Part shown: positions 1 through 64,000 of the stretch, piece after piece
Layout of the letters: every line of letters starts with the position of its first letter
How positions within the stretch are numbered: position 1 is the first letter of the stretch
Source of the DNA: an uncultured Flavobacteriaceae bacterium
Lineage (GTDB): Bacteria; Bacteroidota; Bacteroidia; Flavobacteriales; Flavobacteriaceae
Direction of reading: 5' to 3'
Assembly (NCBI GenBank): GCA_947494565.1
Contig: CANLVG010000015.1
Location: 62,001 to 126,000 of the forward strand
Length of the DNA: 64,000 nucleotides
Translations under genes and position numbers: made by a program
Notes under the pieces: model-generated
Database searches by the model: none
Told to the model about the DNA's origin: nothing
What the model saw: the letters and a program-made list of their open reading frames with translations, nothing else

Positions 1-589
1 CTCCCCAAATGGCAGTACCCCCTTTTTGTAATTGACCGAAGGCCTCCTTTGTGGTTGACAAGGTTCCGTGAATAAGCACCAAATGAGGCTCTAAGGTCTC
101 TAAATTCTCAGGGGCTCGCTTAAGTTCAAAGTTGGCATCTACCTTAAAAAGGCCTGGTCTAGGTTGTACTTTTGTATCGTAGCCCTCGGCCAATTGGCGT
201 CCGGTGACCTTTGAAACATCCTGAATCGATTTAAGGCCAAAAATGCCGATGGTCTTTATCAATATACGTTTGATGACTCCTCGAGAGGTATCGGTACTGC
301 CGACATTTGCATCAAATACGAACGATTCTTCACCAGTAGAACGCAAGTTGTTGAGATCCCCATAGATTTCGGTCACATCCTCAGGATGCCCAATCCACTC
401 CGACCCATCTTGAAAGGTTAACAAAACCACTGAATCATCATTGACGGCAAAGGTCTTTTTTATGCTTTTAGATCTCGTAGTCGAAAGCTCGACAGTGGCC
501 AAATTTTCGAATTTGGTATAAATGCCGTCCGGAAGTATATTTTCCGAACCATCTTTTTTTTCCACTCCATATACCTGTAACTCTTTCAT
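1..589 (-). CDS. Partial large protein with HGT-type alpha/beta-hydrolase motif
   Basis: The open frame starts at ATG 589 and runs off the left edge, giving 196 N-terminal residues. Residues 1-160 form a beta-rich region that I cannot assign. From about residue 169 a hydrophobic strand leads into IHGTLSTTKEAF (173-184), which resembles the oxyanion/nucleophile-elbow start of the predicted hydrolase domain found in large CHAT- or caspase-associated bacterial proteins. There is no signal peptide, so a cytosolic location is likely. It lies directly downstream of the macro-like gene on the same strand (46 bp gap), so the two are probably co-transcribed. The catalytic core and any C-terminal effector domain are outside the window, so a precise function cannot be given. 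Confidence 0.65.
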   Translation of the reverse strand, partial: MKELQVYGVEKKDGSENILPDGIYTKFENLATVELSTTRSKSIKKTFAVNDDSVVLLTFQDGSEWIGHPEDVTEIYGDLNNLRSTGEESFVFDANVGSTDTSRGVIKRILIKTIGIFGLKSIQDVSKVTGRQLAEGYDTKVQPRPGLFKVDANFELKRAPENLETLEPHLVLIHGTLSTTKEAFGQLQKGGTAIWG

Positions 590-635
590 ATGATTACCGT
601 TTTTTTATACCTTAAGTACTACTGCCCCAAATATT

Positions 636-1298
636 TCAGCGCCCCATTCCAAACTTTGGATATGAGCTTGTGCTATCATTAAAATCCACAATATCATTGA
701 ATTCTTCTTTTTTTAGTGAACCTCCATAGTTGTTCTCTAGGCTTTCAAAATTTGAAGAAACATCTATAGGGTTGCTTGAACCTTGACCGATCTTAGATTG
801 TAACGACCCGTTATTTCTGTCGAACGGCAGTTTGCCATGTTCCTCGTAAGGAATTGAAATGTTAAAAAAAATCCCATTGGTTACAATCATGCCTCTTAAG
901 TTTTCAAGTACCCCGGTGGTAATATTATAGCTTTCTTGAAGAGACAACCTACCAGATCCAGTGCCCATTAAAGGAAGCCAAACACTATGACCTGCCAACA
1001 GCCTTAAATTATCCTTAATCGCCCGAAAAAGATTGGTCCGTACGTTCTTAGCCGTTTTTTCCTTACCTACCGTAACCACTAAAATGATGGGTTTTTTACC
1101 TTTTATTAGTGCATGGCCCAGCTCAAGGTTTATCTTTTTTAGAATACCGGTACTATGGCCATACCGCTCCAAGACCAATTTGTTAAGATCAACTTCGTTT
1201 CCATATTGGTCTATCGAAGCAAATGCTATATCGGCGTCCTTGGGGTCTATCTTAGACCGTTCCTCATATATAGGTCCCAAAGCTTCTTTCTCTGACAT
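636..1298 (-). CDS. Divergent macro-domain-like protein
   Basis: This 220-residue protein has no signal peptide. Residues 20-155 follow the macro-fold plan: a strand (DADIAFASID), a glycine-containing helix start resembling the ADP-ribose loop (RYGHSTGILKKI), a strand of the 'IH-VGP' type (KPIILVVTVGK), then a helix followed by a strand and phosphate-loop motif (SVWLPLMGTGSGRLSLQES, about 105-123). Macro domains bind or hydrolyse ADP-ribose derivatives; that is family knowledge and is not shown here. The C-terminal 65 residues are Asn/Ser-rich and look disordered. It lies between a 109-residue helical protein (30 bp gap) and the edge-truncated hydrolase-like protein. The assignment rests on pattern similarity only. 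Confidence 0.6.
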   Translation of the reverse strand: MSEKEALGPIYEERSKIDPKDADIAFASIDQYGNEVDLNKLVLERYGHSTGILKKINLELGHALIKGKKPIILVVTVGKEKTAKNVRTNLFRAIKDNLRLLAGHSVWLPLMGTGSGRLSLQESYNITTGVLENLRGMIVTNGIFFNISIPYEEHGKLPFDRNNGSLQSKIGQGSSNPIDVSSNFESLENNYGGSLKKEEFNDIVDFNDSTSSYPKFGMGR

Positions 1299-1328
1299 TG
1301 CCGCTTAATTTTTTGATTTTACGTGAGA

Positions 1329-1658
1329 CTAAAGTGGTGTTACTGCCCCGACCAGCTTAGCAAACACAATACCTATAATCTTGCTTTTGAAATGCCCCGC
1401 TTTTATTTTGTTGACACCAATCTTTACAAGACCTTTCATCGTCAATAGGTCCTTTTGACTTTTAAGCAACCACTCCAACTCCTCCTTATCAATGTCACCC
1501 TGGGCAAAGAGAAGACTCCACTTTTTTAATTTTGCCTTTGAGCTTTCCAAATATGATTTCAGGTCAGAGACTATGACCTTGCCCTCACTACCAAATTTTT
1601 CCTTGGCTTCAGAAACAATTTCCTTTTTTAATTCCGTCAACAGTTTTTCGAAATCCAT
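1329..1658 (-). CDS. Small helical protein of unknown function
   Basis: A 109-residue protein predicted to be almost entirely helical. The first 75 residues are charged and amphipathic (DFEKLLTELKKEIVSEAKEK). The last 20 or so (IIGIVFAKLVGAVTPL) are hydrophobic and could insert in a membrane or pack in a bundle. I see no known motif and no signal peptide. It lies 10 bp downstream of the lipoprotein gene and 30 bp upstream of the macro-like gene, so it is almost certainly in the same operon. Its closest visual resemblance is to small amphipathic accessory proteins, but no family is recognised. Confidence 0.6.
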   Translation of the reverse strand: MDFEKLLTELKKEIVSEAKEKFGSEGKVIVSDLKSYLESSKAKLKKWSLLFAQGDIDKEELEWLLKSQKDLLTMKGLVKIGVNKIKAGHFKSKIIGIVFAKLVGAVTPL

Positions 1659-1668
1659 TTTTTATTTT

Positions 1669-2115
1669 TTAAAGGTTCTTTATAAACTCCGTAAGCGCGT
1701 TCTGGCTTTTCTTGTCTTTCTTAGTCTCAAAAAGTAGCATAAGATCATAGGCTTTTTCAATTTGTGGTATGGCCTCCTCGGTAAATGCAGGACTTAAATT
1801 TCCTTGTTCCTCCCACAACTTAAGGTAACTGCCTACGAGATGTTCTTCACTGCCCAACAATTCCCACATTCTGCTTGTAATCTCGTTCTTGTTTTTTCCT
1901 TTCTCGTATATCTCCATTTTTTTAAGTTGATTTCTCAAATCTGTAATCTCGTCAGCATAATCGGAAAAGGGTTCGTCACTTTTGTCCATTAAACTTAGAG
2001 TCGAAAGTTTCGTTTCTATGGTTTCCGTATACGTGAAATGGTCATACAGACTGGCGCATCCCAACACGGTCAGAGCCAAGAAAAGAACAATACACGAATT
2101 CTTGATTGTTTTCAT
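1669..2115 (-). CDS. Small lipoprotein of unknown function
   Basis: A 148-residue protein starting MKTIKNSCIVLFLALTVLGC, a type II signal peptide with lipobox LTVLGC and acylated Cys20. The mature part is charged and mostly helical, with a probable coiled coil around residues 45-75 (DEITDLRNQLKKMEIYEKGK). I do not recognise the family. It is the first exported member of the left-edge gene set: the 407-residue peptidoglycan-binding protein lies upstream and the helical protein 10 bp downstream. The context suggests an envelope partner for the cytosolic genes that follow. Confidence 0.6.
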   Translation of the reverse strand: MKTIKNSCIVLFLALTVLGCASLYDHFTYTETIETKLSTLSLMDKSDEPFSDYADEITDLRNQLKKMEIYEKGKNKNEITSRMWELLGSEEHLVGSYLKLWEEQGNLSPAFTEEAIPQIEKAYDLMLLFETKKDKKSQNALTEFIKNL

Positions 2116-2318
2116 ACTTTTACTATTTATTGGTTGAATTCATTTTTATCATATTTTCCGAATGGCTAAATCTTAAGACCAGGTTGATCCGATTTCATGG
2201 CGAATCTAATAGTGCGACTACTCCCTTAGTGGTGGAACAATCCAATATATCGTCGATATTTCATAAACGGAAGGTATCTGAATTTGACACCTAGGCCCAT
2301 CGCTTGGTTTAACAAATG

Positions 2319-3542
2319 CTATATGTTCTTCATCCTTTTCAGTGTTTCAAAAGCGTAATTAACCCTAAGACCCTCATCGAGCTTTAAGGAACTTTCCCTG
2401 CCCAAGGTATAATACACATGGTTGATATCGGAATGTGAAAAACTCACAATCAAATCGGCCAAAACATTATATGCCCCTTTGGTCTTTTTCTTCGTACTAT
2501 TCAAGACACTATAACCTGAAGCTGCATGGGCTGAACAATCAACTAGCTCATCTAAATGATTGATATAGCTTTTCCCCGCAATGACCTGACATCCTGCAGA
2601 CCAATTGGACCGGCCTATTCCAGACCAATGAATATTGATCGTTTGGTTGGTATTGGTATCCAACCCCTCATTTAGGTCAGATTCGGTTAGGGCGTTATCA
2701 TCATCTCGATCTCGAAAGACCAGTACACCATTTCGATACGGCTTAAGTGCACGATATATTTTTCTTTCCACCGAAATCTTATGCCAACCAAAACGATACT
2801 TATGCTGCCCTTCGACCAAAAATGCCTCATCTCTTCTAGAAATCATTCCTTGGCTAGAGTCCGTCGATCCCCAAAACTTAAAGACAAGACCTCTAATCAG
2901 TAAAATAAAAATATCGTCGTTATCACGTCGGTCTTGACTTAAATCCTGCGCACGTCGAATTCCGATAAGATGGGTTTCCTTGGGATCAAAATGCCAGTCA
3001 TTAACCTTTCTGGTATCCGTTGGTCTTTGAAATCCAATAACTTGTTCCAATATTGGATTCGGATTTTCGCTATAATGTGTTTTGGCCTTACGGAGTAAAT
3101 TTATCCATTGGGTGTATTCGGTTGAAGGATTCGTAATCGATGCTGCCGCCCAAGCGGAAATTTTTCCTGATGCTTTCCAACGGTCAATATGGCCTTGGGT
3201 AGTCTTACCGACAATACCGTCGGGAAGTGTGCTCTCCACCCCTTCTATGGTTCGTATATACTCTTGAAAAAGACGGACTGAAGCTTGGGTTACATAGTCA
3301 AAAATTCCATCGATAACCCCTCTAGGCATAAACCCTTTTTCAAATAAGAACTGTTGTAATTGGGCTACCTTTTGTCCATCGGTATTTCTGAACCTTCTCC
3401 ATTTGGTGCGATCGTCATCGCGAAATGAAACAGTGTTTTTTAGCACCCCGTCCATATGATAAGGTGCAAGAAACTTTTTTGGGTCAGTAGGTCTACGACC
3501 TGTATCACAACTGCCTAAATATAGTACGGCCATGTTAATCAT
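2319..3542 (-). CDS. Peptidoglycan-binding protein with YkuD-like SxGC motif
   Basis: A 407-residue protein. Residues 50-125 match the PG_binding_1 three-helix fold (KVAQLQQFLFEKGFMPRGVIDGIFDYVTQASVRLFQEY). A later segment (about 300-325) contains INIHWSG followed by NWSAGCQVI, which resembles the His/Cys catalytic signature of L,D-transpeptidase (YkuD) domains, where the consensus is H-x(n)-SxGCxR; here Gln replaces the usual Arg. No signal peptide or membrane segment is visible at either candidate start (ATG 3542, or the internal Met at 3533), which is odd for a wall enzyme. It may be exported by a non-Sec route or released by lysis. It heads the left-edge minus-strand gene set. Confidence 0.6.
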   Translation of the reverse strand: MINMAVLYLGSCDTGRRPTDPKKFLAPYHMDGVLKNTVSFRDDDRTKWRRFRNTDGQKVAQLQQFLFEKGFMPRGVIDGIFDYVTQASVRLFQEYIRTIEGVESTLPDGIVGKTTQGHIDRWKASGKISAWAAASITNPSTEYTQWINLLRKAKTHYSENPNPILEQVIGFQRPTDTRKVNDWHFDPKETHLIGIRRAQDLSQDRRDNDDIFILLIRGLVFKFWGSTDSSQGMISRRDEAFLVEGQHKYRFGWHKISVERKIYRALKPYRNGVLVFRDRDDDNALTESDLNEGLDTNTNQTINIHWSGIGRSNWSAGCQVIAGKSYINHLDELVDCSAHAASGYSVLNSTKKKTKGAYNVLADLIVSFSHSDINHVYYTLGRESSLKLDEGLRVNYAFETLKRMKNI

Positions 3543-4349
3543 GATTTAAGTTCAAACGATAGGTTCACTCCCCGAAATAAAATTGCGACCAACTCATTAC
3601 TTAACCTATTCATTCCATCTTCACCAATGCTTAAACCAAATTGAATTCAACAGCAATGTACCTCAAGAGTCTGTTAAGTATAGGGTTCTCTGATCATCCC
3701 ATCAACTGAAAAAGTAAGAATTACAATTGATTTAGAGGAATAATTTGTATGGATCGTAAGTTTTTTTGTGTGAATTAACTCACTTTCGATGTGGGCAAGC
3801 TGTTTCAAACTTAATTAAACCCCTTTAAGTATTGGTTACAACAGTTGCAGCGCAGGATTCGTTTTCTTCTTGAGGTCTTTAAAAAACTTGTTTTCCGGTA
3901 GCCTCTCTACCCACTATACTTCATTTCATATCGGCACTAAATCACCGCCAAAGGGCCTATTCATGATTTCATATGCCAATTATTTTATGAAGGTCGATAT
4001 AGAATGAATTTGATGCCAAGAATTAGGTTGAAGAAAACAGTTGAGCCTATAAAACAGAAGTTTACACTTTTTCGATCTTAAGTCGTTGTTGTCAAAAAAC
4101 TACATTCACTACTTCGAAAATTTCTAGGTGACCAAACCCAAACAACTATTTAGGCCCGTTACGCGTTCAATACAACCATTTCTGGGAAAATCCGTTTTGT
4201 CAAAGTCGAGAGTTTATCCATTTCGACCAAAAACAGTTTTTTTCGTCCAAACTTACCCTGTTCACAATTCATCGCTCTTTGCTACGCTTTATCAAATAAT
4301 TTGGGTATTGAACACGGTTACACTGAATTTTGTAGTCTAAAATAACGTC
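3543..4349. other. About 800 bp with no convincing gene
   Basis: This stretch is AT-rich, with many stops in all frames. A 24-codon minus-strand tail (3836-3910, reading VERLPENKFFKDLKKKTNPALQLL then stop) looks protein-like but has a stop codon two codons upstream, so it may be the decayed end of a lost gene. A 70-codon plus-strand open frame (4128-4340) has no signal, motif or believable composition. The stretch presumably holds the promoter of the minus-strand left-edge genes, but no clear TTTG/TAnnTTTG pair was identified. Confidence 0.4.
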
Positions 4350-4481
4350 ATGAAAACAGTACTACTTAAGTTTAAAAGAGAATTGAATAAAGACGATACC
4401 TTAGCGGCAATCAGCTGTTTTGTACTATCCATATCCATCTATTTCATTACCAAAATAATCGCCTACAACAGCGGATTTTGA
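4350..4481 (+). CDS. Possible 43-residue single-span membrane protein
   Basis: ATG to TGA gives 43 residues, starting MKTVLLKFKRELNKDDTLAA and followed by a hydrophobic span (ISCFVLSISIYFITKIIAY). The basic amphipathic N-terminus followed by one transmembrane helix is a common small-membrane-protein design. It converges on the fucosidase gene, whose stop lies about 24 bp beyond. There is no homology evidence, and an open frame of this length can arise by chance. Confidence 0.3.
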   Translation: MKTVLLKFKRELNKDDTLAAISCFVLSISIYFITKIIAYNSGF

Positions 4482-4504
4482 GAAACAGCCATTTGCAGTT
4501 CGTT

Positions 4505-6589
4505 TCATCTAGTAATCACGCCCACCTCGGCAAAAGAGGCTTGAAAACCCGTTCCGTCAACAGTTAGGGCCTTTAGTTTGATATATCTACCGCTTGTTTG
4601 GGAGAATGTCACCTTCTGCATTAATCGGCTATTGACAATATTCGCAAACTCACCGTTTGCCACGGTAGTCCAGCTGTGGGCATCGTTGCTTACCGAGAAC
4701 GCATAGCTGGTGATGATCCCAAAAGGATAGCGCTCTTGAATGGGCCAGTAGGTAAAACCGCGTAACTCCTCTTGATTTCCAAGATCGATCACGATTTCCT
4801 GTGGGGCATCTACTTTTTCGTCGGTGGCCCAAAACGTATCAGGGTCTTCATCAATAAGAAACTCGGCCGTCGTGAGATCTCCAGAACTACTCGATATCAC
4901 CTTCCATTCCTTCTTTGGTAGATCTAACTCATAGATTTCGATTTCGCTTGATTTCCCGCTTTGAGAATCATATCCGATGGCCTTTAAGGTTACTGGGGAT
5001 TCTACAGGTATCGGAGCAGTGAACCTCAACGTTTGGCTTGACGGTTCGTTTCCATCCAAGGTGTAGTACATCTCAACCTCAGGGTCGGGTACAGAGAGTG
5101 TCACTATTCCGGCCTTATTTCGTTTCAGTTGCGGAGCTACTAAAAAACTAGGTGCCCGATACAATGCTATGGTTGAAATAGTAATAGGGCCTTTCGCTTC
5201 CAGAAAATTCACTTTCATTTGAGTTGTTCTAACCGTATTGAACTGTAAAATTCTCTTGTATCCTATAGTGGTCTGCTCGTCAAGGGTAGTCCATTCCCCA
5301 TCGATTTCAGCTTCGATACTGAATTTCTTCACACGTTGTCCCAGCGGGATATACTCCTGTAACAGTATTCGGTTCACCTCCGTCGGCCTCTCGAATTCTA
5401 AGGTCAGACTCGCTTTGGTCACTCCATCATCTGTTGCCCAATAGGTACTATAGTCCCCATCGTTGACTTTGGTGGGGGCATATGTCATATCACCACCTCT
5501 GATATTAGAGGCGGTCAGCTTGGTGCTTTGCGCTAATTCTACCTTGAAATCGGCATCTAACTGCTTCTTCAGGGCCATTAGCTTTGCCACGTCGTTTTCA
5601 TGAACCAGGCCTCGCGTATCTACCGGAAGGTTCAACAAAAAGTTACCATTACGTCCGATGGATTCGTAATATGTCCGTACCAATCGCGGCAATGATTTGA
5701 CCTGATGGTCTTCCCGGGGGTGGTAATACCAACCCGGCCGAATGGATGTATTCACTTCAGCGGGAAGCCAATGGGTGCCATCTTCATGACCGGAACGCAA
5801 TTCTACATATCTTGGCCAACCTGGGTAAATCTCGTCTCTTCTCATGACGCTCCAATTGGTCTCATTCGCCCATCCTTCTTCTGTACCTACCCAACGTATA
5901 TCGGGACCCCCATCACTAAAAATTACCGCATTGGGTTGTAATTCACGAACGATTTCGGTGGTCTTTTCCCATTCATAGTAGGTTCTATTATCGATTTTTC
6001 GGGTTTCACTTGCCCCTCCGTAATACCCAGAACCGCCATTTGCCCCATCAAACCATACTTCAAAAACTTCCCCATAATTCGTGAGCAACTCCCGTAGTTG
6101 TTGATGAAAATCCGCCACGTATTCAGGCTTTCCGTAAGCCTCGTGATTACGGTCCCATGGAGACAGGTAGATTCCGAACTTAAGGTCGTACTCGGCGCAT
6201 GCCTCCGACAACTCCTTGATTAGGTCACCTTTACCTTCCTTCCAAGGGGAGTTCTTTACCGAATGCTCCGTAGTACTGGTCGGCCATAGGCAAAAACCAT
6301 CATGGTGTTTGGCCGTAATGATGATACCTTTCATGCCCGCTTCTTTGGCTACCCTGGCCCATTGGCGTGTATCTAATTCAGATGGGGCAAATTGATTGGG
6401 CAACTCACCACCTGTGCCCCACTCCATATCGGTAAAAGTGTTCATATTAAAATGAACAAATGCATAGTACTGCAGTTCATGCCAGGCAAGATGACGTTCT
6501 GAAGGTATAGGGCCTACCGGTGATGGGGGAATCTCGGAACAAGAAAATCCCAAAATAAGAGAGCTAAGCGTAAAGAGACGTAGAAACAT
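4505..6589 (-). CDS. Alpha-L-fucosidase, GH29, with C-terminal binding domains
   Basis: Lipoprotein exo-glycosidase removing terminal L-fucose by a retaining mechanism. I start it at the Met at 6589, which gives a compact type II signal peptide (MFLRLFTLSSLILGFSC, Cys17) and a protein of 694 residues; the open frame extends 17 codons further upstream without adding a sensible signal. The GH29 catalytic barrel spans about 30-350, with KHHDGFCLWP (93-102) and the nucleophile motif EVWFDGANGG (Asp181). After it come an F5/8-type-C/CBM32-like domain (about 365-470), a chitobiase-C-like segment (about 490-545, EMYYTLDGNEPSS) and a second F5/8-type-C domain (about 555-690). The architecture suggests the GH29-B group acting on branched fucosylated glycans, which is an inference. 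It diverges from the two jelly-roll lipoprotein genes. Confidence 0.93.
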   Translation of the reverse strand: MFLRLFTLSSLILGFSCSEIPPSPVGPIPSERHLAWHELQYYAFVHFNMNTFTDMEWGTGGELPNQFAPSELDTRQWARVAKEAGMKGIIITAKHHDGFCLWPTSTTEHSVKNSPWKEGKGDLIKELSEACAEYDLKFGIYLSPWDRNHEAYGKPEYVADFHQQLRELLTNYGEVFEVWFDGANGGSGYYGGASETRKIDNRTYYEWEKTTEIVRELQPNAVIFSDGGPDIRWVGTEEGWANETNWSVMRRDEIYPGWPRYVELRSGHEDGTHWLPAEVNTSIRPGWYYHPREDHQVKSLPRLVRTYYESIGRNGNFLLNLPVDTRGLVHENDVAKLMALKKQLDADFKVELAQSTKLTASNIRGGDMTYAPTKVNDGDYSTYWATDDGVTKASLTLEFERPTEVNRILLQEYIPLGQRVKKFSIEAEIDGEWTTLDEQTTIGYKRILQFNTVRTTQMKVNFLEAKGPITISTIALYRAPSFLVAPQLKRNKAGIVTLSVPDPEVEMYYTLDGNEPSSQTLRFTAPIPVESPVTLKAIGYDSQSGKSSEIEIYELDLPKKEWKVISSSSGDLTTAEFLIDEDPDTFWATDEKVDAPQEIVIDLGNQEELRGFTYWPIQERYPFGIITSYAFSVSNDAHSWTTVANGEFANIVNSRLMQKVTFSQTSGRYIKLKALTVDGTGFQASFAEVGVITR

Positions 6590-6842
6590 ATCATATCGTT
6601 TTTTGAAGCGAAATCCGAAAGACAACCGACGGAGAACCAAATAGCCTGTTTGTTAAAAAAAGATGTAATACATCGAAAAATCGAATCCTCACCGTCTTCC
6701 ACAGACACCGAAGACGTACATCAGATGAAGGCTCTATGCAGTTCTTCACCCTAAAAATAAGTCTTTTCATCGATTAAACGGTGGCCAAGATTATTTTACA
6801 AGCCCCAAGCTTGCACATCTTAATTTTAAACTTAATCTTCGA

Positions 6843-8168
6843 ATGAAAACACGTTGCTACGATTTCATTATGGTACTCATTCTACTATTCCATATATGTC
6901 TTAGTGTATCATGCACTAATGACAGCGATCTGTTGACCGAACTTGCTCTTTCGGATGATTCGGTCATTGAGACAACTGTCGCGGACGACCGTTTTGTCAT
7001 CCAAAATAATGCTAAGGTCATCTTGGACGTTTTGTCAAATGATAGTTTTGACCCTGACGATAACGTTCACATTACTGCAATTTCAGATCCCATTTATGGG
7101 TCTGTTGAACTTGGGGATGATCAACAAACTATTATTTACACCCCTCAAAATGCTCCCACAACCGAGATGGATAATGATGCCTTGAACACAGAAGATTCCG
7201 AAACCACCGACACGTTTACCTATACTACCGAAGTGAACCATGAAGATGAAACCAGCAGTACTGAAATCGGCACGGTAGAATTGGTCATAGATATGAGCTC
7301 GGAGGAAGAGAGCACTTCCGAAGAAGAAGAAGAAGATACGACAGATACCGAACCAGGCGAAGACGACGACTCAAATTCAAACGATACGGATAATGCCTCC
7401 GCGAACCTTTTGTTTAGTTCCGGTTTTGAAGGAGTTCGTTTGAGCGCTCCTAAAGATGGGTACCAATACCTTTCCGGTACCGACCAAGTCACCGGACACT
7501 CGTGGCCCATGCGAATTCTCGGATCTGATTTCAGTGGAATACATCGTGTCAATGATGGTGGCGGAAATGCCATTGCGAATAGAATAGAAGAAACCGGTGG
7601 ACCAAAAGGCGGTCGTACATCCGCTTTGTTCCAACAGGTCAAGTACGATGTTCAAGTCACTCAAACCCCATATCAAATCAATAATATCAAAGAGAACCCG
7701 AAAGAGCTCTATATGAGCTATTGGATGAAAACGGATGATACGGCGGTAAAAGGCATTGATAAATGGCGTGCGATATGGGAATATAAAACCGATAATTATG
7801 CGTCAAACAAAGATGGGTTCAGAATGATCGCCTTTATGGCCACTGATTACGAAGGTAAACCCTATTGGTTGTTTCAGGGAGATACGAGTCCGCAAACTCC
7901 GGTATGGCAAGCTAAAAATACCTCCGTGCCGCTTATTTTAAACGAATGGTTCAAAGTGGAATACTACATCAAATGGAGCAATGGAGCGGATGGCTATGCC
8001 TCTATGAAAGTAAATGGGCAACTTATCGGGGAGCACCACGGACCCACAACGGCCAATTCAGATGATATGAATTTTATCATGTTGACCCAAGTATACGGAA
8101 ATTCGCATCCAATGCACCAATGGGTAGACGATATTGAAATTTGGGACGGCCTACCGCAACGACAGTAG
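6843..8168 (+). CDS. Lipoprotein: cadherin-like domain, acidic linker, jelly-roll domain
   Basis: A 441-residue lipoprotein (signal ending LFHICLSVSC). Residues about 45-150 resemble a cadherin/Big-type Ig repeat (VILDVLSNDSFDPDDN ... IIYTPQN ... DTFTYTTEV). A strongly acidic Ser/Glu/Asp linker follows (about 151-185), then a domain of roughly 250 residues (LLFSSGFEG to the end) with the alternating beta-strand and Trp pattern of concanavalin-like jelly rolls (KWRAIWEYKTDNY, GFRMIAFMATD, WVDDIEIWDGLP). That fold is used by PL7-, PL13- and PL20-type lyases and by carbohydrate-binding modules, but I cannot match a named family. The next gene is a paralogue of the C-terminal domain. It diverges from the fucosidase gene, with a 253 bp gap. 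Confidence 0.75.
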   Translation: MKTRCYDFIMVLILLFHICLSVSCTNDSDLLTELALSDDSVIETTVADDRFVIQNNAKVILDVLSNDSFDPDDNVHITAISDPIYGSVELGDDQQTIIYTPQNAPTTEMDNDALNTEDSETTDTFTYTTEVNHEDETSSTEIGTVELVIDMSSEEESTSEEEEEDTTDTEPGEDDDSNSNDTDNASANLLFSSGFEGVRLSAPKDGYQYLSGTDQVTGHSWPMRILGSDFSGIHRVNDGGGNAIANRIEETGGPKGGRTSALFQQVKYDVQVTQTPYQINNIKENPKELYMSYWMKTDDTAVKGIDKWRAIWEYKTDNYASNKDGFRMIAFMATDYEGKPYWLFQGDTSPQTPVWQAKNTSVPLILNEWFKVEYYIKWSNGADGYASMKVNGQLIGEHHGPTTANSDDMNFIMLTQVYGNSHPMHQWVDDIEIWDGLPQRQ

Positions 8169-8525
8169 CCCTTAAAACCGATCCATGGTATGCCCTTCGC
8201 TTTTGATTTCCGTTCTAGGAATAGGTTATGATTTCCAAATCCTTCGGTCTATTGCCGTCATGAAGGACATCCACATTATCTAGGAATTCTACCAAACTCT
8301 CGTAGTTCTAGTTCAAATAAGCTCACAAATTTGCTTACTTTTATTCCCTCATTGAAAAGGTACCCAGCCGATTAACGAATATGATGTGCACGTATAGATG
8401 AACATCCGATAATTTTTTTTAAATCGGAACTGATGATAGGTATTCGTCATCGGGTCGTCTAAATCAATAGTGAACTTTTACACTTTTTGGATTCCGATCT
8501 ATAATTTGATTTGAATATCAAGAGA
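8169..8525. other. Intergenic region between the two jelly-roll genes
   Basis: No gene seen. Near the 3' end an imperfect hairpin can form at about 8407-8433 (TCCGAT ... ATCGGA around a T-rich loop), which could end the upstream transcript. An AT-rich stretch just before the next gene (TATAATTTG) resembles a -7 box but does not fit TAnnTTTG exactly. Confidence 0.3.
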
Positions 8526-9422
8526 ATGAAAAACATACTACCCCTACTTTTTCTTATTGTATTTGGTGCATGTGGCAAATCGGATAATCCGCTGCAAACA
8601 GAACCAATTTCCGCAGCAGCGGAGACCATTCCGGGGGTCCTTTTATTCAGTTCGGGTTTTGAAAGCGATACCTACCTCAGTGAGCCGCAGGAAGGGTTTG
8701 AAAGCGACTTCTGGCCCGATTACGAGATTATCAGAGGTAAAGACCTAACCACCGGATACTCTTGGCCCATACGCATACTCGGTTCGAATTTCAGCGGCAT
8801 TCATAAAATAGACGACGATGGAGGCTCTGCCATCGACAATAGCATCGATACGGTCATCGGACACGATGGTCAAGAAACAAAAGCCCTATTTCAGCGCGTT
8901 AACTACGACGTTCTAGCAACCCAAACCCCCTATCAAATCAACAACATTGCCGAAAACCCAGAGGAGCTCTATATCAGTTATCGGATGAAGACCGATGATT
9001 CGGCACTGGTCGGACCCGATAAATGGCGCGCGATATGGGAGTACAAAACCGATAATTACGGTACTTCCATGAATGGCTTTCGAATGATCGCCTTTATGGA
9101 AACCAATGCCCAAGGTATTAAACATTGGGTTTTTCAAGGTGATACGAGTCCTACCACTCCAATATGGCAGGTAGAGAATTATGATATTCCGGTACCCACG
9201 AACGAATGGTTTCAAGTAGCGTACTACATCAAATGGAGTGACAGCTCTGATGGGTACGCTTCGATGAAGGTGAATGGTGAACTGATTGCAGAGTACTCGG
9301 GTGCTACCACCACAAACTCCGACAATCTAGATTTTATCATCTTGACTCAAGTTTACGGAAATTCGCACCCTATGCATCAATGGGTCGATGATATCGAAAT
9401 CTGGAATGGTTTACCTGAATAA
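8526..9422 (+). CDS. Lipoprotein with jelly-roll domain, paralogue of upstream gene
   Basis: The protein has 298 residues from ATG 8526. The frame is open back to a TTG at 8511, but the ATG yields a clean signal peptide MKNILPLLFLIVFGAC (Cys16). After a short linker the rest is one domain that aligns end to end with the C-terminal domain of the preceding lipoprotein. Shared blocks include SWPxRILGSxFSGIH, TPYQINNI, KWRAIWEYKTDNY, FQGDTSP and LTQVYGNSHPMHQWVDDIEIW. The upstream Ig-like and acidic parts are missing. The two probably arose by duplication and act on or bind the same glycan. The function (lyase, hydrolase or binding) cannot be decided from sequence. It converges on the exopolysaccharide locus, which starts 17 bp further on. 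Confidence 0.75.
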   Translation: MKNILPLLFLIVFGACGKSDNPLQTEPISAAAETIPGVLLFSSGFESDTYLSEPQEGFESDFWPDYEIIRGKDLTTGYSWPIRILGSNFSGIHKIDDDGGSAIDNSIDTVIGHDGQETKALFQRVNYDVLATQTPYQINNIAENPEELYISYRMKTDDSALVGPDKWRAIWEYKTDNYGTSMNGFRMIAFMETNAQGIKHWVFQGDTSPTTPIWQVENYDIPVPTNEWFQVAYYIKWSDSSDGYASMKVNGELIAEYSGATTTNSDNLDFIILTQVYGNSHPMHQWVDDIEIWNGLPE

Positions 9423-9438
9423 ATGGCTATGCGGTCTC

Positions 9439-11127
9439 CTATTTGGCCTTATATGCGGCGTCAAAGACGAACAACTTATCAGTTTGATGTAGATGGTGTG
9501 TTGCCATCAGGTTTTTGTCGAAATCGGGCTCGACAATCCGAACATTTTCCTCTTCATAGGTTTCTAGGGTCAACTTCTTGATTCTGTTGATATTCAAAGC
9601 GCGGCCGTAGACACCTTCGGTATTTCTTTGTGAAGGTCGATAGTACTCATTTTCATATTCGAATATCGCTCCTCCGTTACGTGCGACGCGAGCATCTATG
9701 ATCACGGGGTTTTGTGCATGTGGCAGTATGGTATTCAGTGCTACGGAATCTACTTTATAAATGAACAGCTCGCTGTTCAACGGTGAAGTCTCCGCCATTT
9801 GCTTATTGATAAACAACCATTTTTGATTTTGGGTATCATTAAAGAAAAACGCATCGGCTACCTGTTCACCCTCGAAGGCTGTGGTAGCAAGCTCCCATTT
9901 GGTCGGAAAGTCAAGGGCCCTGTATATCTCCAACCTTTTATTCTCGGAAGTTTCCGGCATAAGATAAATGACACCATCTTCTTCAAAAATAAATGGAAAG
10001 GAAAGATGGTATTCCAAATCAAGCACATCGACGATATCCAACAATTGATGCCCATCTACCTTTCCACAAGAAATCTTACCTCGGTTTGTTTTATAAGAGT
10101 AGTTTTCAAAGAACACGTAGTCCTCACCCCCATAATTAAATAAAAAGGGATCGGCCCAAAATTCGTCTTTTGGCATTTTCAAAGGCTTCAGACCATGAGG
10201 AGTACCTTCAAGAAAATTACCCTTACCTATGAAGACCGACCAACATTCATGGCGTTGCCCCCAAAGTCGATAGGCCATACGCCGCTCTAATTTGTCCCAT
10301 AGGGAGATATAGAATGTGGTGATATACCTCATCACTTGAAACAGTGACGGGTATTTATATTTGACCTGCCCGTGGGGGTAACTAGGGTAGTTATACCCTT
10401 GCCGAAGTTTTTTTAAGTTCTTCAGAAGTATGGAAACCCCTCCTTCGCTCGCCATGGTAGCAGTTTCTACCATAGACCATCCTCGATTGAAAAAGGCATG
10501 GTCTACCAATTGCATTTGGCCATTTGGAGAATAGGAAATCAACCTACATTCAATTGATGATTCTTTTTGTATTACTTCATTAAAACCAATGGGACTATAG
10601 TACGCTCCAACTGGACTTCCAAAGCAAAAGGACCAAATACCATTTTTAGCCCCTTCGGCAAGGCGAACAGGTACGCAAAGCGAATCCAAACTGATGATAA
10701 GATCTAGATTACTTTGTTGTAGTCGTTCAATAATCGTCTTTGTGATTTCATCGTATTTCGAACTGTCTTGCCCTTCAATCTCAATTGTCGGGACCGATGC
10801 CAAACGAGTGCGTAATTCGATCGTGTCGACACTAAAAACAGCCTTGAAGAATACCCGCTGTTCAATATATTTTTGAATTTTGAACAACGTCCTATTTGGG
10901 CTAAATCTTGTGAAAAAATCCCTGATCGGGCTGTGTCTTACTTGATTTTGGGTTTTATTTTCCTGAAGTATGAGGGTGAATTCAAGGGTGGGCTCATCTA
11001 AAACCGCCTCGATTATACGCCATTGCCAATTGCTAAGGTCATGAAAATCATCGATTAAAATTCCTATTCTACTATTCAAGGCGAAATGATCTTGTTTTGA
11101 CAAAAAAGGCGAGCGATTCAGCAGCAT
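9439..11127 (-). CDS. Formyltransferase-like/GINT-like sugar-modifying protein
   Basis: The protein has 562 residues. The N-terminal half (about 20-235) has the general layout of a formyltransferase-like Rossmann domain (SRIGILIDD at the start, LDLIISLDS, then GIWSFCFGSPVG). The C-terminal half (about 290-560) shows the repeated beta-propeller pattern of the glucosamine inositolphosphorylceramide transferase family (DEFWADPFLFNYGGEDYVFFE; GVIYLMPETSENKRLEIYR; YYRPSQ). In bacteria this combination occurs in capsule or exopolysaccharide clusters, where it is presumed to transfer or modify a sugar. It is the last gene of the minus-strand exopolysaccharide locus, after the Wzc-like kinase. The assignment is at family level only. 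Confidence 0.7.
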   Translation of the reverse strand: MLLNRSPFLSKQDHFALNSRIGILIDDFHDLSNWQWRIIEAVLDEPTLEFTLILQENKTQNQVRHSPIRDFFTRFSPNRTLFKIQKYIEQRVFFKAVFSVDTIELRTRLASVPTIEIEGQDSSKYDEITKTIIERLQQSNLDLIISLDSLCVPVRLAEGAKNGIWSFCFGSPVGAYYSPIGFNEVIQKESSIECRLISYSPNGQMQLVDHAFFNRGWSMVETATMASEGGVSILLKNLKKLRQGYNYPSYPHGQVKYKYPSLFQVMRYITTFYISLWDKLERRMAYRLWGQRHECWSVFIGKGNFLEGTPHGLKPLKMPKDEFWADPFLFNYGGEDYVFFENYSYKTNRGKISCGKVDGHQLLDIVDVLDLEYHLSFPFIFEEDGVIYLMPETSENKRLEIYRALDFPTKWELATTAFEGEQVADAFFFNDTQNQKWLFINKQMAETSPLNSELFIYKVDSVALNTILPHAQNPVIIDARVARNGGAIFEYENEYYRPSQRNTEGVYGRALNINRIKKLTLETYEEENVRIVEPDFDKNLMATHHLHQTDKLFVFDAAYKAK

Positions 11128-11254
11128 CTACCTCATTAAGGTTTCATAAATATATCAGGAAATTCGAAGCGCACGCGTATACATCATCATGAATTTCGGA
11201 TGATTTTCAATGCACTTGCCATGCCGTCAAAATAGGATAGTCATTACTCCCCTT

Positions 11255-13651
11255 TTAAGCGGATTTTTTCAGAGGCCCATTATTCTTTTTGACTTTTTTC
11301 TTATACCACGGTTGTTTGACTGGTGTACTGCTGTCATATCCATAGGTATAGCCATAATTGAACTCGGTACCCTTCACCTGACCTACTGCATTGAGAACAT
11401 AGGCCATATTACGTAACTTTTTGGTTCGGTTCAACTCCTTCGAAAATTGCAATAACTTTTTGTCCGTAAACCCAGATCGTACGGCAAAGAGCGTAATATC
11501 GGAATATTTTGAAATCAACAGCGTATCGGTAACCAACATGGTAGGAGCCGTATCTACAATTACATAATCAAACTCTTTTCTGGCTTTTGCCATGAAATCA
11601 CCGAATCGCTTACCCGATAAAAGTATGGGTGCGTTTTTTGGAATACCTCCACTTAGATATACTTTGTGATTGGTATTGTCATCGAATCCTTCGTTAATAC
11701 AATCTTCAAAACCCAATCTGGGGTTGATAAGGTAATCGGACAAACCTGGAATATTCTTATCTAGACCAAAATACGTATGCAGTTGGGGATTTCTCAGATC
11801 CGCCCCAATGAGCAGTACCCGTTTTCCCATACTGGCATAGGCCAAAGACAAGTTCATGGCCAATAAGGTCTTTCCTTCAGCCTTTACACAAGATGTGACA
11901 AAAATCACCTTGCCGTCATCTACATCTTCGGAAGAAAGCAGGTAATCGGTATTGGTACTCAATATGCGAAAAGACTCCGCGAGGGTAGAACGGTCATTTA
12001 CATTTGCGAAACTTCGTTCCTTACTGAAATATGGGATCTCTATGAGTACCGGTATTTCCGGATTATTCCTTTCAATGTCGTGCCTACCGTGTACTTTCGT
12101 ATCAAGGGTAGCCCGTAAAAAAACCACTAGAAACGGCATTAAAAGTCCCAAAAACAAGGACAATGGATAGACAATCGTGGCCTTAGGCCACATGGGTTTG
12201 GTATTGGTCACCCCGTAGTCGATTACCTTAACTGTCGGAGAGGTAGCGGCATACTCGATGGCGGCTTCTTCTCTTTTTCGTAAAAGTAAGAGATAGAGAT
12301 TCTCCTTGATACTCTGTTGGCGTTCGATCGACCGAAGCATACGTTCTTTCTCAGGAAGTCTCGAAAACGAGAAACCGGCATTTTCCTGCTCTCGATTCAA
12401 TTGCCTCAACGAAACGTCTAATTGTGATTCGTAAACATTGACCGAATTTAAGATATTTAGCTTGCCAAGTTCTAACTGTTCGGACAGCGCCTTTAACCTC
12501 GGGTGATTCGCTCCAACGGTAACGACAAGTTTCTGTCGTTCTCTTGCCATTTCGTTATACTTGGTGACCAGTTCGTTCAACCCTTTATTATCCAATCCGA
12601 TATTTCCGGGCAGTAAGTTGTAGGCGATCTCCTCCGATACGGTTCTTTTCAGCAGCTTTGATAGCGATATTTGCGTTTTTAATTGAGCCAGTCTTGCATT
12701 AGCTACCGACTTTCTTCGCAGGCTGACGTTTGCATCCTCTTGAATGAAAGAGAGGTTCTCAGCCTTCTTAAAGTCTTGCTTTCCGGCTTCAATGGAATCC
12801 AGCTCTTCCGATAAATTGATAAATCTTTTATCGATAACCTCTAAGGTCCGTTTGGCAACTAATTGACGATCGGTAACTCCATCTTGATCAAAATTGGTCA
12901 CTATGGAATTCAATATGGCTTCGGAGAGTTCTCTACTTTCCCCAAGGAGGGTCAGTGTCAACACCTCGCTCAACTGTTGTGACGCGCTTATTTTCAAGTC
13001 GTTCGATAGTGCAATGGTTGTCTGTTTGGCTTGATTTAAGACTATTTTGTACTTATTGTCTTTATAGTCTTTGATATTTGCGATTTCTGTAAGATTGATG
13101 GTAAACGGCAAGTCATCGCTCGAAGACGAATCTCCCTTATCATAAGGAAGAATATGCCGCTTTCCCTTCGCATCGGTAATGATGAAGCTCGACGAACTCA
13201 AATAAAGTTCAAACTTCAAGGGCTTTCTTAGAGCATCTTCTGAAATCGCCTTACTCACCACAAAAGGAGGCCTGAATATCCGTCGGTACGAATAGTTCTC
13301 AAACTCATGGTACTCTACGTCCAAATTCAATTCCCGCACAACGTTATCCAATAATCGATATGATTTCAGTACTTCTACGTGGTTTTCAAGACTGAGCCGC
13401 ATGGCCTGGTTCGCCACCACGATTTCATTAGGAATAATATTCGATCGCTGCGTATCATCTAAAATCTTGACCTTAGCTACGGTAGTAAAGGTTTTTGGAG
13501 CATAGGTCGTATAAAAATACCCTAATGCAACAAATACGATACAGCTGATTACGAACCATGGCCAATACGCAAGGTATTTGGAAAGTAAATCCGTGATGGT
13601 AATGGGCTTATCATTCTCCTTAAAGTCTGCTATATGGGGTTTTTCTCTCAT
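11255..13651 (-). CDS. wzc: Wzz/Wzc-type exopolysaccharide co-polymerase and BY-kinase
   Basis: Inner-membrane polysaccharide co-polymerase fused to a bacterial tyrosine autokinase, controlling chain length and export. I start it at the Met at 13651 (798 residues); the open frame reaches back to a GTG at 13675. There are two membrane spans, about 27-50 and just before the kinase (VYPLSLFLGLLMPFLVVFL), around a long periplasmic coiled-coil region. The kinase has Walker A SCVKAEGKT (about 584-592), Walker A' LLIGADLRNP (about 610) and Walker B YVIVDTAP (about 697). A Tyr-rich tail (YGYTYGYDS) provides phosphorylation sites. No Wza-type outer-membrane exporter is encoded in the window. Confidence 0.92.
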   Translation of the reverse strand: MREKPHIADFKENDKPITITDLLSKYLAYWPWFVISCIVFVALGYFYTTYAPKTFTTVAKVKILDDTQRSNIIPNEIVVANQAMRLSLENHVEVLKSYRLLDNVVRELNLDVEYHEFENYSYRRIFRPPFVVSKAISEDALRKPLKFELYLSSSSFIITDAKGKRHILPYDKGDSSSSDDLPFTINLTEIANIKDYKDNKYKIVLNQAKQTTIALSNDLKISASQQLSEVLTLTLLGESRELSEAILNSIVTNFDQDGVTDRQLVAKRTLEVIDKRFINLSEELDSIEAGKQDFKKAENLSFIQEDANVSLRRKSVANARLAQLKTQISLSKLLKRTVSEEIAYNLLPGNIGLDNKGLNELVTKYNEMARERQKLVVTVGANHPRLKALSEQLELGKLNILNSVNVYESQLDVSLRQLNREQENAGFSFSRLPEKERMLRSIERQQSIKENLYLLLLRKREEAAIEYAATSPTVKVIDYGVTNTKPMWPKATIVYPLSLFLGLLMPFLVVFLRATLDTKVHGRHDIERNNPEIPVLIEIPYFSKERSFANVNDRSTLAESFRILSTNTDYLLSSEDVDDGKVIFVTSCVKAEGKTLLAMNLSLAYASMGKRVLLIGADLRNPQLHTYFGLDKNIPGLSDYLINPRLGFEDCINEGFDDNTNHKVYLSGGIPKNAPILLSGKRFGDFMAKARKEFDYVIVDTAPTMLVTDTLLISKYSDITLFAVRSGFTDKKLLQFSKELNRTKKLRNMAYVLNAVGQVKGTEFNYGYTYGYDSSTPVKQPWYKKKVKKNNGPLKKSA

Positions 13652-13834
13652 TCGATATTGAATACGGCGAACCACCTACTATTTCACGACGATCCTCTTG
13701 TTTCACTAGATGATTCACTTTATAACGTGATGCTCAGTCTCCTAGTATATCCGAATACATCATATCCGATCTCTTGAAATTCGGATACAACGGTATAGGA
13801 CCATCAAAGTTATGTATTAATACCCCCTTAAAAC

Positions 13835-14932
13835 TTATAAATCGTTGAATGTTAATATTTTATCGATAATACGTGTAGCTGTTTTACCATCCCAAAGATG
13901 TGGTATTCCTCCCGTTTTCCAATTTCCAGAGAACAGTTTTTCCATTGCAGGTTTTATCGATTTTGGATCAGTACCCAAGAGTTCATTGGTACCCTCGGTA
14001 ATGGTCTCCGGTCGTTCCGTATTGTCACGAAGCGTCATACACGGAATTCCCATAACGGTGGTCTCTTCGGTAATTCCTCCTGAATCGGTTATTACCGCCT
14101 TTGAATTTGCTACTAGGTAATTGAACTCTAAATACCCCAAAGGTTCTATCATATGTAAACGCGGGTGCTCGATATTTAGCGCTTTCAAGACTTTGGCGGT
14201 ACGGGGATGGACGGGAAAAACCAACGGCAGATCCCCTGAATGCAAAACGATCTCATCTAAGAGTGCCTTTAACTGACTCTCTTCATCCACGTTGGCCGGC
14301 CGATGCAATGTCATGACAATATAATTTTTCTCTTTCAAGTTCAAATCTGGCCATACCGATGGTTTTCGAAAACGCGGTCTTTGTTTGAGCAAGGTATCGA
14401 TCATAGTATTACCAACATAGAATATGCTTTTCTTGGGTACCCCACTGTGTCTCAAATTTTCGTTCGCTATCTCAGAAGTCGTAAAAAAGTAATTGGTAAT
14501 GGCATCGGTTACGAGTCGATTGATTTCTTCGGGCATAGTCCAGTCATTCGAGCGAATACCTCCTTCTACGTGGGCCACTTTGGTATGAAGCTTTTGTGCG
14601 ACAATAGCACATGACATGGTTGAAGTCACATCGCCTACAACAAGCACAAGGTCTGCGGGATTATTCTGTAACTCTTTTTCGAAGCTCGTCATGATAGCCG
14701 CTGTCTGCTCGGCCTGAGATCCACCTCCAGCTTCTAAATTGACATCCGGCTCTGGAATTTCCAATTGCTCGAAAAAGCTACCTGACATTTTCTTATCGTA
14801 ATGTTGGCCGGTATGTACCAATCGATACGAAATATCTTTTCCTTCTTGTTTCGCCTCTTCAATGGCATGAATGATCGGAGCTATCTTCATGAAGTTAGGG
14901 CGCGCCCCGGCTATTAAAGTGATTTTTTTCAT
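13835..14932 (-). CDS. wecB: UDP-N-acetylglucosamine 2-epimerase
   Basis: Cytosolic enzyme interconverting UDP-GlcNAc and UDP-ManNAc, which supplies ManNAc for surface polysaccharide. The 365-residue length is typical. The N-terminus ITLIAGARPNFMKIAPII is the family signature. Other conserved blocks are VHTGQHYDKKMS, VVGDVTSTMSCAIVA, HVEGGIRS, MPEEINR, TLHRPANVD and ITDSGGITEETTVMGIPCMTLRDNTERPET. The last holds the UDP-binding and catalytic region. It lies between wzc and the deacetylase gene on the same strand. It fits with the WecG/TagA-type ManNAc transferase gene three genes upstream, so a ManNAc-containing repeat unit or linkage is likely. Confidence 0.95.
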   Translation of the reverse strand: MKKITLIAGARPNFMKIAPIIHAIEEAKQEGKDISYRLVHTGQHYDKKMSGSFFEQLEIPEPDVNLEAGGGSQAEQTAAIMTSFEKELQNNPADLVLVVGDVTSTMSCAIVAQKLHTKVAHVEGGIRSNDWTMPEEINRLVTDAITNYFFTTSEIANENLRHSGVPKKSIFYVGNTMIDTLLKQRPRFRKPSVWPDLNLKEKNYIVMTLHRPANVDEESQLKALLDEIVLHSGDLPLVFPVHPRTAKVLKALNIEHPRLHMIEPLGYLEFNYLVANSKAVITDSGGITEETTVMGIPCMTLRDNTERPETITEGTNELLGTDPKSIKPAMEKLFSGNWKTGGIPHLWDGKTATRIIDKILTFNDL

Positions 14933-14963
14933 TGGTTGGGAAATTTTGTTTTATTGTTGTGAT

Positions 14964-15815
14964 TTAGTTCATATCCACCCTCATGGTAGTTTCCCAATCG
15001 ACTTGGGCAATAGCTTGATTTAAGTCAATGAAATCGAAGTCGTTTATCCACTTCCTAAGTTTCGATTCGCAAGCTTTCAAACCGACATACGATTTGAATC
15101 TTCTCGATGTGGAAAGTCCCTCGATCACTGGCTGTTCATAATCAAAATCCCTGGGATGAAAATAGGTCATAACATAGTCCGATTTCTTCGTGGAATTTTT
15201 AATGAACGTGTACGGAAGTAATCTAAAATAACCTCCACCCGAAAAAATCACGGACTTACCCAGTACAGACCTTGTATTTATTGGGAATTCTTTCAAAACG
15301 GCTCCATTATACTCCAAGAGAGAGGGAGTGGCAGTTTCATAAGCTGGAAGCCCTCCATGGGCCCGGCTTGCCGGAAAAACCGAAGAGTCGACCCTGATTC
15401 CTAATTCGTATAATACTTCAAATGCCCATTTATTCCTTTCCATAATAGAAAAGCCCGGAGCTCTGAAAGAGGTTACTTTTTTACCTGTACAATCTTCAAT
15501 GGTCTTGATTGATTTTTCTACATCCTTATAAAAAGTGGGTCTATCTTGTTCATATACCAACTGATGTAAATGGGTATGACTGCCTATCTCATAGCCACGA
15601 TCTGCAATTTCACGAATGACCTCCGGAAAACGTTCTGCCATCCACCCTACTACGAAAAAAGTCGCATCTACTTTGGTCTCCTCTAGAATACCATAAATGG
15701 TCTCCATATTTCGATGGATCCTAGGTTCAAAATTCGACCATTCTCTCTCGGTCTTCGTCGACGCGTTGTCAAGAATATGAAACCACTCTTCTATGTCAAA
15801 TGTCAATATGTTCAT
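14964..15815 (-). CDS. Polysaccharide deacetylase (NodB fold, DUF3473 type)
   Basis: The protein has 283 residues beginning MNILTFDIEEWFHI. Asp and His of the NodB metal site appear in TFDIEEW and in EIGSHTHLHQ (HxxxH-like), with a further block in FRAPGFSIM. No signal peptide is visible. The form with the extra C-terminal segment (MTYFHPRDFDYEQP) is the variant often encoded next to FemAB-like and AsnB genes in exosortase-linked exopolysaccharide clusters; here the same neighbours are present. It probably N-deacetylates an amino sugar of the polysaccharide or its lipid-linked precursor. Confidence 0.9.
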   Translation of the reverse strand: MNILTFDIEEWFHILDNASTKTEREWSNFEPRIHRNMETIYGILEETKVDATFFVVGWMAERFPEVIREIADRGYEIGSHTHLHQLVYEQDRPTFYKDVEKSIKTIEDCTGKKVTSFRAPGFSIMERNKWAFEVLYELGIRVDSSVFPASRAHGGLPAYETATPSLLEYNGAVLKEFPINTRSVLGKSVIFSGGGYFRLLPYTFIKNSTKKSDYVMTYFHPRDFDYEQPVIEGLSTSRRFKSYVGLKACESKLRKWINDFDFIDLNQAIAQVDWETTMRVDMN

Positions 15816-15839
15816 ACTCGAAATACTCCAAAAGTGGTT

Positions 15840-16817
15840 TTAATATACATATTTGGAAATTTTGTGACCGAAAAAAACCGAAGTCTTCAAGGGTTGTTGT
15901 TTCCATATTTTAGTCAAAAAAGTCAACTCCTTTATCGATTTGCCAACAGGCTCGGAGTAATTATAGAAAACAGGTAACTCCAAAGGGTTCCATTGCTTTT
16001 TAAATCTATGATTATTGCTGTCGATAGTCGATCTACCAAAGGAGAAGTAGGTATGCTTTTTCTCCACTGAAGACCGTAACATTTCCCAACATATCAGAGC
16101 GTGTATATTAAACCGATCATATTCATTGTCGGTCGAAGACCAACATACCTCATTAAAACCGAGATATGACAACGCCATACCCGAGGCAATAACTTTTTCG
16201 CCGTCATATAATACCGCAACTTGAACGTCTCCAAATCGGTAATCGGTCAATAGGTTCTTAAAGAACACCTTGCCCAATGGTGGTGATCCAAATCTCAACA
16301 TTTTTCGGGTATAGAGGTCGTAAAACTCATCCAAAAGTTCTATTCCACCCAGTTTACAAACATATCCTAATTTCCTTGCCTTTCTGATCTTTTGACGAAG
16401 CTTGGACTTCATTGCCATCATCTGTACCTCATCCGATTCATGTACGTTGAGCACACAACTGACTTTTTTATCGTAGACATGATCAGATAGTTTCTCAAAA
16501 CCCCTGACTTCGAAATCTTTGCCTTCGAAAAGTGTATTTAAGTCGACTTTCACCTTTTCGTCAGATGCGATAATCGGGCCACCGTATGAAAAATGTGGCA
16601 TTGATATTATCTTTCCGCGAAAATGTACCATAGGTACCACTCCGATAATGCCTTGACCTTTGCGAATAAATTTATTCTCACTTTGGTAACCAAAGGTTTT
16701 CGAAAGAATAGCACCAAGGGAAGGATTATGGGCTAGCGTGATCATTTGATCATTCCTTTCCCCTTCCAAAAATTTATTCCATGCATCAAAGTCTTCACAA
16801 GTAGAAAGTTGCATCAT
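15840..16817 (-). CDS. FemAB/GNAT-like protein of exopolysaccharide locus
   Basis: A 325-residue protein with two GNAT-like halves. The first has SLGAILSKTFGYQSENKFIRK and GVVPMVHF; the second has LYTRKMLRFGSPPLGKVFF, VLYDGEKVIASGMALSY and YFSFGRSTIDSNNHRFKKQW. FemAB-like proteins transfer aminoacyl or acyl groups, and this subgroup is found in exopolysaccharide clusters, where an acyl or amino-acid decoration of the glycan is the usual proposal. The start codon overlaps the stop of the WecG-like gene by 4 bp (ATGA), which implies translational coupling. The acceptor and donor are unknown. Confidence 0.85.
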   Translation of the reverse strand: MMQLSTCEDFDAWNKFLEGERNDQMITLAHNPSLGAILSKTFGYQSENKFIRKGQGIIGVVPMVHFRGKIISMPHFSYGGPIIASDEKVKVDLNTLFEGKDFEVRGFEKLSDHVYDKKVSCVLNVHESDEVQMMAMKSKLRQKIRKARKLGYVCKLGGIELLDEFYDLYTRKMLRFGSPPLGKVFFKNLLTDYRFGDVQVAVLYDGEKVIASGMALSYLGFNEVCWSSTDNEYDRFNIHALICWEMLRSSVEKKHTYFSFGRSTIDSNNHRFKKQWNPLELPVFYNYSEPVGKSIKELTFLTKIWKQQPLKTSVFFGHKISKYVY

Positions 16818-17515
16818 AACTTATTGAATATCAGTTTTACAAAATATGGAATAAGTCGAATGTCGCGCATAATACGTTTTCGGGGTTCCATCATGGTGCG
16901 GTATACACCTTCTAGTTTATGATCTATCCACCATTGCGGCGCTCTTTGGACAAGTCCGGTATACACGTCGAAACTTCCTCCCAAGCCTTGATAAACGGCA
17001 GGGTGTTTCTGGTACATTTCCTCCATAAGCAGTTCTTGTTTGGGCGACCCCATAGCAACAAAAACCACATCTGGTTTCTTTTCCGCAATATCGGCCAATA
17101 GCGCAGTACGTTCAGCCTCATTGTTCAAATAACCATTTCGATAGCCCAAAATATTGATTCCGGAATAGTCCGATTTTAGATTAGCAATCGTTTTTTCGAT
17201 AACCTCATCGGTACCGCCAACCAAATAGAACGACTTTTTAGTTTGGTATTGTTCAATAATGTCGAGCCACAACTCGCAACCCGGAATACGGTCGACCTCT
17301 GCATGTCCTCTTTTTTGAAGGGCCCAGACTGCCCCCATCCCATCGGGATAGCCCACATTTCTGTTGATGATACTGCGGGTTACATCAGTAGCGTGGTAAA
17401 TTTTTTCCCCATTTACGGCTATCAAAATACTCTTGTGTTGAAAAACATATTCCATCAACTCTTGACGGGTTTTCGGTACATAGGTTTTGACGCCATTGAA
17501 CAATTCTGAAACCAT
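16814..17515 (-). CDS. WecG/TagA/CpsF family glycosyltransferase
   Basis: A 233-residue GT26 enzyme that typically moves ManNAc or ManNAcA from UDP to an undecaprenyl-PP-GlcNAc acceptor at the inner face of the membrane. Signature blocks are NRNVGYPDGMGAVWAL, RIPGCELWLDII, FYLVGGTDEVIEK, DVVFVAMGSPKQELLM and GLGGSFDVYTGLVQRAPQWW. The ATG overlaps the asnB stop codon by one base (TAATG), and its own stop overlaps the FemAB-like start. It is therefore the middle of a tightly coupled triplet. Together with wecB and the WecA-like transferase it suggests GlcNAc-ManNAc initiation. Confidence 0.92.
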   Translation of the reverse strand: MVSELFNGVKTYVPKTRQELMEYVFQHKSILIAVNGEKIYHATDVTRSIINRNVGYPDGMGAVWALQKRGHAEVDRIPGCELWLDIIEQYQTKKSFYLVGGTDEVIEKTIANLKSDYSGINILGYRNGYLNNEAERTALLADIAEKKPDVVFVAMGSPKQELLMEEMYQKHPAVYQGLGGSFDVYTGLVQRAPQWWIDHKLEGVYRTMMEPRKRIMRDIRLIPYFVKLIFNKL

Positions 17516-19362
17516 TATGCTTCGATTTTGTTTGATTCAAACCAGTAGTAGATACTGAGCAAGAGAAAAATCTGTTTCTCTTTGTTATATCCGGCCCTGT
17601 GCTGTGCTAAAATTTCGGAAATATATCCTTGATCAAATACTTTTGAAAATTCAGAATCTCCGGTCAACAATATTTGTTCCACCACATCCATTTCCTCTCT
17701 AAACCATCGATTCGTGGGTGATTGAAATCCCTTTTTACGACGGTTGATGATGCGCTCTGGCAAGAGGGTTTGGGCATAAGCTTTATGTATGATCTTTCCC
17801 CCCTTACTATTTAATTTCAAATCTAAGGGAAGGGCTTCCATGAAACGCACCAACTCAAGATCCAACATGGGAACCCGGCATTCCAAGGAGAAATTCATCG
17901 TTATTTTATCGGTATAATTTAAAAGATCGTCTGACAGGTTCATCCGGGTATCGATTGCCATCATTTTTTCCGCAGCGTGTCCTCGAGAATTACAACCTAA
18001 TAATTTGTAAAAATTAGCAACCTCTTGAACACTCAAGGTATCCCTCGTTGAAATAAGCTTGCCTACTTCTTCTACGGAGAATATTTCATAAATAGATAGA
18101 AATCGCTCCATTTCATCCGATATACCAATAGCGTTCGCCCCTCTTAATAGTTGCTCATTCTTACTTCCCATGAGCTGGGCAATCGGTTTGGCGGCTACCC
18201 GTAATGCTGCGGGAATTTTTTTTCGAATGACTTCCGATCGATACCTAGTATAGCCCCCCAAGGGTTCATCAGCTCCTTGACCGGTCAATACTACCTTCAC
18301 TTTTTCTGATGCCAACTGTGCCAAATAATACATCGGAATCATTGAGGTGGTGGCCAGAGGTTCTTCAACTATTCGAGAGCACTCTTTTATGAGATCCAAG
18401 AAATCTGTAAACGATATTTTTTTTATGTAATGGTCTAATCCCAAAAGTTGGGCGGTCTCTTCTGCATCCGCTATTTCATCTTCTTCAAAATCTCCCTCAA
18501 AACCAATGGTAAACGCTTTCAATTTACCTTTGTAGTGCTTTTTTGCCAATGCGGCGATTACAGCGGAATCAATACCTCCACTAAGCAATATACCTACTTC
18601 TACATCCGATAGAAGTTGTCGTTGTACGGCCTTCTCAAGTTCTACTCCGTAGGTCTGAACAATGGTATCCTTTGGGCCTTCCATTACAGTTGGTAGTTGC
18701 CCAGCAAAATATTCGGTTTTTGATTCTAGGGAATCTCCCTGTAGGTCTACCACATAAATATGACCGGGAGCGAGTTTATGTATACCCTCAAATAGGGTAT
18801 TCGGGGAAGCATTGTAACGCAGCCTTAGTAAACTTGCCAAAGCATCCTCATTCAATTGCGTCGGTTTCAGTATTGATTTTATGGGCCGAATCTCCGAGGC
18901 GAAAATCAACTCTCGTCCAGCAGTGGCATAGTACAAAGGTTTGACACCAAACGGGTCTCTCGCCAAGGTCAACCGCTTTTGTTCTATATTCAGAAAGGCT
19001 AAGCCGAAAATCCCGTTAAGATCCTTTATACCCTTAGTACCAAAGTGAATTAAATATTCAAGAATGGTTTCGGTATCGGAATGTCCTCTGAAAGCTATCT
19101 TTTCAGGAAGTTTTTTTCGTAATTCCAAATGGTTATAAATCTCACCATTGAATACGATCGCAAACTTTTTACAGTCTGAAACCATTGGTTGATGCCCTGC
19201 TTCGGACAAATCGATAATTGAAAGTCTTCTTTGTCCCAAATATATGTGATGCCCATTGAGCTCAAATGGGTCTATACCGAAATCATCAGGGCCACGATGC
19301 TTCATTAGGTCAAGCGCCTTCTCGTCAAAGTGCCGATTAATCGATCCGAGTATACCACACAT
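17515..19362 (-). CDS. asnB: Glutamine-dependent asparagine synthase-like amidotransferase
   Basis: A 615-residue two-domain enzyme. The N-terminal class II glutaminase starts MCGILGS (Cys2 nucleophile) and carries MKHRGPDDFG, VFNGEIYNHLELR and the HSDTE motif. The synthetase domain carries the PP-loop LLSGGIDSAVIAAL (about 262-275), with VLTGQGADEPLGGY downstream. In exopolysaccharide loci such proteins are thought to amidate uronic acids or related acidic groups rather than make free asparagine. The location between the polymerisation genes and the WecG-like gene supports that role here. It is coupled by a 1-base overlap to the downstream gene. Confidence 0.9.
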   Translation of the reverse strand: MCGILGSINRHFDEKALDLMKHRGPDDFGIDPFELNGHHIYLGQRRLSIIDLSEAGHQPMVSDCKKFAIVFNGEIYNHLELRKKLPEKIAFRGHSDTETILEYLIHFGTKGIKDLNGIFGLAFLNIEQKRLTLARDPFGVKPLYYATAGRELIFASEIRPIKSILKPTQLNEDALASLLRLRYNASPNTLFEGIHKLAPGHIYVVDLQGDSLESKTEYFAGQLPTVMEGPKDTIVQTYGVELEKAVQRQLLSDVEVGILLSGGIDSAVIAALAKKHYKGKLKAFTIGFEGDFEEDEIADAEETAQLLGLDHYIKKISFTDFLDLIKECSRIVEEPLATTSMIPMYYLAQLASEKVKVVLTGQGADEPLGGYTRYRSEVIRKKIPAALRVAAKPIAQLMGSKNEQLLRGANAIGISDEMERFLSIYEIFSVEEVGKLISTRDTLSVQEVANFYKLLGCNSRGHAAEKMMAIDTRMNLSDDLLNYTDKITMNFSLECRVPMLDLELVRFMEALPLDLKLNSKGGKIIHKAYAQTLLPERIINRRKKGFQSPTNRWFREEMDVVEQILLTGDSEFSKVFDQGYISEILAQHRAGYNKEKQIFLLLSIYYWFESNKIEA

Positions 19363-19612
19363 ACAAATTGATTGTTCATTTAGGTTCTTTCAGTTGATAC
19401 ACTGACCAGAACAGTAGTCAAAAGTAGATATTTGCGGTAATCCAAACCGAATAATAACGACCAAACACAGTATCTATCGGTTAGGTACAGCACGATATAA
19501 GTGAGAATCCATTTTCTAGACACACTTCACTTTTCTGCGACAAATAACAAGGCGGAATGACCTATGTAGTTCATCGATAGAATGCATACTAACAGCAGTT
19601 AACAACATAAAT

Positions 19613-20785
19613 TCAATGCGTGTTCATTGCCGAGAGCGCATGGAGGTACGGCATGACCGCCCAGCGTAATGTGTTTTTATTTCCTCTTGAATTGAAGATA
19701 TCGATAGCAGAGTATACCCCATTTTTTACGACGAATTTTCTACCGATAGTTGAATGTAGGTTGGATACCATTGTCGCATCGTCAAGAAGTATCGCCAAAT
19801 GGAGCATCTCGGCATTGTCGTAGAGGTCGAATTTGATAATCGAAGGTTTATTACTCAAAGTAAATCGCTTGAAAAGTTGGTGATTTGAGGTGTAGAAATT
19901 CGCCTTTATATACTGATAACCCAGGTTCACAAGATCTGAACAACCCGACAATGCAACTGCACGATTGGCCTTGTATAGGTTCTTTAAAATGAAGCATGAG
20001 TGAAAGCAATCAATGAAGGAATCCGGGTTTTCGGGTTCATACAACCAAGAGCCGTCTGAACGTTGCTTATTTCGAATGAACGTAAAAAGCTTCCGGATTT
20101 TATGGCTTAGCTCAGCCTCCTTTTCAGGAAAATAGTGTAAAAAAATAGTATAGGCATAGAGCGTATAGGAAACCGCGTTGGTCACCAGTCGGTCCTTTTC
20201 AGGTCCGTAGGAGGTAGCTAGTGATTCGTCATCTTCGTACATCGTTTGTATATCATTTTCATAAAATTCGAAAACGCTCTTGATCTGAGGTATATATGTT
20301 ACATCGCCTGTAACTTCAACATACTTGTGAAGAGCTTCCAATACGTAGGGGGTATGGGTACTGAAAGGCGTGTTTTCATCATAGTCCAATCCATCACCGG
20401 CAGCCCATTTAAACCCTAATCCCCAACACAGGCCTGAGTATCCCTTACAACTATGATCAAGCAACCAATTGATATGTTTTCGGGCAAAGACCAAGTACTC
20501 TTCCTTTTGGTTCTTTTCATATAAGTTGAGTAATGCCAATGCAGCCGTAGCCCGAGCTGTAGGGTATTCTTGTTTCTTATACCCTATTCTAAGGGTATTG
20601 TTAAAAAATTGATCCCAAATGGTCACTACTGCCGCAGGTATAAGGCCAAGTAGGGCATTAGTATTATATAGTTGCTTTACACGAATACCAAAATCGGTCA
20701 TCCACACGTCATAGGGATCATAACACTCAAGACTATCGCTCAAACAGAAGGTTTCTATTAATCGGTATATACTTTTATCTTCCAT
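19613..20785 (-). CDS. Alpha/alpha-toroid-like protein of exopolysaccharide locus
   Basis: The protein has 390 residues with no signal peptide. The spacing of Trp/Tyr-rich helices (ALLNLYEKNQKEEYLVFARKHINWLL; SHTPYVLEALHKYVEVTGD; LFTFIRNKQRSDGSWLY) suggests an alpha/alpha barrel of the six-hairpin-glycosidase or terpenoid-cyclase-like type. Members in other flavobacterial polysaccharide clusters are sometimes labelled delta-aminolevulinic acid dehydratase, but I see no ALAD active-site lysine motifs and reject that label. It may act on lipid-linked or intracellular oligosaccharide; the function is unknown. It lies 13 bp downstream of the GT4 gene and is clearly co-transcribed with it. Confidence 0.7.
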   Translation of the reverse strand: MEDKSIYRLIETFCLSDSLECYDPYDVWMTDFGIRVKQLYNTNALLGLIPAAVVTIWDQFFNNTLRIGYKKQEYPTARATAALALLNLYEKNQKEEYLVFARKHINWLLDHSCKGYSGLCWGLGFKWAAGDGLDYDENTPFSTHTPYVLEALHKYVEVTGDVTYIPQIKSVFEFYENDIQTMYEDDESLATSYGPEKDRLVTNAVSYTLYAYTIFLHYFPEKEAELSHKIRKLFTFIRNKQRSDGSWLYEPENPDSFIDCFHSCFILKNLYKANRAVALSGCSDLVNLGYQYIKANFYTSNHQLFKRFTLSNKPSIIKFDLYDNAEMLHLAILLDDATMVSNLHSTIGRKFVVKNGVYSAIDIFNSRGNKNTLRWAVMPYLHALSAMNTH

Positions 20786-20798
20786 ATGTTCTGGACCA

Positions 20799-21884
20799 CT
20801 ATGAATTTAAGGGGGCGCTCATGCAGTGTAAGAAGTGATTGTGCAGTCTTTTTGCAACGACTGTACTGACAAGTCTTTCAGCGGCAACATCATGATTGTA
20901 CTTTCCGATTTGAGCTCTTAGCTTGCCATCGACGATCAATTTTTCAAGTTTTTGCTCTAGATCTTCCCGTTTCTCCAAGTCAACAAAATACCCCATCTTT
21001 TTATCTTCAAAAAAATACTTCAATCCCCCAACAGGGGTTGTTACGACTGGCAAGGCAAATGCCATAGCCTCCAGAACGGAAGTCGGTAGGCCTTCACTAT
21101 AACTGGGCATACAATAAATATGACATTCTTTAAATAGGTCCACTTTGCACTCTCCTTCAACATGACCTTTCATTTCAATGCCCGATAGTGATCTTATATA
21201 ATGGCTTACAGTCTTGAACTCTACTCCATCTCCGGCAATGATCAATCTGAGGTTTGAAAAGCGAGTTTGTAGATTTTTAAAGGCGTCTATAACCTCATAT
21301 ATTCCCTTTTCCCGAAGCAATCGCGATAAAAATAAGATATTAATATGGGCCGTTTCCGTTGAGGCCGTCAGCTTTTCTTCAACAGAGAAATCATTGAGCA
21401 GGGTACTATCTACGGTCGTCGTCTCTACAAAGACCTCCCCTTCGAAACCCCACTCTTCCACGCTACTTTTGAACTCCTGCGACAGTACAAATATTCGTTT
21501 GGCCTTGCCAAATGAGTTTTGAAAGAACTTCACGTATTTTTTGGACACTTTTTCTTCAAATGCCAAATCCCACCCGTGGAAGAAAACAACGAAATCCACG
21601 TTCTTTTTGGCCAATCGTCGGGCAAAAAGACCGTCTCGAAAAAAACTTCTCGCACCAAGGGAAGGGTTTAAAACCACCAAATCAGTTGTCGAATCAATAG
21701 TTTTTTTGAATTTCATTTGGTCCGACACCGGCCCTAGAATGTTCTTTCCATGCCCTCCTACCTCTAGCGTGTTGATTGCAATATCCTCATATTGGGCAAG
21801 CTTTGGAAGCAACGCGTTCCAAAAGGCGCTTACACCTCCTGCGGTTGATAACTTAGGTACGGTAATGATGATTTTTCGTGTCAT
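20799..21884 (-). CDS. GT4 family glycosyltransferase
   Basis: A 361-residue GT-B fold transferase. The N-terminal domain starts IIITVPKLSTAGGVSAFW, with the GG loop near residue 16. The C-terminal GT4 domain (about 175-340) has ILFLSRLLREKGIYEVIDAF, LIIAGDGVE and the EX7E motif in SEGLPTSVLEAMAFALPVVTTPVGG. It would add one sugar to the growing lipid-linked repeat on the cytoplasmic side. The donor cannot be predicted. It lies between the polymerase gene (96 bp upstream) and the alpha/alpha-toroid-like gene (13 bp downstream). Confidence 0.92.
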   Translation of the reverse strand: MTRKIIITVPKLSTAGGVSAFWNALLPKLAQYEDIAINTLEVGGHGKNILGPVSDQMKFKKTIDSTTDLVVLNPSLGARSFFRDGLFARRLAKKNVDFVVFFHGWDLAFEEKVSKKYVKFFQNSFGKAKRIFVLSQEFKSSVEEWGFEGEVFVETTTVDSTLLNDFSVEEKLTASTETAHINILFLSRLLREKGIYEVIDAFKNLQTRFSNLRLIIAGDGVEFKTVSHYIRSLSGIEMKGHVEGECKVDLFKECHIYCMPSYSEGLPTSVLEAMAFALPVVTTPVGGLKYFFEDKKMGYFVDLEKREDLEQKLEKLIVDGKLRAQIGKYNHDVAAERLVSTVVAKRLHNHFLHCMSAPLNS

Positions 21885-21980
21885 TATAGCAGATAATCGT
21901 GTACTCTAAATTCTATCTTTTTTATATCAATATGGTTTAATGGGTGTTCTAATTTGCGAGCAATTGATCTTACTGTAATT

Positions 21981-23219
21981 TCAACTTTTGTTTTCAGTGG
22001 TTTGCACCTCCGAATGCGCATAGTACCATTGCTCTCTAGCCTTTTTATACATTTTGTTTTCAAATTCGAGTTTCACAAATACCAGGACCATGAAAACATC
22101 AAGTTCAAACCACATCCCTCCCTGAGTCATCATCAAGGAAACATACAAAAAGAAGATGGCCATTCCCAGTCTGTACGATGGGCGTTTGCGTCGTTCCCAG
22201 ATAAACTTAAATAAGGACACCAGATACCCAATAAAGAATATGACACCGAGAAGTCCGTTCTGACCCAATTGTGTAAAAAACTCATTATGGGCATATACTC
22301 GTAATCCGACCGCTTTATAAATATGATCGACAAGACCGTCAAAACCGAAACCAAAGAACAGTTCAAAAATGTTTCCATTGAACCATAGGTCGAATGCGGC
22401 TTTCCAAAATAGAAACCTTCCAGAACCAGCGGCGGTCTGTTTACCGTTGCGAATGTCAAAAATCCGATTATAAAAGGCTTCGTTGGTTTCCAACAAATAG
22501 AAAAAACCAAAAACCAAGACCGACAAGGCCAAACTCGCAGTGATTATTTGTTTTACCGAAAATTTCTTCGGCATGAAAAGAAACAGGGCTCCAATACAGA
22601 ACATGGCATACCCGGTTCTAATGAAAGTGAGGTAGATCAGATAAATTCCGAACAGTAACAGGGCGTAATTTAACTTCGGAAAGCGTATCACTTCTACTTT
22701 CATTTTGAGATAGGCCAACAAAATCAAAACGGCGGTCGTCGTCGTGATGGCCGCACCGTGCGAATTCTGGAACATTCCGGCGTAACTATCGAAATCTTGA
22801 TAAAGTACCGTATCATGGGCCTTACTTTTTAGGAGATTCAAAGTAAAGGGAATACCGGAAATTATAACGAACTGCGCAAACCCTAGAAGCATCTTATCAA
22901 GAGCTTTCAAACTTCGGATCTTTAGGGAGGCAAACTCATACATTAGCGGAAACATCATATATCGAATAAAATCGATTATCCCTGCAAAATAACTCACTGA
23001 AAAACCCCCTGTAACCAGATTCTTTACGGCCCTAGCGTATGACCATTTGATGAATCCAGGTTTTTTTCTGTTTCTGATAATGATGACTTGCCAGACTAAG
23101 AAAACGAACAACGGTATTTTCCAAACCTGCGAAAATGTAATCGGCCCTATTTGAACCGGACCTAAGTAGATCAAGAGGAAAAGAATACTATATATGAAGA
23201 CCAGTTTAATCTCTTTCAT
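21981..23219 (-). CDS. O-antigen ligase/polymerase-like membrane protein
   Basis: A 412-residue integral membrane protein with about ten hydrophobic spans (for example IYSILFLLIYLGPVQIG, LNYALLLFGIYLIYLTFI, IITASLALSVLVFGFFYLL). A long periplasmic loop carries FELFFGFGFDGL and YAHNEFFTQLGQNGLLGVIFF. The H-N-x-F/Y pattern in that loop is typical of Wzy/WaaL-type enzymes. In this locus, with its own flippase and Wzc, a Wzy polymerase role is the better reading. The C-terminal tail is charged and cytosolic. Confidence 0.85.
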   Translation of the reverse strand: MKEIKLVFIYSILFLLIYLGPVQIGPITFSQVWKIPLFVFLVWQVIIIRNRKKPGFIKWSYARAVKNLVTGGFSVSYFAGIIDFIRYMMFPLMYEFASLKIRSLKALDKMLLGFAQFVIISGIPFTLNLLKSKAHDTVLYQDFDSYAGMFQNSHGAAITTTTAVLILLAYLKMKVEVIRFPKLNYALLLFGIYLIYLTFIRTGYAMFCIGALFLFMPKKFSVKQIITASLALSVLVFGFFYLLETNEAFYNRIFDIRNGKQTAAGSGRFLFWKAAFDLWFNGNIFELFFGFGFDGLVDHIYKAVGLRVYAHNEFFTQLGQNGLLGVIFFIGYLVSLFKFIWERRKRPSYRLGMAIFFLYVSLMMTQGGMWFELDVFMVLVFVKLEFENKMYKKAREQWYYAHSEVQTTENKS

Positions 23220-23254
23220 CTTATAATTGTCTACCCGATTCGGGTACTGCGTTT

Positions 23255-24745
23255 TTACTTTTTGAGGTTTTTCAATATTTCTTTCAACCCCAAGCGTTTA
23301 TCTAGCTCTTTAAACGAATACCAAACCGAAATAAGTATGATCAGAACCCCAATAATGTACATCCAGGGTGTCGTGATAAATTTAATTAGGGCAAAACAGA
23401 CCAAGGCAAGCGCGAATTGTAGCGCAAATATCTTTACAAACTCACGATGAAATCTAAAGTCGTACTTGACGCTGGCAATCCAGTACACCTGTATCAAATA
23501 CACCATATAAGCAATTAAGAAGGAGAACCCCAAGCCGGTCAAACCCCAATAATAGTAGCCCAATAAGTTCAATCCTAATAGATAAAGATTAGATACGAGT
23601 TCACTCCAAAAGAAAAGTTTACTCTTCCCTTTGGCAATAAAAATAAACCCGACGACCCACGCGGGCACCTTAAAGAACATTCCTAAAAATGCCCAATAGA
23701 TCATTACATTCACTGCTACGAATTCACTTGAATAGAGTATGATGATTACCCAATCGATAAAAATCAAAAAAGCCACCAATACCGGCGCTAAAATCAAAAG
23801 AGCAATCTCGGTCTGTTGATTGACCAACTCATTGGATTTCTTATTATTCTCGGCCACAGCGGAAAGTCGTGGATAATAATCGGTTTCCATTGCCGTAAAA
23901 AGAAGTCCTACATAGGTTGATATCAGGGCAATACCTGCATTGTATAGTCCTACTTGTTCGACCCCGCCAATTGAATTGATAAATATTCGAATCGCATAGG
24001 ATTCCCCAAGCACCATAATACCACTTAAACTCAACATCAAACCCATCATCATCATTCCTTTACCTTCAATTTTTACTTCCCTAGGGGTCACCTTCACCTT
24101 TTCGGTTCTAACTTTTTTGCCAAAATACAGGGAAACCGCATAGGTAAAGACTGCGGTAACGATGAGACCGGGTACTATACCATCAAGTCTCAAGTAATAA
24201 TACAATGGAACCGAAACCACCAGACCCAAGGCCGAACCTATCATATTGGCCTTGGCTAAGTCTTTAAGTCTGCGAAGGCCTTGCAAAATAACAAACTGAC
24301 CGCTCGCAAGCTGCTTCAAAAGCACGGTCGATGACAACCAGATAAAAGCCAGTGTATAGTCTGAATTGCCGAAAGCGATCTCACTAAGCCAAGATGAAAG
24401 AGCCAAAGTAACAACGGCCCCAAAGACTCCGGTAATCCAGACTAATCGCCTCACCACAGTACTTACTTTCGCGATGCGTTGCTGATTTTTGCTCTCTTTG
24501 GCGGTTGCGATATCCTTAACCCCACTTATCCCTAATCCAAAATTGGTCAAGGAGCTTATCAATAAGATAGTAGAATTGAACAGACCCAAAACACCTATGC
24601 CAGCAGGGCCTAATAGTAAGGCCATGATCTTTGATCTTAAGATAGAGATGATGATATTGAAGACCTGAACCCCGCCGAATATCGAAGTAGCCTTCATTAT
24701 CTGACGGTAGCTACTGCTTTTTTGATTTTGCTCTTCGATGGACAC
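23255..24745 (-). CDS. wzx: Wzx-type polysaccharide flippase
   Basis: A 496-residue MOP-superfamily transporter with 12-14 membrane spans, which translocates undecaprenyl-PP-linked repeat units. The N-terminus ATSIFGGVQVFNIIISILRSKIMALLLGP is characteristic of Bacteroidota Wzx proteins. The first codon is GTG at 24745; an ATG lies 16 codons downstream (24697), but the extra residues are usual for the family. It lies between the WecA-like gene and the polymerase gene in the same transcriptional direction. Confidence 0.9.
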   Translation of the reverse strand: MSIEEQNQKSSSYRQIMKATSIFGGVQVFNIIISILRSKIMALLLGPAGIGVLGLFNSTILLISSLTNFGLGISGVKDIATAKESKNQQRIAKVSTVVRRLVWITGVFGAVVTLALSSWLSEIAFGNSDYTLAFIWLSSTVLLKQLASGQFVILQGLRRLKDLAKANMIGSALGLVVSVPLYYYLRLDGIVPGLIVTAVFTYAVSLYFGKKVRTEKVKVTPREVKIEGKGMMMMGLMLSLSGIMVLGESYAIRIFINSIGGVEQVGLYNAGIALISTYVGLLFTAMETDYYPRLSAVAENNKKSNELVNQQTEIALLILAPVLVAFLIFIDWVIIILYSSEFVAVNVMIYWAFLGMFFKVPAWVVGFIFIAKGKSKLFFWSELVSNLYLLGLNLLGYYYWGLTGLGFSFLIAYMVYLIQVYWIASVKYDFRFHREFVKIFALQFALALVCFALIKFITTPWMYIIGVLIILISVWYSFKELDKRLGLKEILKNLKK

Positions 24746-24926
24746 AACTAATGAATTAAAACTTAAACTACCTGTTTATATTGTTGGCTAAAGCCAAATG
24801 TGTTGTGGGACCGAAATCAATTTCATTAAAAAAGTATAGCCGAATTGGATAAGTGGCCTGTTTGCCTGAGTGCTATGACATTCACTTATGTTATTTGATT
24901 TCTTGTGGACGTGCCCTAGTATCAGA

Positions 24927-26276
24927 CTACCTTTTTTGTGCAAGCTTTCTGAATGCTGCCGATCTTTTATTCGAGATCCTTTTCTTGCGGATCTCTTCCC
25001 TTCTTTGGTCTTGAATCGTATCGCCAGTCGTTGAAGTAACATTTTCCTTTTCAGCGGCTCCTTTTTTGTCCACTTTTATTCCTTCTTGTAAATAGTTCAA
25101 TGGTTTCATGTTGAACTCGAACGTATCCTTTGTGACTGAGTCTTCAACCACTACTTCCACTTTTTCGGCCAATTTCTCTACGCCAGCCAGTTCAAAAACC
25201 TTTAAAAACGGTAAAAGATAGAGTGTCGCCCCCATCACAACGGTAGCCAATAAGGCAAGATGGATATTCAAACTGATTGATAGTATGGCAAAAATTATCA
25301 CAGCAGCATTACATAGACACAGCACCAAGGTAGCTTTCTTATGATCTAAACCTAAGCGGAGTAACCGATGGTGGATATGGTTTGAATCAGCACTGAACGG
25401 ACTTCTTTTCTGTTTTATTCGAATGGCGAAAACCCTTAAAAGATCGAATAATGGGTATGAAAGTATGGCCAGGAGTAAAACCGGGGCATTGGGTACTTTA
25501 TTAAGTGGTTGGGCAATTTCATTGACGGTCAAGAAACCGATGCCTTGATAGGCCAATAAGAAACCGGTGAGCATTGAACCGCAATCACCCATGAAGATTT
25601 TCTTATTGCTAGACAGGTTATATCGTAGGAAGCCTATCAGCGCCCCAACCAAGATGGCAGACACCAAGCTCATCAAATAATTCTCGTTTATAAGAAATAA
25701 TACACCGAAGGATGTACTTGAAAGAATGGCGATAGATGCGGCCAAACCGTCAATGCCGTCGATCAGATTAAGCGCATTGATAACCAAAACAAAAACAAAT
25801 ACGGAATACACCACCGAAACAAGATAGGGCAACTCACCGAGGCCCAGCAATCCCTCGAAGTTCTCTATTCGGATGTCGGTCAGAACTACCACATTCATGA
25901 CAGCAACTAACTGCCCTAAAAACTTACCCTTGGGCGAAACCGAAATGAGGTCGTCTTTGATTCCTAAAAAGACCAAAATAATCAAAGAACCGAAGAGTGA
26001 CAGCAATTTAATCAGGTCGGCCTGAACAAGGTTTGCCATCGCCCCAAAGATGATGATAGTCAAAGAAAAAGCGATAAAAACCCCCAAGCCACCCAAAGTC
26101 GGTGTCTGGGTACTATGCATTTTACGCTCTCCCGGTGCATCCATTAACCCTTTGATCTTCGAAATGCTAATGATATTGGGATACAAATAAAATCTGGTGG
26201 ATATGATAAAGGCGGCCACTAAGGCAAAAAGCCCCAGCAAATGTATGTCAGCGATCAACTCCCTTAAAATGGTCAT
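24927..26276 (-). CDS. WecA/TagO-like undecaprenyl-phosphate sugar-1-phosphate transferase
   Basis: The protein has 449 residues. It initiates lipid-linked synthesis by transferring HexNAc-1-P to undecaprenyl phosphate. About ten membrane spans carry the family motifs GERKMHSTQTPTLGGLGVF, IKDDLISVSPKGKFLGQ (DD motif), NALNLIDGIDGLAASI, GDCGSMLTGF and HIHHRLLRLGLDHKKA (His-rich cytosolic loop). After the last span there is an unusual tail of about 85 residues (about 365-449), first acidic/Val-rich and then strongly basic (RREEIRKKRISNKR). It is the first gene of the twelve-gene exopolysaccharide run. Confidence 0.93.
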   Translation of the reverse strand: MTILRELIADIHLLGLFALVAAFIISTRFYLYPNIISISKIKGLMDAPGERKMHSTQTPTLGGLGVFIAFSLTIIIFGAMANLVQADLIKLLSLFGSLIILVFLGIKDDLISVSPKGKFLGQLVAVMNVVVLTDIRIENFEGLLGLGELPYLVSVVYSVFVFVLVINALNLIDGIDGLAASIAILSSTSFGVLFLINENYLMSLVSAILVGALIGFLRYNLSSNKKIFMGDCGSMLTGFLLAYQGIGFLTVNEIAQPLNKVPNAPVLLLAILSYPLFDLLRVFAIRIKQKRSPFSADSNHIHHRLLRLGLDHKKATLVLCLCNAAVIIFAILSISLNIHLALLATVVMGATLYLLPFLKVFELAGVEKLAEKVEVVVEDSVTKDTFEFNMKPLNYLQEGIKVDKKGAAEKENVTSTTGDTIQDQRREEIRKKRISNKRSAAFRKLAQKR

Positions 26277-26743
26277 TACTTGGTTATTTTGGTATTGGTC
26301 TTAAGCGCTATCTTCACATGCCGACTTCAGCCTGAAATAGTATCGAGACCTAATCTTTCTTGTCAAAACGAGTGGTACACGATTAAGGTGATGGCCAACA
26401 GGACGCTCCTGTATCTATACCAAAAAGTTTCTGGCGAAAGATTATTGTTCGTTAATGGTTTGTATTGGTAAAACTATGGGGCTTTGGGGAATCGAAAAAT
26501 ATATCTCGTTATTCGGCAATCTTAATCGACGACTTGCACATTGCCCTATTTAAAAGGGGTAATCGACGAACGACAGAATGCGGTTCAACTTGACTATTGG
26601 TATTTCTTCTAGGCCGTTAAGGAAGTCCGGATACATTTTCAACGTTCTATTCACGCTCTGGAATAAGTGAAATAGCGCTAGAGAACATGCTGTGAATATG
26701 AATTTTTCAAGTAATTTCTAAAGTAAAATCAGGCTACCTCTTT
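26277..26743. other. Intergenic region between exopolysaccharide and sulfatase loci
   Basis: 467 bp without a credible gene; a 63-codon open frame at 26280-26471 has no protein-like features. The stretch must hold the promoter of the minus-strand exopolysaccharide genes and the 3' end of the sulfatase transcript. I could not pick out a clear Bacteroidetes promoter or a strong terminator hairpin. Confidence 0.4.
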
Positions 26744-28285
26744 TCAAAACCCACCAAGTACTTCGATGGGATAGGGTATTTTTTTCCCGGTACTCTTGTC
26801 CTTAGGCATTTGCGCTTTGACATCCATCAAATAATCACTTAAAATAGCGGCCATTTCCCTTGCCATTTCAGGGTTGCTTTCTATTAGATTTTCGGTTTCA
26901 CCGATGTCTTCTTGAATGTTGAAAAGCTCCATACTCCTATACGCATGGTAGTATATTAGTTTAAAATTCCCTTTGCGTACAGCACTGGCCGCACCGATTC
27001 CTGGTCCAGATGGGCCCCATTCGTTGGGGTAATGCCAAAATAGCGGACGAATTCCGTTGTATTCCTTTTCCCCTTTTAATATCGACACAAAACTTTCACC
27101 ATCTATCTTCTGTAGGGTCTGCAAACTGTCGATTCCGGCAATCTCTAGAATGGAAGGATAAAAATCTTCAATGATGAGTTGATAGTCAGAAACCGTTTCA
27201 GCTTCTACTTCATTGGGCCATTTGACCAGCATCGGTTCTCGGATCCCACCCTCATGCATAGACCCCTTTCCACTGGAAAGAGGCGCATTATGTGTATGAG
27301 GCTCACCTCCCCTCGCATGCGCACTAAGGCCTCCGTTATCAGACATGAACAGAATGACCGTGTTTTCTTCGCTGTTATTCCGTTCTAGGTAATCCATAAT
27401 ATCACCTAGGCTCTTATCCATTCCTTCAACCATACTAGCGTACCGCGACTCGATCGAATCTAATCCTTTTTCGAGGTATTTTTCAACGAAGCGTTGATCT
27501 TCCATGATAGGCGTATGAACGGCATAATGCGACATGTAAAGAAAAAATGGTTGCTGAGCTGTTACGGCCGAATCAACGGCTTTCAAAGCTTCTTGTGTAA
27601 TGGCTTCCGTTAAAAAAATATCCTTTCCATGGTATTCTTCCAAACCGGGAACGGCCCAAATTTCTTTTCCTTCCTTTCCATTTCCAAAGTTTTGCGTTCC
27701 CAAATAACTTTCTGGAGCACCGGCCGCATGACCAGCAATATTGATATCAAAACCCAAATTCAGTGGATTTTCGCCTGGCGTTCCAATTGCCCCGAGATGT
27801 GCTTTTCCCGAATGGATGGTGAAATACCCGGCATCATGAAGGGCCTGGGGCAAGGGCATCGCATGAACGGCGAGCGTGTCACCGCCGAAAGGACTCATGC
27901 CATTAACATTCCACATAGGAAATTCAAGGATAGGGTGGTCTTTTTCCATTTGCTTCATCGAATCCTTCTCAAGCGTCCAATTCGTGACCCGATGTCTTGC
28001 GGCGTTCATACCGGTCATCAAGCTGATTCTTGTTGGCGAGCATACCGGGGTGGCGTAGGCCTGTGTGAATTTCATTCCTTCTTTTGCCAAACGTTCCATA
28101 TTCGGTGTGTGATAGCGGTCGTTAAAAGGCGTGCCAGAAGTCCAAAAAGGAACAGAGGTATCTTGCCAACCCATGTCATCTACTAGAAACAAGACAATAT
28201 TAGGAGGACGTTTCGGCAATTCATCGGGTTGACACGAATTCATTACCAACATCATGAAAATCAACAATAACGCGTACCTTCTCAT
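26744..28285 (-). CDS. S1 family sulfatase, lipoprotein
   Basis: The protein has 513 residues with a type II signal (MLVMNSC, Cys18). Type I sulfatase fold: metal-binding Asp pair in LFLVDDMGW (36-37), and formylglycine signature VCSPTRISLMTG with Cys82 as the residue oxidised to formylglycine, followed by Pro84 and Arg86. Conserved downstream blocks are SHYAVHTPI, FMSDNGGLSAH and a C-terminal LIYYHAYRSMELFN. It removes sulfate esters from glycans; the substrate cannot be inferred. A formylglycine-generating or anaerobic maturase must be supplied from outside the window. It lies 15 bp downstream of a second sulfatase gene. Confidence 0.93.
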   Translation of the reverse strand: MRRYALLLIFMMLVMNSCQPDELPKRPPNIVLFLVDDMGWQDTSVPFWTSGTPFNDRYHTPNMERLAKEGMKFTQAYATPVCSPTRISLMTGMNAARHRVTNWTLEKDSMKQMEKDHPILEFPMWNVNGMSPFGGDTLAVHAMPLPQALHDAGYFTIHSGKAHLGAIGTPGENPLNLGFDINIAGHAAGAPESYLGTQNFGNGKEGKEIWAVPGLEEYHGKDIFLTEAITQEALKAVDSAVTAQQPFFLYMSHYAVHTPIMEDQRFVEKYLEKGLDSIESRYASMVEGMDKSLGDIMDYLERNNSEENTVILFMSDNGGLSAHARGGEPHTHNAPLSSGKGSMHEGGIREPMLVKWPNEVEAETVSDYQLIIEDFYPSILEIAGIDSLQTLQKIDGESFVSILKGEKEYNGIRPLFWHYPNEWGPSGPGIGAASAVRKGNFKLIYYHAYRSMELFNIQEDIGETENLIESNPEMAREMAAILSDYLMDVKAQMPKDKSTGKKIPYPIEVLGGF

Positions 28286-28300
28286 AAGCTAAACCTACTT

Positions 28301-29893
28301 TTAATGAGCCATAATGGCATCTATCTGGTGCCACTTCCCGCCATTCAAGCTAAGAGAGGCGTTTGATTGTTTTGGGCCTTGCGTACTTCTTCCCTTTTCA
28401 ATATAAGTAACCATCAGCGCTGCCAATTCATCTACCGTTTCTGGTTGCGTGGCATATAGATTCTCTTCTTCCGCTGGGTCTTTCTCCAAATCGTATAATT
28501 GGAATTTGGGAAGACCTGACAGCTCATCACTATCGGGCTTAGGGGCACTCCACCCCCCGGAACCCGGGCAAAAAATCAATTTATAGTTGTCTTTCCTAAT
28601 GGCAAAACTTCCATTTATGGAATGATGTACAACGGCCGCTCTACCAAATTTTTCATCGGTATTTTGCATGATAGGCAGCATTGAAAAGCTATCCTCTCCT
28701 TCGTTTGCGCGGAGTTTGACTGCTACAAGGTCTGCTAAAGTGGCCATAAGGTCGGTTTGGCAAACTAATGTCTTCGATATGGAGTTTTTCTGAATTCGAG
28801 CGGGCCATTTCATAATAAACGGTACTCTATGACCTCCCTCATAAATGTCAGCTTTGTGTCCTCTAAAAATGCCGCTAGGATGATGTCCTTTCTCACCTAA
28901 AACGTCAAAATCGGCTTGGGGTGAACAACCATTGTCACTGGTAAAAATTATAAGAGTATTATCGGTTAGTCCCTGATTGTCAATTTCTTGAACAAGTCTT
29001 CCCACATACGCGTCGATCATCATTACAAAATCGGAGTAGGGATTCAATCCGCTCTTTCCCAACCATTCTTCGGTCGGCAATATTGGGGTATGAGGCGACG
29101 GTAAAGCCAAATACATAAAAAACGGCTTTTCTCCTTTTCCATTTTCCTTGATGTACTCCGTTGCTTTATTAAAAAAGTTAGGTGTAACCTCATCATGCTT
29201 AAAATCCGCCGCTGTGGGACCTTTGCGCCACCAAGTATATTTACCTTTATCTTCAGTAACATGGTCAACATTGGCAGTAATCGTTCCATTTTCAACATAG
29301 GCATAAGGGGCCATATCCAAAGAACCTGAGTGGCCATAGGCATAATCAAATCCTAAATCGTTGGGGGTGTTCGTCACCGCTTTGGTAAAATCCAGATTGT
29401 CAAAGTCCGACGGATTCCAACCTTCGCCCGCATTTAATGTACTGTCTTTTTGGGCCCAATCCCAACCCAGGTGCCATTTTCCAATAAAGGCCGTTTGGTA
29501 TCCTGCATTTTTCATCAGTGAAGCAACGGTGGTTCTTGTTTCTGGAATCAGCGCCTTTGACTTTCCGGTTAGCACGCCTTGTTTTAATGGGCTTCGCCAA
29601 CTATAACGACCAGTGAGTATTCCGTATCGCGTGGGAGTGCATACGGCGGAAGGACTGTGGGCATCCGTAAATAGTAGTCCGTCCTTGGCCATTTGATCAA
29701 TAAATGGAGTTTTGATTTTTCCATCGGGATTAAACGCCCCAATATCTCCGTAGCCCAAGTCATCAGCTAGTATGTAAATGATATTCGGTCGCTTTTCATT
29801 AGGCTCTTCCACCGACGGTTTTTCGCCGCACGCCACATAAAGAAAAAAGGAAAGGAAGACAGTTAATCTCCATAAGGTCAGCTTGGACAACAT
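28301..29893 (-). CDS. S1 family arylsulfatase, lipoprotein
   Basis: The protein has 530 residues with a signal ending FLYVACG (Cys22). Active-site features are ADDLGYGD (Asp44, Asp45), VCTPTRYGILTGRYSW (Cys85 for formylglycine), FIGKWHLGW (Lys/His), SPHTPILP and TSDNGCSP. It differs enough from the neighbouring sulfatase to belong to another S1 subfamily, so the pair probably attacks two different sulfate positions on one glycan. It is the promoter-proximal gene of the two-gene unit and diverges from the nuclease gene, with 120 bp between starts. Confidence 0.94.
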   Translation of the reverse strand: MLSKLTLWRLTVFLSFFLYVACGEKPSVEEPNEKRPNIIYILADDLGYGDIGAFNPDGKIKTPFIDQMAKDGLLFTDAHSPSAVCTPTRYGILTGRYSWRSPLKQGVLTGKSKALIPETRTTVASLMKNAGYQTAFIGKWHLGWDWAQKDSTLNAGEGWNPSDFDNLDFTKAVTNTPNDLGFDYAYGHSGSLDMAPYAYVENGTITANVDHVTEDKGKYTWWRKGPTAADFKHDEVTPNFFNKATEYIKENGKGEKPFFMYLALPSPHTPILPTEEWLGKSGLNPYSDFVMMIDAYVGRLVQEIDNQGLTDNTLIIFTSDNGCSPQADFDVLGEKGHHPSGIFRGHKADIYEGGHRVPFIMKWPARIQKNSISKTLVCQTDLMATLADLVAVKLRANEGEDSFSMLPIMQNTDEKFGRAAVVHHSINGSFAIRKDNYKLIFCPGSGGWSAPKPDSDELSGLPKFQLYDLEKDPAEEENLYATQPETVDELAALMVTYIEKGRSTQGPKQSNASLSLNGGKWHQIDAIMAH

Positions 29894-30013
29894 TTATATC
29901 GGTTTTCCCTAAAAATACTGAATCTTTTACATCATGCGAAAATAAATCCACAATCTAACAGACACTGTAAAACCACTTTTTATGTAACTTTAGCATCACT
30001 TGAAAACCACCAT

Positions 30014-31396
30014 TTGTATTGTATTGTTGATATAGAGACCACCGGTAACGGTATTAAGGGTAACAGAATTACTGAAATCGCCATTTTCAAATATGACGGT
30101 TATCAGATAGTGGATGAATACACCTCATTGGTCAATCCGGAATGTGAGATTCCATATTTTATTACCGGCCTCACCGGCATCGATAATGATATGGTGCGTA
30201 ATGCCCCTACTATAGCTGAAATTTCGGATACCATCTTGAATTTTACCAACGATTGTATTTTTGTAGCGCATTCTGTCAATTTTGACTACAATGTCATTAA
30301 GGAGGAATTCAAAGCTTTGAACAAAGAATTCATCCGTAAAAAGCTGTGTACCGTTCGATTATCGAGAAAATTAATTCCCGGATACCACTCCTACAGTCTA
30401 GGCAAATTATGTTCTTCCTTGCAGATACCGCTCACGGATCGACATCGCGCTCGAGGGGATGCCCACGCCACTACCTTACTTTTTCAACGATTGCTTCGCG
30501 TTGATGGAGCTGCTGAAGTATTCAAGAAGTTTTTAAACGCTAGATCACAGGAGGCCACCTTACCCCCGGCCCTCCATAAGGAAGTCTACGAAAAATTGCC
30601 GAACAAACCTGGAGTATATTATTTCAAGAATACAAGTGGGAAGATTATCTATGTTGGCAAAGCCATTAACATCAAGAAAAGGGTCTTGAGCCATTTTTAT
30701 GACAAGTCAAGCAAAGAAATCGCCATGTGCCACGAAACGGCAGATATCGATTTTGAGCTATCGGGTAGCGACCTTCTGGCACTTCTCATGGAATCGGACG
30801 CTATCAAGAGGCACTATCCGGAGTATAATAGGGCCCAAAAAAGAACGATACAGCCTTATGCCATATTCTCATATCAAGATCGCAATGGCATAGTTCATCT
30901 TGCCTATAATAAGCTGAAGCTCGTACCACGCCCTATACTTACGCTTTATAGGCCCTCGGACTGTCGATCGTATTTAGAAGGGCTATGCAACACTTTTTCG
31001 CTATGCCCGAAGTACTGTCATTTGCAAGAAGGTGTAGCCCATTGTTCACATTACAGTATCACCACTTGTGGCGGAGTCTGCCGTGGGAACGAGTCTACCG
31101 AAACCTACAACCGTAAAGTGACAGCGGCAATTGCACATATGGAGACGGCTGATGAAAGCTTTGTCTTTCAAGAGAAAGGAAGATACAATTCAGAGCAGGC
31201 ATTTGTCTATATTGAAAACGGTAAATACGCAGGATACGGTTTTATAGAGAAAGAACATTCCGTTTCTTCCTTTGAGGACTTTGACGCTTTCTTGGTTCGA
31301 CAAAAAAACACTTTGGAAACCCAACGTATCGTCCAATCATATCTGATAAAGAATCCAGAGAAATCAAAGATGGCTTTTACCGAGACCACTCTGTAA
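30014..31396 (+). CDS. DEDDh exonuclease fused to GIY-YIG nuclease domain
   Basis: The protein has 460 residues. Residues 1-170 are a DnaQ-like 3'-5' exonuclease (CIVDIETTG with Asp/Glu metal ligands, AHSVNFDYNVI, and HRARGDAHATTLLF with the DEDDh His and Asp). Residues about 195-275 are a GIY-YIG domain (GVYYFKNTSGKIIYVGKAINIKKRVLSHF). The rest is a UvrC/Cho-like tail with a Cys cluster (CSHYSITTCGGVCRG). The fusion is a known family, probably acting in DNA repair as a Cho-like incision nuclease with proofreading-type exonuclease. The first codon is TTG at 30014; no in-frame ATG exists upstream within at least 30 bases. Confidence 0.9.
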   Translation: MYCIVDIETTGNGIKGNRITEIAIFKYDGYQIVDEYTSLVNPECEIPYFITGLTGIDNDMVRNAPTIAEISDTILNFTNDCIFVAHSVNFDYNVIKEEFKALNKEFIRKKLCTVRLSRKLIPGYHSYSLGKLCSSLQIPLTDRHRARGDAHATTLLFQRLLRVDGAAEVFKKFLNARSQEATLPPALHKEVYEKLPNKPGVYYFKNTSGKIIYVGKAINIKKRVLSHFYDKSSKEIAMCHETADIDFELSGSDLLALLMESDAIKRHYPEYNRAQKRTIQPYAIFSYQDRNGIVHLAYNKLKLVPRPILTLYRPSDCRSYLEGLCNTFSLCPKYCHLQEGVAHCSHYSITTCGGVCRGNESTETYNRKVTAAIAHMETADESFVFQEKGRYNSEQAFVYIENGKYAGYGFIEKEHSVSSFEDFDAFLVRQKNTLETQRIVQSYLIKNPEKSKMAFTETTL

Positions 31397-31401
31397 CCGC
31401 C

Positions 31402-31497
31402 TCAGTCGTTTAGCTTTTTATACATACGGATCACAAAAAGTAGCCACATCATAAAAACAATGCCGACAAAGATGGAATAGCCTAGAATGAAATCCAT
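31402..31497 (-). CDS. 31-residue small membrane protein
   Basis: ATG 31497 to TGA at 31402 encodes MDFILGYSIFVGIVFMMWLL followed by FVIRMYKKLND: one hydrophobic helix with a basic C-terminal end. Its ATG shares one base with the TAA of the upstream 60-residue membrane protein gene (TAATG), a hallmark of translational coupling, which is the best evidence that it is real. Function unknown. Confidence 0.45.
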   Translation of the reverse strand: MDFILGYSIFVGIVFMMWLLFVIRMYKKLND

Positions 31498-31679
31498 TAC
31501 TTTTTGTATTTAAGGTAATTCATGAAACCCAAAATGGTCGGAGCCCAAAATGCTACAAAAATGGCATCTAATTGTTTACCACTCAGATATAGGTATTCAG
31601 AAAAAACAATTATCGAAAAAACTACTAGAAGCATTACACAATTCATCGCTCCTACACGCTCAATAAAATTTTTAATCAT
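31497..31679 (-). CDS. 60-residue membrane protein of unknown function
   Basis: Two hydrophobic helices (MNCVMLLVVFSIIVFSEYLYL and FVAFWAPTILGFMNYL) are joined by a short loop, with a Lys-rich C-terminus (YLKYKK). No family is recognised. It overlaps the next small open frame by one base and would be co-translated with it. It converges on the 3' end of the nuclease gene; the upstream 300 bp are AT-rich and gene-free. Confidence 0.5.
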   Translation of the reverse strand: MIKNFIERVGAMNCVMLLVVFSIIVFSEYLYLSGKQLDAIFVAFWAPTILGFMNYLKYKK

Positions 31680-31978
31680 TCCAGTAAAGTGATTCTTATT
31701 AAAGATAGTTAAAATTTGATACTATTCTTAAAATTATTTAAGAAATATTTAACATTTTGAGAAAAAGTTAGAAAATCTTCTACTATTCTAACATATTCAT
31801 AAAAATACGACGCGCAAACGACTTGTTGACCAAAAAAAGCCAATTAGTCACCTCAAAAACAAGCAGTTGAATAATGAAATAGCACCCATATAGGCCCACT
31901 TCCCTCAAAATGCCAGGCGCCACGCCAAAAGCTGTTAGGGAGAATAAATCAAATAGGCCAATTCACCTTTGGTTGTAG
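31680..31978. other. AT-rich intergenic region
   Basis: About 300 bp upstream of the small membrane protein pair and downstream of the YgaP-like gene. Nothing protein-like was seen. The first 130 bp are over 75 percent A/T by eye, suitable for a promoter of the small-protein pair, but no exact TTTG/TAnnTTTG pair was identified. Confidence 0.35.
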
Positions 31979-32191
31979 CTATGATTTTTGACCCGTAGCA
32001 CAGGTCTGTAGTCCGAACAAACGGTAAAGTGGACAGAAACTGACCAAACTGGTCAACACAAAAATTGCCGCAACGGCAATCAAAACATTGGCCAAAGTGC
32101 CCGTAACTACTTGAAAATATACTAATAGCGCTGCTATCAAGGCCACCACGATACGTACGGCCTTATCGGTTTTTCCCATATTTTTCTTCAT
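31979..32191 (-). CDS. YgaP-like DUF2892 inner-membrane protein
   Basis: A 70-residue protein starting MKKNMGKTDKAVRIVVALIA. Two transmembrane helices (VALIAALLVYFQVVTG and ANVLIAVAAIFVLTSLV) are followed by FCPLYRLFGLQTC, the usual end of the DUF2892 family, which is often fused to rhodanese domains or placed beside them. The neighbouring MBL-rhodanese and SulP genes on the same strand fit a persulfide/sulfur-handling unit. Confidence 0.85.
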   Translation of the reverse strand: MKKNMGKTDKAVRIVVALIAALLVYFQVVTGTLANVLIAVAAIFVLTSLVSFCPLYRLFGLQTCATGQKS

Positions 32192-32201
32192 GAGTTCTAT
32201 G

Positions 32202-32306
32202 TTATTGGTTTATCAATTCAATTCCTAATACGATACTAGAAACAATTCCCAGACAAATGAGGCACACGAGAATCAGTTTCACATACTTCTTCAGCTTTAT
32301 TGCCAT
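32202..32306 (-). CDS. 34-residue small membrane protein
   Basis: ATG 32306 to TAA 32202 encodes MAIKLKKYVKLILVCLICLG followed by IVSSIVLGIELINQ. A basic N-terminus leads into a single hydrophobic span. It fits exactly between the MBL-rhodanese gene (30 bp upstream) and the YgaP-like gene (10 bp downstream) on the same strand, so it is probably translated as part of the sulfur unit. No homologue is recognised. Confidence 0.45.
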   Translation of the reverse strand: MAIKLKKYVKLILVCLICLGIVSSIVLGIELINQ

Positions 32307-32336
32307 TTTTTACCGATCTAAAGTCGCCCTCAAATA

Positions 32337-33746
32337 CTATAGGGTCGAAGGACAAACGTAGTCGGTCACTTCGGCCCCTGCCTTTTTCAAAGCGGCATAA
32401 CCCCCAGCAAGATCGATCAGGTTATGGAAGCCTCGACTTTTTAAAATAGAAGCGGCGATTACCGAACGATATCCACCTGCACAGTGTATATAAAAAGGTG
32501 CTTCTTTCGGAAATTCCGCCAAATGGTCGTTTAACATACTTAAGGGTGTATGATGCGCATCGATGATGTGTTCGGATTGATATTCGCCAACTTTGCGCAC
32601 ATCAAAAACCGGAACCTTTTTCGTGTTAATATCTTCTTTAACGCGTTCTGCAGGTAACGAGGTTATCGTATCATATTCTTTTTCCGCCTTTTTCCAAGCT
32701 TCAAAACCACCTGCCAAATATCCGATCGAACCGTCAAAACCGACTCGTGAAAGTCGTGTAATGGTCTCTTCTTCAAGACCTTCGGGCACCACCAATAAAA
32801 TAGGTTGTTTGGTATCAGCGACCAGCGTACCTACCCAAGGGGCAAAATCACCATTCAATCCAATGAAAATGGACCTTGGAATATGTCCTTGAATGAACTC
32901 GTTTTGATGCCGCACGTCAAGAACCAAAGCCCCGGTTTCATTCGCCGCAATCTCAAATTCTTCAGGAGCTAAGGCCCTAGTACCCCGACCGATGACTTCT
33001 TCGATATCATCATAACCCTCTTTATTCATTTTCACGTTCAGGGGAAAGTACTTAGGCGGCGGTAACAATCCGTCGGTCACTTCTTTAATAAATTCGTCTT
33101 TGGTCATATCAGCGCGGAGCGCATAGTTCATCTTTTTCTGATTGCCCAAAGTGTCAACGGTTTCCTTCATCATGTTCTTTCCACATGCCGAACCTGCGCC
33201 GTGGGCCGGGTATACGATTACGTCGTCACTTAAAGGCATTATCTTCTTGCGCAGACTGTCATATAAAATACCAGCGAGATCTTCCATCGTCAAATCGGCG
33301 GCTTTCTGTGCTAAATCAGGCCGGCCTACATCTCCGAGAAAAAGGGTGTCTCCAGAGAAAATCGCATAGTCTTTTCCAGAGGCATCTCGTAACAGATATG
33401 TCGTGCTCTCCATAGTATGCCCTGGGGTGTGCAATACTTTCAAGGTCAACTCGCCCACCTGAAATTCCTGTCCATCGGAGGCAATGATAGCTTCAAACGA
33501 AGGGTTCGCATTTGGCCCATATACGATCGGAGCATCGGTCTGTTTTGATAAGGTGACGTGGCCACTTACAAAATCAGCATGAAAATGCGTTTCAAAAATG
33601 TATTTGATATGGGCATTATCATTCTTTGCCCTGTCTATATAAGGTTGTACCTCACGAAGGGGGTCGATAATCGCCACCTCTCCTTTACTTTCTATGTAAT
33701 ATGCCCCTTGGGCCAAACATCCTGTATAAATCTGTTCTATATTCAT
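32337..33746 (-). CDS. MBL-fold persulfide dioxygenase with two rhodanese domains
   Basis: 469 residues from ATG 33746 (MNIEQIYTGCLAQ); an upstream in-frame TTG at 33770 is less likely. The N-terminal metallo-beta-lactamase domain has the ETHE1-type iron site THFHADFVSGH, then LHTPGHTMES, SGDTLFLGDVGR and YPAHGAGS. Two rhodanese domains follow. In the first the active-site loop reads LLVVPEGLEEE with no cysteine, so it is probably inactive. The second has IHCAGGYRS with the catalytic Cys. The CstB-like layout indicates oxidation of glutathione- or low-molecular-weight persulfides to sulfite/thiosulfate. The YgaP-like and SulP genes flank it. Confidence 0.92.
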   Translation of the reverse strand: MNIEQIYTGCLAQGAYYIESKGEVAIIDPLREVQPYIDRAKNDNAHIKYIFETHFHADFVSGHVTLSKQTDAPIVYGPNANPSFEAIIASDGQEFQVGELTLKVLHTPGHTMESTTYLLRDASGKDYAIFSGDTLFLGDVGRPDLAQKAADLTMEDLAGILYDSLRKKIMPLSDDVIVYPAHGAGSACGKNMMKETVDTLGNQKKMNYALRADMTKDEFIKEVTDGLLPPPKYFPLNVKMNKEGYDDIEEVIGRGTRALAPEEFEIAANETGALVLDVRHQNEFIQGHIPRSIFIGLNGDFAPWVGTLVADTKQPILLVVPEGLEEETITRLSRVGFDGSIGYLAGGFEAWKKAEKEYDTITSLPAERVKEDINTKKVPVFDVRKVGEYQSEHIIDAHHTPLSMLNDHLAEFPKEAPFYIHCAGGYRSVIAASILKSRGFHNLIDLAGGYAALKKAGAEVTDYVCPSTL

Positions 33747-33807
33747 CTTTACGCTACTTATATTATTCAAAAATAGGTCAAATTAAAACTTCATGAAGTA
33801 ACCTTTG

Positions 33808-35535
33808 TTACAATCCGTTCCTGTTTTGATAGGCCACCTTCGAGCCTACCACTGATACCGAACTAGGGTTATCAAAATAAGCCACGGCCTCACTGGTCTT
33901 TATAAAAAGGTGTTCTCGCCTCAGTTCGGTTATGATTTCGCTATTAAAAATGATATCACGTGTCGGGCCTATTGCCCCTGCAATGTAAAACTCAAGCCCC
34001 TTACCCTGTACTTCACGGATTACTTTTGCCAGCATGACCGCTGCACTTGAATCGATGTAATTAATCGCTTCGGCATTCAAAATAATACCCCGCAGTTCGA
34101 TTCCTTTCCGCTGGATTTCCCGATACAGGCGTTTTTTAAAATAGGATGAGTTACCGAAATAGAGCTGTGCATCAAAACGAACGATGAGCAGGTCACTACG
34201 TTCCAGCGTATCGTTGTTGAACCGGTTCACGTTTCGGTAATAGTCGGAATTCTTAATATTTCCCAAGATGGCAAAGTGCGGATTGCTCGTACGATATACC
34301 ATTAGTAATAACGAAAACAATACGCCGGTCAAGATTCCCTGCGGAATACCGATGAATAAGGTGATAAAAAAGGTTAGAAGCAGTACGACAAGCTCGTCCT
34401 TGTTATTCTGCCATAGTTTTTTTGGATAGCCCATATCGATCAATCCGAATACCGATACCATAATGACACTGGCCAGAACTGAATTGGGTAAATAATAAAA
34501 TACCGGAGTGAAGAAAAGTAGGGTCAGTAATACCAGCAACACGGAAAAAAATCCTGCCATATTGGTTCTAACCCCGGTCTCGGATAGAATTGCCGAACGT
34601 GAGAAGCTAGCGGAAACGGGATAAGATCGAAACAACGACCCGATCATATTCGCTGAGCCAATGGCAATCAATTCTTGATTGGGATCAATGGTCGCTTTTT
34701 CCTCTTTTTCTTCCAACGACTTACCGATTGAAATAATTTCAAGATATCCTACCAAAGCCAAGGTAAAGGCTATGGGCAATAAATCTACCAGATAGTCGAC
34801 TCTAAACTCAGGTATCCCAAAAGATGGCAGGCCACTTGGAATCTCCCCCACTATGTTCACTCCAAATCGCTCCAGACCAAAAACACGGACGGCGACTATG
34901 CCAAGTACCACTACAACGAGTATGGCCGGAATTTTTTTATTCCATTTTTTTAATAGCACAATACTAAGGATCCCCAGTATACCGATACCAAAATCGTACA
35001 TATTGATCTCCGAAATTTTGGCGATGGCGTTCAAGACCATTTCATGAAATATATTGCTTCTGGCGATATCCACTCCAAAAAGGTGCTTCATCTGGCTAAA
35101 AATAATAATCAGCGCAGCAGCAGAGGTAAACCCACTGATAACAGGTTTTGATAAAAAGTTCACCAAAAATCCCATCCGGAAAAGGCCTAGAATGAATTGC
35201 ATCGCTCCAACCAAAAAAGCCAGTAAAATTGCCAGAACAATGTAATTCTCGACTGTAGAAATGACCAGCGTACCCAAACCTGCGGCCACCAAAAGCGAAT
35301 CCATCGCTACAGGACCAATCCCCAAATTCTTTGAAGTTCCCAAAAACGCATAAACCAAAACAGGGAAAATAGCGGCATATAACCCATAGACCGGTGGCAA
35401 ACCAGCAATCATGGCATAGGCCATAGCTTGAGGAATCAAAATAACCCCCGCCGTAAGACCGGCTAACAGGTCTCTTGAAAAATCGGCCTTTTTATAGTCG
35501 GACAACCATTGCAGAAATGGTAAAAAATTTTGCAT
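33808..35535 (-). CDS. SulP family anion transporter with STAS domain
   Basis: A 575-residue membrane protein with the SulP signature (DLLAGLTAGVILIPQAMAYAMIAGLPPVYGLYAAIFP), about 12-14 spans, and a cytosolic STAS domain (about 440-550, with LIVRFDAQLYFGNSSYFKKRL and INAEAINYIDSSAAVMLAKV). It could move sulfate, bicarbonate or another oxyanion. Its position just upstream of the persulfide dioxygenase favours sulfite or sulfate efflux or uptake linked to sulfur detoxification, which is an inference from context. Confidence 0.92.
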   Translation of the reverse strand: MQNFLPFLQWLSDYKKADFSRDLLAGLTAGVILIPQAMAYAMIAGLPPVYGLYAAIFPVLVYAFLGTSKNLGIGPVAMDSLLVAAGLGTLVISTVENYIVLAILLAFLVGAMQFILGLFRMGFLVNFLSKPVISGFTSAAALIIIFSQMKHLFGVDIARSNIFHEMVLNAIAKISEINMYDFGIGILGILSIVLLKKWNKKIPAILVVVVLGIVAVRVFGLERFGVNIVGEIPSGLPSFGIPEFRVDYLVDLLPIAFTLALVGYLEIISIGKSLEEKEEKATIDPNQELIAIGSANMIGSLFRSYPVSASFSRSAILSETGVRTNMAGFFSVLLVLLTLLFFTPVFYYLPNSVLASVIMVSVFGLIDMGYPKKLWQNNKDELVVLLLTFFITLFIGIPQGILTGVLFSLLLMVYRTSNPHFAILGNIKNSDYYRNVNRFNNDTLERSDLLIVRFDAQLYFGNSSYFKKRLYREIQRKGIELRGIILNAEAINYIDSSAAVMLAKVIREVQGKGLEFYIAGAIGPTRDIIFNSEIITELRREHLFIKTSEAVAYFDNPSSVSVVGSKVAYQNRNGL

Positions 35536-35663
35536 TGACCAAATTTACGTTTAAATAGGGAAATGGATGTAACTCGTGTTACCTTGACCTCGCCTCAAGA
35601 CGGAGTCTTTCCCCCTGCTCGAAAACATAAAAAGGGATAGAACACGGTAAAAATCGAATTTTC

Positions 35664-36848
35664 TCAGTGAATATTCCCACCAACAGCTAGTCCACTGGGC
35701 ACAGCTTCCGGCAAGACCTTAGAAAAGTCATCATCATTCAAGGTATTCAGGAAAGAGATAATAAGCGACATTTCCTTAACGCTCAAGTTTAACTCCCGCA
35801 CAAAAGGGTCGTACTGTTCTTTCGGCACCAACGGGTTTCGTTCTTTTCCATTTGCAATGTCTTCATAAAATTCCAATACCTGTCGTAATGTTGGTAAACT
35901 TCCATTGTGCATATAGGGCGCGGTAAACCTCAAATTTCGGAGTGTGGGCGTCCGAAATTGAAAACTATCCTGAATGCCGGTGTCGGGCGTCGGAAGTTTT
36001 CCATTTTGCGGCACCCCAAGCACATGGGGTTGGTAGTCGGAGAACATCGGACCATTGTGACAATTGACACAACCCACCGATTTGAACAGCTCAAAACCCT
36101 CTTTTTCAGATAGTAAAATCGCATCGGACTCGCCCCGCATATAGCGATCAAAACGAGAGTTATTGGTGACTAGTGTACGCTCAAAACTGGCAATGGCTTT
36201 CCCCAGATTTTCTATGGTGATAGGATTTTCTTCTTGAAAAGCCGCTTCAAACAGTGTTCGATATTCAGGAATCCGCCGTAACCGCCCAACAACCACCTCT
36301 AGAATTTCGGTCTCCGTAAAACCATGGCCACGCATTTCCTCAAAGGCCTTAATAGGCTCCAAAGCCTGATTCTCCAAACTCTTGACACGGTCATCCCAAA
36401 ACATAGGGGCCTTCTCCGGGTCATATCTTTTATAGGTGTCGATACCATTGAACGCCGAATTGATAATGGTCTGCGAGTTTCGCTTTACGAAGGGAATATC
36501 GTTCTCTCGGTTGAATTTGCGTTTACTTCCCAAACCCCTAGCGTTCGGACCGATGGATAGATCTCTAAATTCGGCGTATCCATTTTGAGGATGGTGACAG
36601 GTGGCGCAGGCCACATCTTTTCCTCCAGATAATATCGGGTCGAAAAATAGTACTCTTCCGAGCGCTTCTTTTTCTTTGGAAGACGCATTGTCAAGTGGCG
36701 CTTTGACCGTTTTCGGAAGAGCAGTTATAGCCGTTGACACACGCGGTGTTTCGGTCATGGATATTTTCTCATAAGAAGTGTCCTTACAACTACCTAGAAA
36801 AATGGGCGCGATTAGTGACAGTACTTCCAGTAAATGCCTTTTTTTCAT
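35664..36848 (-). CDS. Di-heme cytochrome c peroxidase (MauG/CcpA family)
   Basis: 394 residues from the Met at 36848, which gives a lipoprotein signal (MKKRHLLEVLSLIAPIFLGSC, quoted only to the lipobox); the open frame extends 8 codons upstream. Two c-type heme motifs are visible: CATCHH near residue 80 and CVNCHN near residue 265. The blocks NSAFNGIDTYKRYDPEKAPMFW-like and FRTPTLRNLRFTAPYMHNGS are typical of di-heme peroxidases that reduce H2O2 in the periplasm. It is flanked by the SulP and DinB genes on the same strand. Confidence 0.92.
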   Translation of the reverse strand: MKKRHLLEVLSLIAPIFLGSCKDTSYEKISMTETPRVSTAITALPKTVKAPLDNASSKEKEALGRVLFFDPILSGGKDVACATCHHPQNGYAEFRDLSIGPNARGLGSKRKFNRENDIPFVKRNSQTIINSAFNGIDTYKRYDPEKAPMFWDDRVKSLENQALEPIKAFEEMRGHGFTETEILEVVVGRLRRIPEYRTLFEAAFQEENPITIENLGKAIASFERTLVTNNSRFDRYMRGESDAILLSEKEGFELFKSVGCVNCHNGPMFSDYQPHVLGVPQNGKLPTPDTGIQDSFQFRTPTLRNLRFTAPYMHNGSLPTLRQVLEFYEDIANGKERNPLVPKEQYDPFVRELNLSVKEMSLIISFLNTLNDDDFSKVLPEAVPSGLAVGGNIH

Positions 36849-36918
36849 GTGCCGAAACCTACAGTGTACCAAATCTAGAAATTACAAGCTAGGAATTTTA
36901 TGAGATTTATCAGGTTTT

Positions 36919-37509
36919 TCAATCATTCAATTTTCCCAAAAACACATTCACCTTGGAATTTATCGGGTTACCCGCGGAACGACGAAGCACGACAATTTGA
37001 CCCGCATGCCATATCGCATCCGCTATAGGGCCATTGATATTGTTCCAGAATGGAAATTCACTCTCTCGATCCCCTCGTTTAAAAATGATCGGGTGTTCTT
37101 TCAAATCTTCAGCCTTCAAAAAAATTGCACTCGCCTCCGCTAAATTCGCCAAGGTGGCCTTACGTAATTCTTCAGAGGTCAGTTCGGGTAGTTCTACCGT
37201 ACGATCTGTAGGTCGTTTTCGTGCCGAGTTTACGATCATCTCAGAAAGCCCATAAAGATGTGTCATCGTCTGGCGGATGCTTCGGCCCTCGTTTCCTGGG
37301 TCATACTGCAAATCGGTTTCGGTCAGGCCATCGGTAGCCCAATAGTATCGAAAACCGAGTCCATCGATCATTCTTGCGACTACGGAACCGGCCGTATATG
37401 TCGTAGGAGCTTTGGGTATTATAGAATAGGGCAAGTCTTCATTCATTGTCGTTTGTGCTTGAATAGATACCATTAAGAACGTAAAAAAAGAGGTGAAAGC
37501 AGCTTTCAT
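36919..37509 (-). CDS. DinB-family protein with signal peptide
   Basis: 196 residues from ATG 37509, starting MKAAFTSFFTFLMVSIQAQ, a type I signal peptide; the open frame extends 12 codons further upstream. The mature protein shows the DinB four-helix pattern with His ligands for a metal (QTMTHLYGLSEMIV, DAIWHAGQIVVLRRSAG). DinB proteins are often thiol-dependent metalloenzymes, usually cytosolic; the exported form is common in Bacteroidota but its substrate is unknown. Confidence 0.88.
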   Translation of the reverse strand: MKAAFTSFFTFLMVSIQAQTTMNEDLPYSIIPKAPTTYTAGSVVARMIDGLGFRYYWATDGLTETDLQYDPGNEGRSIRQTMTHLYGLSEMIVNSARKRPTDRTVELPELTSEELRKATLANLAEASAIFLKAEDLKEHPIIFKRGDRESEFPFWNNINGPIADAIWHAGQIVVLRRSAGNPINSKVNVFLGKLND

Positions 37510-37577
37510 ATTCAGTGTAAAATTATAAGGATTTTTAAAGGACAATGCTAGTTATTCCGCAGTATTGAACGGGGCAA

Positions 37578-38210
37578 TTATACATCCAATACTTGGATTC
37601 GGTTACGGTGCAACTTGATTTTACCATCTTTCTCCAGACGTTTTAGTACTCTTGAAACTACTACCCGAGAGGTATGAAGATCTAGTGCCACTTCATGATG
37701 GGTGGTCTGAATGATAGCATCATGTGTTACTTTCGCTTTGTCTTGAAGGTGTTTTAAAAGTCGCTCGTCCATTTTCATAAAGGCAAGCGTATCTACCGTT
37801 TCCAGTAGCTCCATCATTCTGGTGTGGTAACTTTCCAAAATGAATTTTTGCCACGATTTGTGACGGCCCATCCAGACATCCATCTGGGCAACGGGAATCA
37901 TTAAAAGCTCCGTATCGCTTTCCGCGACCGCCCTAATTTCGCTTTTAGAGGTTCCGAGGCAACATGAAAACGTCATCGCGCAGGTGTCACCCTTTTCCAA
38001 AAAGTATAGGAGCAACTCATCACCATCAGAGTCCTCTCTCAGTATCTTGATCGCTCCGGAGAGCAATAGGGGCATATGCGTAATAGACTGCCCGATATCT
38101 ATAATGATCTTTCCTTTCGGTATCTCTTTATAGATCGCCGTTCTTTCAATAGCATCCAAAAGGTCTTTCTCGAAAAGAAAACCATATTGTTGTTGCAATT
38201 TTTCCTTCAT
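37578..38210 (-). CDS. Crp/Fnr family transcriptional regulator
   Basis: 210 residues from ATG 38210. The open frame reaches back to a TTG at 38225 that would overlap the upstream gene. The cNMP-like jelly-roll covers about 20-130 (IIDIGQSITHMPLLLSGAIKIL, LLYFLEKGDTCAMTF). The C-terminal winged helix (about 145-205) ends with ALDLHTSRVVVSRVLKRLEKDGKI, a typical recognition helix. An adjacent Cys pair in the effector domain (TFSCCLG) could sense redox or reactive sulfur, which is an inference. It starts 7 bp after the aldose-epimerase-like gene stops and precedes dinB on the same strand. Confidence 0.92.
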   Translation of the reverse strand: MKEKLQQQYGFLFEKDLLDAIERTAIYKEIPKGKIIIDIGQSITHMPLLLSGAIKILREDSDGDELLLYFLEKGDTCAMTFSCCLGTSKSEIRAVAESDTELLMIPVAQMDVWMGRHKSWQKFILESYHTRMMELLETVDTLAFMKMDERLLKHLQDKAKVTHDAIIQTTHHEVALDLHTSRVVVSRVLKRLEKDGKIKLHRNRIQVLDV

Positions 38211-38217
38211 AAGCAAC

Positions 38218-38997
38218 TCAATCAACTACTGTTAGGGTAACCTTGAATTCTTTCTCTCCGGTTTCCAAGAATTGAAAACCATCATGTAGGTTCTTTTGGG
38301 CCACATCATACGGATAAAAGGTAATGGGCTCAATACAGACCATATTGGGCACTTCGGTCCACAACATAAAATTCCCGAAACCTTCCGTTGTAATGCGTAG
38401 TTCGTTTTTATCCTTTAGAATAACTTCTTCATATCCGATTACTTTAAAGGCCCTATTGCCGACTGCCAAGACCTGGGGCAAGGTAATCGCATTTTCCTCC
38501 GCGATGATGATCGGGTTGGTGGTGACCAAGTTAAACGCCGGATGGTATCCTAGCATGAATGGCGTATCTCGTGCTCCCCTGACCGTAAATCGGATTTCGA
38601 GTCCGTTTTCACCTAAGACGAACTTCTTTTCAAATTCGAAATCATAGGTCCAGAACAACTGACTTTTATTCGATTTTTCTGGATATTTTGAATTTGGAAC
38701 GGGCGTATTCGCCTTATAGTTTTTTTTAAAGACCGCAATATGTTCAACGTGGGATACCAGTTCATAGTCAAGTTCACGTAACAGACCATGTTGGTCTTGA
38801 ACGGCAACATCCCTAGGGGTTTGCACCTGAAAGCCAGCTTCAGCGGTAGGGCCTATAATCGGAAACATCTCCGTATCCGAATTTCGCCATCCGGGCTTGC
38901 CCTTTTGATGGATGTATTCATGACCGTTTACCTGATAGCCTACTAATTCGCCCGCATCGATTTTCACGGATTGTTGTTCAAAGTGTAATTCAATCAT
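38218..38997 (-). CDS. Aldose 1-epimerase family protein
   Basis: A 259-residue beta-sandwich protein related to galactose mutarotase and glucose-6-phosphate 1-epimerase. Conserved positions are EYIHQKGKPGWRNSDTEMFPIIGPTAEAG-like N-terminal blocks, the histidine in DQHGLLRELDYE, the catalytic-type His in FMLGYHPAFNLV, and the Glu in MVCIEPITFYP. It interconverts sugar anomers in the cytosol; the specific sugar is unknown. It is followed closely by the Crp/Fnr gene. Confidence 0.9.
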   Translation of the reverse strand: MIELHFEQQSVKIDAGELVGYQVNGHEYIHQKGKPGWRNSDTEMFPIIGPTAEAGFQVQTPRDVAVQDQHGLLRELDYELVSHVEHIAVFKKNYKANTPVPNSKYPEKSNKSQLFWTYDFEFEKKFVLGENGLEIRFTVRGARDTPFMLGYHPAFNLVTTNPIIIAEENAITLPQVLAVGNRAFKVIGYEEVILKDKNELRITTEGFGNFMLWTEVPNMVCIEPITFYPYDVAQKNLHDGFQFLETGEKEFKVTLTVVD

Positions 38998-39039
38998 ACA
39001 TTAAAAATATGGGAGGTTTCATATCCCTATTCAATACCC

Positions 39040-40338
39040 TTATGGGTTGATTAACCGATAAATCAAGATAGCCGCCCGTTTGGTAAGCGCTTCAATAGTA
39101 TTTAGGTTGACCGTTTCGTTCGGAGTATGCGCGCCAGAACCCATAGTGCCCAAACCATCTAAACAAGCCACATATTCTGCAACAAAAGAAGTGTCGGCAG
39201 CTCCCCTTTTGCCGGGATCATAGGCCAAAACCTCGCCTTGGTCCAAAGCCAGACTTACCTGGTTCAATTGCTTCAATAATTCTAGATTCTCAGGTTTTGG
39301 GCCCATCGCGGGATAGCTATCTGTAAAGTTGATCTTCGCAGAAGTATGGGGCAAGTTGTTCTCGACGATGCCTCGCATTTTGTTTCGTGCATTTTCTTTT
39401 TGTTCTTCTGAAATAAAGCGTAGCCCGCCTTTGACAAGGGCCGTCTGCGCTACTACATTACTCTTCCCAAAAGCACTTCCTTTTCCGGTTTTAGGATCAT
39501 AATCAAGAAACGTCCCCCCTAAGAGTACACCGGGGTTGAAGGTCAAGAATTGCTCTCCCTTCACCTCTTCATAAAAGCCATTCAGGATGCGTGACATTTC
39601 AAAAATAGCCCCAGCCCCCGTCCGTTCGCTAAAAACACCTGAAGAATGCGCTCTTTTTCCTTCTACTTCTAGTTCCCAACCTGAGGCTCCTCGGCGCGCG
39701 ACAGTAGCATAATTAAAACCTGTAGAGGTTTCAAAACCCAATGCAATCTCACTTCGCTTGGCCGCTTCGATCAAATCTTTGCGACTGACATCCAAAGGTT
39801 TTCCCGTACTTTCTTCATCTCCGGTAAAGGCAACGATAATCTGCGCATCCCCTAGAAGACCATTTTCGTGAAGCGCCTTCAGGGCATATAACACGATGAC
39901 ATCACCCCCCTTCATATCATTGCCACCGGGAGCATGAGCCGTACTGTCATTGACCATTGTAAAGGCCTGAAAAGGACTATCTTCTTCAAAAACGGTATCC
40001 AAGTGCCCGATAAGTAATAACTTCTTCCCCTTTTCACCTGTAGTCTCGGCAAAGAAATGACCAGCTCGGTTCATCTGGTCGGGCATGTCGATCCAGCTGG
40101 TCTGAAAATCGAGGGCATCAAAGGCGTCCTTGAACACCATTCCGACTTCTTTCACTCCTTTCTTGTTGAGTGTGCCACTATTGATATTGACCACTTTCTC
40201 TAAGAACATCCGCGCTTCCGTATTGTTCCTTTCAATCGATTTAACGATTTTTTTCTCGACCCCTGATAATTTTTGCGCTTGAATCGTACAACAAAAACAT
40301 CCTAAAATAAAGAATAGTATGAGGTGATTGGATTTCAT
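39040..40338 (-). CDS. M20 family metallopeptidase, exported
   Basis: The protein has 432 residues with a signal peptide (LILFFILGCFCCTIQAQ). M20 (glutamate carboxypeptidase-type) di-zinc site: GHLDTVFEED (His and Asp), GNDMKGGDVIV (bridging Asp), TGDEEST (Glu pair), and later FETSTGFNYATVARRG and GSGAHTPNETVNL (C-terminal His). A dimerisation domain lies between about 215 and 330. It hydrolyses small peptides or acylated amino acids in the periplasm. The neighbouring genes show no clear functional link. Confidence 0.92.
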   Translation of the reverse strand: MKSNHLILFFILGCFCCTIQAQKLSGVEKKIVKSIERNNTEARMFLEKVVNINSGTLNKKGVKEVGMVFKDAFDALDFQTSWIDMPDQMNRAGHFFAETTGEKGKKLLLIGHLDTVFEEDSPFQAFTMVNDSTAHAPGGNDMKGGDVIVLYALKALHENGLLGDAQIIVAFTGDEESTGKPLDVSRKDLIEAAKRSEIALGFETSTGFNYATVARRGASGWELEVEGKRAHSSGVFSERTGAGAIFEMSRILNGFYEEVKGEQFLTFNPGVLLGGTFLDYDPKTGKGSAFGKSNVVAQTALVKGGLRFISEEQKENARNKMRGIVENNLPHTSAKINFTDSYPAMGPKPENLELLKQLNQVSLALDQGEVLAYDPGKRGAADTSFVAEYVACLDGLGTMGSGAHTPNETVNLNTIEALTKRAAILIYRLINP

Positions 40339-40359
40339 AATTGATCAAGTATTTGAATT

Positions 40360-41757
40360 TTAGAGGGCCATAATCGCGTCATCAAGCCAAGTCGTGCGAT
40401 CGGAAATCCATTGCTTCAAGTATCCGATTTCCTCATCGTAACTACTTCCAACAAAATTATTCGGCCAGACATACGTACCTAAAACGGGCCATTTGTCAAA
40501 ATTCGGCCCCACTGCGGCGCCCTCGTTCAGAATGCTCAGATACCCATCTACCTTGCCTGAAATAGCCGTATCTGACAGCAGATTTCCGCGCAATTCCGTC
40601 CATCGATTTTTTAAACGGTCCACAAAGGCCGGGTCCTGCAAAAGTCTATCCCACCAAAAGGGTACGAACCAAAAATCACCCGGACACCTTTCATTAAACT
40701 CGTAAGCCCAGACATCGGTTTCGCCACCACTGCAATAATCGGCATTTCCCCAGGCGAGATTGAAATCCCAAATAGGTCCCATTTTCAGCTTCTCGTTCTT
40801 GTCTTTGTGCATAAAGGTACTGATGCGGTAGCCATCTACATTATTGGAAATTTCATTGAGTATAAAAAAATCGATAAAACTATCCACATCAATGTAGGAT
40901 GCATAGCCCGAATCGGGGTCCATAAAAGTATCAGCGGCTAATGCATCTTCAAACCCAGCGATATAGGTGGTGATGTAAGATCTCTGTGCATCGGTAATGT
41001 CATCGGCCTTGGGGTAGTCGTACAAAAAACGAATCGGACTCCCTGAGTTTGCTCCATCGGCCGCATAATCGGAGTTAAAGGAATTGAAATCGGTATAACC
41101 CTCCTTGTCACTTTTATCTATTTTGATGATGTATCCTCCCGTTAAATCCTCTCCCTCATTTTCATCTTCGCTCAGTTTACTGATATCGATCCTGCCTTTA
41201 TCGCGCTTTAATTTCTCCATAAAAACATAAACCCCGTTATACTGGCCGTTAAGATTAACCTCAACGAACTGTGTTCGGCTCGCGTACTGACCCATGTCAC
41301 GTGCTAGATCATAGATCAATACATTACGGACCAACGATTTATCACTATAAGGGGCATATAGAATCCAATCTTCTTCCTCGGGCATTCCGAGAAGTGTCGC
41401 GTCCATATCATTATCTTCGGCGTCCCAGGTTTCGAATCCGTATGATTTCTTAGGAAAGGCCTGAGACGAAGACCCTCTAATCTCAATTCCCATTTTGCCC
41501 GAATACAGGGTTTGATTACCATCCGTAATCGTAAAGTCAGCACTTATTTTTGGCTCATCGACGATTTCCTTACCATTGGTATTCACCGAAACGAGGGGCA
41601 ATGGGTCTTCAACTATTTCTTCGGGAGCATTGGGTTGACCTTCACCGTCAGGCACATCAACCGGAGAATCGTCACTACTACAAGAGACGAGCAGGCCCAA
41701 AAACAGTACTATGCTGACTACCGTTCGCCCACTAAAGGGAAAGACTTTCTTTTTCAA
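40360..41757 (-). CDS. CotH-family kinase-like lipoprotein
   Basis: A 465-residue lipoprotein (signal ending LGLLVSCSS). The CotH fold is marked by GIEIRGSSSQAFPKKSYGFE, WILYAPYSDKSLVRN, VEVNLNGQYNGVYVFMEKLKRD and the distal active-site motif MHKDKNEKLKMGPIWDFNLAWGN. CotH proteins are atypical kinases of the secretory-kinase type. In Bacteroidota they are surface lipoproteins of unknown substrate. It is preceded by the cystathionine beta-synthase gene (54 bp gap). Confidence 0.9.
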   Translation of the reverse strand: MKKKVFPFSGRTVVSIVLFLGLLVSCSSDDSPVDVPDGEGQPNAPEEIVEDPLPLVSVNTNGKEIVDEPKISADFTITDGNQTLYSGKMGIEIRGSSSQAFPKKSYGFETWDAEDNDMDATLLGMPEEEDWILYAPYSDKSLVRNVLIYDLARDMGQYASRTQFVEVNLNGQYNGVYVFMEKLKRDKGRIDISKLSEDENEGEDLTGGYIIKIDKSDKEGYTDFNSFNSDYAADGANSGSPIRFLYDYPKADDITDAQRSYITTYIAGFEDALAADTFMDPDSGYASYIDVDSFIDFFILNEISNNVDGYRISTFMHKDKNEKLKMGPIWDFNLAWGNADYCSGGETDVWAYEFNERCPGDFWFVPFWWDRLLQDPAFVDRLKNRWTELRGNLLSDTAISGKVDGYLSILNEGAAVGPNFDKWPVLGTYVWPNNFVGSSYDEEIGYLKQWISDRTTWLDDAIMAL

Positions 41758-41811
41758 AACAATACAATTTTATTCTAAGATAAGAAACTATCGGAAAAAG
41801 GGTGTTATCCG

Positions 41812-43173
41812 CTAACGTATGCCACTGATGATATCATATTTTGTGATGATATGGTGCTTTCCATCTCCCAAATCCAATAACACGGCCTGAACATCCTTTT
41901 CAATCAAGCTGGCCACCTTGTCAATGGAAGTGTTCTTATCCACTACAGGAAACGGTTTTTGCATAAATTCCTTTATTGGCCGCGATGTCACTGAAGCATC
42001 TTCCATAATGGCGCGAAACAAGGCCGTGTCATCAACGGAACCGACAAAGCCATCGACATCTTCCACTGGCATTTGCGATATATTGTTTTGCTTCATCCGA
42101 TCGATCGCGTGCATAACAAGCTCTTCTTTCTTGATTGCTACTAAGGGCTCATCGATATGATTTCGGATCAGGTCGATCGCCTTGGTCACCTCATGTTCCA
42201 AAAAACCACGGTCACGCATCCAATCGTCATTGAACATTTTCCCCACATAACGGCTTCCATGATCATGAAATAATACCACAACCACATCATCTTCAGTAAA
42301 ATGCTCTTTTAATTGGAGTAACCCCTTGATGGCCGCCCCGGCAGAATTTCCTAAGAACATACCTTCTTCTTTTGCCAAACGTTGGGTATATATGGCGGCA
42401 TCCTTATCCGTTACCTTGGTAAAGCCGTCAATAATATCAAAATTGACATTTTTAGGTAGAATATCTTCGCCTATCCCTTCGGTGATATACGGATAGATCT
42501 CATTTTCATCAAAAATCCCGGTTTCGTGGTACTTTTTGAATACTGACCCATAGGTATCGATACCCCAAATTTTGACATTCGGGTTTTTCATTTTCAAGTA
42601 AGAACCTACACCGGAAATCGTTCCTCCAGTACCTACACCGACCACAAAGTGGGTGACCTTCCCTTCGGTCTGCTCCCATATTTCTGGTCCGGTACTCTTA
42701 AAATGGGCCTTGCAATTCGATGGATTATCGTATTGATTCACATACCATGAATTCGGAATTTCCTTCGATAACCTCCTCGCCGTAGAATAATAGCTTCGCG
42801 GGTCATCAGGAGCTACATCGGTCGGACAAACATATACTTCACTTCCTACCGCCTTTAGAATATCCACCTTTTCCTTTGACTGCTTGTCGCTGATCACACA
42901 GATCATCTTATACCCTTTGACCACCGCACCCAAAGCCAGCCCCATTCCGGTATTTCCGGAAGTTCCTTCTATAATGGTCCCGCCAGGTTTGAGGACCCCG
43001 GCCGCTTCCGCATCCTCGATCATTTGAATGGCCATTCGGTCTTTGACCGAATTACCGGGGTTAAAAGTTTCGTATTTGGCCAGCACTATACAGGGTAGTT
43101 CGGCAGTAAGTTTGTTCAACTTCACTAAAGGGGTATTCCCGATAGTTTCCAGAATATTTTCAGCGTAATCCAT
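41812..43173 (-). CDS. Cystathionine beta-synthase (PLP domain plus CBS pair)
   Basis: The protein has 453 residues. The N-terminal 330 residues are a fold-type II PLP enzyme (NTPLVKLNKL; lysine in NPGNSVKDRMA; substrate loop EGTSGNTGMGLAL; phosphate loop GVGTGGTISG). The C-terminal 120 residues form two CBS motifs (VAIKKEELVMHAIDRMKQNNISQMPV and FPVVDKNTSIDKVASLIEKD). This architecture is that of cystathionine beta-synthase, condensing serine (or O-acetylserine) with homocysteine; an O-acetylserine sulfhydrylase role is the alternative. Confidence 0.93.
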   Translation of the reverse strand: MDYAENILETIGNTPLVKLNKLTAELPCIVLAKYETFNPGNSVKDRMAIQMIEDAEAAGVLKPGGTIIEGTSGNTGMGLALGAVVKGYKMICVISDKQSKEKVDILKAVGSEVYVCPTDVAPDDPRSYYSTARRLSKEIPNSWYVNQYDNPSNCKAHFKSTGPEIWEQTEGKVTHFVVGVGTGGTISGVGSYLKMKNPNVKIWGIDTYGSVFKKYHETGIFDENEIYPYITEGIGEDILPKNVNFDIIDGFTKVTDKDAAIYTQRLAKEEGMFLGNSAGAAIKGLLQLKEHFTEDDVVVVLFHDHGSRYVGKMFNDDWMRDRGFLEHEVTKAIDLIRNHIDEPLVAIKKEELVMHAIDRMKQNNISQMPVEDVDGFVGSVDDTALFRAIMEDASVTSRPIKEFMQKPFPVVDKNTSIDKVASLIEKDVQAVLLDLGDGKHHIITKYDIISGIR

Positions 43174-43208
43174 AAGAATACAAAGGTAAGCACATCGCTA
43201 CCGATGTG

Positions 43209-44450
43209 CTACTCAAATTTAATCGCTTTTACCGGCGTAATTTTAGTAATGATATAAGAAGGAAGCAACAACATGAGCAAACATAAGAGAAGTACTCCGA
43301 TATTGACCGCTATAATGGAAAGTCCGCTAATTTGCACCGGTATATAATCAATGTAATATTCTTCGGAATTCGGAAACTTAAAAAATCGGAATCGATGTTG
43401 AAACCAAATGATACCCAATCCGATGATATTGCCCCAAAACAGTCCGATACAGATAAGGTAGGCAGCGTTATACAGAAAGACCTTTCGAATACTCCAATCA
43501 GCTGCACCTAAAGCCTTTAGCACCCCTATCATTTGAGTACGTTCTAAAATCAACACCAAAAGAGCGGTAATCATATTGATCCCCCCTACAATGACCATGA
43601 TACCGATGATACCAGCTACATTGAAATCAAAAAGACTTATCCATTCAAAGATTTTCCCATATTTCCCCTTGATATTCTGTGTATCAAGAGTTGATAGGGT
43701 CTTGCCATAAATAGCATTGCTTTTCTGATCGATTTCATCAAAATCGTTTAGGAACACTTCAAAATTGCCTACTTCATTCGCTTCCCATTTATTCATTCGC
43801 TGAATATGTCTGATATCGACGAACAAATAGAGCTCGTCAAAATCTTCATAGCCGCTATCATAAATTCCAACAACCGTAAACTTCCGCTGGTTTGGAATCT
43901 GCTCTGGATTCTCCTCCTTTAAGAAGATGGTAGAGAAGGAGCTTCCAACGTCAAACCGCAATCGACTGGCCATACGACGCGACATCAAAACCTCATCATT
44001 GAGGTTTTCGGTATAGTCAGGTAGTTTACCATCCTCAAGATACTCTTGAAAAACCTCCCAATTATAATCGGTTCCTACCCCCTTGGTAATGACACCTTCA
44101 AAAGTCTCTTCGGTTCTAATTACACCCGCCTTCATGGCTACCGCCTGAACATGTGCAATACCCTCGACAATATCGAAATTCGGATAGAACTCCTGTTCCG
44201 TAGAAACCGGAACCACAGAGACCTCCGAATTATTGTTATCATAATTGTAGATTTGAATATGGCCGTTGAAAGCGGTTATTTTTTCCCGAATCTTATTTTG
44301 CAACCCCGCTGCTGTTGCTATGGCGATCAACATCATGATAATACCCAAAGCTATCGCGGCAATCGCAATTTTTATTATCGGAGCGGAAATGCTAATTTTA
44401 TGTTCCGCACCTTGAACGAGTCGCTTAGCTATAAAATATTCAAAATTCAA
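43209..44450 (-). CDS. LolC/FtsX-like ABC transporter permease
   Basis: A 413-residue inner-membrane protein of the MacB/FtsX type with four spans: one N-terminal (APIIKIAIAAIALGIIMMLIAIATAAG) and three near the C-terminus (VAGIIGIMVIVGGINMITALLVLIL, LYNAAYLICIGLFWGNIIGLGII, GLSIIAVNIGVLLLCLLMLLLPSYIITKI). A large periplasmic MacB-like core domain lies between. It probably helps extract lipoproteins or outer-membrane components with an ATPase encoded elsewhere. The first codon is TTG at 44450, the only plausible one because a stop lies five codons upstream. Only 3 bp separate it from the divergent NamZ-like start. Confidence 0.88.
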   Translation of the reverse strand: MNFEYFIAKRLVQGAEHKISISAPIIKIAIAAIALGIIMMLIAIATAAGLQNKIREKITAFNGHIQIYNYDNNNSEVSVVPVSTEQEFYPNFDIVEGIAHVQAVAMKAGVIRTEETFEGVITKGVGTDYNWEVFQEYLEDGKLPDYTENLNDEVLMSRRMASRLRFDVGSSFSTIFLKEENPEQIPNQRKFTVVGIYDSGYEDFDELYLFVDIRHIQRMNKWEANEVGNFEVFLNDFDEIDQKSNAIYGKTLSTLDTQNIKGKYGKIFEWISLFDFNVAGIIGIMVIVGGINMITALLVLILERTQMIGVLKALGAADWSIRKVFLYNAAYLICIGLFWGNIIGLGIIWFQHRFRFFKFPNSEEYYIDYIPVQISGLSIIAVNIGVLLLCLLMLLLPSYIITKITPVKAIKFE

Positions 44451-44453
44451 TCG

Positions 44454-45695
44454 ATGCCCTTTTTATCTAGTTTCAAAAGTACAGTTTTCATTTGGTTTTT
44501 GACGTTGACCTCTTGCGGAAGCGAGGCCAAAACGGAGAAGACCCAAGAAGTAAATGCCCAGGTTTCCGAAGAAACGTTTCAACCCAAGCCGGTTATTGTC
44601 TCAGCGAACCGAATGGAGCGTTACCTCCCTGAGTTGAAAAATAAACGGGTAGGGGTCGTCGCCAATCAAACCAGTGTTATTTTCAAAAAAGATGGATTCA
44701 CACATTTAGTGGATTCTCTCCTTTCACTGAACATTGACATCAAGAAGGTATTCGCTCCAGAACACGGTTTCAGGGGAAAGGCCGATGCCGGTGAAAAAGT
44801 GAAAGACGATGTGGATACCCGAACTGGCCTATCGCTGATTTCATTACACGGCAAAACCAGAAAACCCAGCGCGGAACAATTGCAAGATTTGGATATCCTT
44901 CTTTTCGATATACAAGATGTTGGCGTACGTTTTTACACCTATATCGCCACCCTTCAGCTAGTCATGGAAGCCTGTGCCGAAAATGATCTTCCGATTCTTG
45001 TTTTAGATCGCCCTAACCCTAACGCCCACTATGTCGACGGCCCTACGATGGAAGCGGCCCATACCGGATTTTTAGGAATGACCGAAATACCGTTGGTCTA
45101 CGGAATGACCATAGGGGAATATGCCACAATGATCAATGCGGAAGGGTGGCTTGAGGGAAGCAAAAAAGCCGCCTTAACGGTGATTAAGCTTAACAACTGG
45201 ACCCACCAAACGGAATATAGTCTACCCATACGACCGTCACCCAACCTGCCTTCCGACGTGGCGATACACCTTTATCCTAGTCTCGGTCTTTTCGAGGGTA
45301 CGAATATCAATGCCGGTCGGGGTACGGAATTTCAGTTTCAACGCTACGGCGCTTCTTTTTTAGATAGTACGCAATACAGTTTTAACTATACTCCTCAACC
45401 GAATTTCGGATCTAAAAACCCTAAGGAAAAAGGGTTGCGCTGTTATGGAAAGGATTTAACGGACATACCCCGCATGAAAGCGGTTTCATTACAATGGCTT
45501 CTCGACGCCTATCGCAATGCCACGGACAAGAGCAAGGTCTTCCTTACCAACGGATTTACGAAGCATGCCGGTACCGAAACACTACAGCAGCAAATCGAAT
45601 CGGGAATGACCGAAGAAGAAATCAAGGAAACGTGGCAAGAGGATTTGGAGAAATTCAAAAAAATCAGGACCAAATACCTGCTATATTCAGAATAG
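44454..45695 (+). CDS. namZ: Exo-beta-N-acetylmuramidase NamZ-like (DUF1343)
   Basis: 413 residues from ATG 44454. The frame is open 136 codons further upstream, but that part only mirrors the opposite-strand permease gene. The chosen start gives a lipoprotein signal (FIWFLTLTSC, Cys22). DUF1343/GH171 blocks: LKNKRVGVVANQTSV, VFAPEHGFRGKADAGE, LLFDIQDVGVRFYTYI, VLDRPNPN, PLVYGMTIGEYA, RPSPNLPS and EGTNINAGRGTEFQFQ. The family releases terminal MurNAc from peptidoglycan fragments for wall recycling. It converges on the sterol-desaturase-like gene with a 4 bp gap. Confidence 0.92.
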   Translation: MPFLSSFKSTVFIWFLTLTSCGSEAKTEKTQEVNAQVSEETFQPKPVIVSANRMERYLPELKNKRVGVVANQTSVIFKKDGFTHLVDSLLSLNIDIKKVFAPEHGFRGKADAGEKVKDDVDTRTGLSLISLHGKTRKPSAEQLQDLDILLFDIQDVGVRFYTYIATLQLVMEACAENDLPILVLDRPNPNAHYVDGPTMEAAHTGFLGMTEIPLVYGMTIGEYATMINAEGWLEGSKKAALTVIKLNNWTHQTEYSLPIRPSPNLPSDVAIHLYPSLGLFEGTNINAGRGTEFQFQRYGASFLDSTQYSFNYTPQPNFGSKNPKEKGLRCYGKDLTDIPRMKAVSLQWLLDAYRNATDKSKVFLTNGFTKHAGTETLQQQIESGMTEEEIKETWQEDLEKFKKIRTKYLLYSE

Positions 45696-45699
45696 TCAA

Positions 45700-46539
45700 T
45701 TACTTAGTATGGACAACGGTAGTTGGCTTTCTATACTTGTGGAATGGCTGCTTTAAAAGTCCTTTGATACTAGCATTTTCCACCTCATCTGGAAAAGTAT
45801 CCACCCCATATACGATCGATTCTCGATCGAACTTCATATAGGTGCCAAACAACCGATCCCAAATCGAAAAGATATTCCCGTAGTTACTATCAGTATAGGG
45901 TAGCATATAATGATGGTGTACTTTATGCATATCGGGGGATACCAATACATAGCTTATTGCTTCGTCAACCTTTTTGGGCAATTTGATATTGGCATGACTG
46001 AACTGTGTTGCTACTAGGGAGAGCGACTGATACAGCATTACGATTCCGATAGGCGTTCCTATCAATAACACCCCGAACAAGGTGAAGGAGAAACGAATGA
46101 CGCTTTCCAATGGATGATGTCTGTTGGCCGTTGTGGTATCTACATTGTGATCCGTATGATGCACAAGATGAATCATCCATAGCGGTTTGACCTTGTGCTC
46201 CACATAGTGTGCCAAATAGGCACCTACGAAATCCATGAGCAGTACCCCTAAGATGACATAGGCCCAAAGTGGCATGGTTGGCAACCAATTAATGATTCCA
46301 AAATCATTGGCCGCGGTCCAGTCCGCAGTTTTAAGCAATAAAAAGGCCAAGGCAAAGTTGACGATAATCGTCGTTAGGGTAAAAAAGAAATTGGGTAAAG
46401 CATGCTTCCATTTTCGATAGTTGAACCTAAAAAGGGGCACGGCACCTTCAAGCAACCAGAAAAAAGTAATACCACCCACTAAAATCAGGGAACGATGGAG
46501 CGAGGGTATGGTCTCAAAATAAGTGATAATGGTTTCCAT
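45700..46539 (-). CDS. Sterol desaturase/fatty acid hydroxylase family protein
   Basis: A 279-residue membrane protein with four to five spans. The three histidine boxes of the di-iron hydroxylase superfamily are visible: HYVEHK, HLVHHTDHN and HKVHHHY, with NRHHPLE between the second and third. Members hydroxylate sterols, hopanoids, carotenoids or fatty acyl chains; the substrate here is unknown. It lies tail to tail with the NamZ-like gene. Confidence 0.9.
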   Translation of the reverse strand: METIITYFETIPSLHRSLILVGGITFFWLLEGAVPLFRFNYRKWKHALPNFFFTLTTIIVNFALAFLLLKTADWTAANDFGIINWLPTMPLWAYVILGVLLMDFVGAYLAHYVEHKVKPLWMIHLVHHTDHNVDTTTANRHHPLESVIRFSFTLFGVLLIGTPIGIVMLYQSLSLVATQFSHANIKLPKKVDEAISYVLVSPDMHKVHHHYMLPYTDSNYGNIFSIWDRLFGTYMKFDRESIVYGVDTFPDEVENASIKGLLKQPFHKYRKPTTVVHTK

Positions 46540-46686
46540 GACTTAAAGATAATGAATTCGGAAAAATAGGGGGTTCGGGTTTTTGTTTCAGGCTTCACGT
46601 TTATGGCTTCTGGTCCAACCTACACCATCGCCCCCTGTTATTCATTGTAAATTGATAACAGCTTATGGTTCATTGCCAACTGCTAA

Positions 46687-47193
46687 TTAAAAATTAAACT
46701 CCTTCTTCAGTCTTTTCTTCATTTCTTCAACGATGGAAAAGGCAGCCGGGCAAATAGCCACATTTTTTAAAGTTAATGCGGAAATCTGATGAAACTTTTT
46801 TCGGTCAGTATGTGGAAACGCTCTACATGCTTTTGGTCGCACCTCATAAATACTACAGTAATTATCGGCTCCCAGAAAGGCACAGGGTACTTTTTGAAGC
46901 ACATAATCATGGTCTTCATCGAGACGTAAGTATTGATTGATGAATTGTTGTGGTTTCAACCGAAAGTGTTTTGCAATGCGTTCGATATCAGCGCTGGTGA
47001 ATAAGGGTCCCGTAGTCTTACAACAATTGGCACATTGTAGGCAGTCGGTATTTTCAAACTCGGCTTCATGTAATTCTTGCATGATATAGTCCAAGTTTTT
47101 CGGAGGCCGTTTTTTCAGCTTGACAAAAAACTTCTTGTTGGTCTGATGTTGTTCCTGGGCCTTTTTGGGCAGATTTTTAAGGATTTCTTCCAT
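46687..47193 (-). CDS. YkgJ-family Cys-cluster (zinc/iron-chelating) protein
   Basis: The protein has 168 residues. The family Cys pattern is clear: CLQCANCCKTTGPLFT, then CAFLGADNYCSIYEVRPKACRAFP, and a late Cys in NVAICPAAFSIVEEMKK. These cysteines are predicted to bind a metal or Fe-S cluster. The N-terminal 35 residues are basic. No substrate is known. It diverges from the methyltransferase gene, with 88 bp between starts. Confidence 0.9.
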   Translation of the reverse strand: MEEILKNLPKKAQEQHQTNKKFFVKLKKRPPKNLDYIMQELHEAEFENTDCLQCANCCKTTGPLFTSADIERIAKHFRLKPQQFINQYLRLDEDHDYVLQKVPCAFLGADNYCSIYEVRPKACRAFPHTDRKKFHQISALTLKNVAICPAAFSIVEEMKKRLKKEFNF

Positions 47194-47281
47194 GATGTGC
47201 CTTCTTCAACTTTTGTACATGTCATTTCTTTGATACGCCCAAAAATGCCACTTTTGCATCCAACGAACAAATGAAAAGGCA

Positions 47282-48001
47282 ATGGATATCTTAGGGGAAG
47301 CAATGATCGATTATCAAACTGGCCATTATACAGAGGATATTATGACCTACCTCAGTATACATCCGCAATTGGAAGTAGTGCAAGATGACTTACCACTACC
47401 TTACTTATTCCGCCCGTTCAACGAGATGCCAAAACTCGAAAAGAAAGCCTTGAAACTATGCCATGGAACTGTTCTTGATATCGGATGTGGGGCGGGCAGT
47501 CACAGCCTATACCTTCAAAAGAAAGGGGTATCCGTCACCGCTTTAGATTACTCCAAAGGGGCTATCGAGACTTGCAAAACACGCGGAATCGTAAACTGTG
47601 TGCAATCGGACATCATGAATTTTACTGGTCACCGTTTTGATACCCTATTGCTGCTAATGAACGGATTGGGTATTGCCGGAACCATCGAAAAACTGGAGTT
47701 GTTATTGCACCATCTTAGCAGTTTGCTGCAGCCCAATGCACAAATTCTTGTAGATTCCTCGGATATCATATACCTATTCCATTCAGATGAAGATGGCGGG
47801 CACTGGATTCCCGCCCAAGAAGCATATTACGGCGAAGTGCAGTTTCAAATGGAGTATAAAGGAAAACAGAGCACCCCCTTTGAGTGGCTTTATCTTGATT
47901 TCAATACCCTACAGACGGTCGCCAATGCCAATAACTTTAGCTGTGAGCTTGTAAGTGAAGGGGATCATTACGACTATTTAGCAAGAATTACATTAAAATA
48001 A
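47282..48001 (+). CDS. Class I SAM-dependent methyltransferase
   Basis: The protein has 239 residues. Motif I GTVLDIGCGAGSHSLYLQ (about 64-81) and the following acidic strand end (VTALDYSKGAIETCKTRG) give the SAM pocket; DTLLLLMNGLGIAGTIEKLELLL is motif IV-like. No SET or DNA-methylase features. The substrate cannot be identified. Either ATG 47282 or the later ATG 47303 could initiate; both keep the full domain. Confidence 0.88.
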   Translation: MDILGEAMIDYQTGHYTEDIMTYLSIHPQLEVVQDDLPLPYLFRPFNEMPKLEKKALKLCHGTVLDIGCGAGSHSLYLQKKGVSVTALDYSKGAIETCKTRGIVNCVQSDIMNFTGHRFDTLLLLMNGLGIAGTIEKLELLLHHLSSLLQPNAQILVDSSDIIYLFHSDEDGGHWIPAQEAYYGEVQFQMEYKGKQSTPFEWLYLDFNTLQTVANANNFSCELVSEGDHYDYLARITLK

Positions 48002-48054
48002 CACGAGTTGGCCTGTTTTTTGCGTTATCTTGATAAGCCCTTTATGTATTCCCT

Positions 48055-48930
48055 ATGATAAAGACAAGTATACTTTTCGGATTGAGCTGTTTTTTTTTGA
48101 TCCTCTCATGTTCAAAGAATTCATCGACCACGCCCGAACCAGAACCCACCCCAATAGATAAAACCGCTAATTTACAGGGTACTGGCGATTCCGCGAATGA
48201 CCTATTGTCAAACGACAAGTTCACCAAACTCAAAATCGAAATCGCCTATGTGACCGGTTTTCGACCTACTGTAGCCGCGATGAACGATTTTGTTGATTTT
48301 ATTCGGCAGCACACTTTTAAGCAAGATATCGAACTCATCTATACCGAACTTGAATCACCCGATAAGGAGGTGCTATCGCTTCAGGAAATCGCAAAACTTG
48401 AATCCGATAATCGAACTGTGTATAACGAAGGTGAAACCCTAGGTATTTATATATATTTCGCAGACGCACCTGATGACAACGACGATGAAGAGGAAGGACT
48501 AGTGACCTTGGGAGCCGTCTATCGCAACACCTCAATGGTCATTCATGAGGTAACTGTGCGTCGATTGGCGGGTTTGAGTCCATTAATCACCAATTCGGAT
48601 GTGGAAGGGGCTACCGTAAATCATGAATTCGGTCACCTCTTCGGATTGGTCAATATAGGTTCACCATCTGTTAATGACCACGAGGATACCGAAGCGGTCA
48701 ATCACTGTAATGTTAACGGTTGTCTCATGAGAGCCGAACTTCAATTCGGAAGCTCAAGCAAGTCTCCCGTTCTGGCCGCAACAGATGGCACAGGTCTAAA
48801 ATCGGCCTGTGACCTTAGCGGCTTTAGTGTACTACATCTATTGGAATCAAGAGCTTCAAAGGGATTAGCAGCAGCTCCTAATTTGGATCCAGAATGTATT
48901 CTAGACCTTCAAGCTAATGGAGGGCGCTAA
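48055..48930 (+). CDS. Exported metalloprotease-like lipoprotein
   Basis: A 291-residue lipoprotein (signal CFFLILSCSKN). The zinc signature VNHEFGHLFGLVN (about 184-196) fits HExxHxxGxx; the last position is Asn instead of the His or Asp of classical metzincins, while further His and Cys residues follow (NDHEDTEAVNHCNVNGCLM, with a Met as in a Met-turn). It is probably a surface-anchored protease of a Bacteroidota-specific group. It converges on queE with a 1 bp gap. Confidence 0.8.
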   Translation: MIKTSILFGLSCFFLILSCSKNSSTTPEPEPTPIDKTANLQGTGDSANDLLSNDKFTKLKIEIAYVTGFRPTVAAMNDFVDFIRQHTFKQDIELIYTELESPDKEVLSLQEIAKLESDNRTVYNEGETLGIYIYFADAPDDNDDEEEGLVTLGAVYRNTSMVIHEVTVRRLAGLSPLITNSDVEGATVNHEFGHLFGLVNIGSPSVNDHEDTEAVNHCNVNGCLMRAELQFGSSSKSPVLAATDGTGLKSACDLSGFSVLHLLESRASKGLAAAPNLDPECILDLQANGGR

Positions 48931-48931
48931 A

Positions 48932-49564
48932 TCAAGGAATATTCAAATACTTATGTGTCTGTAAAGAAACCTTCCACTTGGGGTTTTGCATGACATAATC
49001 CACAATTAAAGGGGTTACTTTTTCACGAACGCTCCATTCAGGCTGTAGATACAATATACAATTCGAATTGATCTTTGCGGCCTGCTCTTCGGCAAAAACA
49101 ATATCGTGCTTATTATAGACAATAACCTTAAGTTCATGGGCCTCCTCGTATATCTTACCAAAAGGAAGTTTATTCTTTTTCGGGGAAAGGCAGATCCAGT
49201 CCCAATCTCCGGTCAATTCATAAGCTCCCGAAGTCTCGATATGGGTTTGTAAATTTTTGGATTTCAATGCGCGGGTCAAGGGATACATATTCCATGTTAA
49301 AGGCTCCCCTCCTGTGACCACAATCGTATCAGAATACTTTGAGGCGTTTTCAACAATATGCGTTATACTGGTCGGGGGATGTATCTCGGCATTCCAACTT
49401 TCTTTGACATCACACCAATGGCAACCTACATCGCAACCCCCAACACGAATGAAATAGGCAGCTGTACCCTTATGAAAACCTTCGCCCTGAATGGTATAAA
49501 ACTCTTCCATTAGGGGAAGCATTTCCCCTTTATCAACCAATGACATCACCTCCTCTTTGACCAT
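48932..49564 (-). CDS. queE: 7-carboxy-7-deazaguanine synthase QueE
   Basis: Radical SAM enzyme of queuosine/7-deazaguanine biosynthesis converting 6-carboxytetrahydropterin to CDG. Start chosen at the Met at 49564 (MVKEEVMSLVDKGE), giving 210 residues; the frame is open a further 28 codons upstream, which would run into the dehydrogenase gene. The N-terminal block MEEFYTIQGEGFHKG and the cluster motif CDVGCHWCDVKESWN (Cx3Cx2C) are diagnostic, with VTGGEPL and the ETSGA motif following. The C-terminus SLQTHKYLNIP is standard for QueE. Confidence 0.95.
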   Translation of the reverse strand: MVKEEVMSLVDKGEMLPLMEEFYTIQGEGFHKGTAAYFIRVGGCDVGCHWCDVKESWNAEIHPPTSITHIVENASKYSDTIVVTGGEPLTWNMYPLTRALKSKNLQTHIETSGAYELTGDWDWICLSPKKNKLPFGKIYEEAHELKVIVYNKHDIVFAEEQAAKINSNCILYLQPEWSVREKVTPLIVDYVMQNPKWKVSLQTHKYLNIP

Positions 49565-49620
49565 CTGGCAAAGATAGAAAAACGCTACGGTTCGATCTAT
49601 ACCATCAGCGTTGATAATTC

Positions 49621-51420
49621 TTAAAGCGCGGAACCCACAGGTTTGCAACCCACCACTTTGTAAACAGCGCCGTTGCTTTTGGTAAACAAGAACAGTTCAC
49701 CCGAAGTATCTATACCCAACCTTAAATCCACCCGTTGGCCTGATGAAAGCGCATTCAGACTTGTCGATTTTCCATCGAGTTCGAGGCCCAGTTTATATAT
49801 GCGAGCCTGCGCGCCTTCCACAACTTCCGAAACGTCCGCATAAAACAAGGTCCCTCCCGGAATATCCCCAAAAACATACTTATTCTTAAGCATTGTCAGG
49901 TTGCCGGCATAGACGAATCCGCCGGACACCGCATTGCCCTCATCATGATCAAACTGAATAACAGGATACTCAAAATCGTCCTCTTCTTCCGGTAATGGAT
50001 AAACGATTTCCGTGTTTGCCTCGGTATCGAACAAAAAGGTGCCTTCTCGAAAGGGCCACCCGTAGTTCGCTCCCTTTTTTAAAAGATTGACCTCTTCCAC
50101 ACTGTGTTGCCCTATATTCGTGACAAATACCTTATTAGAGCCGTTTGTATCCCAAGAAATACGGTGGGGATTTCGAAATCCATAGCTCCAAATTTCATCT
50201 AGCTTATCCGGATCATCAACAAAGGGGTTATCTTTCGGAATGCCGTATTTTCCATTTGCGCTGTTACGGCCTAAAGGATCTATTCTGACGACACTTCCCC
50301 AAATAACCCCTGCGTTATCGCAGAGAAATGGATATCCGGCCAGAGCAGCTGCTCCATCACCAACACCGAGATACAGTAGCCCATAATCAGCATCTCCTTT
50401 TTGGGCCAAAGGATTAAATGTGAGCTCTTGAAAACCATGGGCTCCACTCACCATATCGGCTCGCAGCACTTCCCTTTTTTCACCCGTGAATGTAGACGTG
50501 ACGGGGTTCTTCATCTCCCATTCCGTCAAGACCCATTGGAGTTTCGTGGGAATGCTATCAGGAATCGGGAAGTCCGCAATGACCGTTCGTGAAGATTCGG
50601 TATGGGTCGTATAAAACAGTCCATTTTTTTCAAATTCGGGATGAAAATCAAAACTCCCCAATCCGGTACCCCATCCCGGATGGTTGATAAAATCGGCAAG
50701 GGCTTTATCGATATCAAAAAACACCGTCGCCTGCTCATTAACAAGTTCATATAAGGTACCTCGCAAATCGGCAATAAAAAGACGTTCGCCCTGCTGCCCT
50801 GCAAGCGCGACAAGTTTATTGATTCGCGCCTTAGGCGTCGTATCGGAACTCGGGGGAACCGTGCAAAACTCTTCAATGACCAAGGCCAAATCGGGCTCAG
50901 GTATCTTCTCCGGAATCGGATCGATGATTCCACCCAGCCTTTTTTTCCTACTTTTCCGCTCTGCCTCCGAAAACTTGTGAACAAAACCCAATATATCTTC
51001 CAATTCATTGTTTTTGAGCACCTCAAAAGAAGGCATATAGGTCTTGTATTTGGCATACAGTTCATTGGCTCTCTCATCCCCACTTTCGATACGTTCCTGA
51101 GGATTCCGTATAAACTGAATCAACCAATCTTTGGAAACATTCGTCGTGACACCGGCCAAATTTGGGCCGATGGCGGCTTCATTGAAGTTATGACAACTGG
51201 CACAATGCTGATTAAAAAGTGCCATGCCGCGTTGAATAGTAAGCTCGGCAGTATCATAATCGTCCGGTACAACAACCTCTCCTTCCTTATCGTTCTTTTT
51301 CGATTGATTGCAATTGGAAAGTGACAAGATGAGAAGGGCATACATTAAAAGAATTCTGACCTGTTGTAGTATCGATGATGGCAAACAAGTCGAAAAAGGG
51401 CGAAAAGCCGAATTGTTCAT
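49621..51420 (-). CDS. Cytochrome c domain fused to PQQ-type sugar dehydrogenase
   Basis: A 599-residue lipoprotein-type protein; the hydrophobic stretch ILLMYALLILSLSNC follows a 25-residue N-terminal segment, so the true start may be slightly later than ATG 51420. Residues about 60-145 form a class I cytochrome c with CASCHNFNEAAIGPNL. Residues about 190-590 are a soluble glucose/sorbosone dehydrogenase propeller (LGSFDFHPEFEKNGLFYTTH, LLYLGVGDGA, DEIWSYGFRNPHRISWD, NYGWPFREG, SGGFVYAG). It oxidises a sugar or alcohol in the periplasm using PQQ and passes electrons to its own heme. Confidence 0.9.
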   Translation of the reverse strand: MNNSAFRPFSTCLPSSILQQVRILLMYALLILSLSNCNQSKKNDKEGEVVVPDDYDTAELTIQRGMALFNQHCASCHNFNEAAIGPNLAGVTTNVSKDWLIQFIRNPQERIESGDERANELYAKYKTYMPSFEVLKNNELEDILGFVHKFSEAERKSRKKRLGGIIDPIPEKIPEPDLALVIEEFCTVPPSSDTTPKARINKLVALAGQQGERLFIADLRGTLYELVNEQATVFFDIDKALADFINHPGWGTGLGSFDFHPEFEKNGLFYTTHTESSRTVIADFPIPDSIPTKLQWVLTEWEMKNPVTSTFTGEKREVLRADMVSGAHGFQELTFNPLAQKGDADYGLLYLGVGDGAAALAGYPFLCDNAGVIWGSVVRIDPLGRNSANGKYGIPKDNPFVDDPDKLDEIWSYGFRNPHRISWDTNGSNKVFVTNIGQHSVEEVNLLKKGANYGWPFREGTFLFDTEANTEIVYPLPEEEDDFEYPVIQFDHDEGNAVSGGFVYAGNLTMLKNKYVFGDIPGGTLFYADVSEVVEGAQARIYKLGLELDGKSTSLNALSSGQRVDLRLGIDTSGELFLFTKSNGAVYKVVGCKPVGSAL

Positions 51421-51480
51421 AGCGTAGTATATTGCTTTAAACGCTACAAATTAGTCCTTTTCTGGATACTTATAAAGGTT

Positions 51481-52197
51481 CTAGGTCTTTAAGTTAGCTC
51501 GCCAAGATTCGAATTCGGCCTTTACTTTTGAATCTGTAAGTGGGTATAGCCCGATTATACCTTTTCCTTGTTGAACATTTTCCGTAACGAACGCTTCATA
51601 TAAGGTCATTTGTATACATTCATTGGCGATGGCATCGACAATATCGCTTGGAATGACGATAACTCCGTCGTCATCACCGACCAGCATATCTCCAGGAAAC
51701 ACAGCGACATCACCGCAACCTATGGGCTCATTGATGGCAATGGCCTGATGCAAGGTCAAATTGGTCGGAGCCGAAGGTCTATGATGATAAGCAGGCAATT
51801 CCAATTCGGCTATCTCGGCCGAATCACGAAAACCTCCATCGGTCACCATACCAGCGACTCCCCGTACCATAAGTCTTGTAGCTAATATCGAGCCCGCTGA
51901 AGCGGCTCGCGCATCTTTTCTACTATCGATAACCAAGACTGCGCCCTTAGGGCATTCTTCTACAGCGACCCGTTGCAAGTGCTTAGGGTCTTTGAACACC
52001 TCGATTGAATTCAAATCTTCTCGAGCCGGTATATAGCGCAGTGTATAGGCCTCACCTACCATGGTCGGTTTTTCTTTTTTCAGCGGACTTACCCCTTGAA
52101 GGAACTGATTTTTAAAGCCTCTTTTGAACAGGGCCGTGGCAATGGTCGCAGTGCTTACCGTTCTAAGCTTTTCTTTTGTAGTATGTGTTTCGCTCAT
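51481..52197 (-). CDS. RraA-like/HMG-CHA aldolase family protein
   Basis: A 238-residue protein of the RraA fold. The signature GGFRDSAEIAELELPAYHH and GCGDVAVFPGDMLVGDDDGVIVIP contains the substrate and Mg-binding residues (Arg and Asp in GGFRDS, then the GDDDGV loop). Members range from RNase E regulators to 4-hydroxy-4-methyl-2-oxoglutarate aldolases; the presence of the metal-site residues favours an aldolase/decarboxylase role. It follows the sugar-isomerase-like gene by 27 bp on the same strand. Confidence 0.85.
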   Translation of the reverse strand: MSETHTTKEKLRTVSTATIATALFKRGFKNQFLQGVSPLKKEKPTMVGEAYTLRYIPAREDLNSIEVFKDPKHLQRVAVEECPKGAVLVIDSRKDARAASAGSILATRLMVRGVAGMVTDGGFRDSAEIAELELPAYHHRPSAPTNLTLHQAIAINEPIGCGDVAVFPGDMLVGDDDGVIVIPSDIVDAIANECIQMTLYEAFVTENVQQGKGIIGLYPLTDSKVKAEFESWRANLKT

Positions 52198-52224
52198 TGT
52201 ATTGAAAGTGGACTTATTTATTTT

Positions 52225-53193
52225 TTACCCGACTTCTTGCCAAGTAGTTTTTAGGAACACGAGGTCTTTTTTCATCTGTTTGAAAACTTCCTTTTTATCG
52301 ATGGCGATTTTTGTTGCCCCATGCTCCGCCCCACCCAAATCATATTCCAAGTGCAAGGAGATGGGTACGTTGATCTTGTATTTCTTAAGCAAAACAAAGT
52401 AGCGCTTAAAATCGACCATTCCCTCTCCCAAGGGGGTATTTATGGGTTTCCATTTTCCATTGACTTTTCCCCATTTAAAGTCCTTAATGACTATTGATTT
52501 GATAAAAGGCCGTATTTGCCTCAGACCTAACTCCCAGCTATTACCTCCTTCTACCACGGCATGCCTGATATCATATTGACAACCCATGTACTCGTTTTCG
52601 GTGGCGGATAGTATGGGAGGTAAATCCCAAATAGGCGCACCGACATGGTTACCGGCATGGTTCTGATAGCAACCTATCAATCCTAGATCTTTATTGAGCA
52701 CTTCCAATTCTAGAGCCTGTTGTCCGAAAATAGCCTGACTTTTGGTTATCGTTCTATCTTCAGGGTAGGTAAGCCATCCCGTTCTGTAATGAGTAAAACC
52801 TAAACCACCAGCAGTTTCCAAAACCTTTTTCTGTTCAGGGTTGCTCACATCCCACACATTGGTGGTCATCATTCCGGCATTCAATCCGTACTTCTTCATT
52901 GCGGCAACCGCCCTCGGTAAATCATCAGCTACTCTTTCCGGTAAAACATGTCCTTTGGGTCTGACCGTCAAATCCAATCCGTCGAACCCTATTTCCGCAG
53001 CTGCGGCCGCCATTTCGTTATAATCAAGAAATTGCAAGTGTTTCGAAAACAAACTGATGCTAAGGCTATCTTTTGGTTTTGTAAGCTCATTGAAAAGAGA
53101 GCTACTAAATCCCATCAATGGCATACTTCCGATAGCTGCAGCCGATATTTTGGTAAAGCTTCTCCTTGTAATCACTTTTTTAGGTTCTTTCAT
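52225..53193 (-). CDS. Tat-exported sugar phosphate isomerase/epimerase-like protein
   Basis: The protein has 322 residues. The N-terminus ITRRSFTKISAAAIGSMPLMG is a twin-arginine signal (RRSFTK; shown only as a short motif). The rest is a xylose-isomerase-like TIM barrel: EIGFDGLDLTVRPKGHV, GCYQNHAGNHVG, MGCQYDIRHAVVEGG, IKDFKWGKV and SLHLEYDLGG, with metal-binding Glu/Asp/His. Export to the periplasm in a folded, metal-loaded form is implied. It lies back to back with the alginate locus: its start is 110 bp from the kinase-like gene. Confidence 0.88.
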   Translation of the reverse strand: MKEPKKVITRRSFTKISAAAIGSMPLMGFSSSLFNELTKPKDSLSISLFSKHLQFLDYNEMAAAAAEIGFDGLDLTVRPKGHVLPERVADDLPRAVAAMKKYGLNAGMMTTNVWDVSNPEQKKVLETAGGLGFTHYRTGWLTYPEDRTITKSQAIFGQQALELEVLNKDLGLIGCYQNHAGNHVGAPIWDLPPILSATENEYMGCQYDIRHAVVEGGNSWELGLRQIRPFIKSIVIKDFKWGKVNGKWKPINTPLGEGMVDFKRYFVLLKKYKINVPISLHLEYDLGGAEHGATKIAIDKKEVFKQMKKDLVFLKTTWQEVG

Positions 53194-53240
53194 AGTCAGA
53201 TAGAGATTTGTGGTTCAATTGCCGAAATACTGTTAAAAAG

Positions 53241-53292
53241 TTGTGGGTTTCACAAATATATGTATTTTTGGTAAACCAAACTGGTAAACCAA
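53241..53292 (+). promoter_or_regulatory. Promoter plus tandem operator of alginate unit 1
   Basis: A -33 TTG at 53241-53243 is followed after exactly 19 bp by the -7 box TATTTTTG at 53263-53270, the Bacteroidetes consensus. The last three bases of the -7 box start operator copy 1, TTGGTAAACCAA (53268-53279). Copy 2, CTGGTAAACCAA, follows at 53281-53292, 13 bp later. The kinase-like ATG is 11 bp further on, so the transcript leader is very short and a bound protein would block initiation. Half-sites TTGGT/ACCAA match FadR-subfamily GntR operators (for example UxuR/ExuR), an inference from known motifs. Confidence 0.8.
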
Positions 53293-53302
53293 TTTAAAAA
53301 AT

Positions 53303-53803
53303 ATGGAAAATGATAATCCCATCGTTATTCTGGTTGGAGTTTGCGGTACCGGTAAGGGGGCTGTAGGTCAGCAACTGGCCAAAAGATTACAAGTTCCATT
53401 CTTTGATATGGACAAATTGAATAATTCTAAAGACCAGCCCAAAGTCAAGCTACCGCAAAATATAAACATGGACAAATGGCTGACCTGCATTGAGGAGTTG
53501 ATTTTGACCCAATCAAGCCAGCGAGGTTGTGTTCTTTCTTGTTCGATATTGAAAAAAGAACATCGCAAAAGACTGACAACCAATAGTAGTCATCCATTGG
53601 ATTGGGTATTTATGAACGACTCCTTTGAAAATGTCGCCCAGCGTATCAAAAAAATTGAGCTTCCCGGCCGGCCTATGTCATTATTGAGATCGGACTTCGA
53701 CATCCTCGAACCTCCAAAACGAGCTTTGACCATAGATATGACCTATTCTGAACAAGAAATTGTGGATACCATCCTAAAATACTTGGCCCGTAAATACGGG
53801 TGA
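53303..53803 (+). CDS. Gluconokinase-like P-loop protein with altered Walker A
   Basis: The protein has 166 residues, the length of GntK. The fold matches gluconokinase across its length: P-loop strand IVILVGVCGTGKGAVGQ (7-23), FFDMDKLNN, CSILKKEHRKRL (GntK: CSALKRxYRDxLR), GRPMSLLRSDFDILEPP (GntK: LLxSQFxxLEPP). The Walker A motif reads G12-VCGTG-K18-G19-A20, so the Ser/Thr that normally follows Lys and binds Mg is missing, and the LHP substrate loop is LNN. It could be a divergent KDG or gluconate kinase, or an inactive sensor. It is the first gene of operator unit 1 and lies 41 bp upstream of the PL6 lyase gene. Confidence 0.8.
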   Translation: MENDNPIVILVGVCGTGKGAVGQQLAKRLQVPFFDMDKLNNSKDQPKVKLPQNINMDKWLTCIEELILTQSSQRGCVLSCSILKKEHRKRLTTNSSHPLDWVFMNDSFENVAQRIKKIELPGRPMSLLRSDFDILEPPKRALTIDMTYSEQEIVDTILKYLARKYG

Positions 53804-53844
53804 CACCTGATCTAGCAATTTCATTCATCTATATCTTCCAAAAA

Positions 53845-56166
53845 ATGAAAATAAAAGGTTTATTACCCATAATTGTGACGCTGTTGCTGCTTTCCTGTGG
53901 AGAAAATACTCCTAAAAGAGGCATCTATGTAAAAGATATCGGCGCATTGAATGCCGCGATAGCAAAAGCAACTCCTGGAGACGAAATCATCATGGCCAAT
54001 GGAGAATGGACCGATGTCGAAATCCGATTTATAGGCTACGGCTCGGAGAAGCAGCCCATAACACTTAAAGCAGAAACTGCTGGTGAGGTATTGATCAAAG
54101 GAAAATCCGATTTAAAACTCGGAGGCGAATATTTAGTAGTAGATGGTTTGTTTTTTTTAGAAGGCTCATCTCCTTCAGGAGCGGTAATTGAATATGCAAT
54201 CGACCAGGATACGCTCGCCAATCATTCTAAGGTTACGAACTGCGCAATTCTGGATTTTAATAAATCCCAAAGAAATAAGCAAGACCTGTGGGTGCTATTC
54301 AAGGGACGCCACAACCAACTCGATTATTGCTATCTGGCAGGAAAATCAAATCGAGGTCCTACCATCAGGGTTGACCTTGCAGGAAATAGAAGTATAAAGA
54401 ATTACCATAAAATCACGAATAACTATTTCGGGCCACGACCTCCCAAAGGGGGTCCTAGTGCAGAGACCATACAGCTTGGAAATAGTTTTACGTCAATGGC
54501 ACCAAGTTATACGCTAGTCGCAAATAATTTTTTTGATCGCTGTAATGGCGAAGTAGAAGTTATTTCTAGTAAAACCAATTTCAATGAATTTCGAAACAAT
54601 GTTTTCTACAAAAGCCAAGGTTCATTGGTAACAAGACACGGAAACTATTGCATCGTTGATGGTAATTATTTTATTGGGGATACGAGTTCTGAACAAATTG
54701 GGGGTGTACGATTGATAGGTACTGGGCATTGGGTAACCAACAATTATTTTTACAACCTCAAAGGAAAGGTTTTCCGAAGTCCACTTGCCGTTATGAACGG
54801 CATTCCAAAATCACCCCTCAATCGATACATACAGGTTACCGATGTGGTAGTAGCCCACAACTCCTGGATCAATTGTACGTCGCCTCTACAATTTGGAGTG
54901 GGTTCAAATGTCGAACAAAAAGATGTACTGCCAGCTTCGGAAATCAGATCTGAAAGACCTATTCGCACTATTGTGGCAAACAATCTCATTTACAATACCA
55001 CCAGCGATAAGCAACCCGTAGTGGCTCACGATTCATTAGATGGAATCAATTTCAAGAGTAATTTGATAAATAATCAAGGCACCGCATTCGATCATGATTC
55101 AGGGTTTCATCAAGAAGATTTTTCACTTTCCGAACTGGAGGAAAACATTGTAATTCCCTCAAATGACCTACCTGACCTGGAACTTTATAATGGTTTTGAA
55201 TTTGACCAAATTAAGGAAGACGTGTTCCGTAATTCCCGTACAAACAATAATAAGGTCGGGGCCATATCCAGTGCACCCGTCGAGAAACCAAATCTGATGG
55301 ACTTGTCACAATACGGCCCGGATTGGTATATGCGAAACTCGGTCAAAGATACAATCGCTAAAACCTACACCGCAGGTTCCGTAGTCGAATTGAACACGGC
55401 AGTTCAAGAAGCAAAAAGTGGCGACACGATAATTTTGACCGCTAACCGATATGAGTTGAAATCCTCATTAAAAATTGATAAAAAGCTAACCATAAAGTCA
55501 GCTGATACCCGCAATAAGGTGACAATTCAGTATGATGGTCTGGCAGCAACCCCTACGTTTGAAATGAATCCCAAGGGAAAGCTTTTTTTAGAATCGTTGA
55601 TCCTAAGGGGAAATGGAGATAACTACGCATTTGCAAGTTTGCATAGCAATATGTCCAGCTTGTACAATTTGAGCGTTGCCGACTGCGAACTATCGGATTT
55701 CGATTATGTGGTAAAAGGGTACAAGTATTCTTTTTCAGAGTACATTAAATTCACTTCCTCCTCTATTAGAAACTGTGCAAACGGTTTGGAGCTGTCCGCA
55801 GAAGACGATGACCGCGGTGATTACAATGCCGAAAATGTTTTCATTGATAATTGCACTTTTGAAGGTATCGATAAAAACGTTATCGATTACTACAGGGGCG
55901 GGTATGATGAGTCTACCGTTGGAGGCAACCTCATAGTCACCAATAGTAGTTTTGCAGCATGTGGTGCTAAAGAGGAAAACGGAATTTTGATCAACACCTA
56001 CGGCATCATTAATGTAGACCTTTCTGGAAATAGCTTTACAGATAATCAAGTGAAACTAGTTGCTCGTTTGTGGGGTGCAAAAAATAACACCTATTCGGAT
56101 AACGAAATAAGTCGCTCGGGGAAGTTGGTTGTTGAAGAAAACCTTCCGTTGAAGCTGATGTACTAA
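53845..56166 (+). CDS. PL6 family alginate lyase, lipoprotein
   Basis: 773 residues from ATG 53845 (lipoprotein signal ending TLLLLSC); the open frame extends 15 codons upstream with no signal character. Right-handed beta-helix related to chondroitinase B. Catalytic Lys243 (EVISSKTNF) and Arg264 (LVTRHGNY) are 21 residues apart, the same spacing as Lys250/Arg271 of chondroitinase B. The N-terminal domain also has NGEWTDVEI, YFGPRPPKGGPSAETIQLG and GGVRLIGTGHWVTNNYF. A second beta-helix (about 505-770) follows, as in two-domain PL6 enzymes. It cleaves alginate by beta-elimination at the cell surface or periplasm. Co-transcribed with the kinase-like gene. Confidence 0.92.
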   Translation: MKIKGLLPIIVTLLLLSCGENTPKRGIYVKDIGALNAAIAKATPGDEIIMANGEWTDVEIRFIGYGSEKQPITLKAETAGEVLIKGKSDLKLGGEYLVVDGLFFLEGSSPSGAVIEYAIDQDTLANHSKVTNCAILDFNKSQRNKQDLWVLFKGRHNQLDYCYLAGKSNRGPTIRVDLAGNRSIKNYHKITNNYFGPRPPKGGPSAETIQLGNSFTSMAPSYTLVANNFFDRCNGEVEVISSKTNFNEFRNNVFYKSQGSLVTRHGNYCIVDGNYFIGDTSSEQIGGVRLIGTGHWVTNNYFYNLKGKVFRSPLAVMNGIPKSPLNRYIQVTDVVVAHNSWINCTSPLQFGVGSNVEQKDVLPASEIRSERPIRTIVANNLIYNTTSDKQPVVAHDSLDGINFKSNLINNQGTAFDHDSGFHQEDFSLSELEENIVIPSNDLPDLELYNGFEFDQIKEDVFRNSRTNNNKVGAISSAPVEKPNLMDLSQYGPDWYMRNSVKDTIAKTYTAGSVVELNTAVQEAKSGDTIILTANRYELKSSLKIDKKLTIKSADTRNKVTIQYDGLAATPTFEMNPKGKLFLESLILRGNGDNYAFASLHSNMSSLYNLSVADCELSDFDYVVKGYKYSFSEYIKFTSSSIRNCANGLELSAEDDDRGDYNAENVFIDNCTFEGIDKNVIDYYRGGYDESTVGGNLIVTNSSFAACGAKEENGILINTYGIINVDLSGNSFTDNQVKLVARLWGAKNNTYSDNEISRSGKLVVEENLPLKLMY

Positions 56167-56382
56167 TCATTTGCACCATAACAGAAAAACACAATGCCAA
56201 GCCCCCTTTTAACATGCTACCTCATGTAGTTTCATAGATGCATTGGTATTGCAATATGAGGTGGCACGGAAACAAGACCGAAGTTTGATTTCAACAAGCA
56301 TTCGTAGGCCAGGTTAAAACGTCATTGGGAAAATACCCGTTATAGTAGGATTTACTTAACCGACCGATTTTATGTTAAATAT
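56167..56382. other. Intergenic region with imperfect inverted repeat
   Basis: Between the PL6 stop and the unit 2 promoter. An imperfect inverted repeat, GCTACCTCAT at 56216-56225 and ATGAGGTGGC at 56256-56265, can pair over 10 bp with one G-U and a 30-base loop. No T-run follows it, so it is not a classical intrinsic terminator. It is preceded by a run GCCCCCTTTT. No gene seen. Confidence 0.4.
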
Positions 56383-56434
56383 TTGTTAGTCTTACAAATA
56401 TTCTTATTTTTGGTAAACCAAACTGGTTAACCAA
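56383..56434 (+). promoter_or_regulatory. Promoter plus tandem operator of alginate unit 2
   Basis: Same design as unit 1: -33 TTG at 56383-56385, 19 bp spacer, -7 box TATTTTTG at 56405-56412. Operator copy 1 TTGGTAAACCAA lies at 56410-56421, and copy 2 CTGGTTAACCAA at 56423-56434, 13 bp apart. The -7 box and copy 1 share three bases. An ATG three bases after copy 2 (56437) opens a 3-codon frame only; the PL7 gene starts 148 bp downstream. Confidence 0.8.
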
Positions 56435-56582
56435 TTATGAACTCTTAAGTATGCTCTTTTGATAGGACTGTATTTTGAATACAATTAGATTCTATTTCAA
56501 ACAGTAAGAATCAAGTGAGATTTGAACGAGCTTATCCGATTACTGTTATTGCTTTAATTGTAACACCGCACAAAAAAATAAG

Positions 56583-58646
56583 ATGAACTTTAAAATAATA
56601 AAATCAACTTTGGCCCATTATCCGTTAATGGCTACTGTCGTTTTACTGCTACATGGTTGCGGGAATACCAATAAAAAGCAAGACCTCGCAAAGGAGAATA
56701 CGAATTTAACTTCAGAGACTACTGCAAACGATATTATACCCTTTTTCCAACATTGGAACCTGATCTTAGGTGATGGTTCCAATGTAGGCCAAGCAACGGA
56801 CTACGACAACAAAGATTTCTTTTATACGGAGCGTGACGACAATGGCGATTGGGTGGTATTTAAGTCCCCTAATGCAGGCAATACCCATGGTACTTCGAAC
56901 AATACAAGAAGCGAATTGGCCCAATTAAAAAAATGGACCCCGATGACGGAAGCCAAAATGAATGCTACACTAAAGGTTATGAACGTCTCAACTACCGGAG
57001 ATGCTCGTGTTGCAGCTACCTACTCTGTAGTTGTCGGTCAAATTCATAGTGCGGACGGCCATGAGAACGAACCGCTAAAAATATTTTACAAAAAATTTCC
57101 AGGTCATACCAAAGGTTCGGTCTTTTGGCATTATGAAATCAATACAGCCGGTGATGACAATTCGCGTAGATGGGATTATTCCTATCCCATTTGGGGCTAT
57201 GACTTTTCTGTTGTGGGAACCGATAAAGACACCTACCCACCAGAACCGGAAGATGGTATTGCCTTAGGCGAGGAGTTCAGTTATGAAGTGGATGTTAAGG
57301 ATGGAATCATGCATCTAACATTCACTAGCGAAGGGCACAAAACCAAAACATTTACAAAAAGCCTTATTTCATCGGAATACACGGTACGCTCGAATATACC
57401 GGAACAAGTCAAAGATTTATTCGTGCCCATAGGTCAAGATGGTCTAGAGCGTAAAAATGCGTATTCTGGTGAAGGCCTCTTTTTTAAATTGGGAACCTAC
57501 AACCAGACGAATGGAAAAGACCCTAAAGTGAACAAAATTTGGTGTTCTGGTGCGGAAACACATGGCGGGGACCTTCAAAAACAATATGCAGATGGCAATT
57601 ACGCTGAAGTTTGGTTTAAATCGGCAAATATTACGATCAGCGATGATGCCATATCAAATGCCCGATATTTTGAGGCCAATGACGGCCTAAGTACAAAAAC
57701 AGTGTATCCGAATGAGGTAATTCCCTTTATGGATAAATTTAAAATACTGCTGGGCGATGGAACCAATGTAGGGGACATCACGAAGTTCGAACATAAAGAT
57801 TTCTTCTACACGGTCATCGATGGCACAAGGCGTTGGGTAGTTTACAAAACCCCAAATTCCGGTGTCACTTCAAAAAATTCCAGCAATACCAGAACAGAGT
57901 TGCACGAAAAAAGGGAATGGACTCCTGAACAGGGTGGTAAACTAACCGGCACCTGTAAGGTCATGCAAGTTTCAACTTCCGGTGATGCAAGAGTTGCAGC
58001 ATCTTATGCAACCGTAATTGGGCAAATTCATAGTGGGGAGGGTCATGAAAATGAACCTATAAAAATATTTTACAAGAAATTCCCAGGCCATACCAAGGGG
58101 TCTGTATTCTGGAATTATGAGATCAATACGGCAGGTGATGATAATTCCGGGCGATGGGATTATTCCACGGCAGTATGGGGTTATGATATGTCTGTTATTG
58201 GGAAAAACAAGAATGAGCCCCCTACCGAACCTGTAGATGGTATAGAATTAGGGGAAGAATTCAGTTATGAAATTAATGTTTATCAAGGCATCATGTACCT
58301 CACCTTTAAAAGTGATGGCCATGAAACAAAAACATTTACCAAAAGTCTCATCTCATCTGAATATGTAAAAAAATCGGACCTACCGGCACAAACCAGAAAA
58401 CTATTCGTGCCTATAGGGCAAGATGGAACCGAACGAGCTACCGCCTACAGCGGAGAGTTGAATTATTTTAAACAAGGGGCCTATAACCAAACCAATGGCA
58501 AAAGTCCAGAAACAAGTATGGTTTGGGGCGCAGGTGCGGAAACCTATGGCGGTGATATCGCAAAGCAGTATGAAAATGGTTGCTATACCGAAGTATGGTT
58601 TAGGGAAGCTACAGTAGGTCCGGGCACAATTCCGAACACAAATTAA
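56583..58646 (+). CDS. Tandem two-domain PL7 alginate lyase, lipoprotein
   Basis: 687 residues with a lipoprotein signal (VVLLLHGCG). It consists of two complete PL7 jelly-roll domains, about 48-350 and 376-680. Each has the RSEL/RTEL motif (Arg109-Glu111; Arg437-Glu439), the QIH motif (Gln153-His155; Gln481-His483) and the Tyr-containing C-terminal strand (TYNQ near 308; AYNQ near 635). Equivalent residues are 328 apart in both cases, so the repeats are in register without net indels between these motifs. QIH is associated with guluronate-containing bonds in characterised PL7 enzymes. Expected role: surface endolytic depolymerisation of alginate. First gene of unit 2. Confidence 0.93.
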   Translation: MNFKIIKSTLAHYPLMATVVLLLHGCGNTNKKQDLAKENTNLTSETTANDIIPFFQHWNLILGDGSNVGQATDYDNKDFFYTERDDNGDWVVFKSPNAGNTHGTSNNTRSELAQLKKWTPMTEAKMNATLKVMNVSTTGDARVAATYSVVVGQIHSADGHENEPLKIFYKKFPGHTKGSVFWHYEINTAGDDNSRRWDYSYPIWGYDFSVVGTDKDTYPPEPEDGIALGEEFSYEVDVKDGIMHLTFTSEGHKTKTFTKSLISSEYTVRSNIPEQVKDLFVPIGQDGLERKNAYSGEGLFFKLGTYNQTNGKDPKVNKIWCSGAETHGGDLQKQYADGNYAEVWFKSANITISDDAISNARYFEANDGLSTKTVYPNEVIPFMDKFKILLGDGTNVGDITKFEHKDFFYTVIDGTRRWVVYKTPNSGVTSKNSSNTRTELHEKREWTPEQGGKLTGTCKVMQVSTSGDARVAASYATVIGQIHSGEGHENEPIKIFYKKFPGHTKGSVFWNYEINTAGDDNSGRWDYSTAVWGYDMSVIGKNKNEPPTEPVDGIELGEEFSYEINVYQGIMYLTFKSDGHETKTFTKSLISSEYVKKSDLPAQTRKLFVPIGQDGTERATAYSGELNYFKQGAYNQTNGKSPETSMVWGAGAETYGGDIAKQYENGCYTEVWFREATVGPGTIPNTN

Positions 58647-58730
58647 ATCATGACAAGTTCTTAATCTACAGTTCACTTTATGAAGTTGAAATAAAATATT
58701 TTTAAAGATAATAATACCATTAACATGCAG

Positions 58731-58809
58731 CTGGTCGTCGGTGAGTCAATGTTACCATTCACAATAGTGCGTTGGGCAATATGGAAAACTAGTAAGCCCC
58801 GGCGACCAG
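58731..58809. repeat. Inverted repeat between PL7 and kdgF-like genes
   Basis: CTGGTCGTCGG at 58731-58741 pairs with CCGGCGACCAG at 58799-58809 over 11 bp, with a single G-U pair, closing a 57-base internal segment. It lies in a 276-bp non-coding gap (58647-58922) that is long for this operon. It could be a transcript-stabilising or partial-termination element between lyase and catabolic genes, or the ends of a small decayed mobile repeat. Confidence 0.5.
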
Positions 58810-58922
58810 AAATATTCGAATAACAATACAGATTAAATTGAAACAAGCACATACAAATTAAACGCAAATTGGCATGATTACCAGCAGTCAGGTCCATATT
58901 ATTTGATAAGAAAATTAAGATT

Positions 58923-59294
58923 ATGAAACGATTTAGTGAGAAATACATCATCGCAAAAAAAATGGAATGGGAAGAACTTGGAGGAGGAGTATCAAGAAAA
59001 TTTTTGGGTTACGACAACCAAATCATGATGGTAAAAGTGAAATTTGAAAAAGGAGCACTGGGTTCACCACATCAACATTTTCATACCCAAGCTACCTATT
59101 GTGTTTCAGGTAAATTTGAATTTGAAATTAATGGAGAAAAGAAAATCGTAGAAGCCGGAGACGGAGTTTACATAGAACCTAATTTGTTACATAGTGCCGT
59201 TTGTTTAGAAGAAGGGATGCTAATTGACACATTTAGCCCTGTACGGGAAGACTTCCTAAGTGGTGGTGAGGTATCCTATTTTGGAGATAAATAG
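58923..59294 (+). CDS. kdgF: KdgF-like cupin, unsaturated uronate ring-opening enzyme
   Basis: A 123-residue single-domain cupin. The metal site GSPHQHFHTQ gives His50, His52, His54 and Gln56, with His90 (NLLHSAVC) completing it. KdgF proteins convert the 4,5-unsaturated monouronates released by alginate or pectin lyases to the linear keto sugar DEH. The position between the PL7 lyase and the DEH-reductase-like gene is the expected one. No signal peptide; cytosolic. Confidence 0.9.
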   Translation: MKRFSEKYIIAKKMEWEELGGGVSRKFLGYDNQIMMVKVKFEKGALGSPHQHFHTQATYCVSGKFEFEINGEKKIVEAGDGVYIEPNLLHSAVCLEEGMLIDTFSPVREDFLSGGEVSYFGDK

Positions 59295-59352
59295 TCATAA
59301 TATAAAAAGCTAGTCCCTATCGGGGAGATTTAAAAGAATAAAACAGACAATT

Positions 59353-60105
59353 ATGGATTTAAAGGGAAAGATTGCAATTGTAACCGGCGGTACCAGGGAT
59401 ATAGGAAAAGCCATATCGCTAAGATTGGCAAAGGAAGGGGTAAAAGTTGTCGCCAATTATTTTAATAACGAAGACAACGCAAAAGAAACACTTAAGGAGA
59501 TTGAAGCTTTGGGAGGAACTGCCATTATCGTCAAAGGCGATATGACCCAAAAGGGAGATGTCGCCAATTTGGTAAGAGAAACAATTGGCGCTTTCGGAGG
59601 CAACATTGATATAGTAGTCAACAATGCAGGAGGTTTGGTAGCTAGAAAAACCATAGCCGAAATGGACGAGGCCTTTTTCAATAAAGTTATGTTTTTAAAC
59701 CTCAACTCTACATTTTTAGTTTCAAAAGCAGCATTGCCCTATATGGATTCTGGCGGCTCAATAGTAAACATTGCCTCCCAAGCGGGAAGAGATGGTGGTG
59801 GCGGTGGGTCTTTGGCTTATGCCACATCGAAGGGTGCTGTTATGACCTTTACAAGAGGTTTAGCAAAAGAAGTGGGACCGAAAGGCATTCGGGTAAATTC
59901 CTTATGCCCAGGTATGATCGCAACTAAATTTCATGATGACTTTACCAAAGATGAGGTGCGTAAAAAGGTGGAAGGTATGACACCCCTTCGCAGACAAGGT
60001 TCTGCACAAGAAATCGCGAACACCGTGGCATGCTTGGCTTCCTCGGAAACATCTTTCATGACGGGAGCGAATGTGGATATCAACGGGGGGCTGGCATTTT
60101 CGTAG
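59353..60105 (+). CDS. SDR family oxidoreductase, probable DEH reductase
   Basis: A 250-residue classical SDR. Cofactor loop TGGTRDIG (11-18), which has Asp16 where most family members have the first Gly of GIG; NNAGG motif; catalytic Ser142, Tyr156 and Lys160 (AYATSKG); C-terminal GANVDINGG. In alginate loci such enzymes reduce DEH (4-deoxy-L-erythro-5-hexoseulose uronate) to 2-keto-3-deoxygluconate with NAD(P)H; specificity here is inferred from the location 58 bp after kdgF. Cytosolic. Last gene of unit 2. Confidence 0.88.
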   Translation: MDLKGKIAIVTGGTRDIGKAISLRLAKEGVKVVANYFNNEDNAKETLKEIEALGGTAIIVKGDMTQKGDVANLVRETIGAFGGNIDIVVNNAGGLVARKTIAEMDEAFFNKVMFLNLNSTFLVSKAALPYMDSGGSIVNIASQAGRDGGGGGSLAYATSKGAVMTFTRGLAKEVGPKGIRVNSLCPGMIATKFHDDFTKDEVRKKVEGMTPLRRQGSAQEIANTVACLASSETSFMTGANVDINGGLAFS

Positions 60106-60197
60106 CCAAACACTAAGCGTATTGTGGATTTCGCAATCCGTTGACCCCACGGTTGATAAGGTCACAAAAAATCAAATCATAAAATTTGGATTTAATT

Positions 60198-60249
60198 TTT
60201 ATTTAACAAAGTAATAACATATATTTGGTAAACCAAATTGGTTAACCAG
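60198..60249 (+). promoter_or_regulatory. Promoter plus tandem operator of alginate unit 3 (susC)
   Basis: The -7 box TATATTTG lies at 60220-60227. The -33 position 19 bp upstream is TTT (60198-60200) rather than TTG, so the core promoter is weaker than those of units 1 and 2. Operator copy 1 TTGGTAAACCAA lies at 60225-60236, copy 2 TTGGTTAACCAG at 60238-60249, again 13 bp apart and again overlapping the -7 box. The susC start is about 300 bp downstream. Confidence 0.78.
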
Positions 60250-60250
60250 T

Positions 60251-60277
60251 ATGGAAAACCAATTAAAAAGCATCTAA
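60251..60277 (+). CDS. Possible 8-codon leader peptide
   Basis: Immediately after the unit 3 operator an ATG opens MENQLKSI followed by TAA. It occupies the same place as the kinase-like gene start in unit 1, which also begins MEN. It could be a leader peptide influencing the hairpins downstream, or a relic of a duplicated promoter-gene start. Very short, so the call is tentative. Confidence 0.25.
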   Translation: MENQLKSI

Positions 60278-60334
60278 AAGCCTAACTACTAACGAGCTAT
60301 AACTTACAAAATGGGAAAATAAATCTAAGAAATG

Positions 60335-60364
60335 AAAAAAGGACGGGTGCACGCCCATCCTTTT
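60335..60364 (+). terminator. Terminator/attenuator-like hairpin in susC leader
   Basis: AAAAGGA (60337-60343) pairs with TCCTTTT (60358-60364). One C/A mismatch separates this from an inner GGG/CCC stem (60345-60347 and 60354-60356) with a 6-base loop; the 3' arm ends in TTTT. It lies between the unit 3 promoter and susC, where readthrough would be needed for susC expression unless a second promoter exists. It may also terminate a transcript reading through from unit 2. Confidence 0.55.
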
Positions 60365-60371
60365 AAATCAA

Positions 60372-60422
60372 ATTACTTCATTTTGAAGGGAAGTAATACT
60401 TACATGATACCAATGATATCAT
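60372..60422 (+). promoter_or_regulatory. Alternative hairpins and palindrome in susC leader
   Basis: ATTACTTC (60372-60379) can pair with GAAGTAAT (60390-60397) over 8 bp. The inner CTTCA/TGAAG (60376-60380 and 60384-60388) forms a mutually exclusive 5-bp hairpin. A perfect 10-bp palindrome ATGATATCAT follows at 60413-60422. No gene lies here. The elements could tune susC translation or mark a second regulator site. Confidence 0.35.
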
Positions 60423-60552
60423 ATTCTACAAAATTACAATAAACATTTGATTTTTTAGAATGCGTGTCTTCGGTAAATTTCATTTAACAGGTGTAGACCT
60501 ATTAAGTGTCAAAACTCAAAATTGACTAACATTTTAACTTAAACTAAATTTT

Positions 60553-63500
60553 ATGAAGATTACGTTACTAAAAAGGCTGTTGTTGTTCGGAGCATTCATT
60601 TGTTTCTCCGCGGTATCGGCTCAGACAGTATCAGGTACGGTCACTGATTCTAGTGGCCCATTGCCTGGAGCAAGTGTTGTGGTTAAGGGAACCACAAATG
60701 GCACACAAACCGATTTCGATGGAAATTTCACTATAGACAACGTTGACAGCTCCGCTACTTTGGTATTTAGCTACATCGGCTATTCCACACAGGAAATTGC
60801 GGTAAACGGTCAAGGAACTATAAATGTTATCCTAGCAGAAGATGCTAGTCAACTTGATGAAGTCGTAGTAGTCGGTTACGGCACTCAGAAAAAATCTACA
60901 ATAACCGGTTCCATATCAAAAGTAACCAATGAGACTTTAGATCAAATTGCTGTATCAAGGGTTGATGATGCTCTTATTGGTCAGGTTTCCGGTGTTAATA
61001 TACAAGCAACAAATGCTGAAGCGGGTGGTGCACCTACAATCACAATTAGAGGTGTTGGTTCCATAGCAGCGGACTCAGGACCTGCGTTAGTGGTTGACGG
61101 AATTGTGGTAAGCTCAGATTTTCTTGGAAACCTTGACATGAACGATGTAGAATCTTTTGAAGTTTTGAAGGATGCTGCTTCGGCCGCAATTTATGGTAGT
61201 GAAGGTGCAAATGGGGTTATTTTGATAACGACTAAAAGTGGTAAGGCGGGAAAAACAAAATTCAGTTACCAGACCTATACCGGATACAAGCAGGCACATG
61301 GTAGCGATGACTACAAAAAAGATATCGATGAGTGGTTTGCATTGGAGCAATCAGTTGCTGGCACACTATCTGAAGAATCGCAGTACATTAAACTTTTAGT
61401 AGGGACAACAGGAGTAAATAGAGATTGGCAAGATGTTTTCTTTGATGGAGGTAACGTAACAAGTCATTCACTTTCTGCTAGAGGGGGTACTGAAGATACG
61501 AAGTTCAGTACATCTCTAAGATACCTTCACGATCAAGGAGTGGTAATAACAGATGATTATAAATTATATACCGCTAATTTAAAGGTTAATTCGAAAATTG
61601 GTAAAAAATTAAAGTTTGGCCTTAGTGCTACTCCCTCTTACACCAAACAGCGACGTTTACCAACTTCAATTCATAACCCAATTCGTCAATCACCTTGGTT
61701 GCCAATTTATCATACCGAAGAATCGCTTCAGTTTATTAATCGTGATGTATATCCAGATGTCGGTATTGGGGATTATTTCTGGGAAAACCATTTAGTCGAA
61801 TTGGATCTGGATGGAGACGGCAGTGATTCGAGACCTCGTACCTCCGGCGATTCAAATCCGTACCAACAATATGTTGAGAGAGAACACTACGATTTTAATA
61901 CCAAATTATACGGTTCAACCTATTTGAGTTATGAAATTGCCGATGGCCTTACGGCAAAAGCATCTTTGGGTGTAACTATAGACCAGAGAAAACAAACAAG
62001 GTGGGACGGCACCAACTACCATGCTTCCGGCGCTAGTAGGTCTCAGTACACATTGAACAATAGATTTCGCACAAGATTAATTAACGATAACACTCTTAAT
62101 TATACGAAGACTTTTGGAGACCATGACCTAAATGTTTTGGCTGGTTTGACCATTCAAAAAAGAAGAGCTGAGTTCAGTACCATAATTGGTAGTGGGTTTA
62201 CCGATGATCGCCTTAAAAACATGAATGGGGCTGATCCGGAAAACACTATTGTAACTGAATTTAACACAAACCGTAGCAAAATAGGTTATTTCGCCAGAGT
62301 TAATTATGCCTATTTAGGGAAATACTTGTTCAATGCCTCTTTCAGACGAGATGGTAGCTCTGTATTTGGTGTTGACTCCAAATGGGGTAACTTCCCTGCT
62401 GTATCGGTGGGTTGGAATGTTGCCAAAGAAAATTTCTTAAGCAATAGTGATATAATAAGCAATCTAAAGTTTAGGGCCAGTTATGGTCTTACGGGTTCAG
62501 AAAACTTCAATGTAGGAAATGCGCTAACAAATGCATGGCCATACCTCGCGTTAAGTCAAAATACGAACTATGGCATCACGCAAGGTGCTGCTCCTCTAAA
62601 TATTGCTAATCCTGGTTTGCAATGGGAGGCTTCCAAAGAATTGACTATAGGTTTAGACTATGGCTTTGCAGGCAATAGAATATCCGGTTCCATTGATTAT
62701 TATCAGAGAAATAGTGATGAATTACTTTTAAACAACCCTGTATCCTACCTGACTGGGTTTAATCAAGGTATTGTAAACCTAGGAGAGGTACAGAACAGAG
62801 GTTTCGAATTTGAACTTAGAACTAAAAACATTAGTAATGAAAATTTTAGTTGGAACTCCACATTAATAGCCTCTACCAACCAAAATGAATTATTGAGTTT
62901 TGGGGATTCCAATAATGCCTTAATATCTGATACTTACGGCAGAAATTCTCAGTGGATTAATCGCATAGGTGAGCCTATTTCGTCTTACTGGGGTTTTGTT
63001 GTTGATGAGGAGCTTTTTGATGAAACTTCTTTTAGAACAACATATGTCGATAGCCCATGGAATAGAATAAACGGGCAATCTAGAGCGACTATTGTAAAGG
63101 ATTTAAATGGTGACGGTTTAATTACCGACGAGGACAAAACCATTTTGGGAGATCCTTATCCAGATTTGATATATAGCTTTACAAATGAATTCAAACTAGG
63201 GGACTTTGATCTTTCCTTCATGGTGCAAGGAAGTCTTGGTGGCCAAGTAAACAATATTGGCGATGAGTACTTCTATAACTGGTTCGGCAATACTACAAGA
63301 AGTACAGGTGCCGAAGAAGCTGTAGCTGCCGGTCTCGTGCCCGATGTCTCTTTTATTCAAAGAAAGGTTGTAACGAGCGAAGTAATTGCCAGTTCCGATT
63401 ATTTTTCCTTGCGTAATGTAAATCTTGGATATAATTTTTCAAATGATCTGACTTCTCGTATAGGTTTAGATGGATTAAGACTGTATGCCACTGCCCAGAA

Positions 63501-63642
63501 TCTGGTATATGTAACCGCTGATGATTATCACGGTTTCAACCCAGAGCACGACGATAACGGTAATGTAAGGGCATTTGGCTCACAAAGAGCAGGTACGCCA
63601 ATATTTAAGACGTTTACCATTGGTATGAACATTGACTTTTAA
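60553..63642 (+). CDS. susC: SusC-like TonB-dependent transporter
   Basis: A 1029-residue outer-membrane transporter importing oligosaccharides with a SusD lid. Signal peptide ending FSAVSAQ, then a carboxypeptidase-regulatory-like domain (about 25-100, VSGTVTDSSGPLPGASVVVKG), the SusC plug start LDEVVVVGYGTQKKSTITGSIS (about 104), plug motif VLKDAASAAIYGSEGANGVI, and a 22-strand barrel ending FTIGMNIDF. No extra N-terminal STN signalling domain, so control by an ECF sigma/anti-sigma pair is unlikely; the operator upstream explains regulation. The partner SusD gene starts 20 bp downstream. Confidence 0.95.
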   Translation: MKITLLKRLLLFGAFICFSAVSAQTVSGTVTDSSGPLPGASVVVKGTTNGTQTDFDGNFTIDNVDSSATLVFSYIGYSTQEIAVNGQGTINVILAEDASQLDEVVVVGYGTQKKSTITGSISKVTNETLDQIAVSRVDDALIGQVSGVNIQATNAEAGGAPTITIRGVGSIAADSGPALVVDGIVVSSDFLGNLDMNDVESFEVLKDAASAAIYGSEGANGVILITTKSGKAGKTKFSYQTYTGYKQAHGSDDYKKDIDEWFALEQSVAGTLSEESQYIKLLVGTTGVNRDWQDVFFDGGNVTSHSLSARGGTEDTKFSTSLRYLHDQGVVITDDYKLYTANLKVNSKIGKKLKFGLSATPSYTKQRRLPTSIHNPIRQSPWLPIYHTEESLQFINRDVYPDVGIGDYFWENHLVELDLDGDGSDSRPRTSGDSNPYQQYVEREHYDFNTKLYGSTYLSYEIADGLTAKASLGVTIDQRKQTRWDGTNYHASGASRSQYTLNNRFRTRLINDNTLNYTKTFGDHDLNVLAGLTIQKRRAEFSTIIGSGFTDDRLKNMNGADPENTIVTEFNTNRSKIGYFARVNYAYLGKYLFNASFRRDGSSVFGVDSKWGNFPAVSVGWNVAKENFLSNSDIISNLKFRASYGLTGSENFNVGNALTNAWPYLALSQNTNYGITQGAAPLNIANPGLQWEASKELTIGLDYGFAGNRISGSIDYYQRNSDELLLNNPVSYLTGFNQGIVNLGEVQNRGFEFELRTKNISNENFSWNSTLIASTNQNELLSFGDSNNALISDTYGRNSQWINRIGEPISSYWGFVVDEELFDETSFRTTYVDSPWNRINGQSRATIVKDLNGDGLITDEDKTILGDPYPDLIYSFTNEFKLGDFDLSFMVQGSLGGQVNNIGDEYFYNWFGNTTRSTGAEEAVAAGLVPDVSFIQRKVVTSEVIASSDYFSLRNVNLGYNFSNDLTSRIGLDGLRLYATAQNLVYVTADDYHGFNPEHDDNGNVRAFGSQRAGTPIFKTFTIGMNIDF

Positions 63643-63662
63643 TCTTAGTAAAGAAAAAAATT

Positions 63663-64000
63663 ATGAAACATATAAAATATCTAATTTTCGCTGCAGGATC
63701 TCTTTTCCTCTCCTGTGATACGGAAGAGTTTTTAAATCCGGTACCAGACTCTGTGGTGACCGTAGATTCATTCTTTCAAACGGATGCGGACGTATTTTCT
63801 GGAATCATGGGAATTTACGATGCGCTTCAGGGGGTTAATGATGCTACAAATTCAAATGAGGCCACAACAAATAGAGGTGTACAATTTGAGCACCTCTTGA
63901 CAGAGCATAGAACCGATAATACAAGAAATGCGACAACAGAAGGCTCAAAAGCCGATTTTCACAGGTACCTCGTGAATGCAAACAATGTAGAGTCCGAGGA
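63663..64000 (+). CDS. susD: SusD-like glycan-binding lipoprotein, partial
   Basis: The gene starts at ATG 63663 and continues past the right edge; 112 residues are visible. Lipoprotein signal MKHIKYLIFAAGSLFLSC with Cys18. The following EEFLNPVPDSVVTVDSFFQT and DADVFSGIMGIYDALQG are the standard SusD/RagB N-terminal blocks (helical TPR-like start). It would bind alginate oligosaccharides at the surface and hand them to the SusC channel. Confidence 0.93.
   Translation, partial: MKHIKYLIFAAGSLFLSCDTEEFLNPVPDSVVTVDSFFQTDADVFSGIMGIYDALQGVNDATNSNEATTNRGVQFEHLLTEHRTDNTRNATTEGSKADFHRYLVNANNVESE

Follow-up and report, generated by a model that had tools for sequence, protein, structure and literature searches.

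Three promoters in the alginate locus of an uncultured Flavobacteriaceae bacterium carry what we read, with a probability of about 0.92, as operator arrays of an AusR-type repressor, a GntR protein of the FadR subfamily encoded in the same locus. The arrays occupy 53268–53292, 56410–56434 and 60225–60249 of the window, by which we mean the whole 64,000-nt stretch of DNA that was analysed, and consist of 12-bp palindromes (YTGGTNNACCAR), one every 13 bp. We further propose, with moderate confidence and on comparative sequence grounds, that the AusR-controlled susC promoter faces the gene of a conserved three-hairpin cis-antisense RNA of an undescribed family, which would add a second threshold for alginate uptake at the RNA level and would have been kept with AusR across Flavobacteriaceae.

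Three promoter–operator modules and their genes

The initial annotation had described three copies of one promoter–operator module at 53241–53292, 56383–56434 and 60198–60249, and direct reading confirmed both their letters and their positions. The distance of 13 bp given there for the two operators is correct from start to start but not as a gap, since only 1 bp separates the two 12-mers. The −7 box does meet the operators as described: TAnnTTTG overlaps operator 1 by three bases, the common TTG. Promoter 1 (53241–53270, plus strand) comprises a −33 TTG (53241–53243), a 19-nt spacer and the −7 box TATTTTTG (53263–53270), which places the predicted +1 at 53275; operator array 1 (53268–53292) is the exact pair TTGGTAAACCAA (53268–53279) and CTGGTAAACCAA (53281–53292). 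Promoter 2 (56383–56412, plus strand) repeats this layout with TTG at 56383–56385, the same 19 nt, TATTTTTG at 56405–56412 and a predicted +1 at 56417, and its array (56410–56434) is again an exact pair (56410–56421 and 56423–56434). The spacing of exactly 19 nt between TTG and TAnnTTTG had been claimed for these two copies and is found in both; the third, as that wording implied, has TTT and no TTG as its −33 triplet. Promoter 3 (60220–60227, plus strand) thus comprises the −7 box TATATTTG, with a predicted +1 at 60232, and array 3 (60225–60262) combines an exact pair (60225–60236 and 60238–60249) with a third operator in register, the degenerate ATGGAAAACCAA at 60251–60262 (two mismatches), which by eye is also present in several of the nearest relatives.

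The window genes named next all lie on the plus strand. The first after array 1 encodes a gluconokinase-like kinase (53303–53803; SKI, E 3e-9), which reaches 65.1 bits against TIGR01313, under the cut-off of 113.75. This protein has GTGKG. In another genome, a gene that matches the same Pfam family and is under array control but unlinked to the regulator gene (L138:2578–3066) has GTGKS at that place; the nucleotide-binding loop of the window protein has possibly changed. The lyase gene at 53845–56166 (Chondroitinas_B, E 3.7e-204), presumably of PL6 type, was given an ATG start in place of the 53800 of the ORF list. A two-domain alginate lyase gene (56583–58646; Alginate_lyase2, E 2.1e-98, two stretches), a cupin gene (58923–59294; Cupin_2, E 5.5e-12) whose position and length suggest a KdgF-like product, a short-chain dehydrogenase gene (59353–60105; adh_short_C2, E 6e-61) and a susC-type TonB-dependent transporter gene (60553–63642; CarbopepD_reg_2, Plug and TonB_dep_Rec_b-barrel) complete the set. 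Beyond the window the contig reads as susD, two further secreted proteins, two PL7-type lyases, gntR, an MFS transporter and an SDR, with Pfam run there on the first PL7-type lyase and on the GntR, MFS and SDR proteins.

The operator pair is confined to this locus when matched exactly. A whole-genome scan for the paired 12-mers, which the initial annotation had asked for, returned exact YTGGTNNACCARNYTGGTNNACCAR three times in 5.39 Mb, each time at the alginate locus, and an exact-match control with a slightly narrower pattern (first base T) returned 0 in the same genome. Allowing up to three mismatches in YTGGTNNACCARNYTGGTNNACCAR gave seven sites genome-wide, compared with two when the pattern was reversed. 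Of the four additional sites, one is array 3 read in a shifted register and one is the gntR promoter; the other two, on contigs C7 (in a 1299-aa ORF) and C9 (in a 209-aa ORF), were rejected as chance matches because they fall within ORFs. Within the window, 26 matches to the single 12-mer were found at up to two mismatches, compared with a mean of 9.7 in 100 shuffles, and the exact combination of −7 box and single operator occurs in the whole genome at just the three window sites.

The linked regulator gene and arrays across the family

A FadR-type gene encoding GntR and FCD domains (C15:131609–132310, 233 aa; GntR E 8e-19, FCD E 4.7e-24) lies in the same alginate locus, 5.6 kb beyond the window edge, where it adjoins lyase and MFS genes. 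The genome has three FCD-domain genes, the other two being on contigs C1 and C2, and as none of the three falls inside the window, the earlier statement that no regulator gene is present there holds for this type. A degenerate array at the gntR promoter ends 18 bp before the gntR ATG. At this promoter (L008 6562–6591) operator 1 is degenerate and the box is TAAATTTA, and several Aquimarina loci retain both operators; the strength of gntR autoregulation may differ among lineages.

To place the module among relatives we used 79 related loci, obtained by a scan with the GntR protein from the best 80 of 177 relatives (no record named Zobellia was among them). The 79 loci contain 240 exact 12-mers; the reversed sequence has 8, and three shuffles gave 3, 5 and 4. 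Exact copies at most 60 nt apart are spaced by 13, 26 or 39 bp (67, 20 and 1 pairs) and by no other distance, and with one mismatch allowed per copy 173 of 176 pairs keep to these three distances. One-mismatch copies form 159 clusters, 61 single, 61 double, 36 triple and 1 quadruple, some of the singles sitting inside genes. A site or array stands ahead of susC in 71 of the 79 loci and ahead of gntR in 50, where it is mostly single (43/50). For 97 arrays of at least two operators the available upstream sequence was long enough, and in 93 of them TAnnTTTG stands exactly 5 nt ahead of operator 1, against a background of about 0.0007 per position. The uniformity remarked on in the initial annotation therefore extends to the overlap with the −7 box and to the 13-bp spacing but not to the −33 TTG, which among relatives stands at 19 nt in 9/9 arrays of the two-domain lyase and in 22/70 susC arrays. 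By eye, the stretch TTTAAC about 20 nt before the −7 box takes the place of the −33 TTG at many susC promoters (window 60190–60222 and relatives); it is perhaps a contact for another activator or a sigma factor.

A wider scan covered 299 genomes of the family with the exact pair TTGGTNNACCARNYTGGTNNACCAR. The pair was found in 65 genomes, with 0 control matches in every one of the 299. An AusR-like gene, called at E≤1e-60, a threshold of our choosing, is present in 74 of the genomes; all 65 pair-bearing genomes have it, and the pair occurs in 0 of the 225 without it, although these counts are not independent because the genomes are related. Exact matching left 9 of the 74 AusR-like genomes without a pair. 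At least seven pairs are unlinked, meaning that they lie on another contig or more than 190 kb from the AusR-like gene. The seven among the matches listed precede three Alginate_lyase2 genes, one PL6-type gene, one SusC gene, one kinase gene that matches the same Pfam family as 53303–53803, and one gene whose secreted product matches a polysaccharide lyase only weakly and below cut-off; in six of these seven cases the −7 box is flush with the operator.

We considered whether the repeats could be chance occurrences or a general feature of flavobacterial promoters. Relaxing −7 box plus single operator to one mismatch genome-wide does bring the matches down to control level (22 rows, three of them exact, versus 26), but the pair control of 0 in 299 genomes, set against 65 genomes with real matches, and the fixed 13-bp spacing make this explanation next to impossible. 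A second alternative is that another regulator encoded elsewhere in the genome reads the arrays and that the linked GntR gene is incidental. Two further FCD-domain genes are at hand for such a role, and half-sites of the TTGGT/ACCAA type are common to several FadR-type regulators; we nevertheless regard it as very improbable, given that no genome among the 299 has the pair without an AusR-like gene and that the linked gntR has a degenerate array at its own promoter. The regulon of alginate genes under a FadR-type GntR protein that had been proposed from the window alone is thus supported by the GntR–FCD gene in the locus, by exact pairs restricted to that locus and by co-occurrence in 65 of 65 genomes.

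How an AusR-type repressor would act on the arrays can be outlined from their positions. The −7 box TAnnTTTG of Flavobacterium psychrophilum occupies −12 to −5, according to the available portion of that study (PMC9723704). Applied to the promoters here, this means that operator 1 extends from about −7 to +5, operator 2 from +7 to +18 and operator 3, if present, from +20 to +31. Bound repressor would therefore lie over the −7 box, the start point and the beginning of the transcribed region and would block transcription. One repressor dimer would occupy each 12-bp palindrome, with neighbouring dimers 13 bp apart, and alginate breakdown products, for which the initial annotation had proposed KDG or DEH, would free the repressor from the DNA. 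As DNA has 10.5 bp per turn, simple arithmetic suggests that dimers one 13-bp step apart are rotated by roughly a quarter of a turn relative to each other.

A candidate antisense RNA in the susC leader

The leader between array 3 and susC contains a conserved minus-strand element of about 90 nt (60424–60335) with a −7 box, three hairpins and a terminator, which looks like a cis-antisense RNA comparable to DonS of Bacteroides. The initial annotation had made no mention of this element (60335–60436 with its −7 box). The −7 box TAATTTTG, located by its letters at 60429–60436 (minus strand), predicts a +1 at 60424, and a 10-bp hairpin begins at that very base. From the fold and a terminator scan, the candidate RNA (60335–60424, minus strand) consists of this hairpin (60424–60402), a second one (60397–60372) and a terminator (60364–60337) with six U ending at 60335. 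A search of window positions 60100–60700 against Rfam 15 gave three matches (E 0.64 to 0.89), none at gathering score. A small ORF directly after array 3 was dismissed, as by eye it is seemingly not kept in relatives.

For comparison we aligned 52 loci, namely the window and 51 of the 72 loci whose upstream sequence was long enough, chosen for a terminator-like pattern before susC. The minus-strand TAnnTTTG is strict in 43 of the 52 and the U-run is 5–9 long; no −33 TTG is conserved on the minus strand of these loci. The two modelled stems contain 825 Watson–Crick, 54 G-U, 1 A-C and 4 other pairs, and changes on both sides occur at 2 of 17 pairs, one of which is A-U in 31 loci, G-C in 19 and G-U in 2.

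The same element could in principle serve the plus strand, as an attenuator or two-way terminator of the susC leader in place of an antisense RNA gene. The plus strand also folds better than its own shuffles (mean z −3.79, with z below −2 in 49/52) and has a T-run of 1 to 6 after the terminator stem, and the lack of a conserved minus-strand −33 TTG points the same way. We consider this explanation unlikely, though less so than the two weighed above for the operators, on account of several asymmetries between the strands. The minus-strand −7 box keeps a fixed place, the minus-strand U-runs are of 5 to 9, and in 47 of 52 loci the fold of the minus strand is the better one. For the 5′ hairpin, which is outside the modelled stems, mean z is −2.19 on the minus strand, compared with −0.65 on the plus strand. 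The 54 G-U pairs on the minus strand stand against a single A-C, an excess that partly reflects shared descent, as 36 of the 54 sit in one column. An antisense RNA gene thus remains the reading we prefer: that the transcript is made appears likely, whereas for repression of susC by it we see an even chance. If both apply, the RNA would dampen susC as a second layer of control.

A covariance model of the element gave one strong match in the window genome (60331–60436, minus strand, E 6.8e-21), the other two having E 4.2 and 9.8. Across the 79 loci and the window it matched the minus strand in 67 of 80, including 15 that were not used for building, 8 of which have the strict −7 box. Ten plus-strand matches also passed the threshold (best E 4.1e-7), and those compared by eye overlap a minus-strand match. 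The element is present in 65 of the 72 sources in which an array precedes susC, in every case between array and susC, with a predicted RNA length from +1 of 80–106 nt (median 97); it was not found in the other seven (L022, L045, L050, L060, L061, L084 and L086). At E≤1e-6 the model matched 58 of the 299 family genomes, all 58 with an AusR-like gene, and weaker matches up to 1e-3 added 17 genomes, 7 of them with that gene. In a phylum sample, 7 of 345 genomes matched at 1e-5, all from the same family, the share of other families in the 345 being uncounted. Two same-genus genomes in the family sample (G050 and G270) are without operator pair, AusR-like gene and RNA element alike, which shows that not every member of the genus carries the system.

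We also surveyed the 450 nt upstream of 19 susC-type genes of the window genome with our own terminator and box rule. At two of them a −7 box precedes a terminator on the minus strand, the alginate one and one on contig C3. The locus of the latter (C3 near 229371; L149, L176) contains SusD, alpha-L-fucosidase and sulfatase genes; this element is a candidate for a second PUL antisense RNA.

Comparison with known systems

UxuR and ExuR of Escherichia coli are FadR-type regulators of hexuronate genes with TTGGT/ACCAA half-sites, but the alginate-locus protein scores far under both NCBIfam equivalog cut-offs, with 71.3 of 442 bits for UxuR and 72.9 of 396 for ExuR. NanR of E. coli is likewise a FadR-type GntR repressor with a tandem operator; in the accessible text of its description, three dimers bind short-spaced repeats whose sequence differs, (GGTATA)3, and their cooperativity rests on a 32-residue N-terminal extension (PMC8012715). 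In the alginate-locus protein, by contrast, the GntR domain begins at residue 16, so any cooperativity would need another contact.

The closest description is that of AusR, a GntR repressor that acts on single, double or triple operator copies and is freed by breakdown products, with oligosaccharides or metabolic intermediates as effectors, as far as the available parts of two reports state (PMC7874173, PMC8286568). With the AusR regulon of Zobellia galactanivorans, as it appears in those parts and in a third partial source (PMC8073546), the system here shares a GntR repressor gene within the alginate locus, single, double or triple operators at alginate promoters, and uptake and lyase genes for alginate as targets. 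The organism is another one and the comparison is by description only; as far as could be tested, the module appears to be a member of the published AusR-type system. What is documented here family-wide is the 13-bp register, the −7-box overlap and the antisense element, any of which may already be part of the original AusR description. The operator rule, by which the copies keep a 13-bp register and the first lies flush against the −7 box, is sufficiently strict for predicting alginate regulons throughout Flavobacteriaceae, which play an important part in breaking down seaweed polysaccharides.

For the antisense element, a covariance model is at hand and the predictions are clear and testable. 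Among the titles and abstract openings listed for antisense RNAs or sRNAs with susC, alginate or Zobellia, none concerned an antisense RNA of a flavobacterial alginate susC. In the part of the F. psychrophilum study available, its authors cite PUL antisense RNAs of Bacteroides fragilis and suggest that work on flavobacteria could start from the list they give (PMC9723704). The DonS-type PUL antisense RNAs of Bacteroides, in the accessible sections of two papers, are 78–128 nt long and encoded against a susC homologue (PMC7366714, PMC10994844). The element described here would likewise yield a short RNA (about 90 nt) against a susC homologue, with −7 box and terminator, as predicted from its sequence; it differs from what those sections describe in belonging to marine Flavobacteriaceae and an alginate locus, in its three recurrent hairpins and in being found with AusR arrays. 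If it is expressed, PUL-directed antisense control, described in those sections for gut Bacteroides, would extend to marine alginate degraders.
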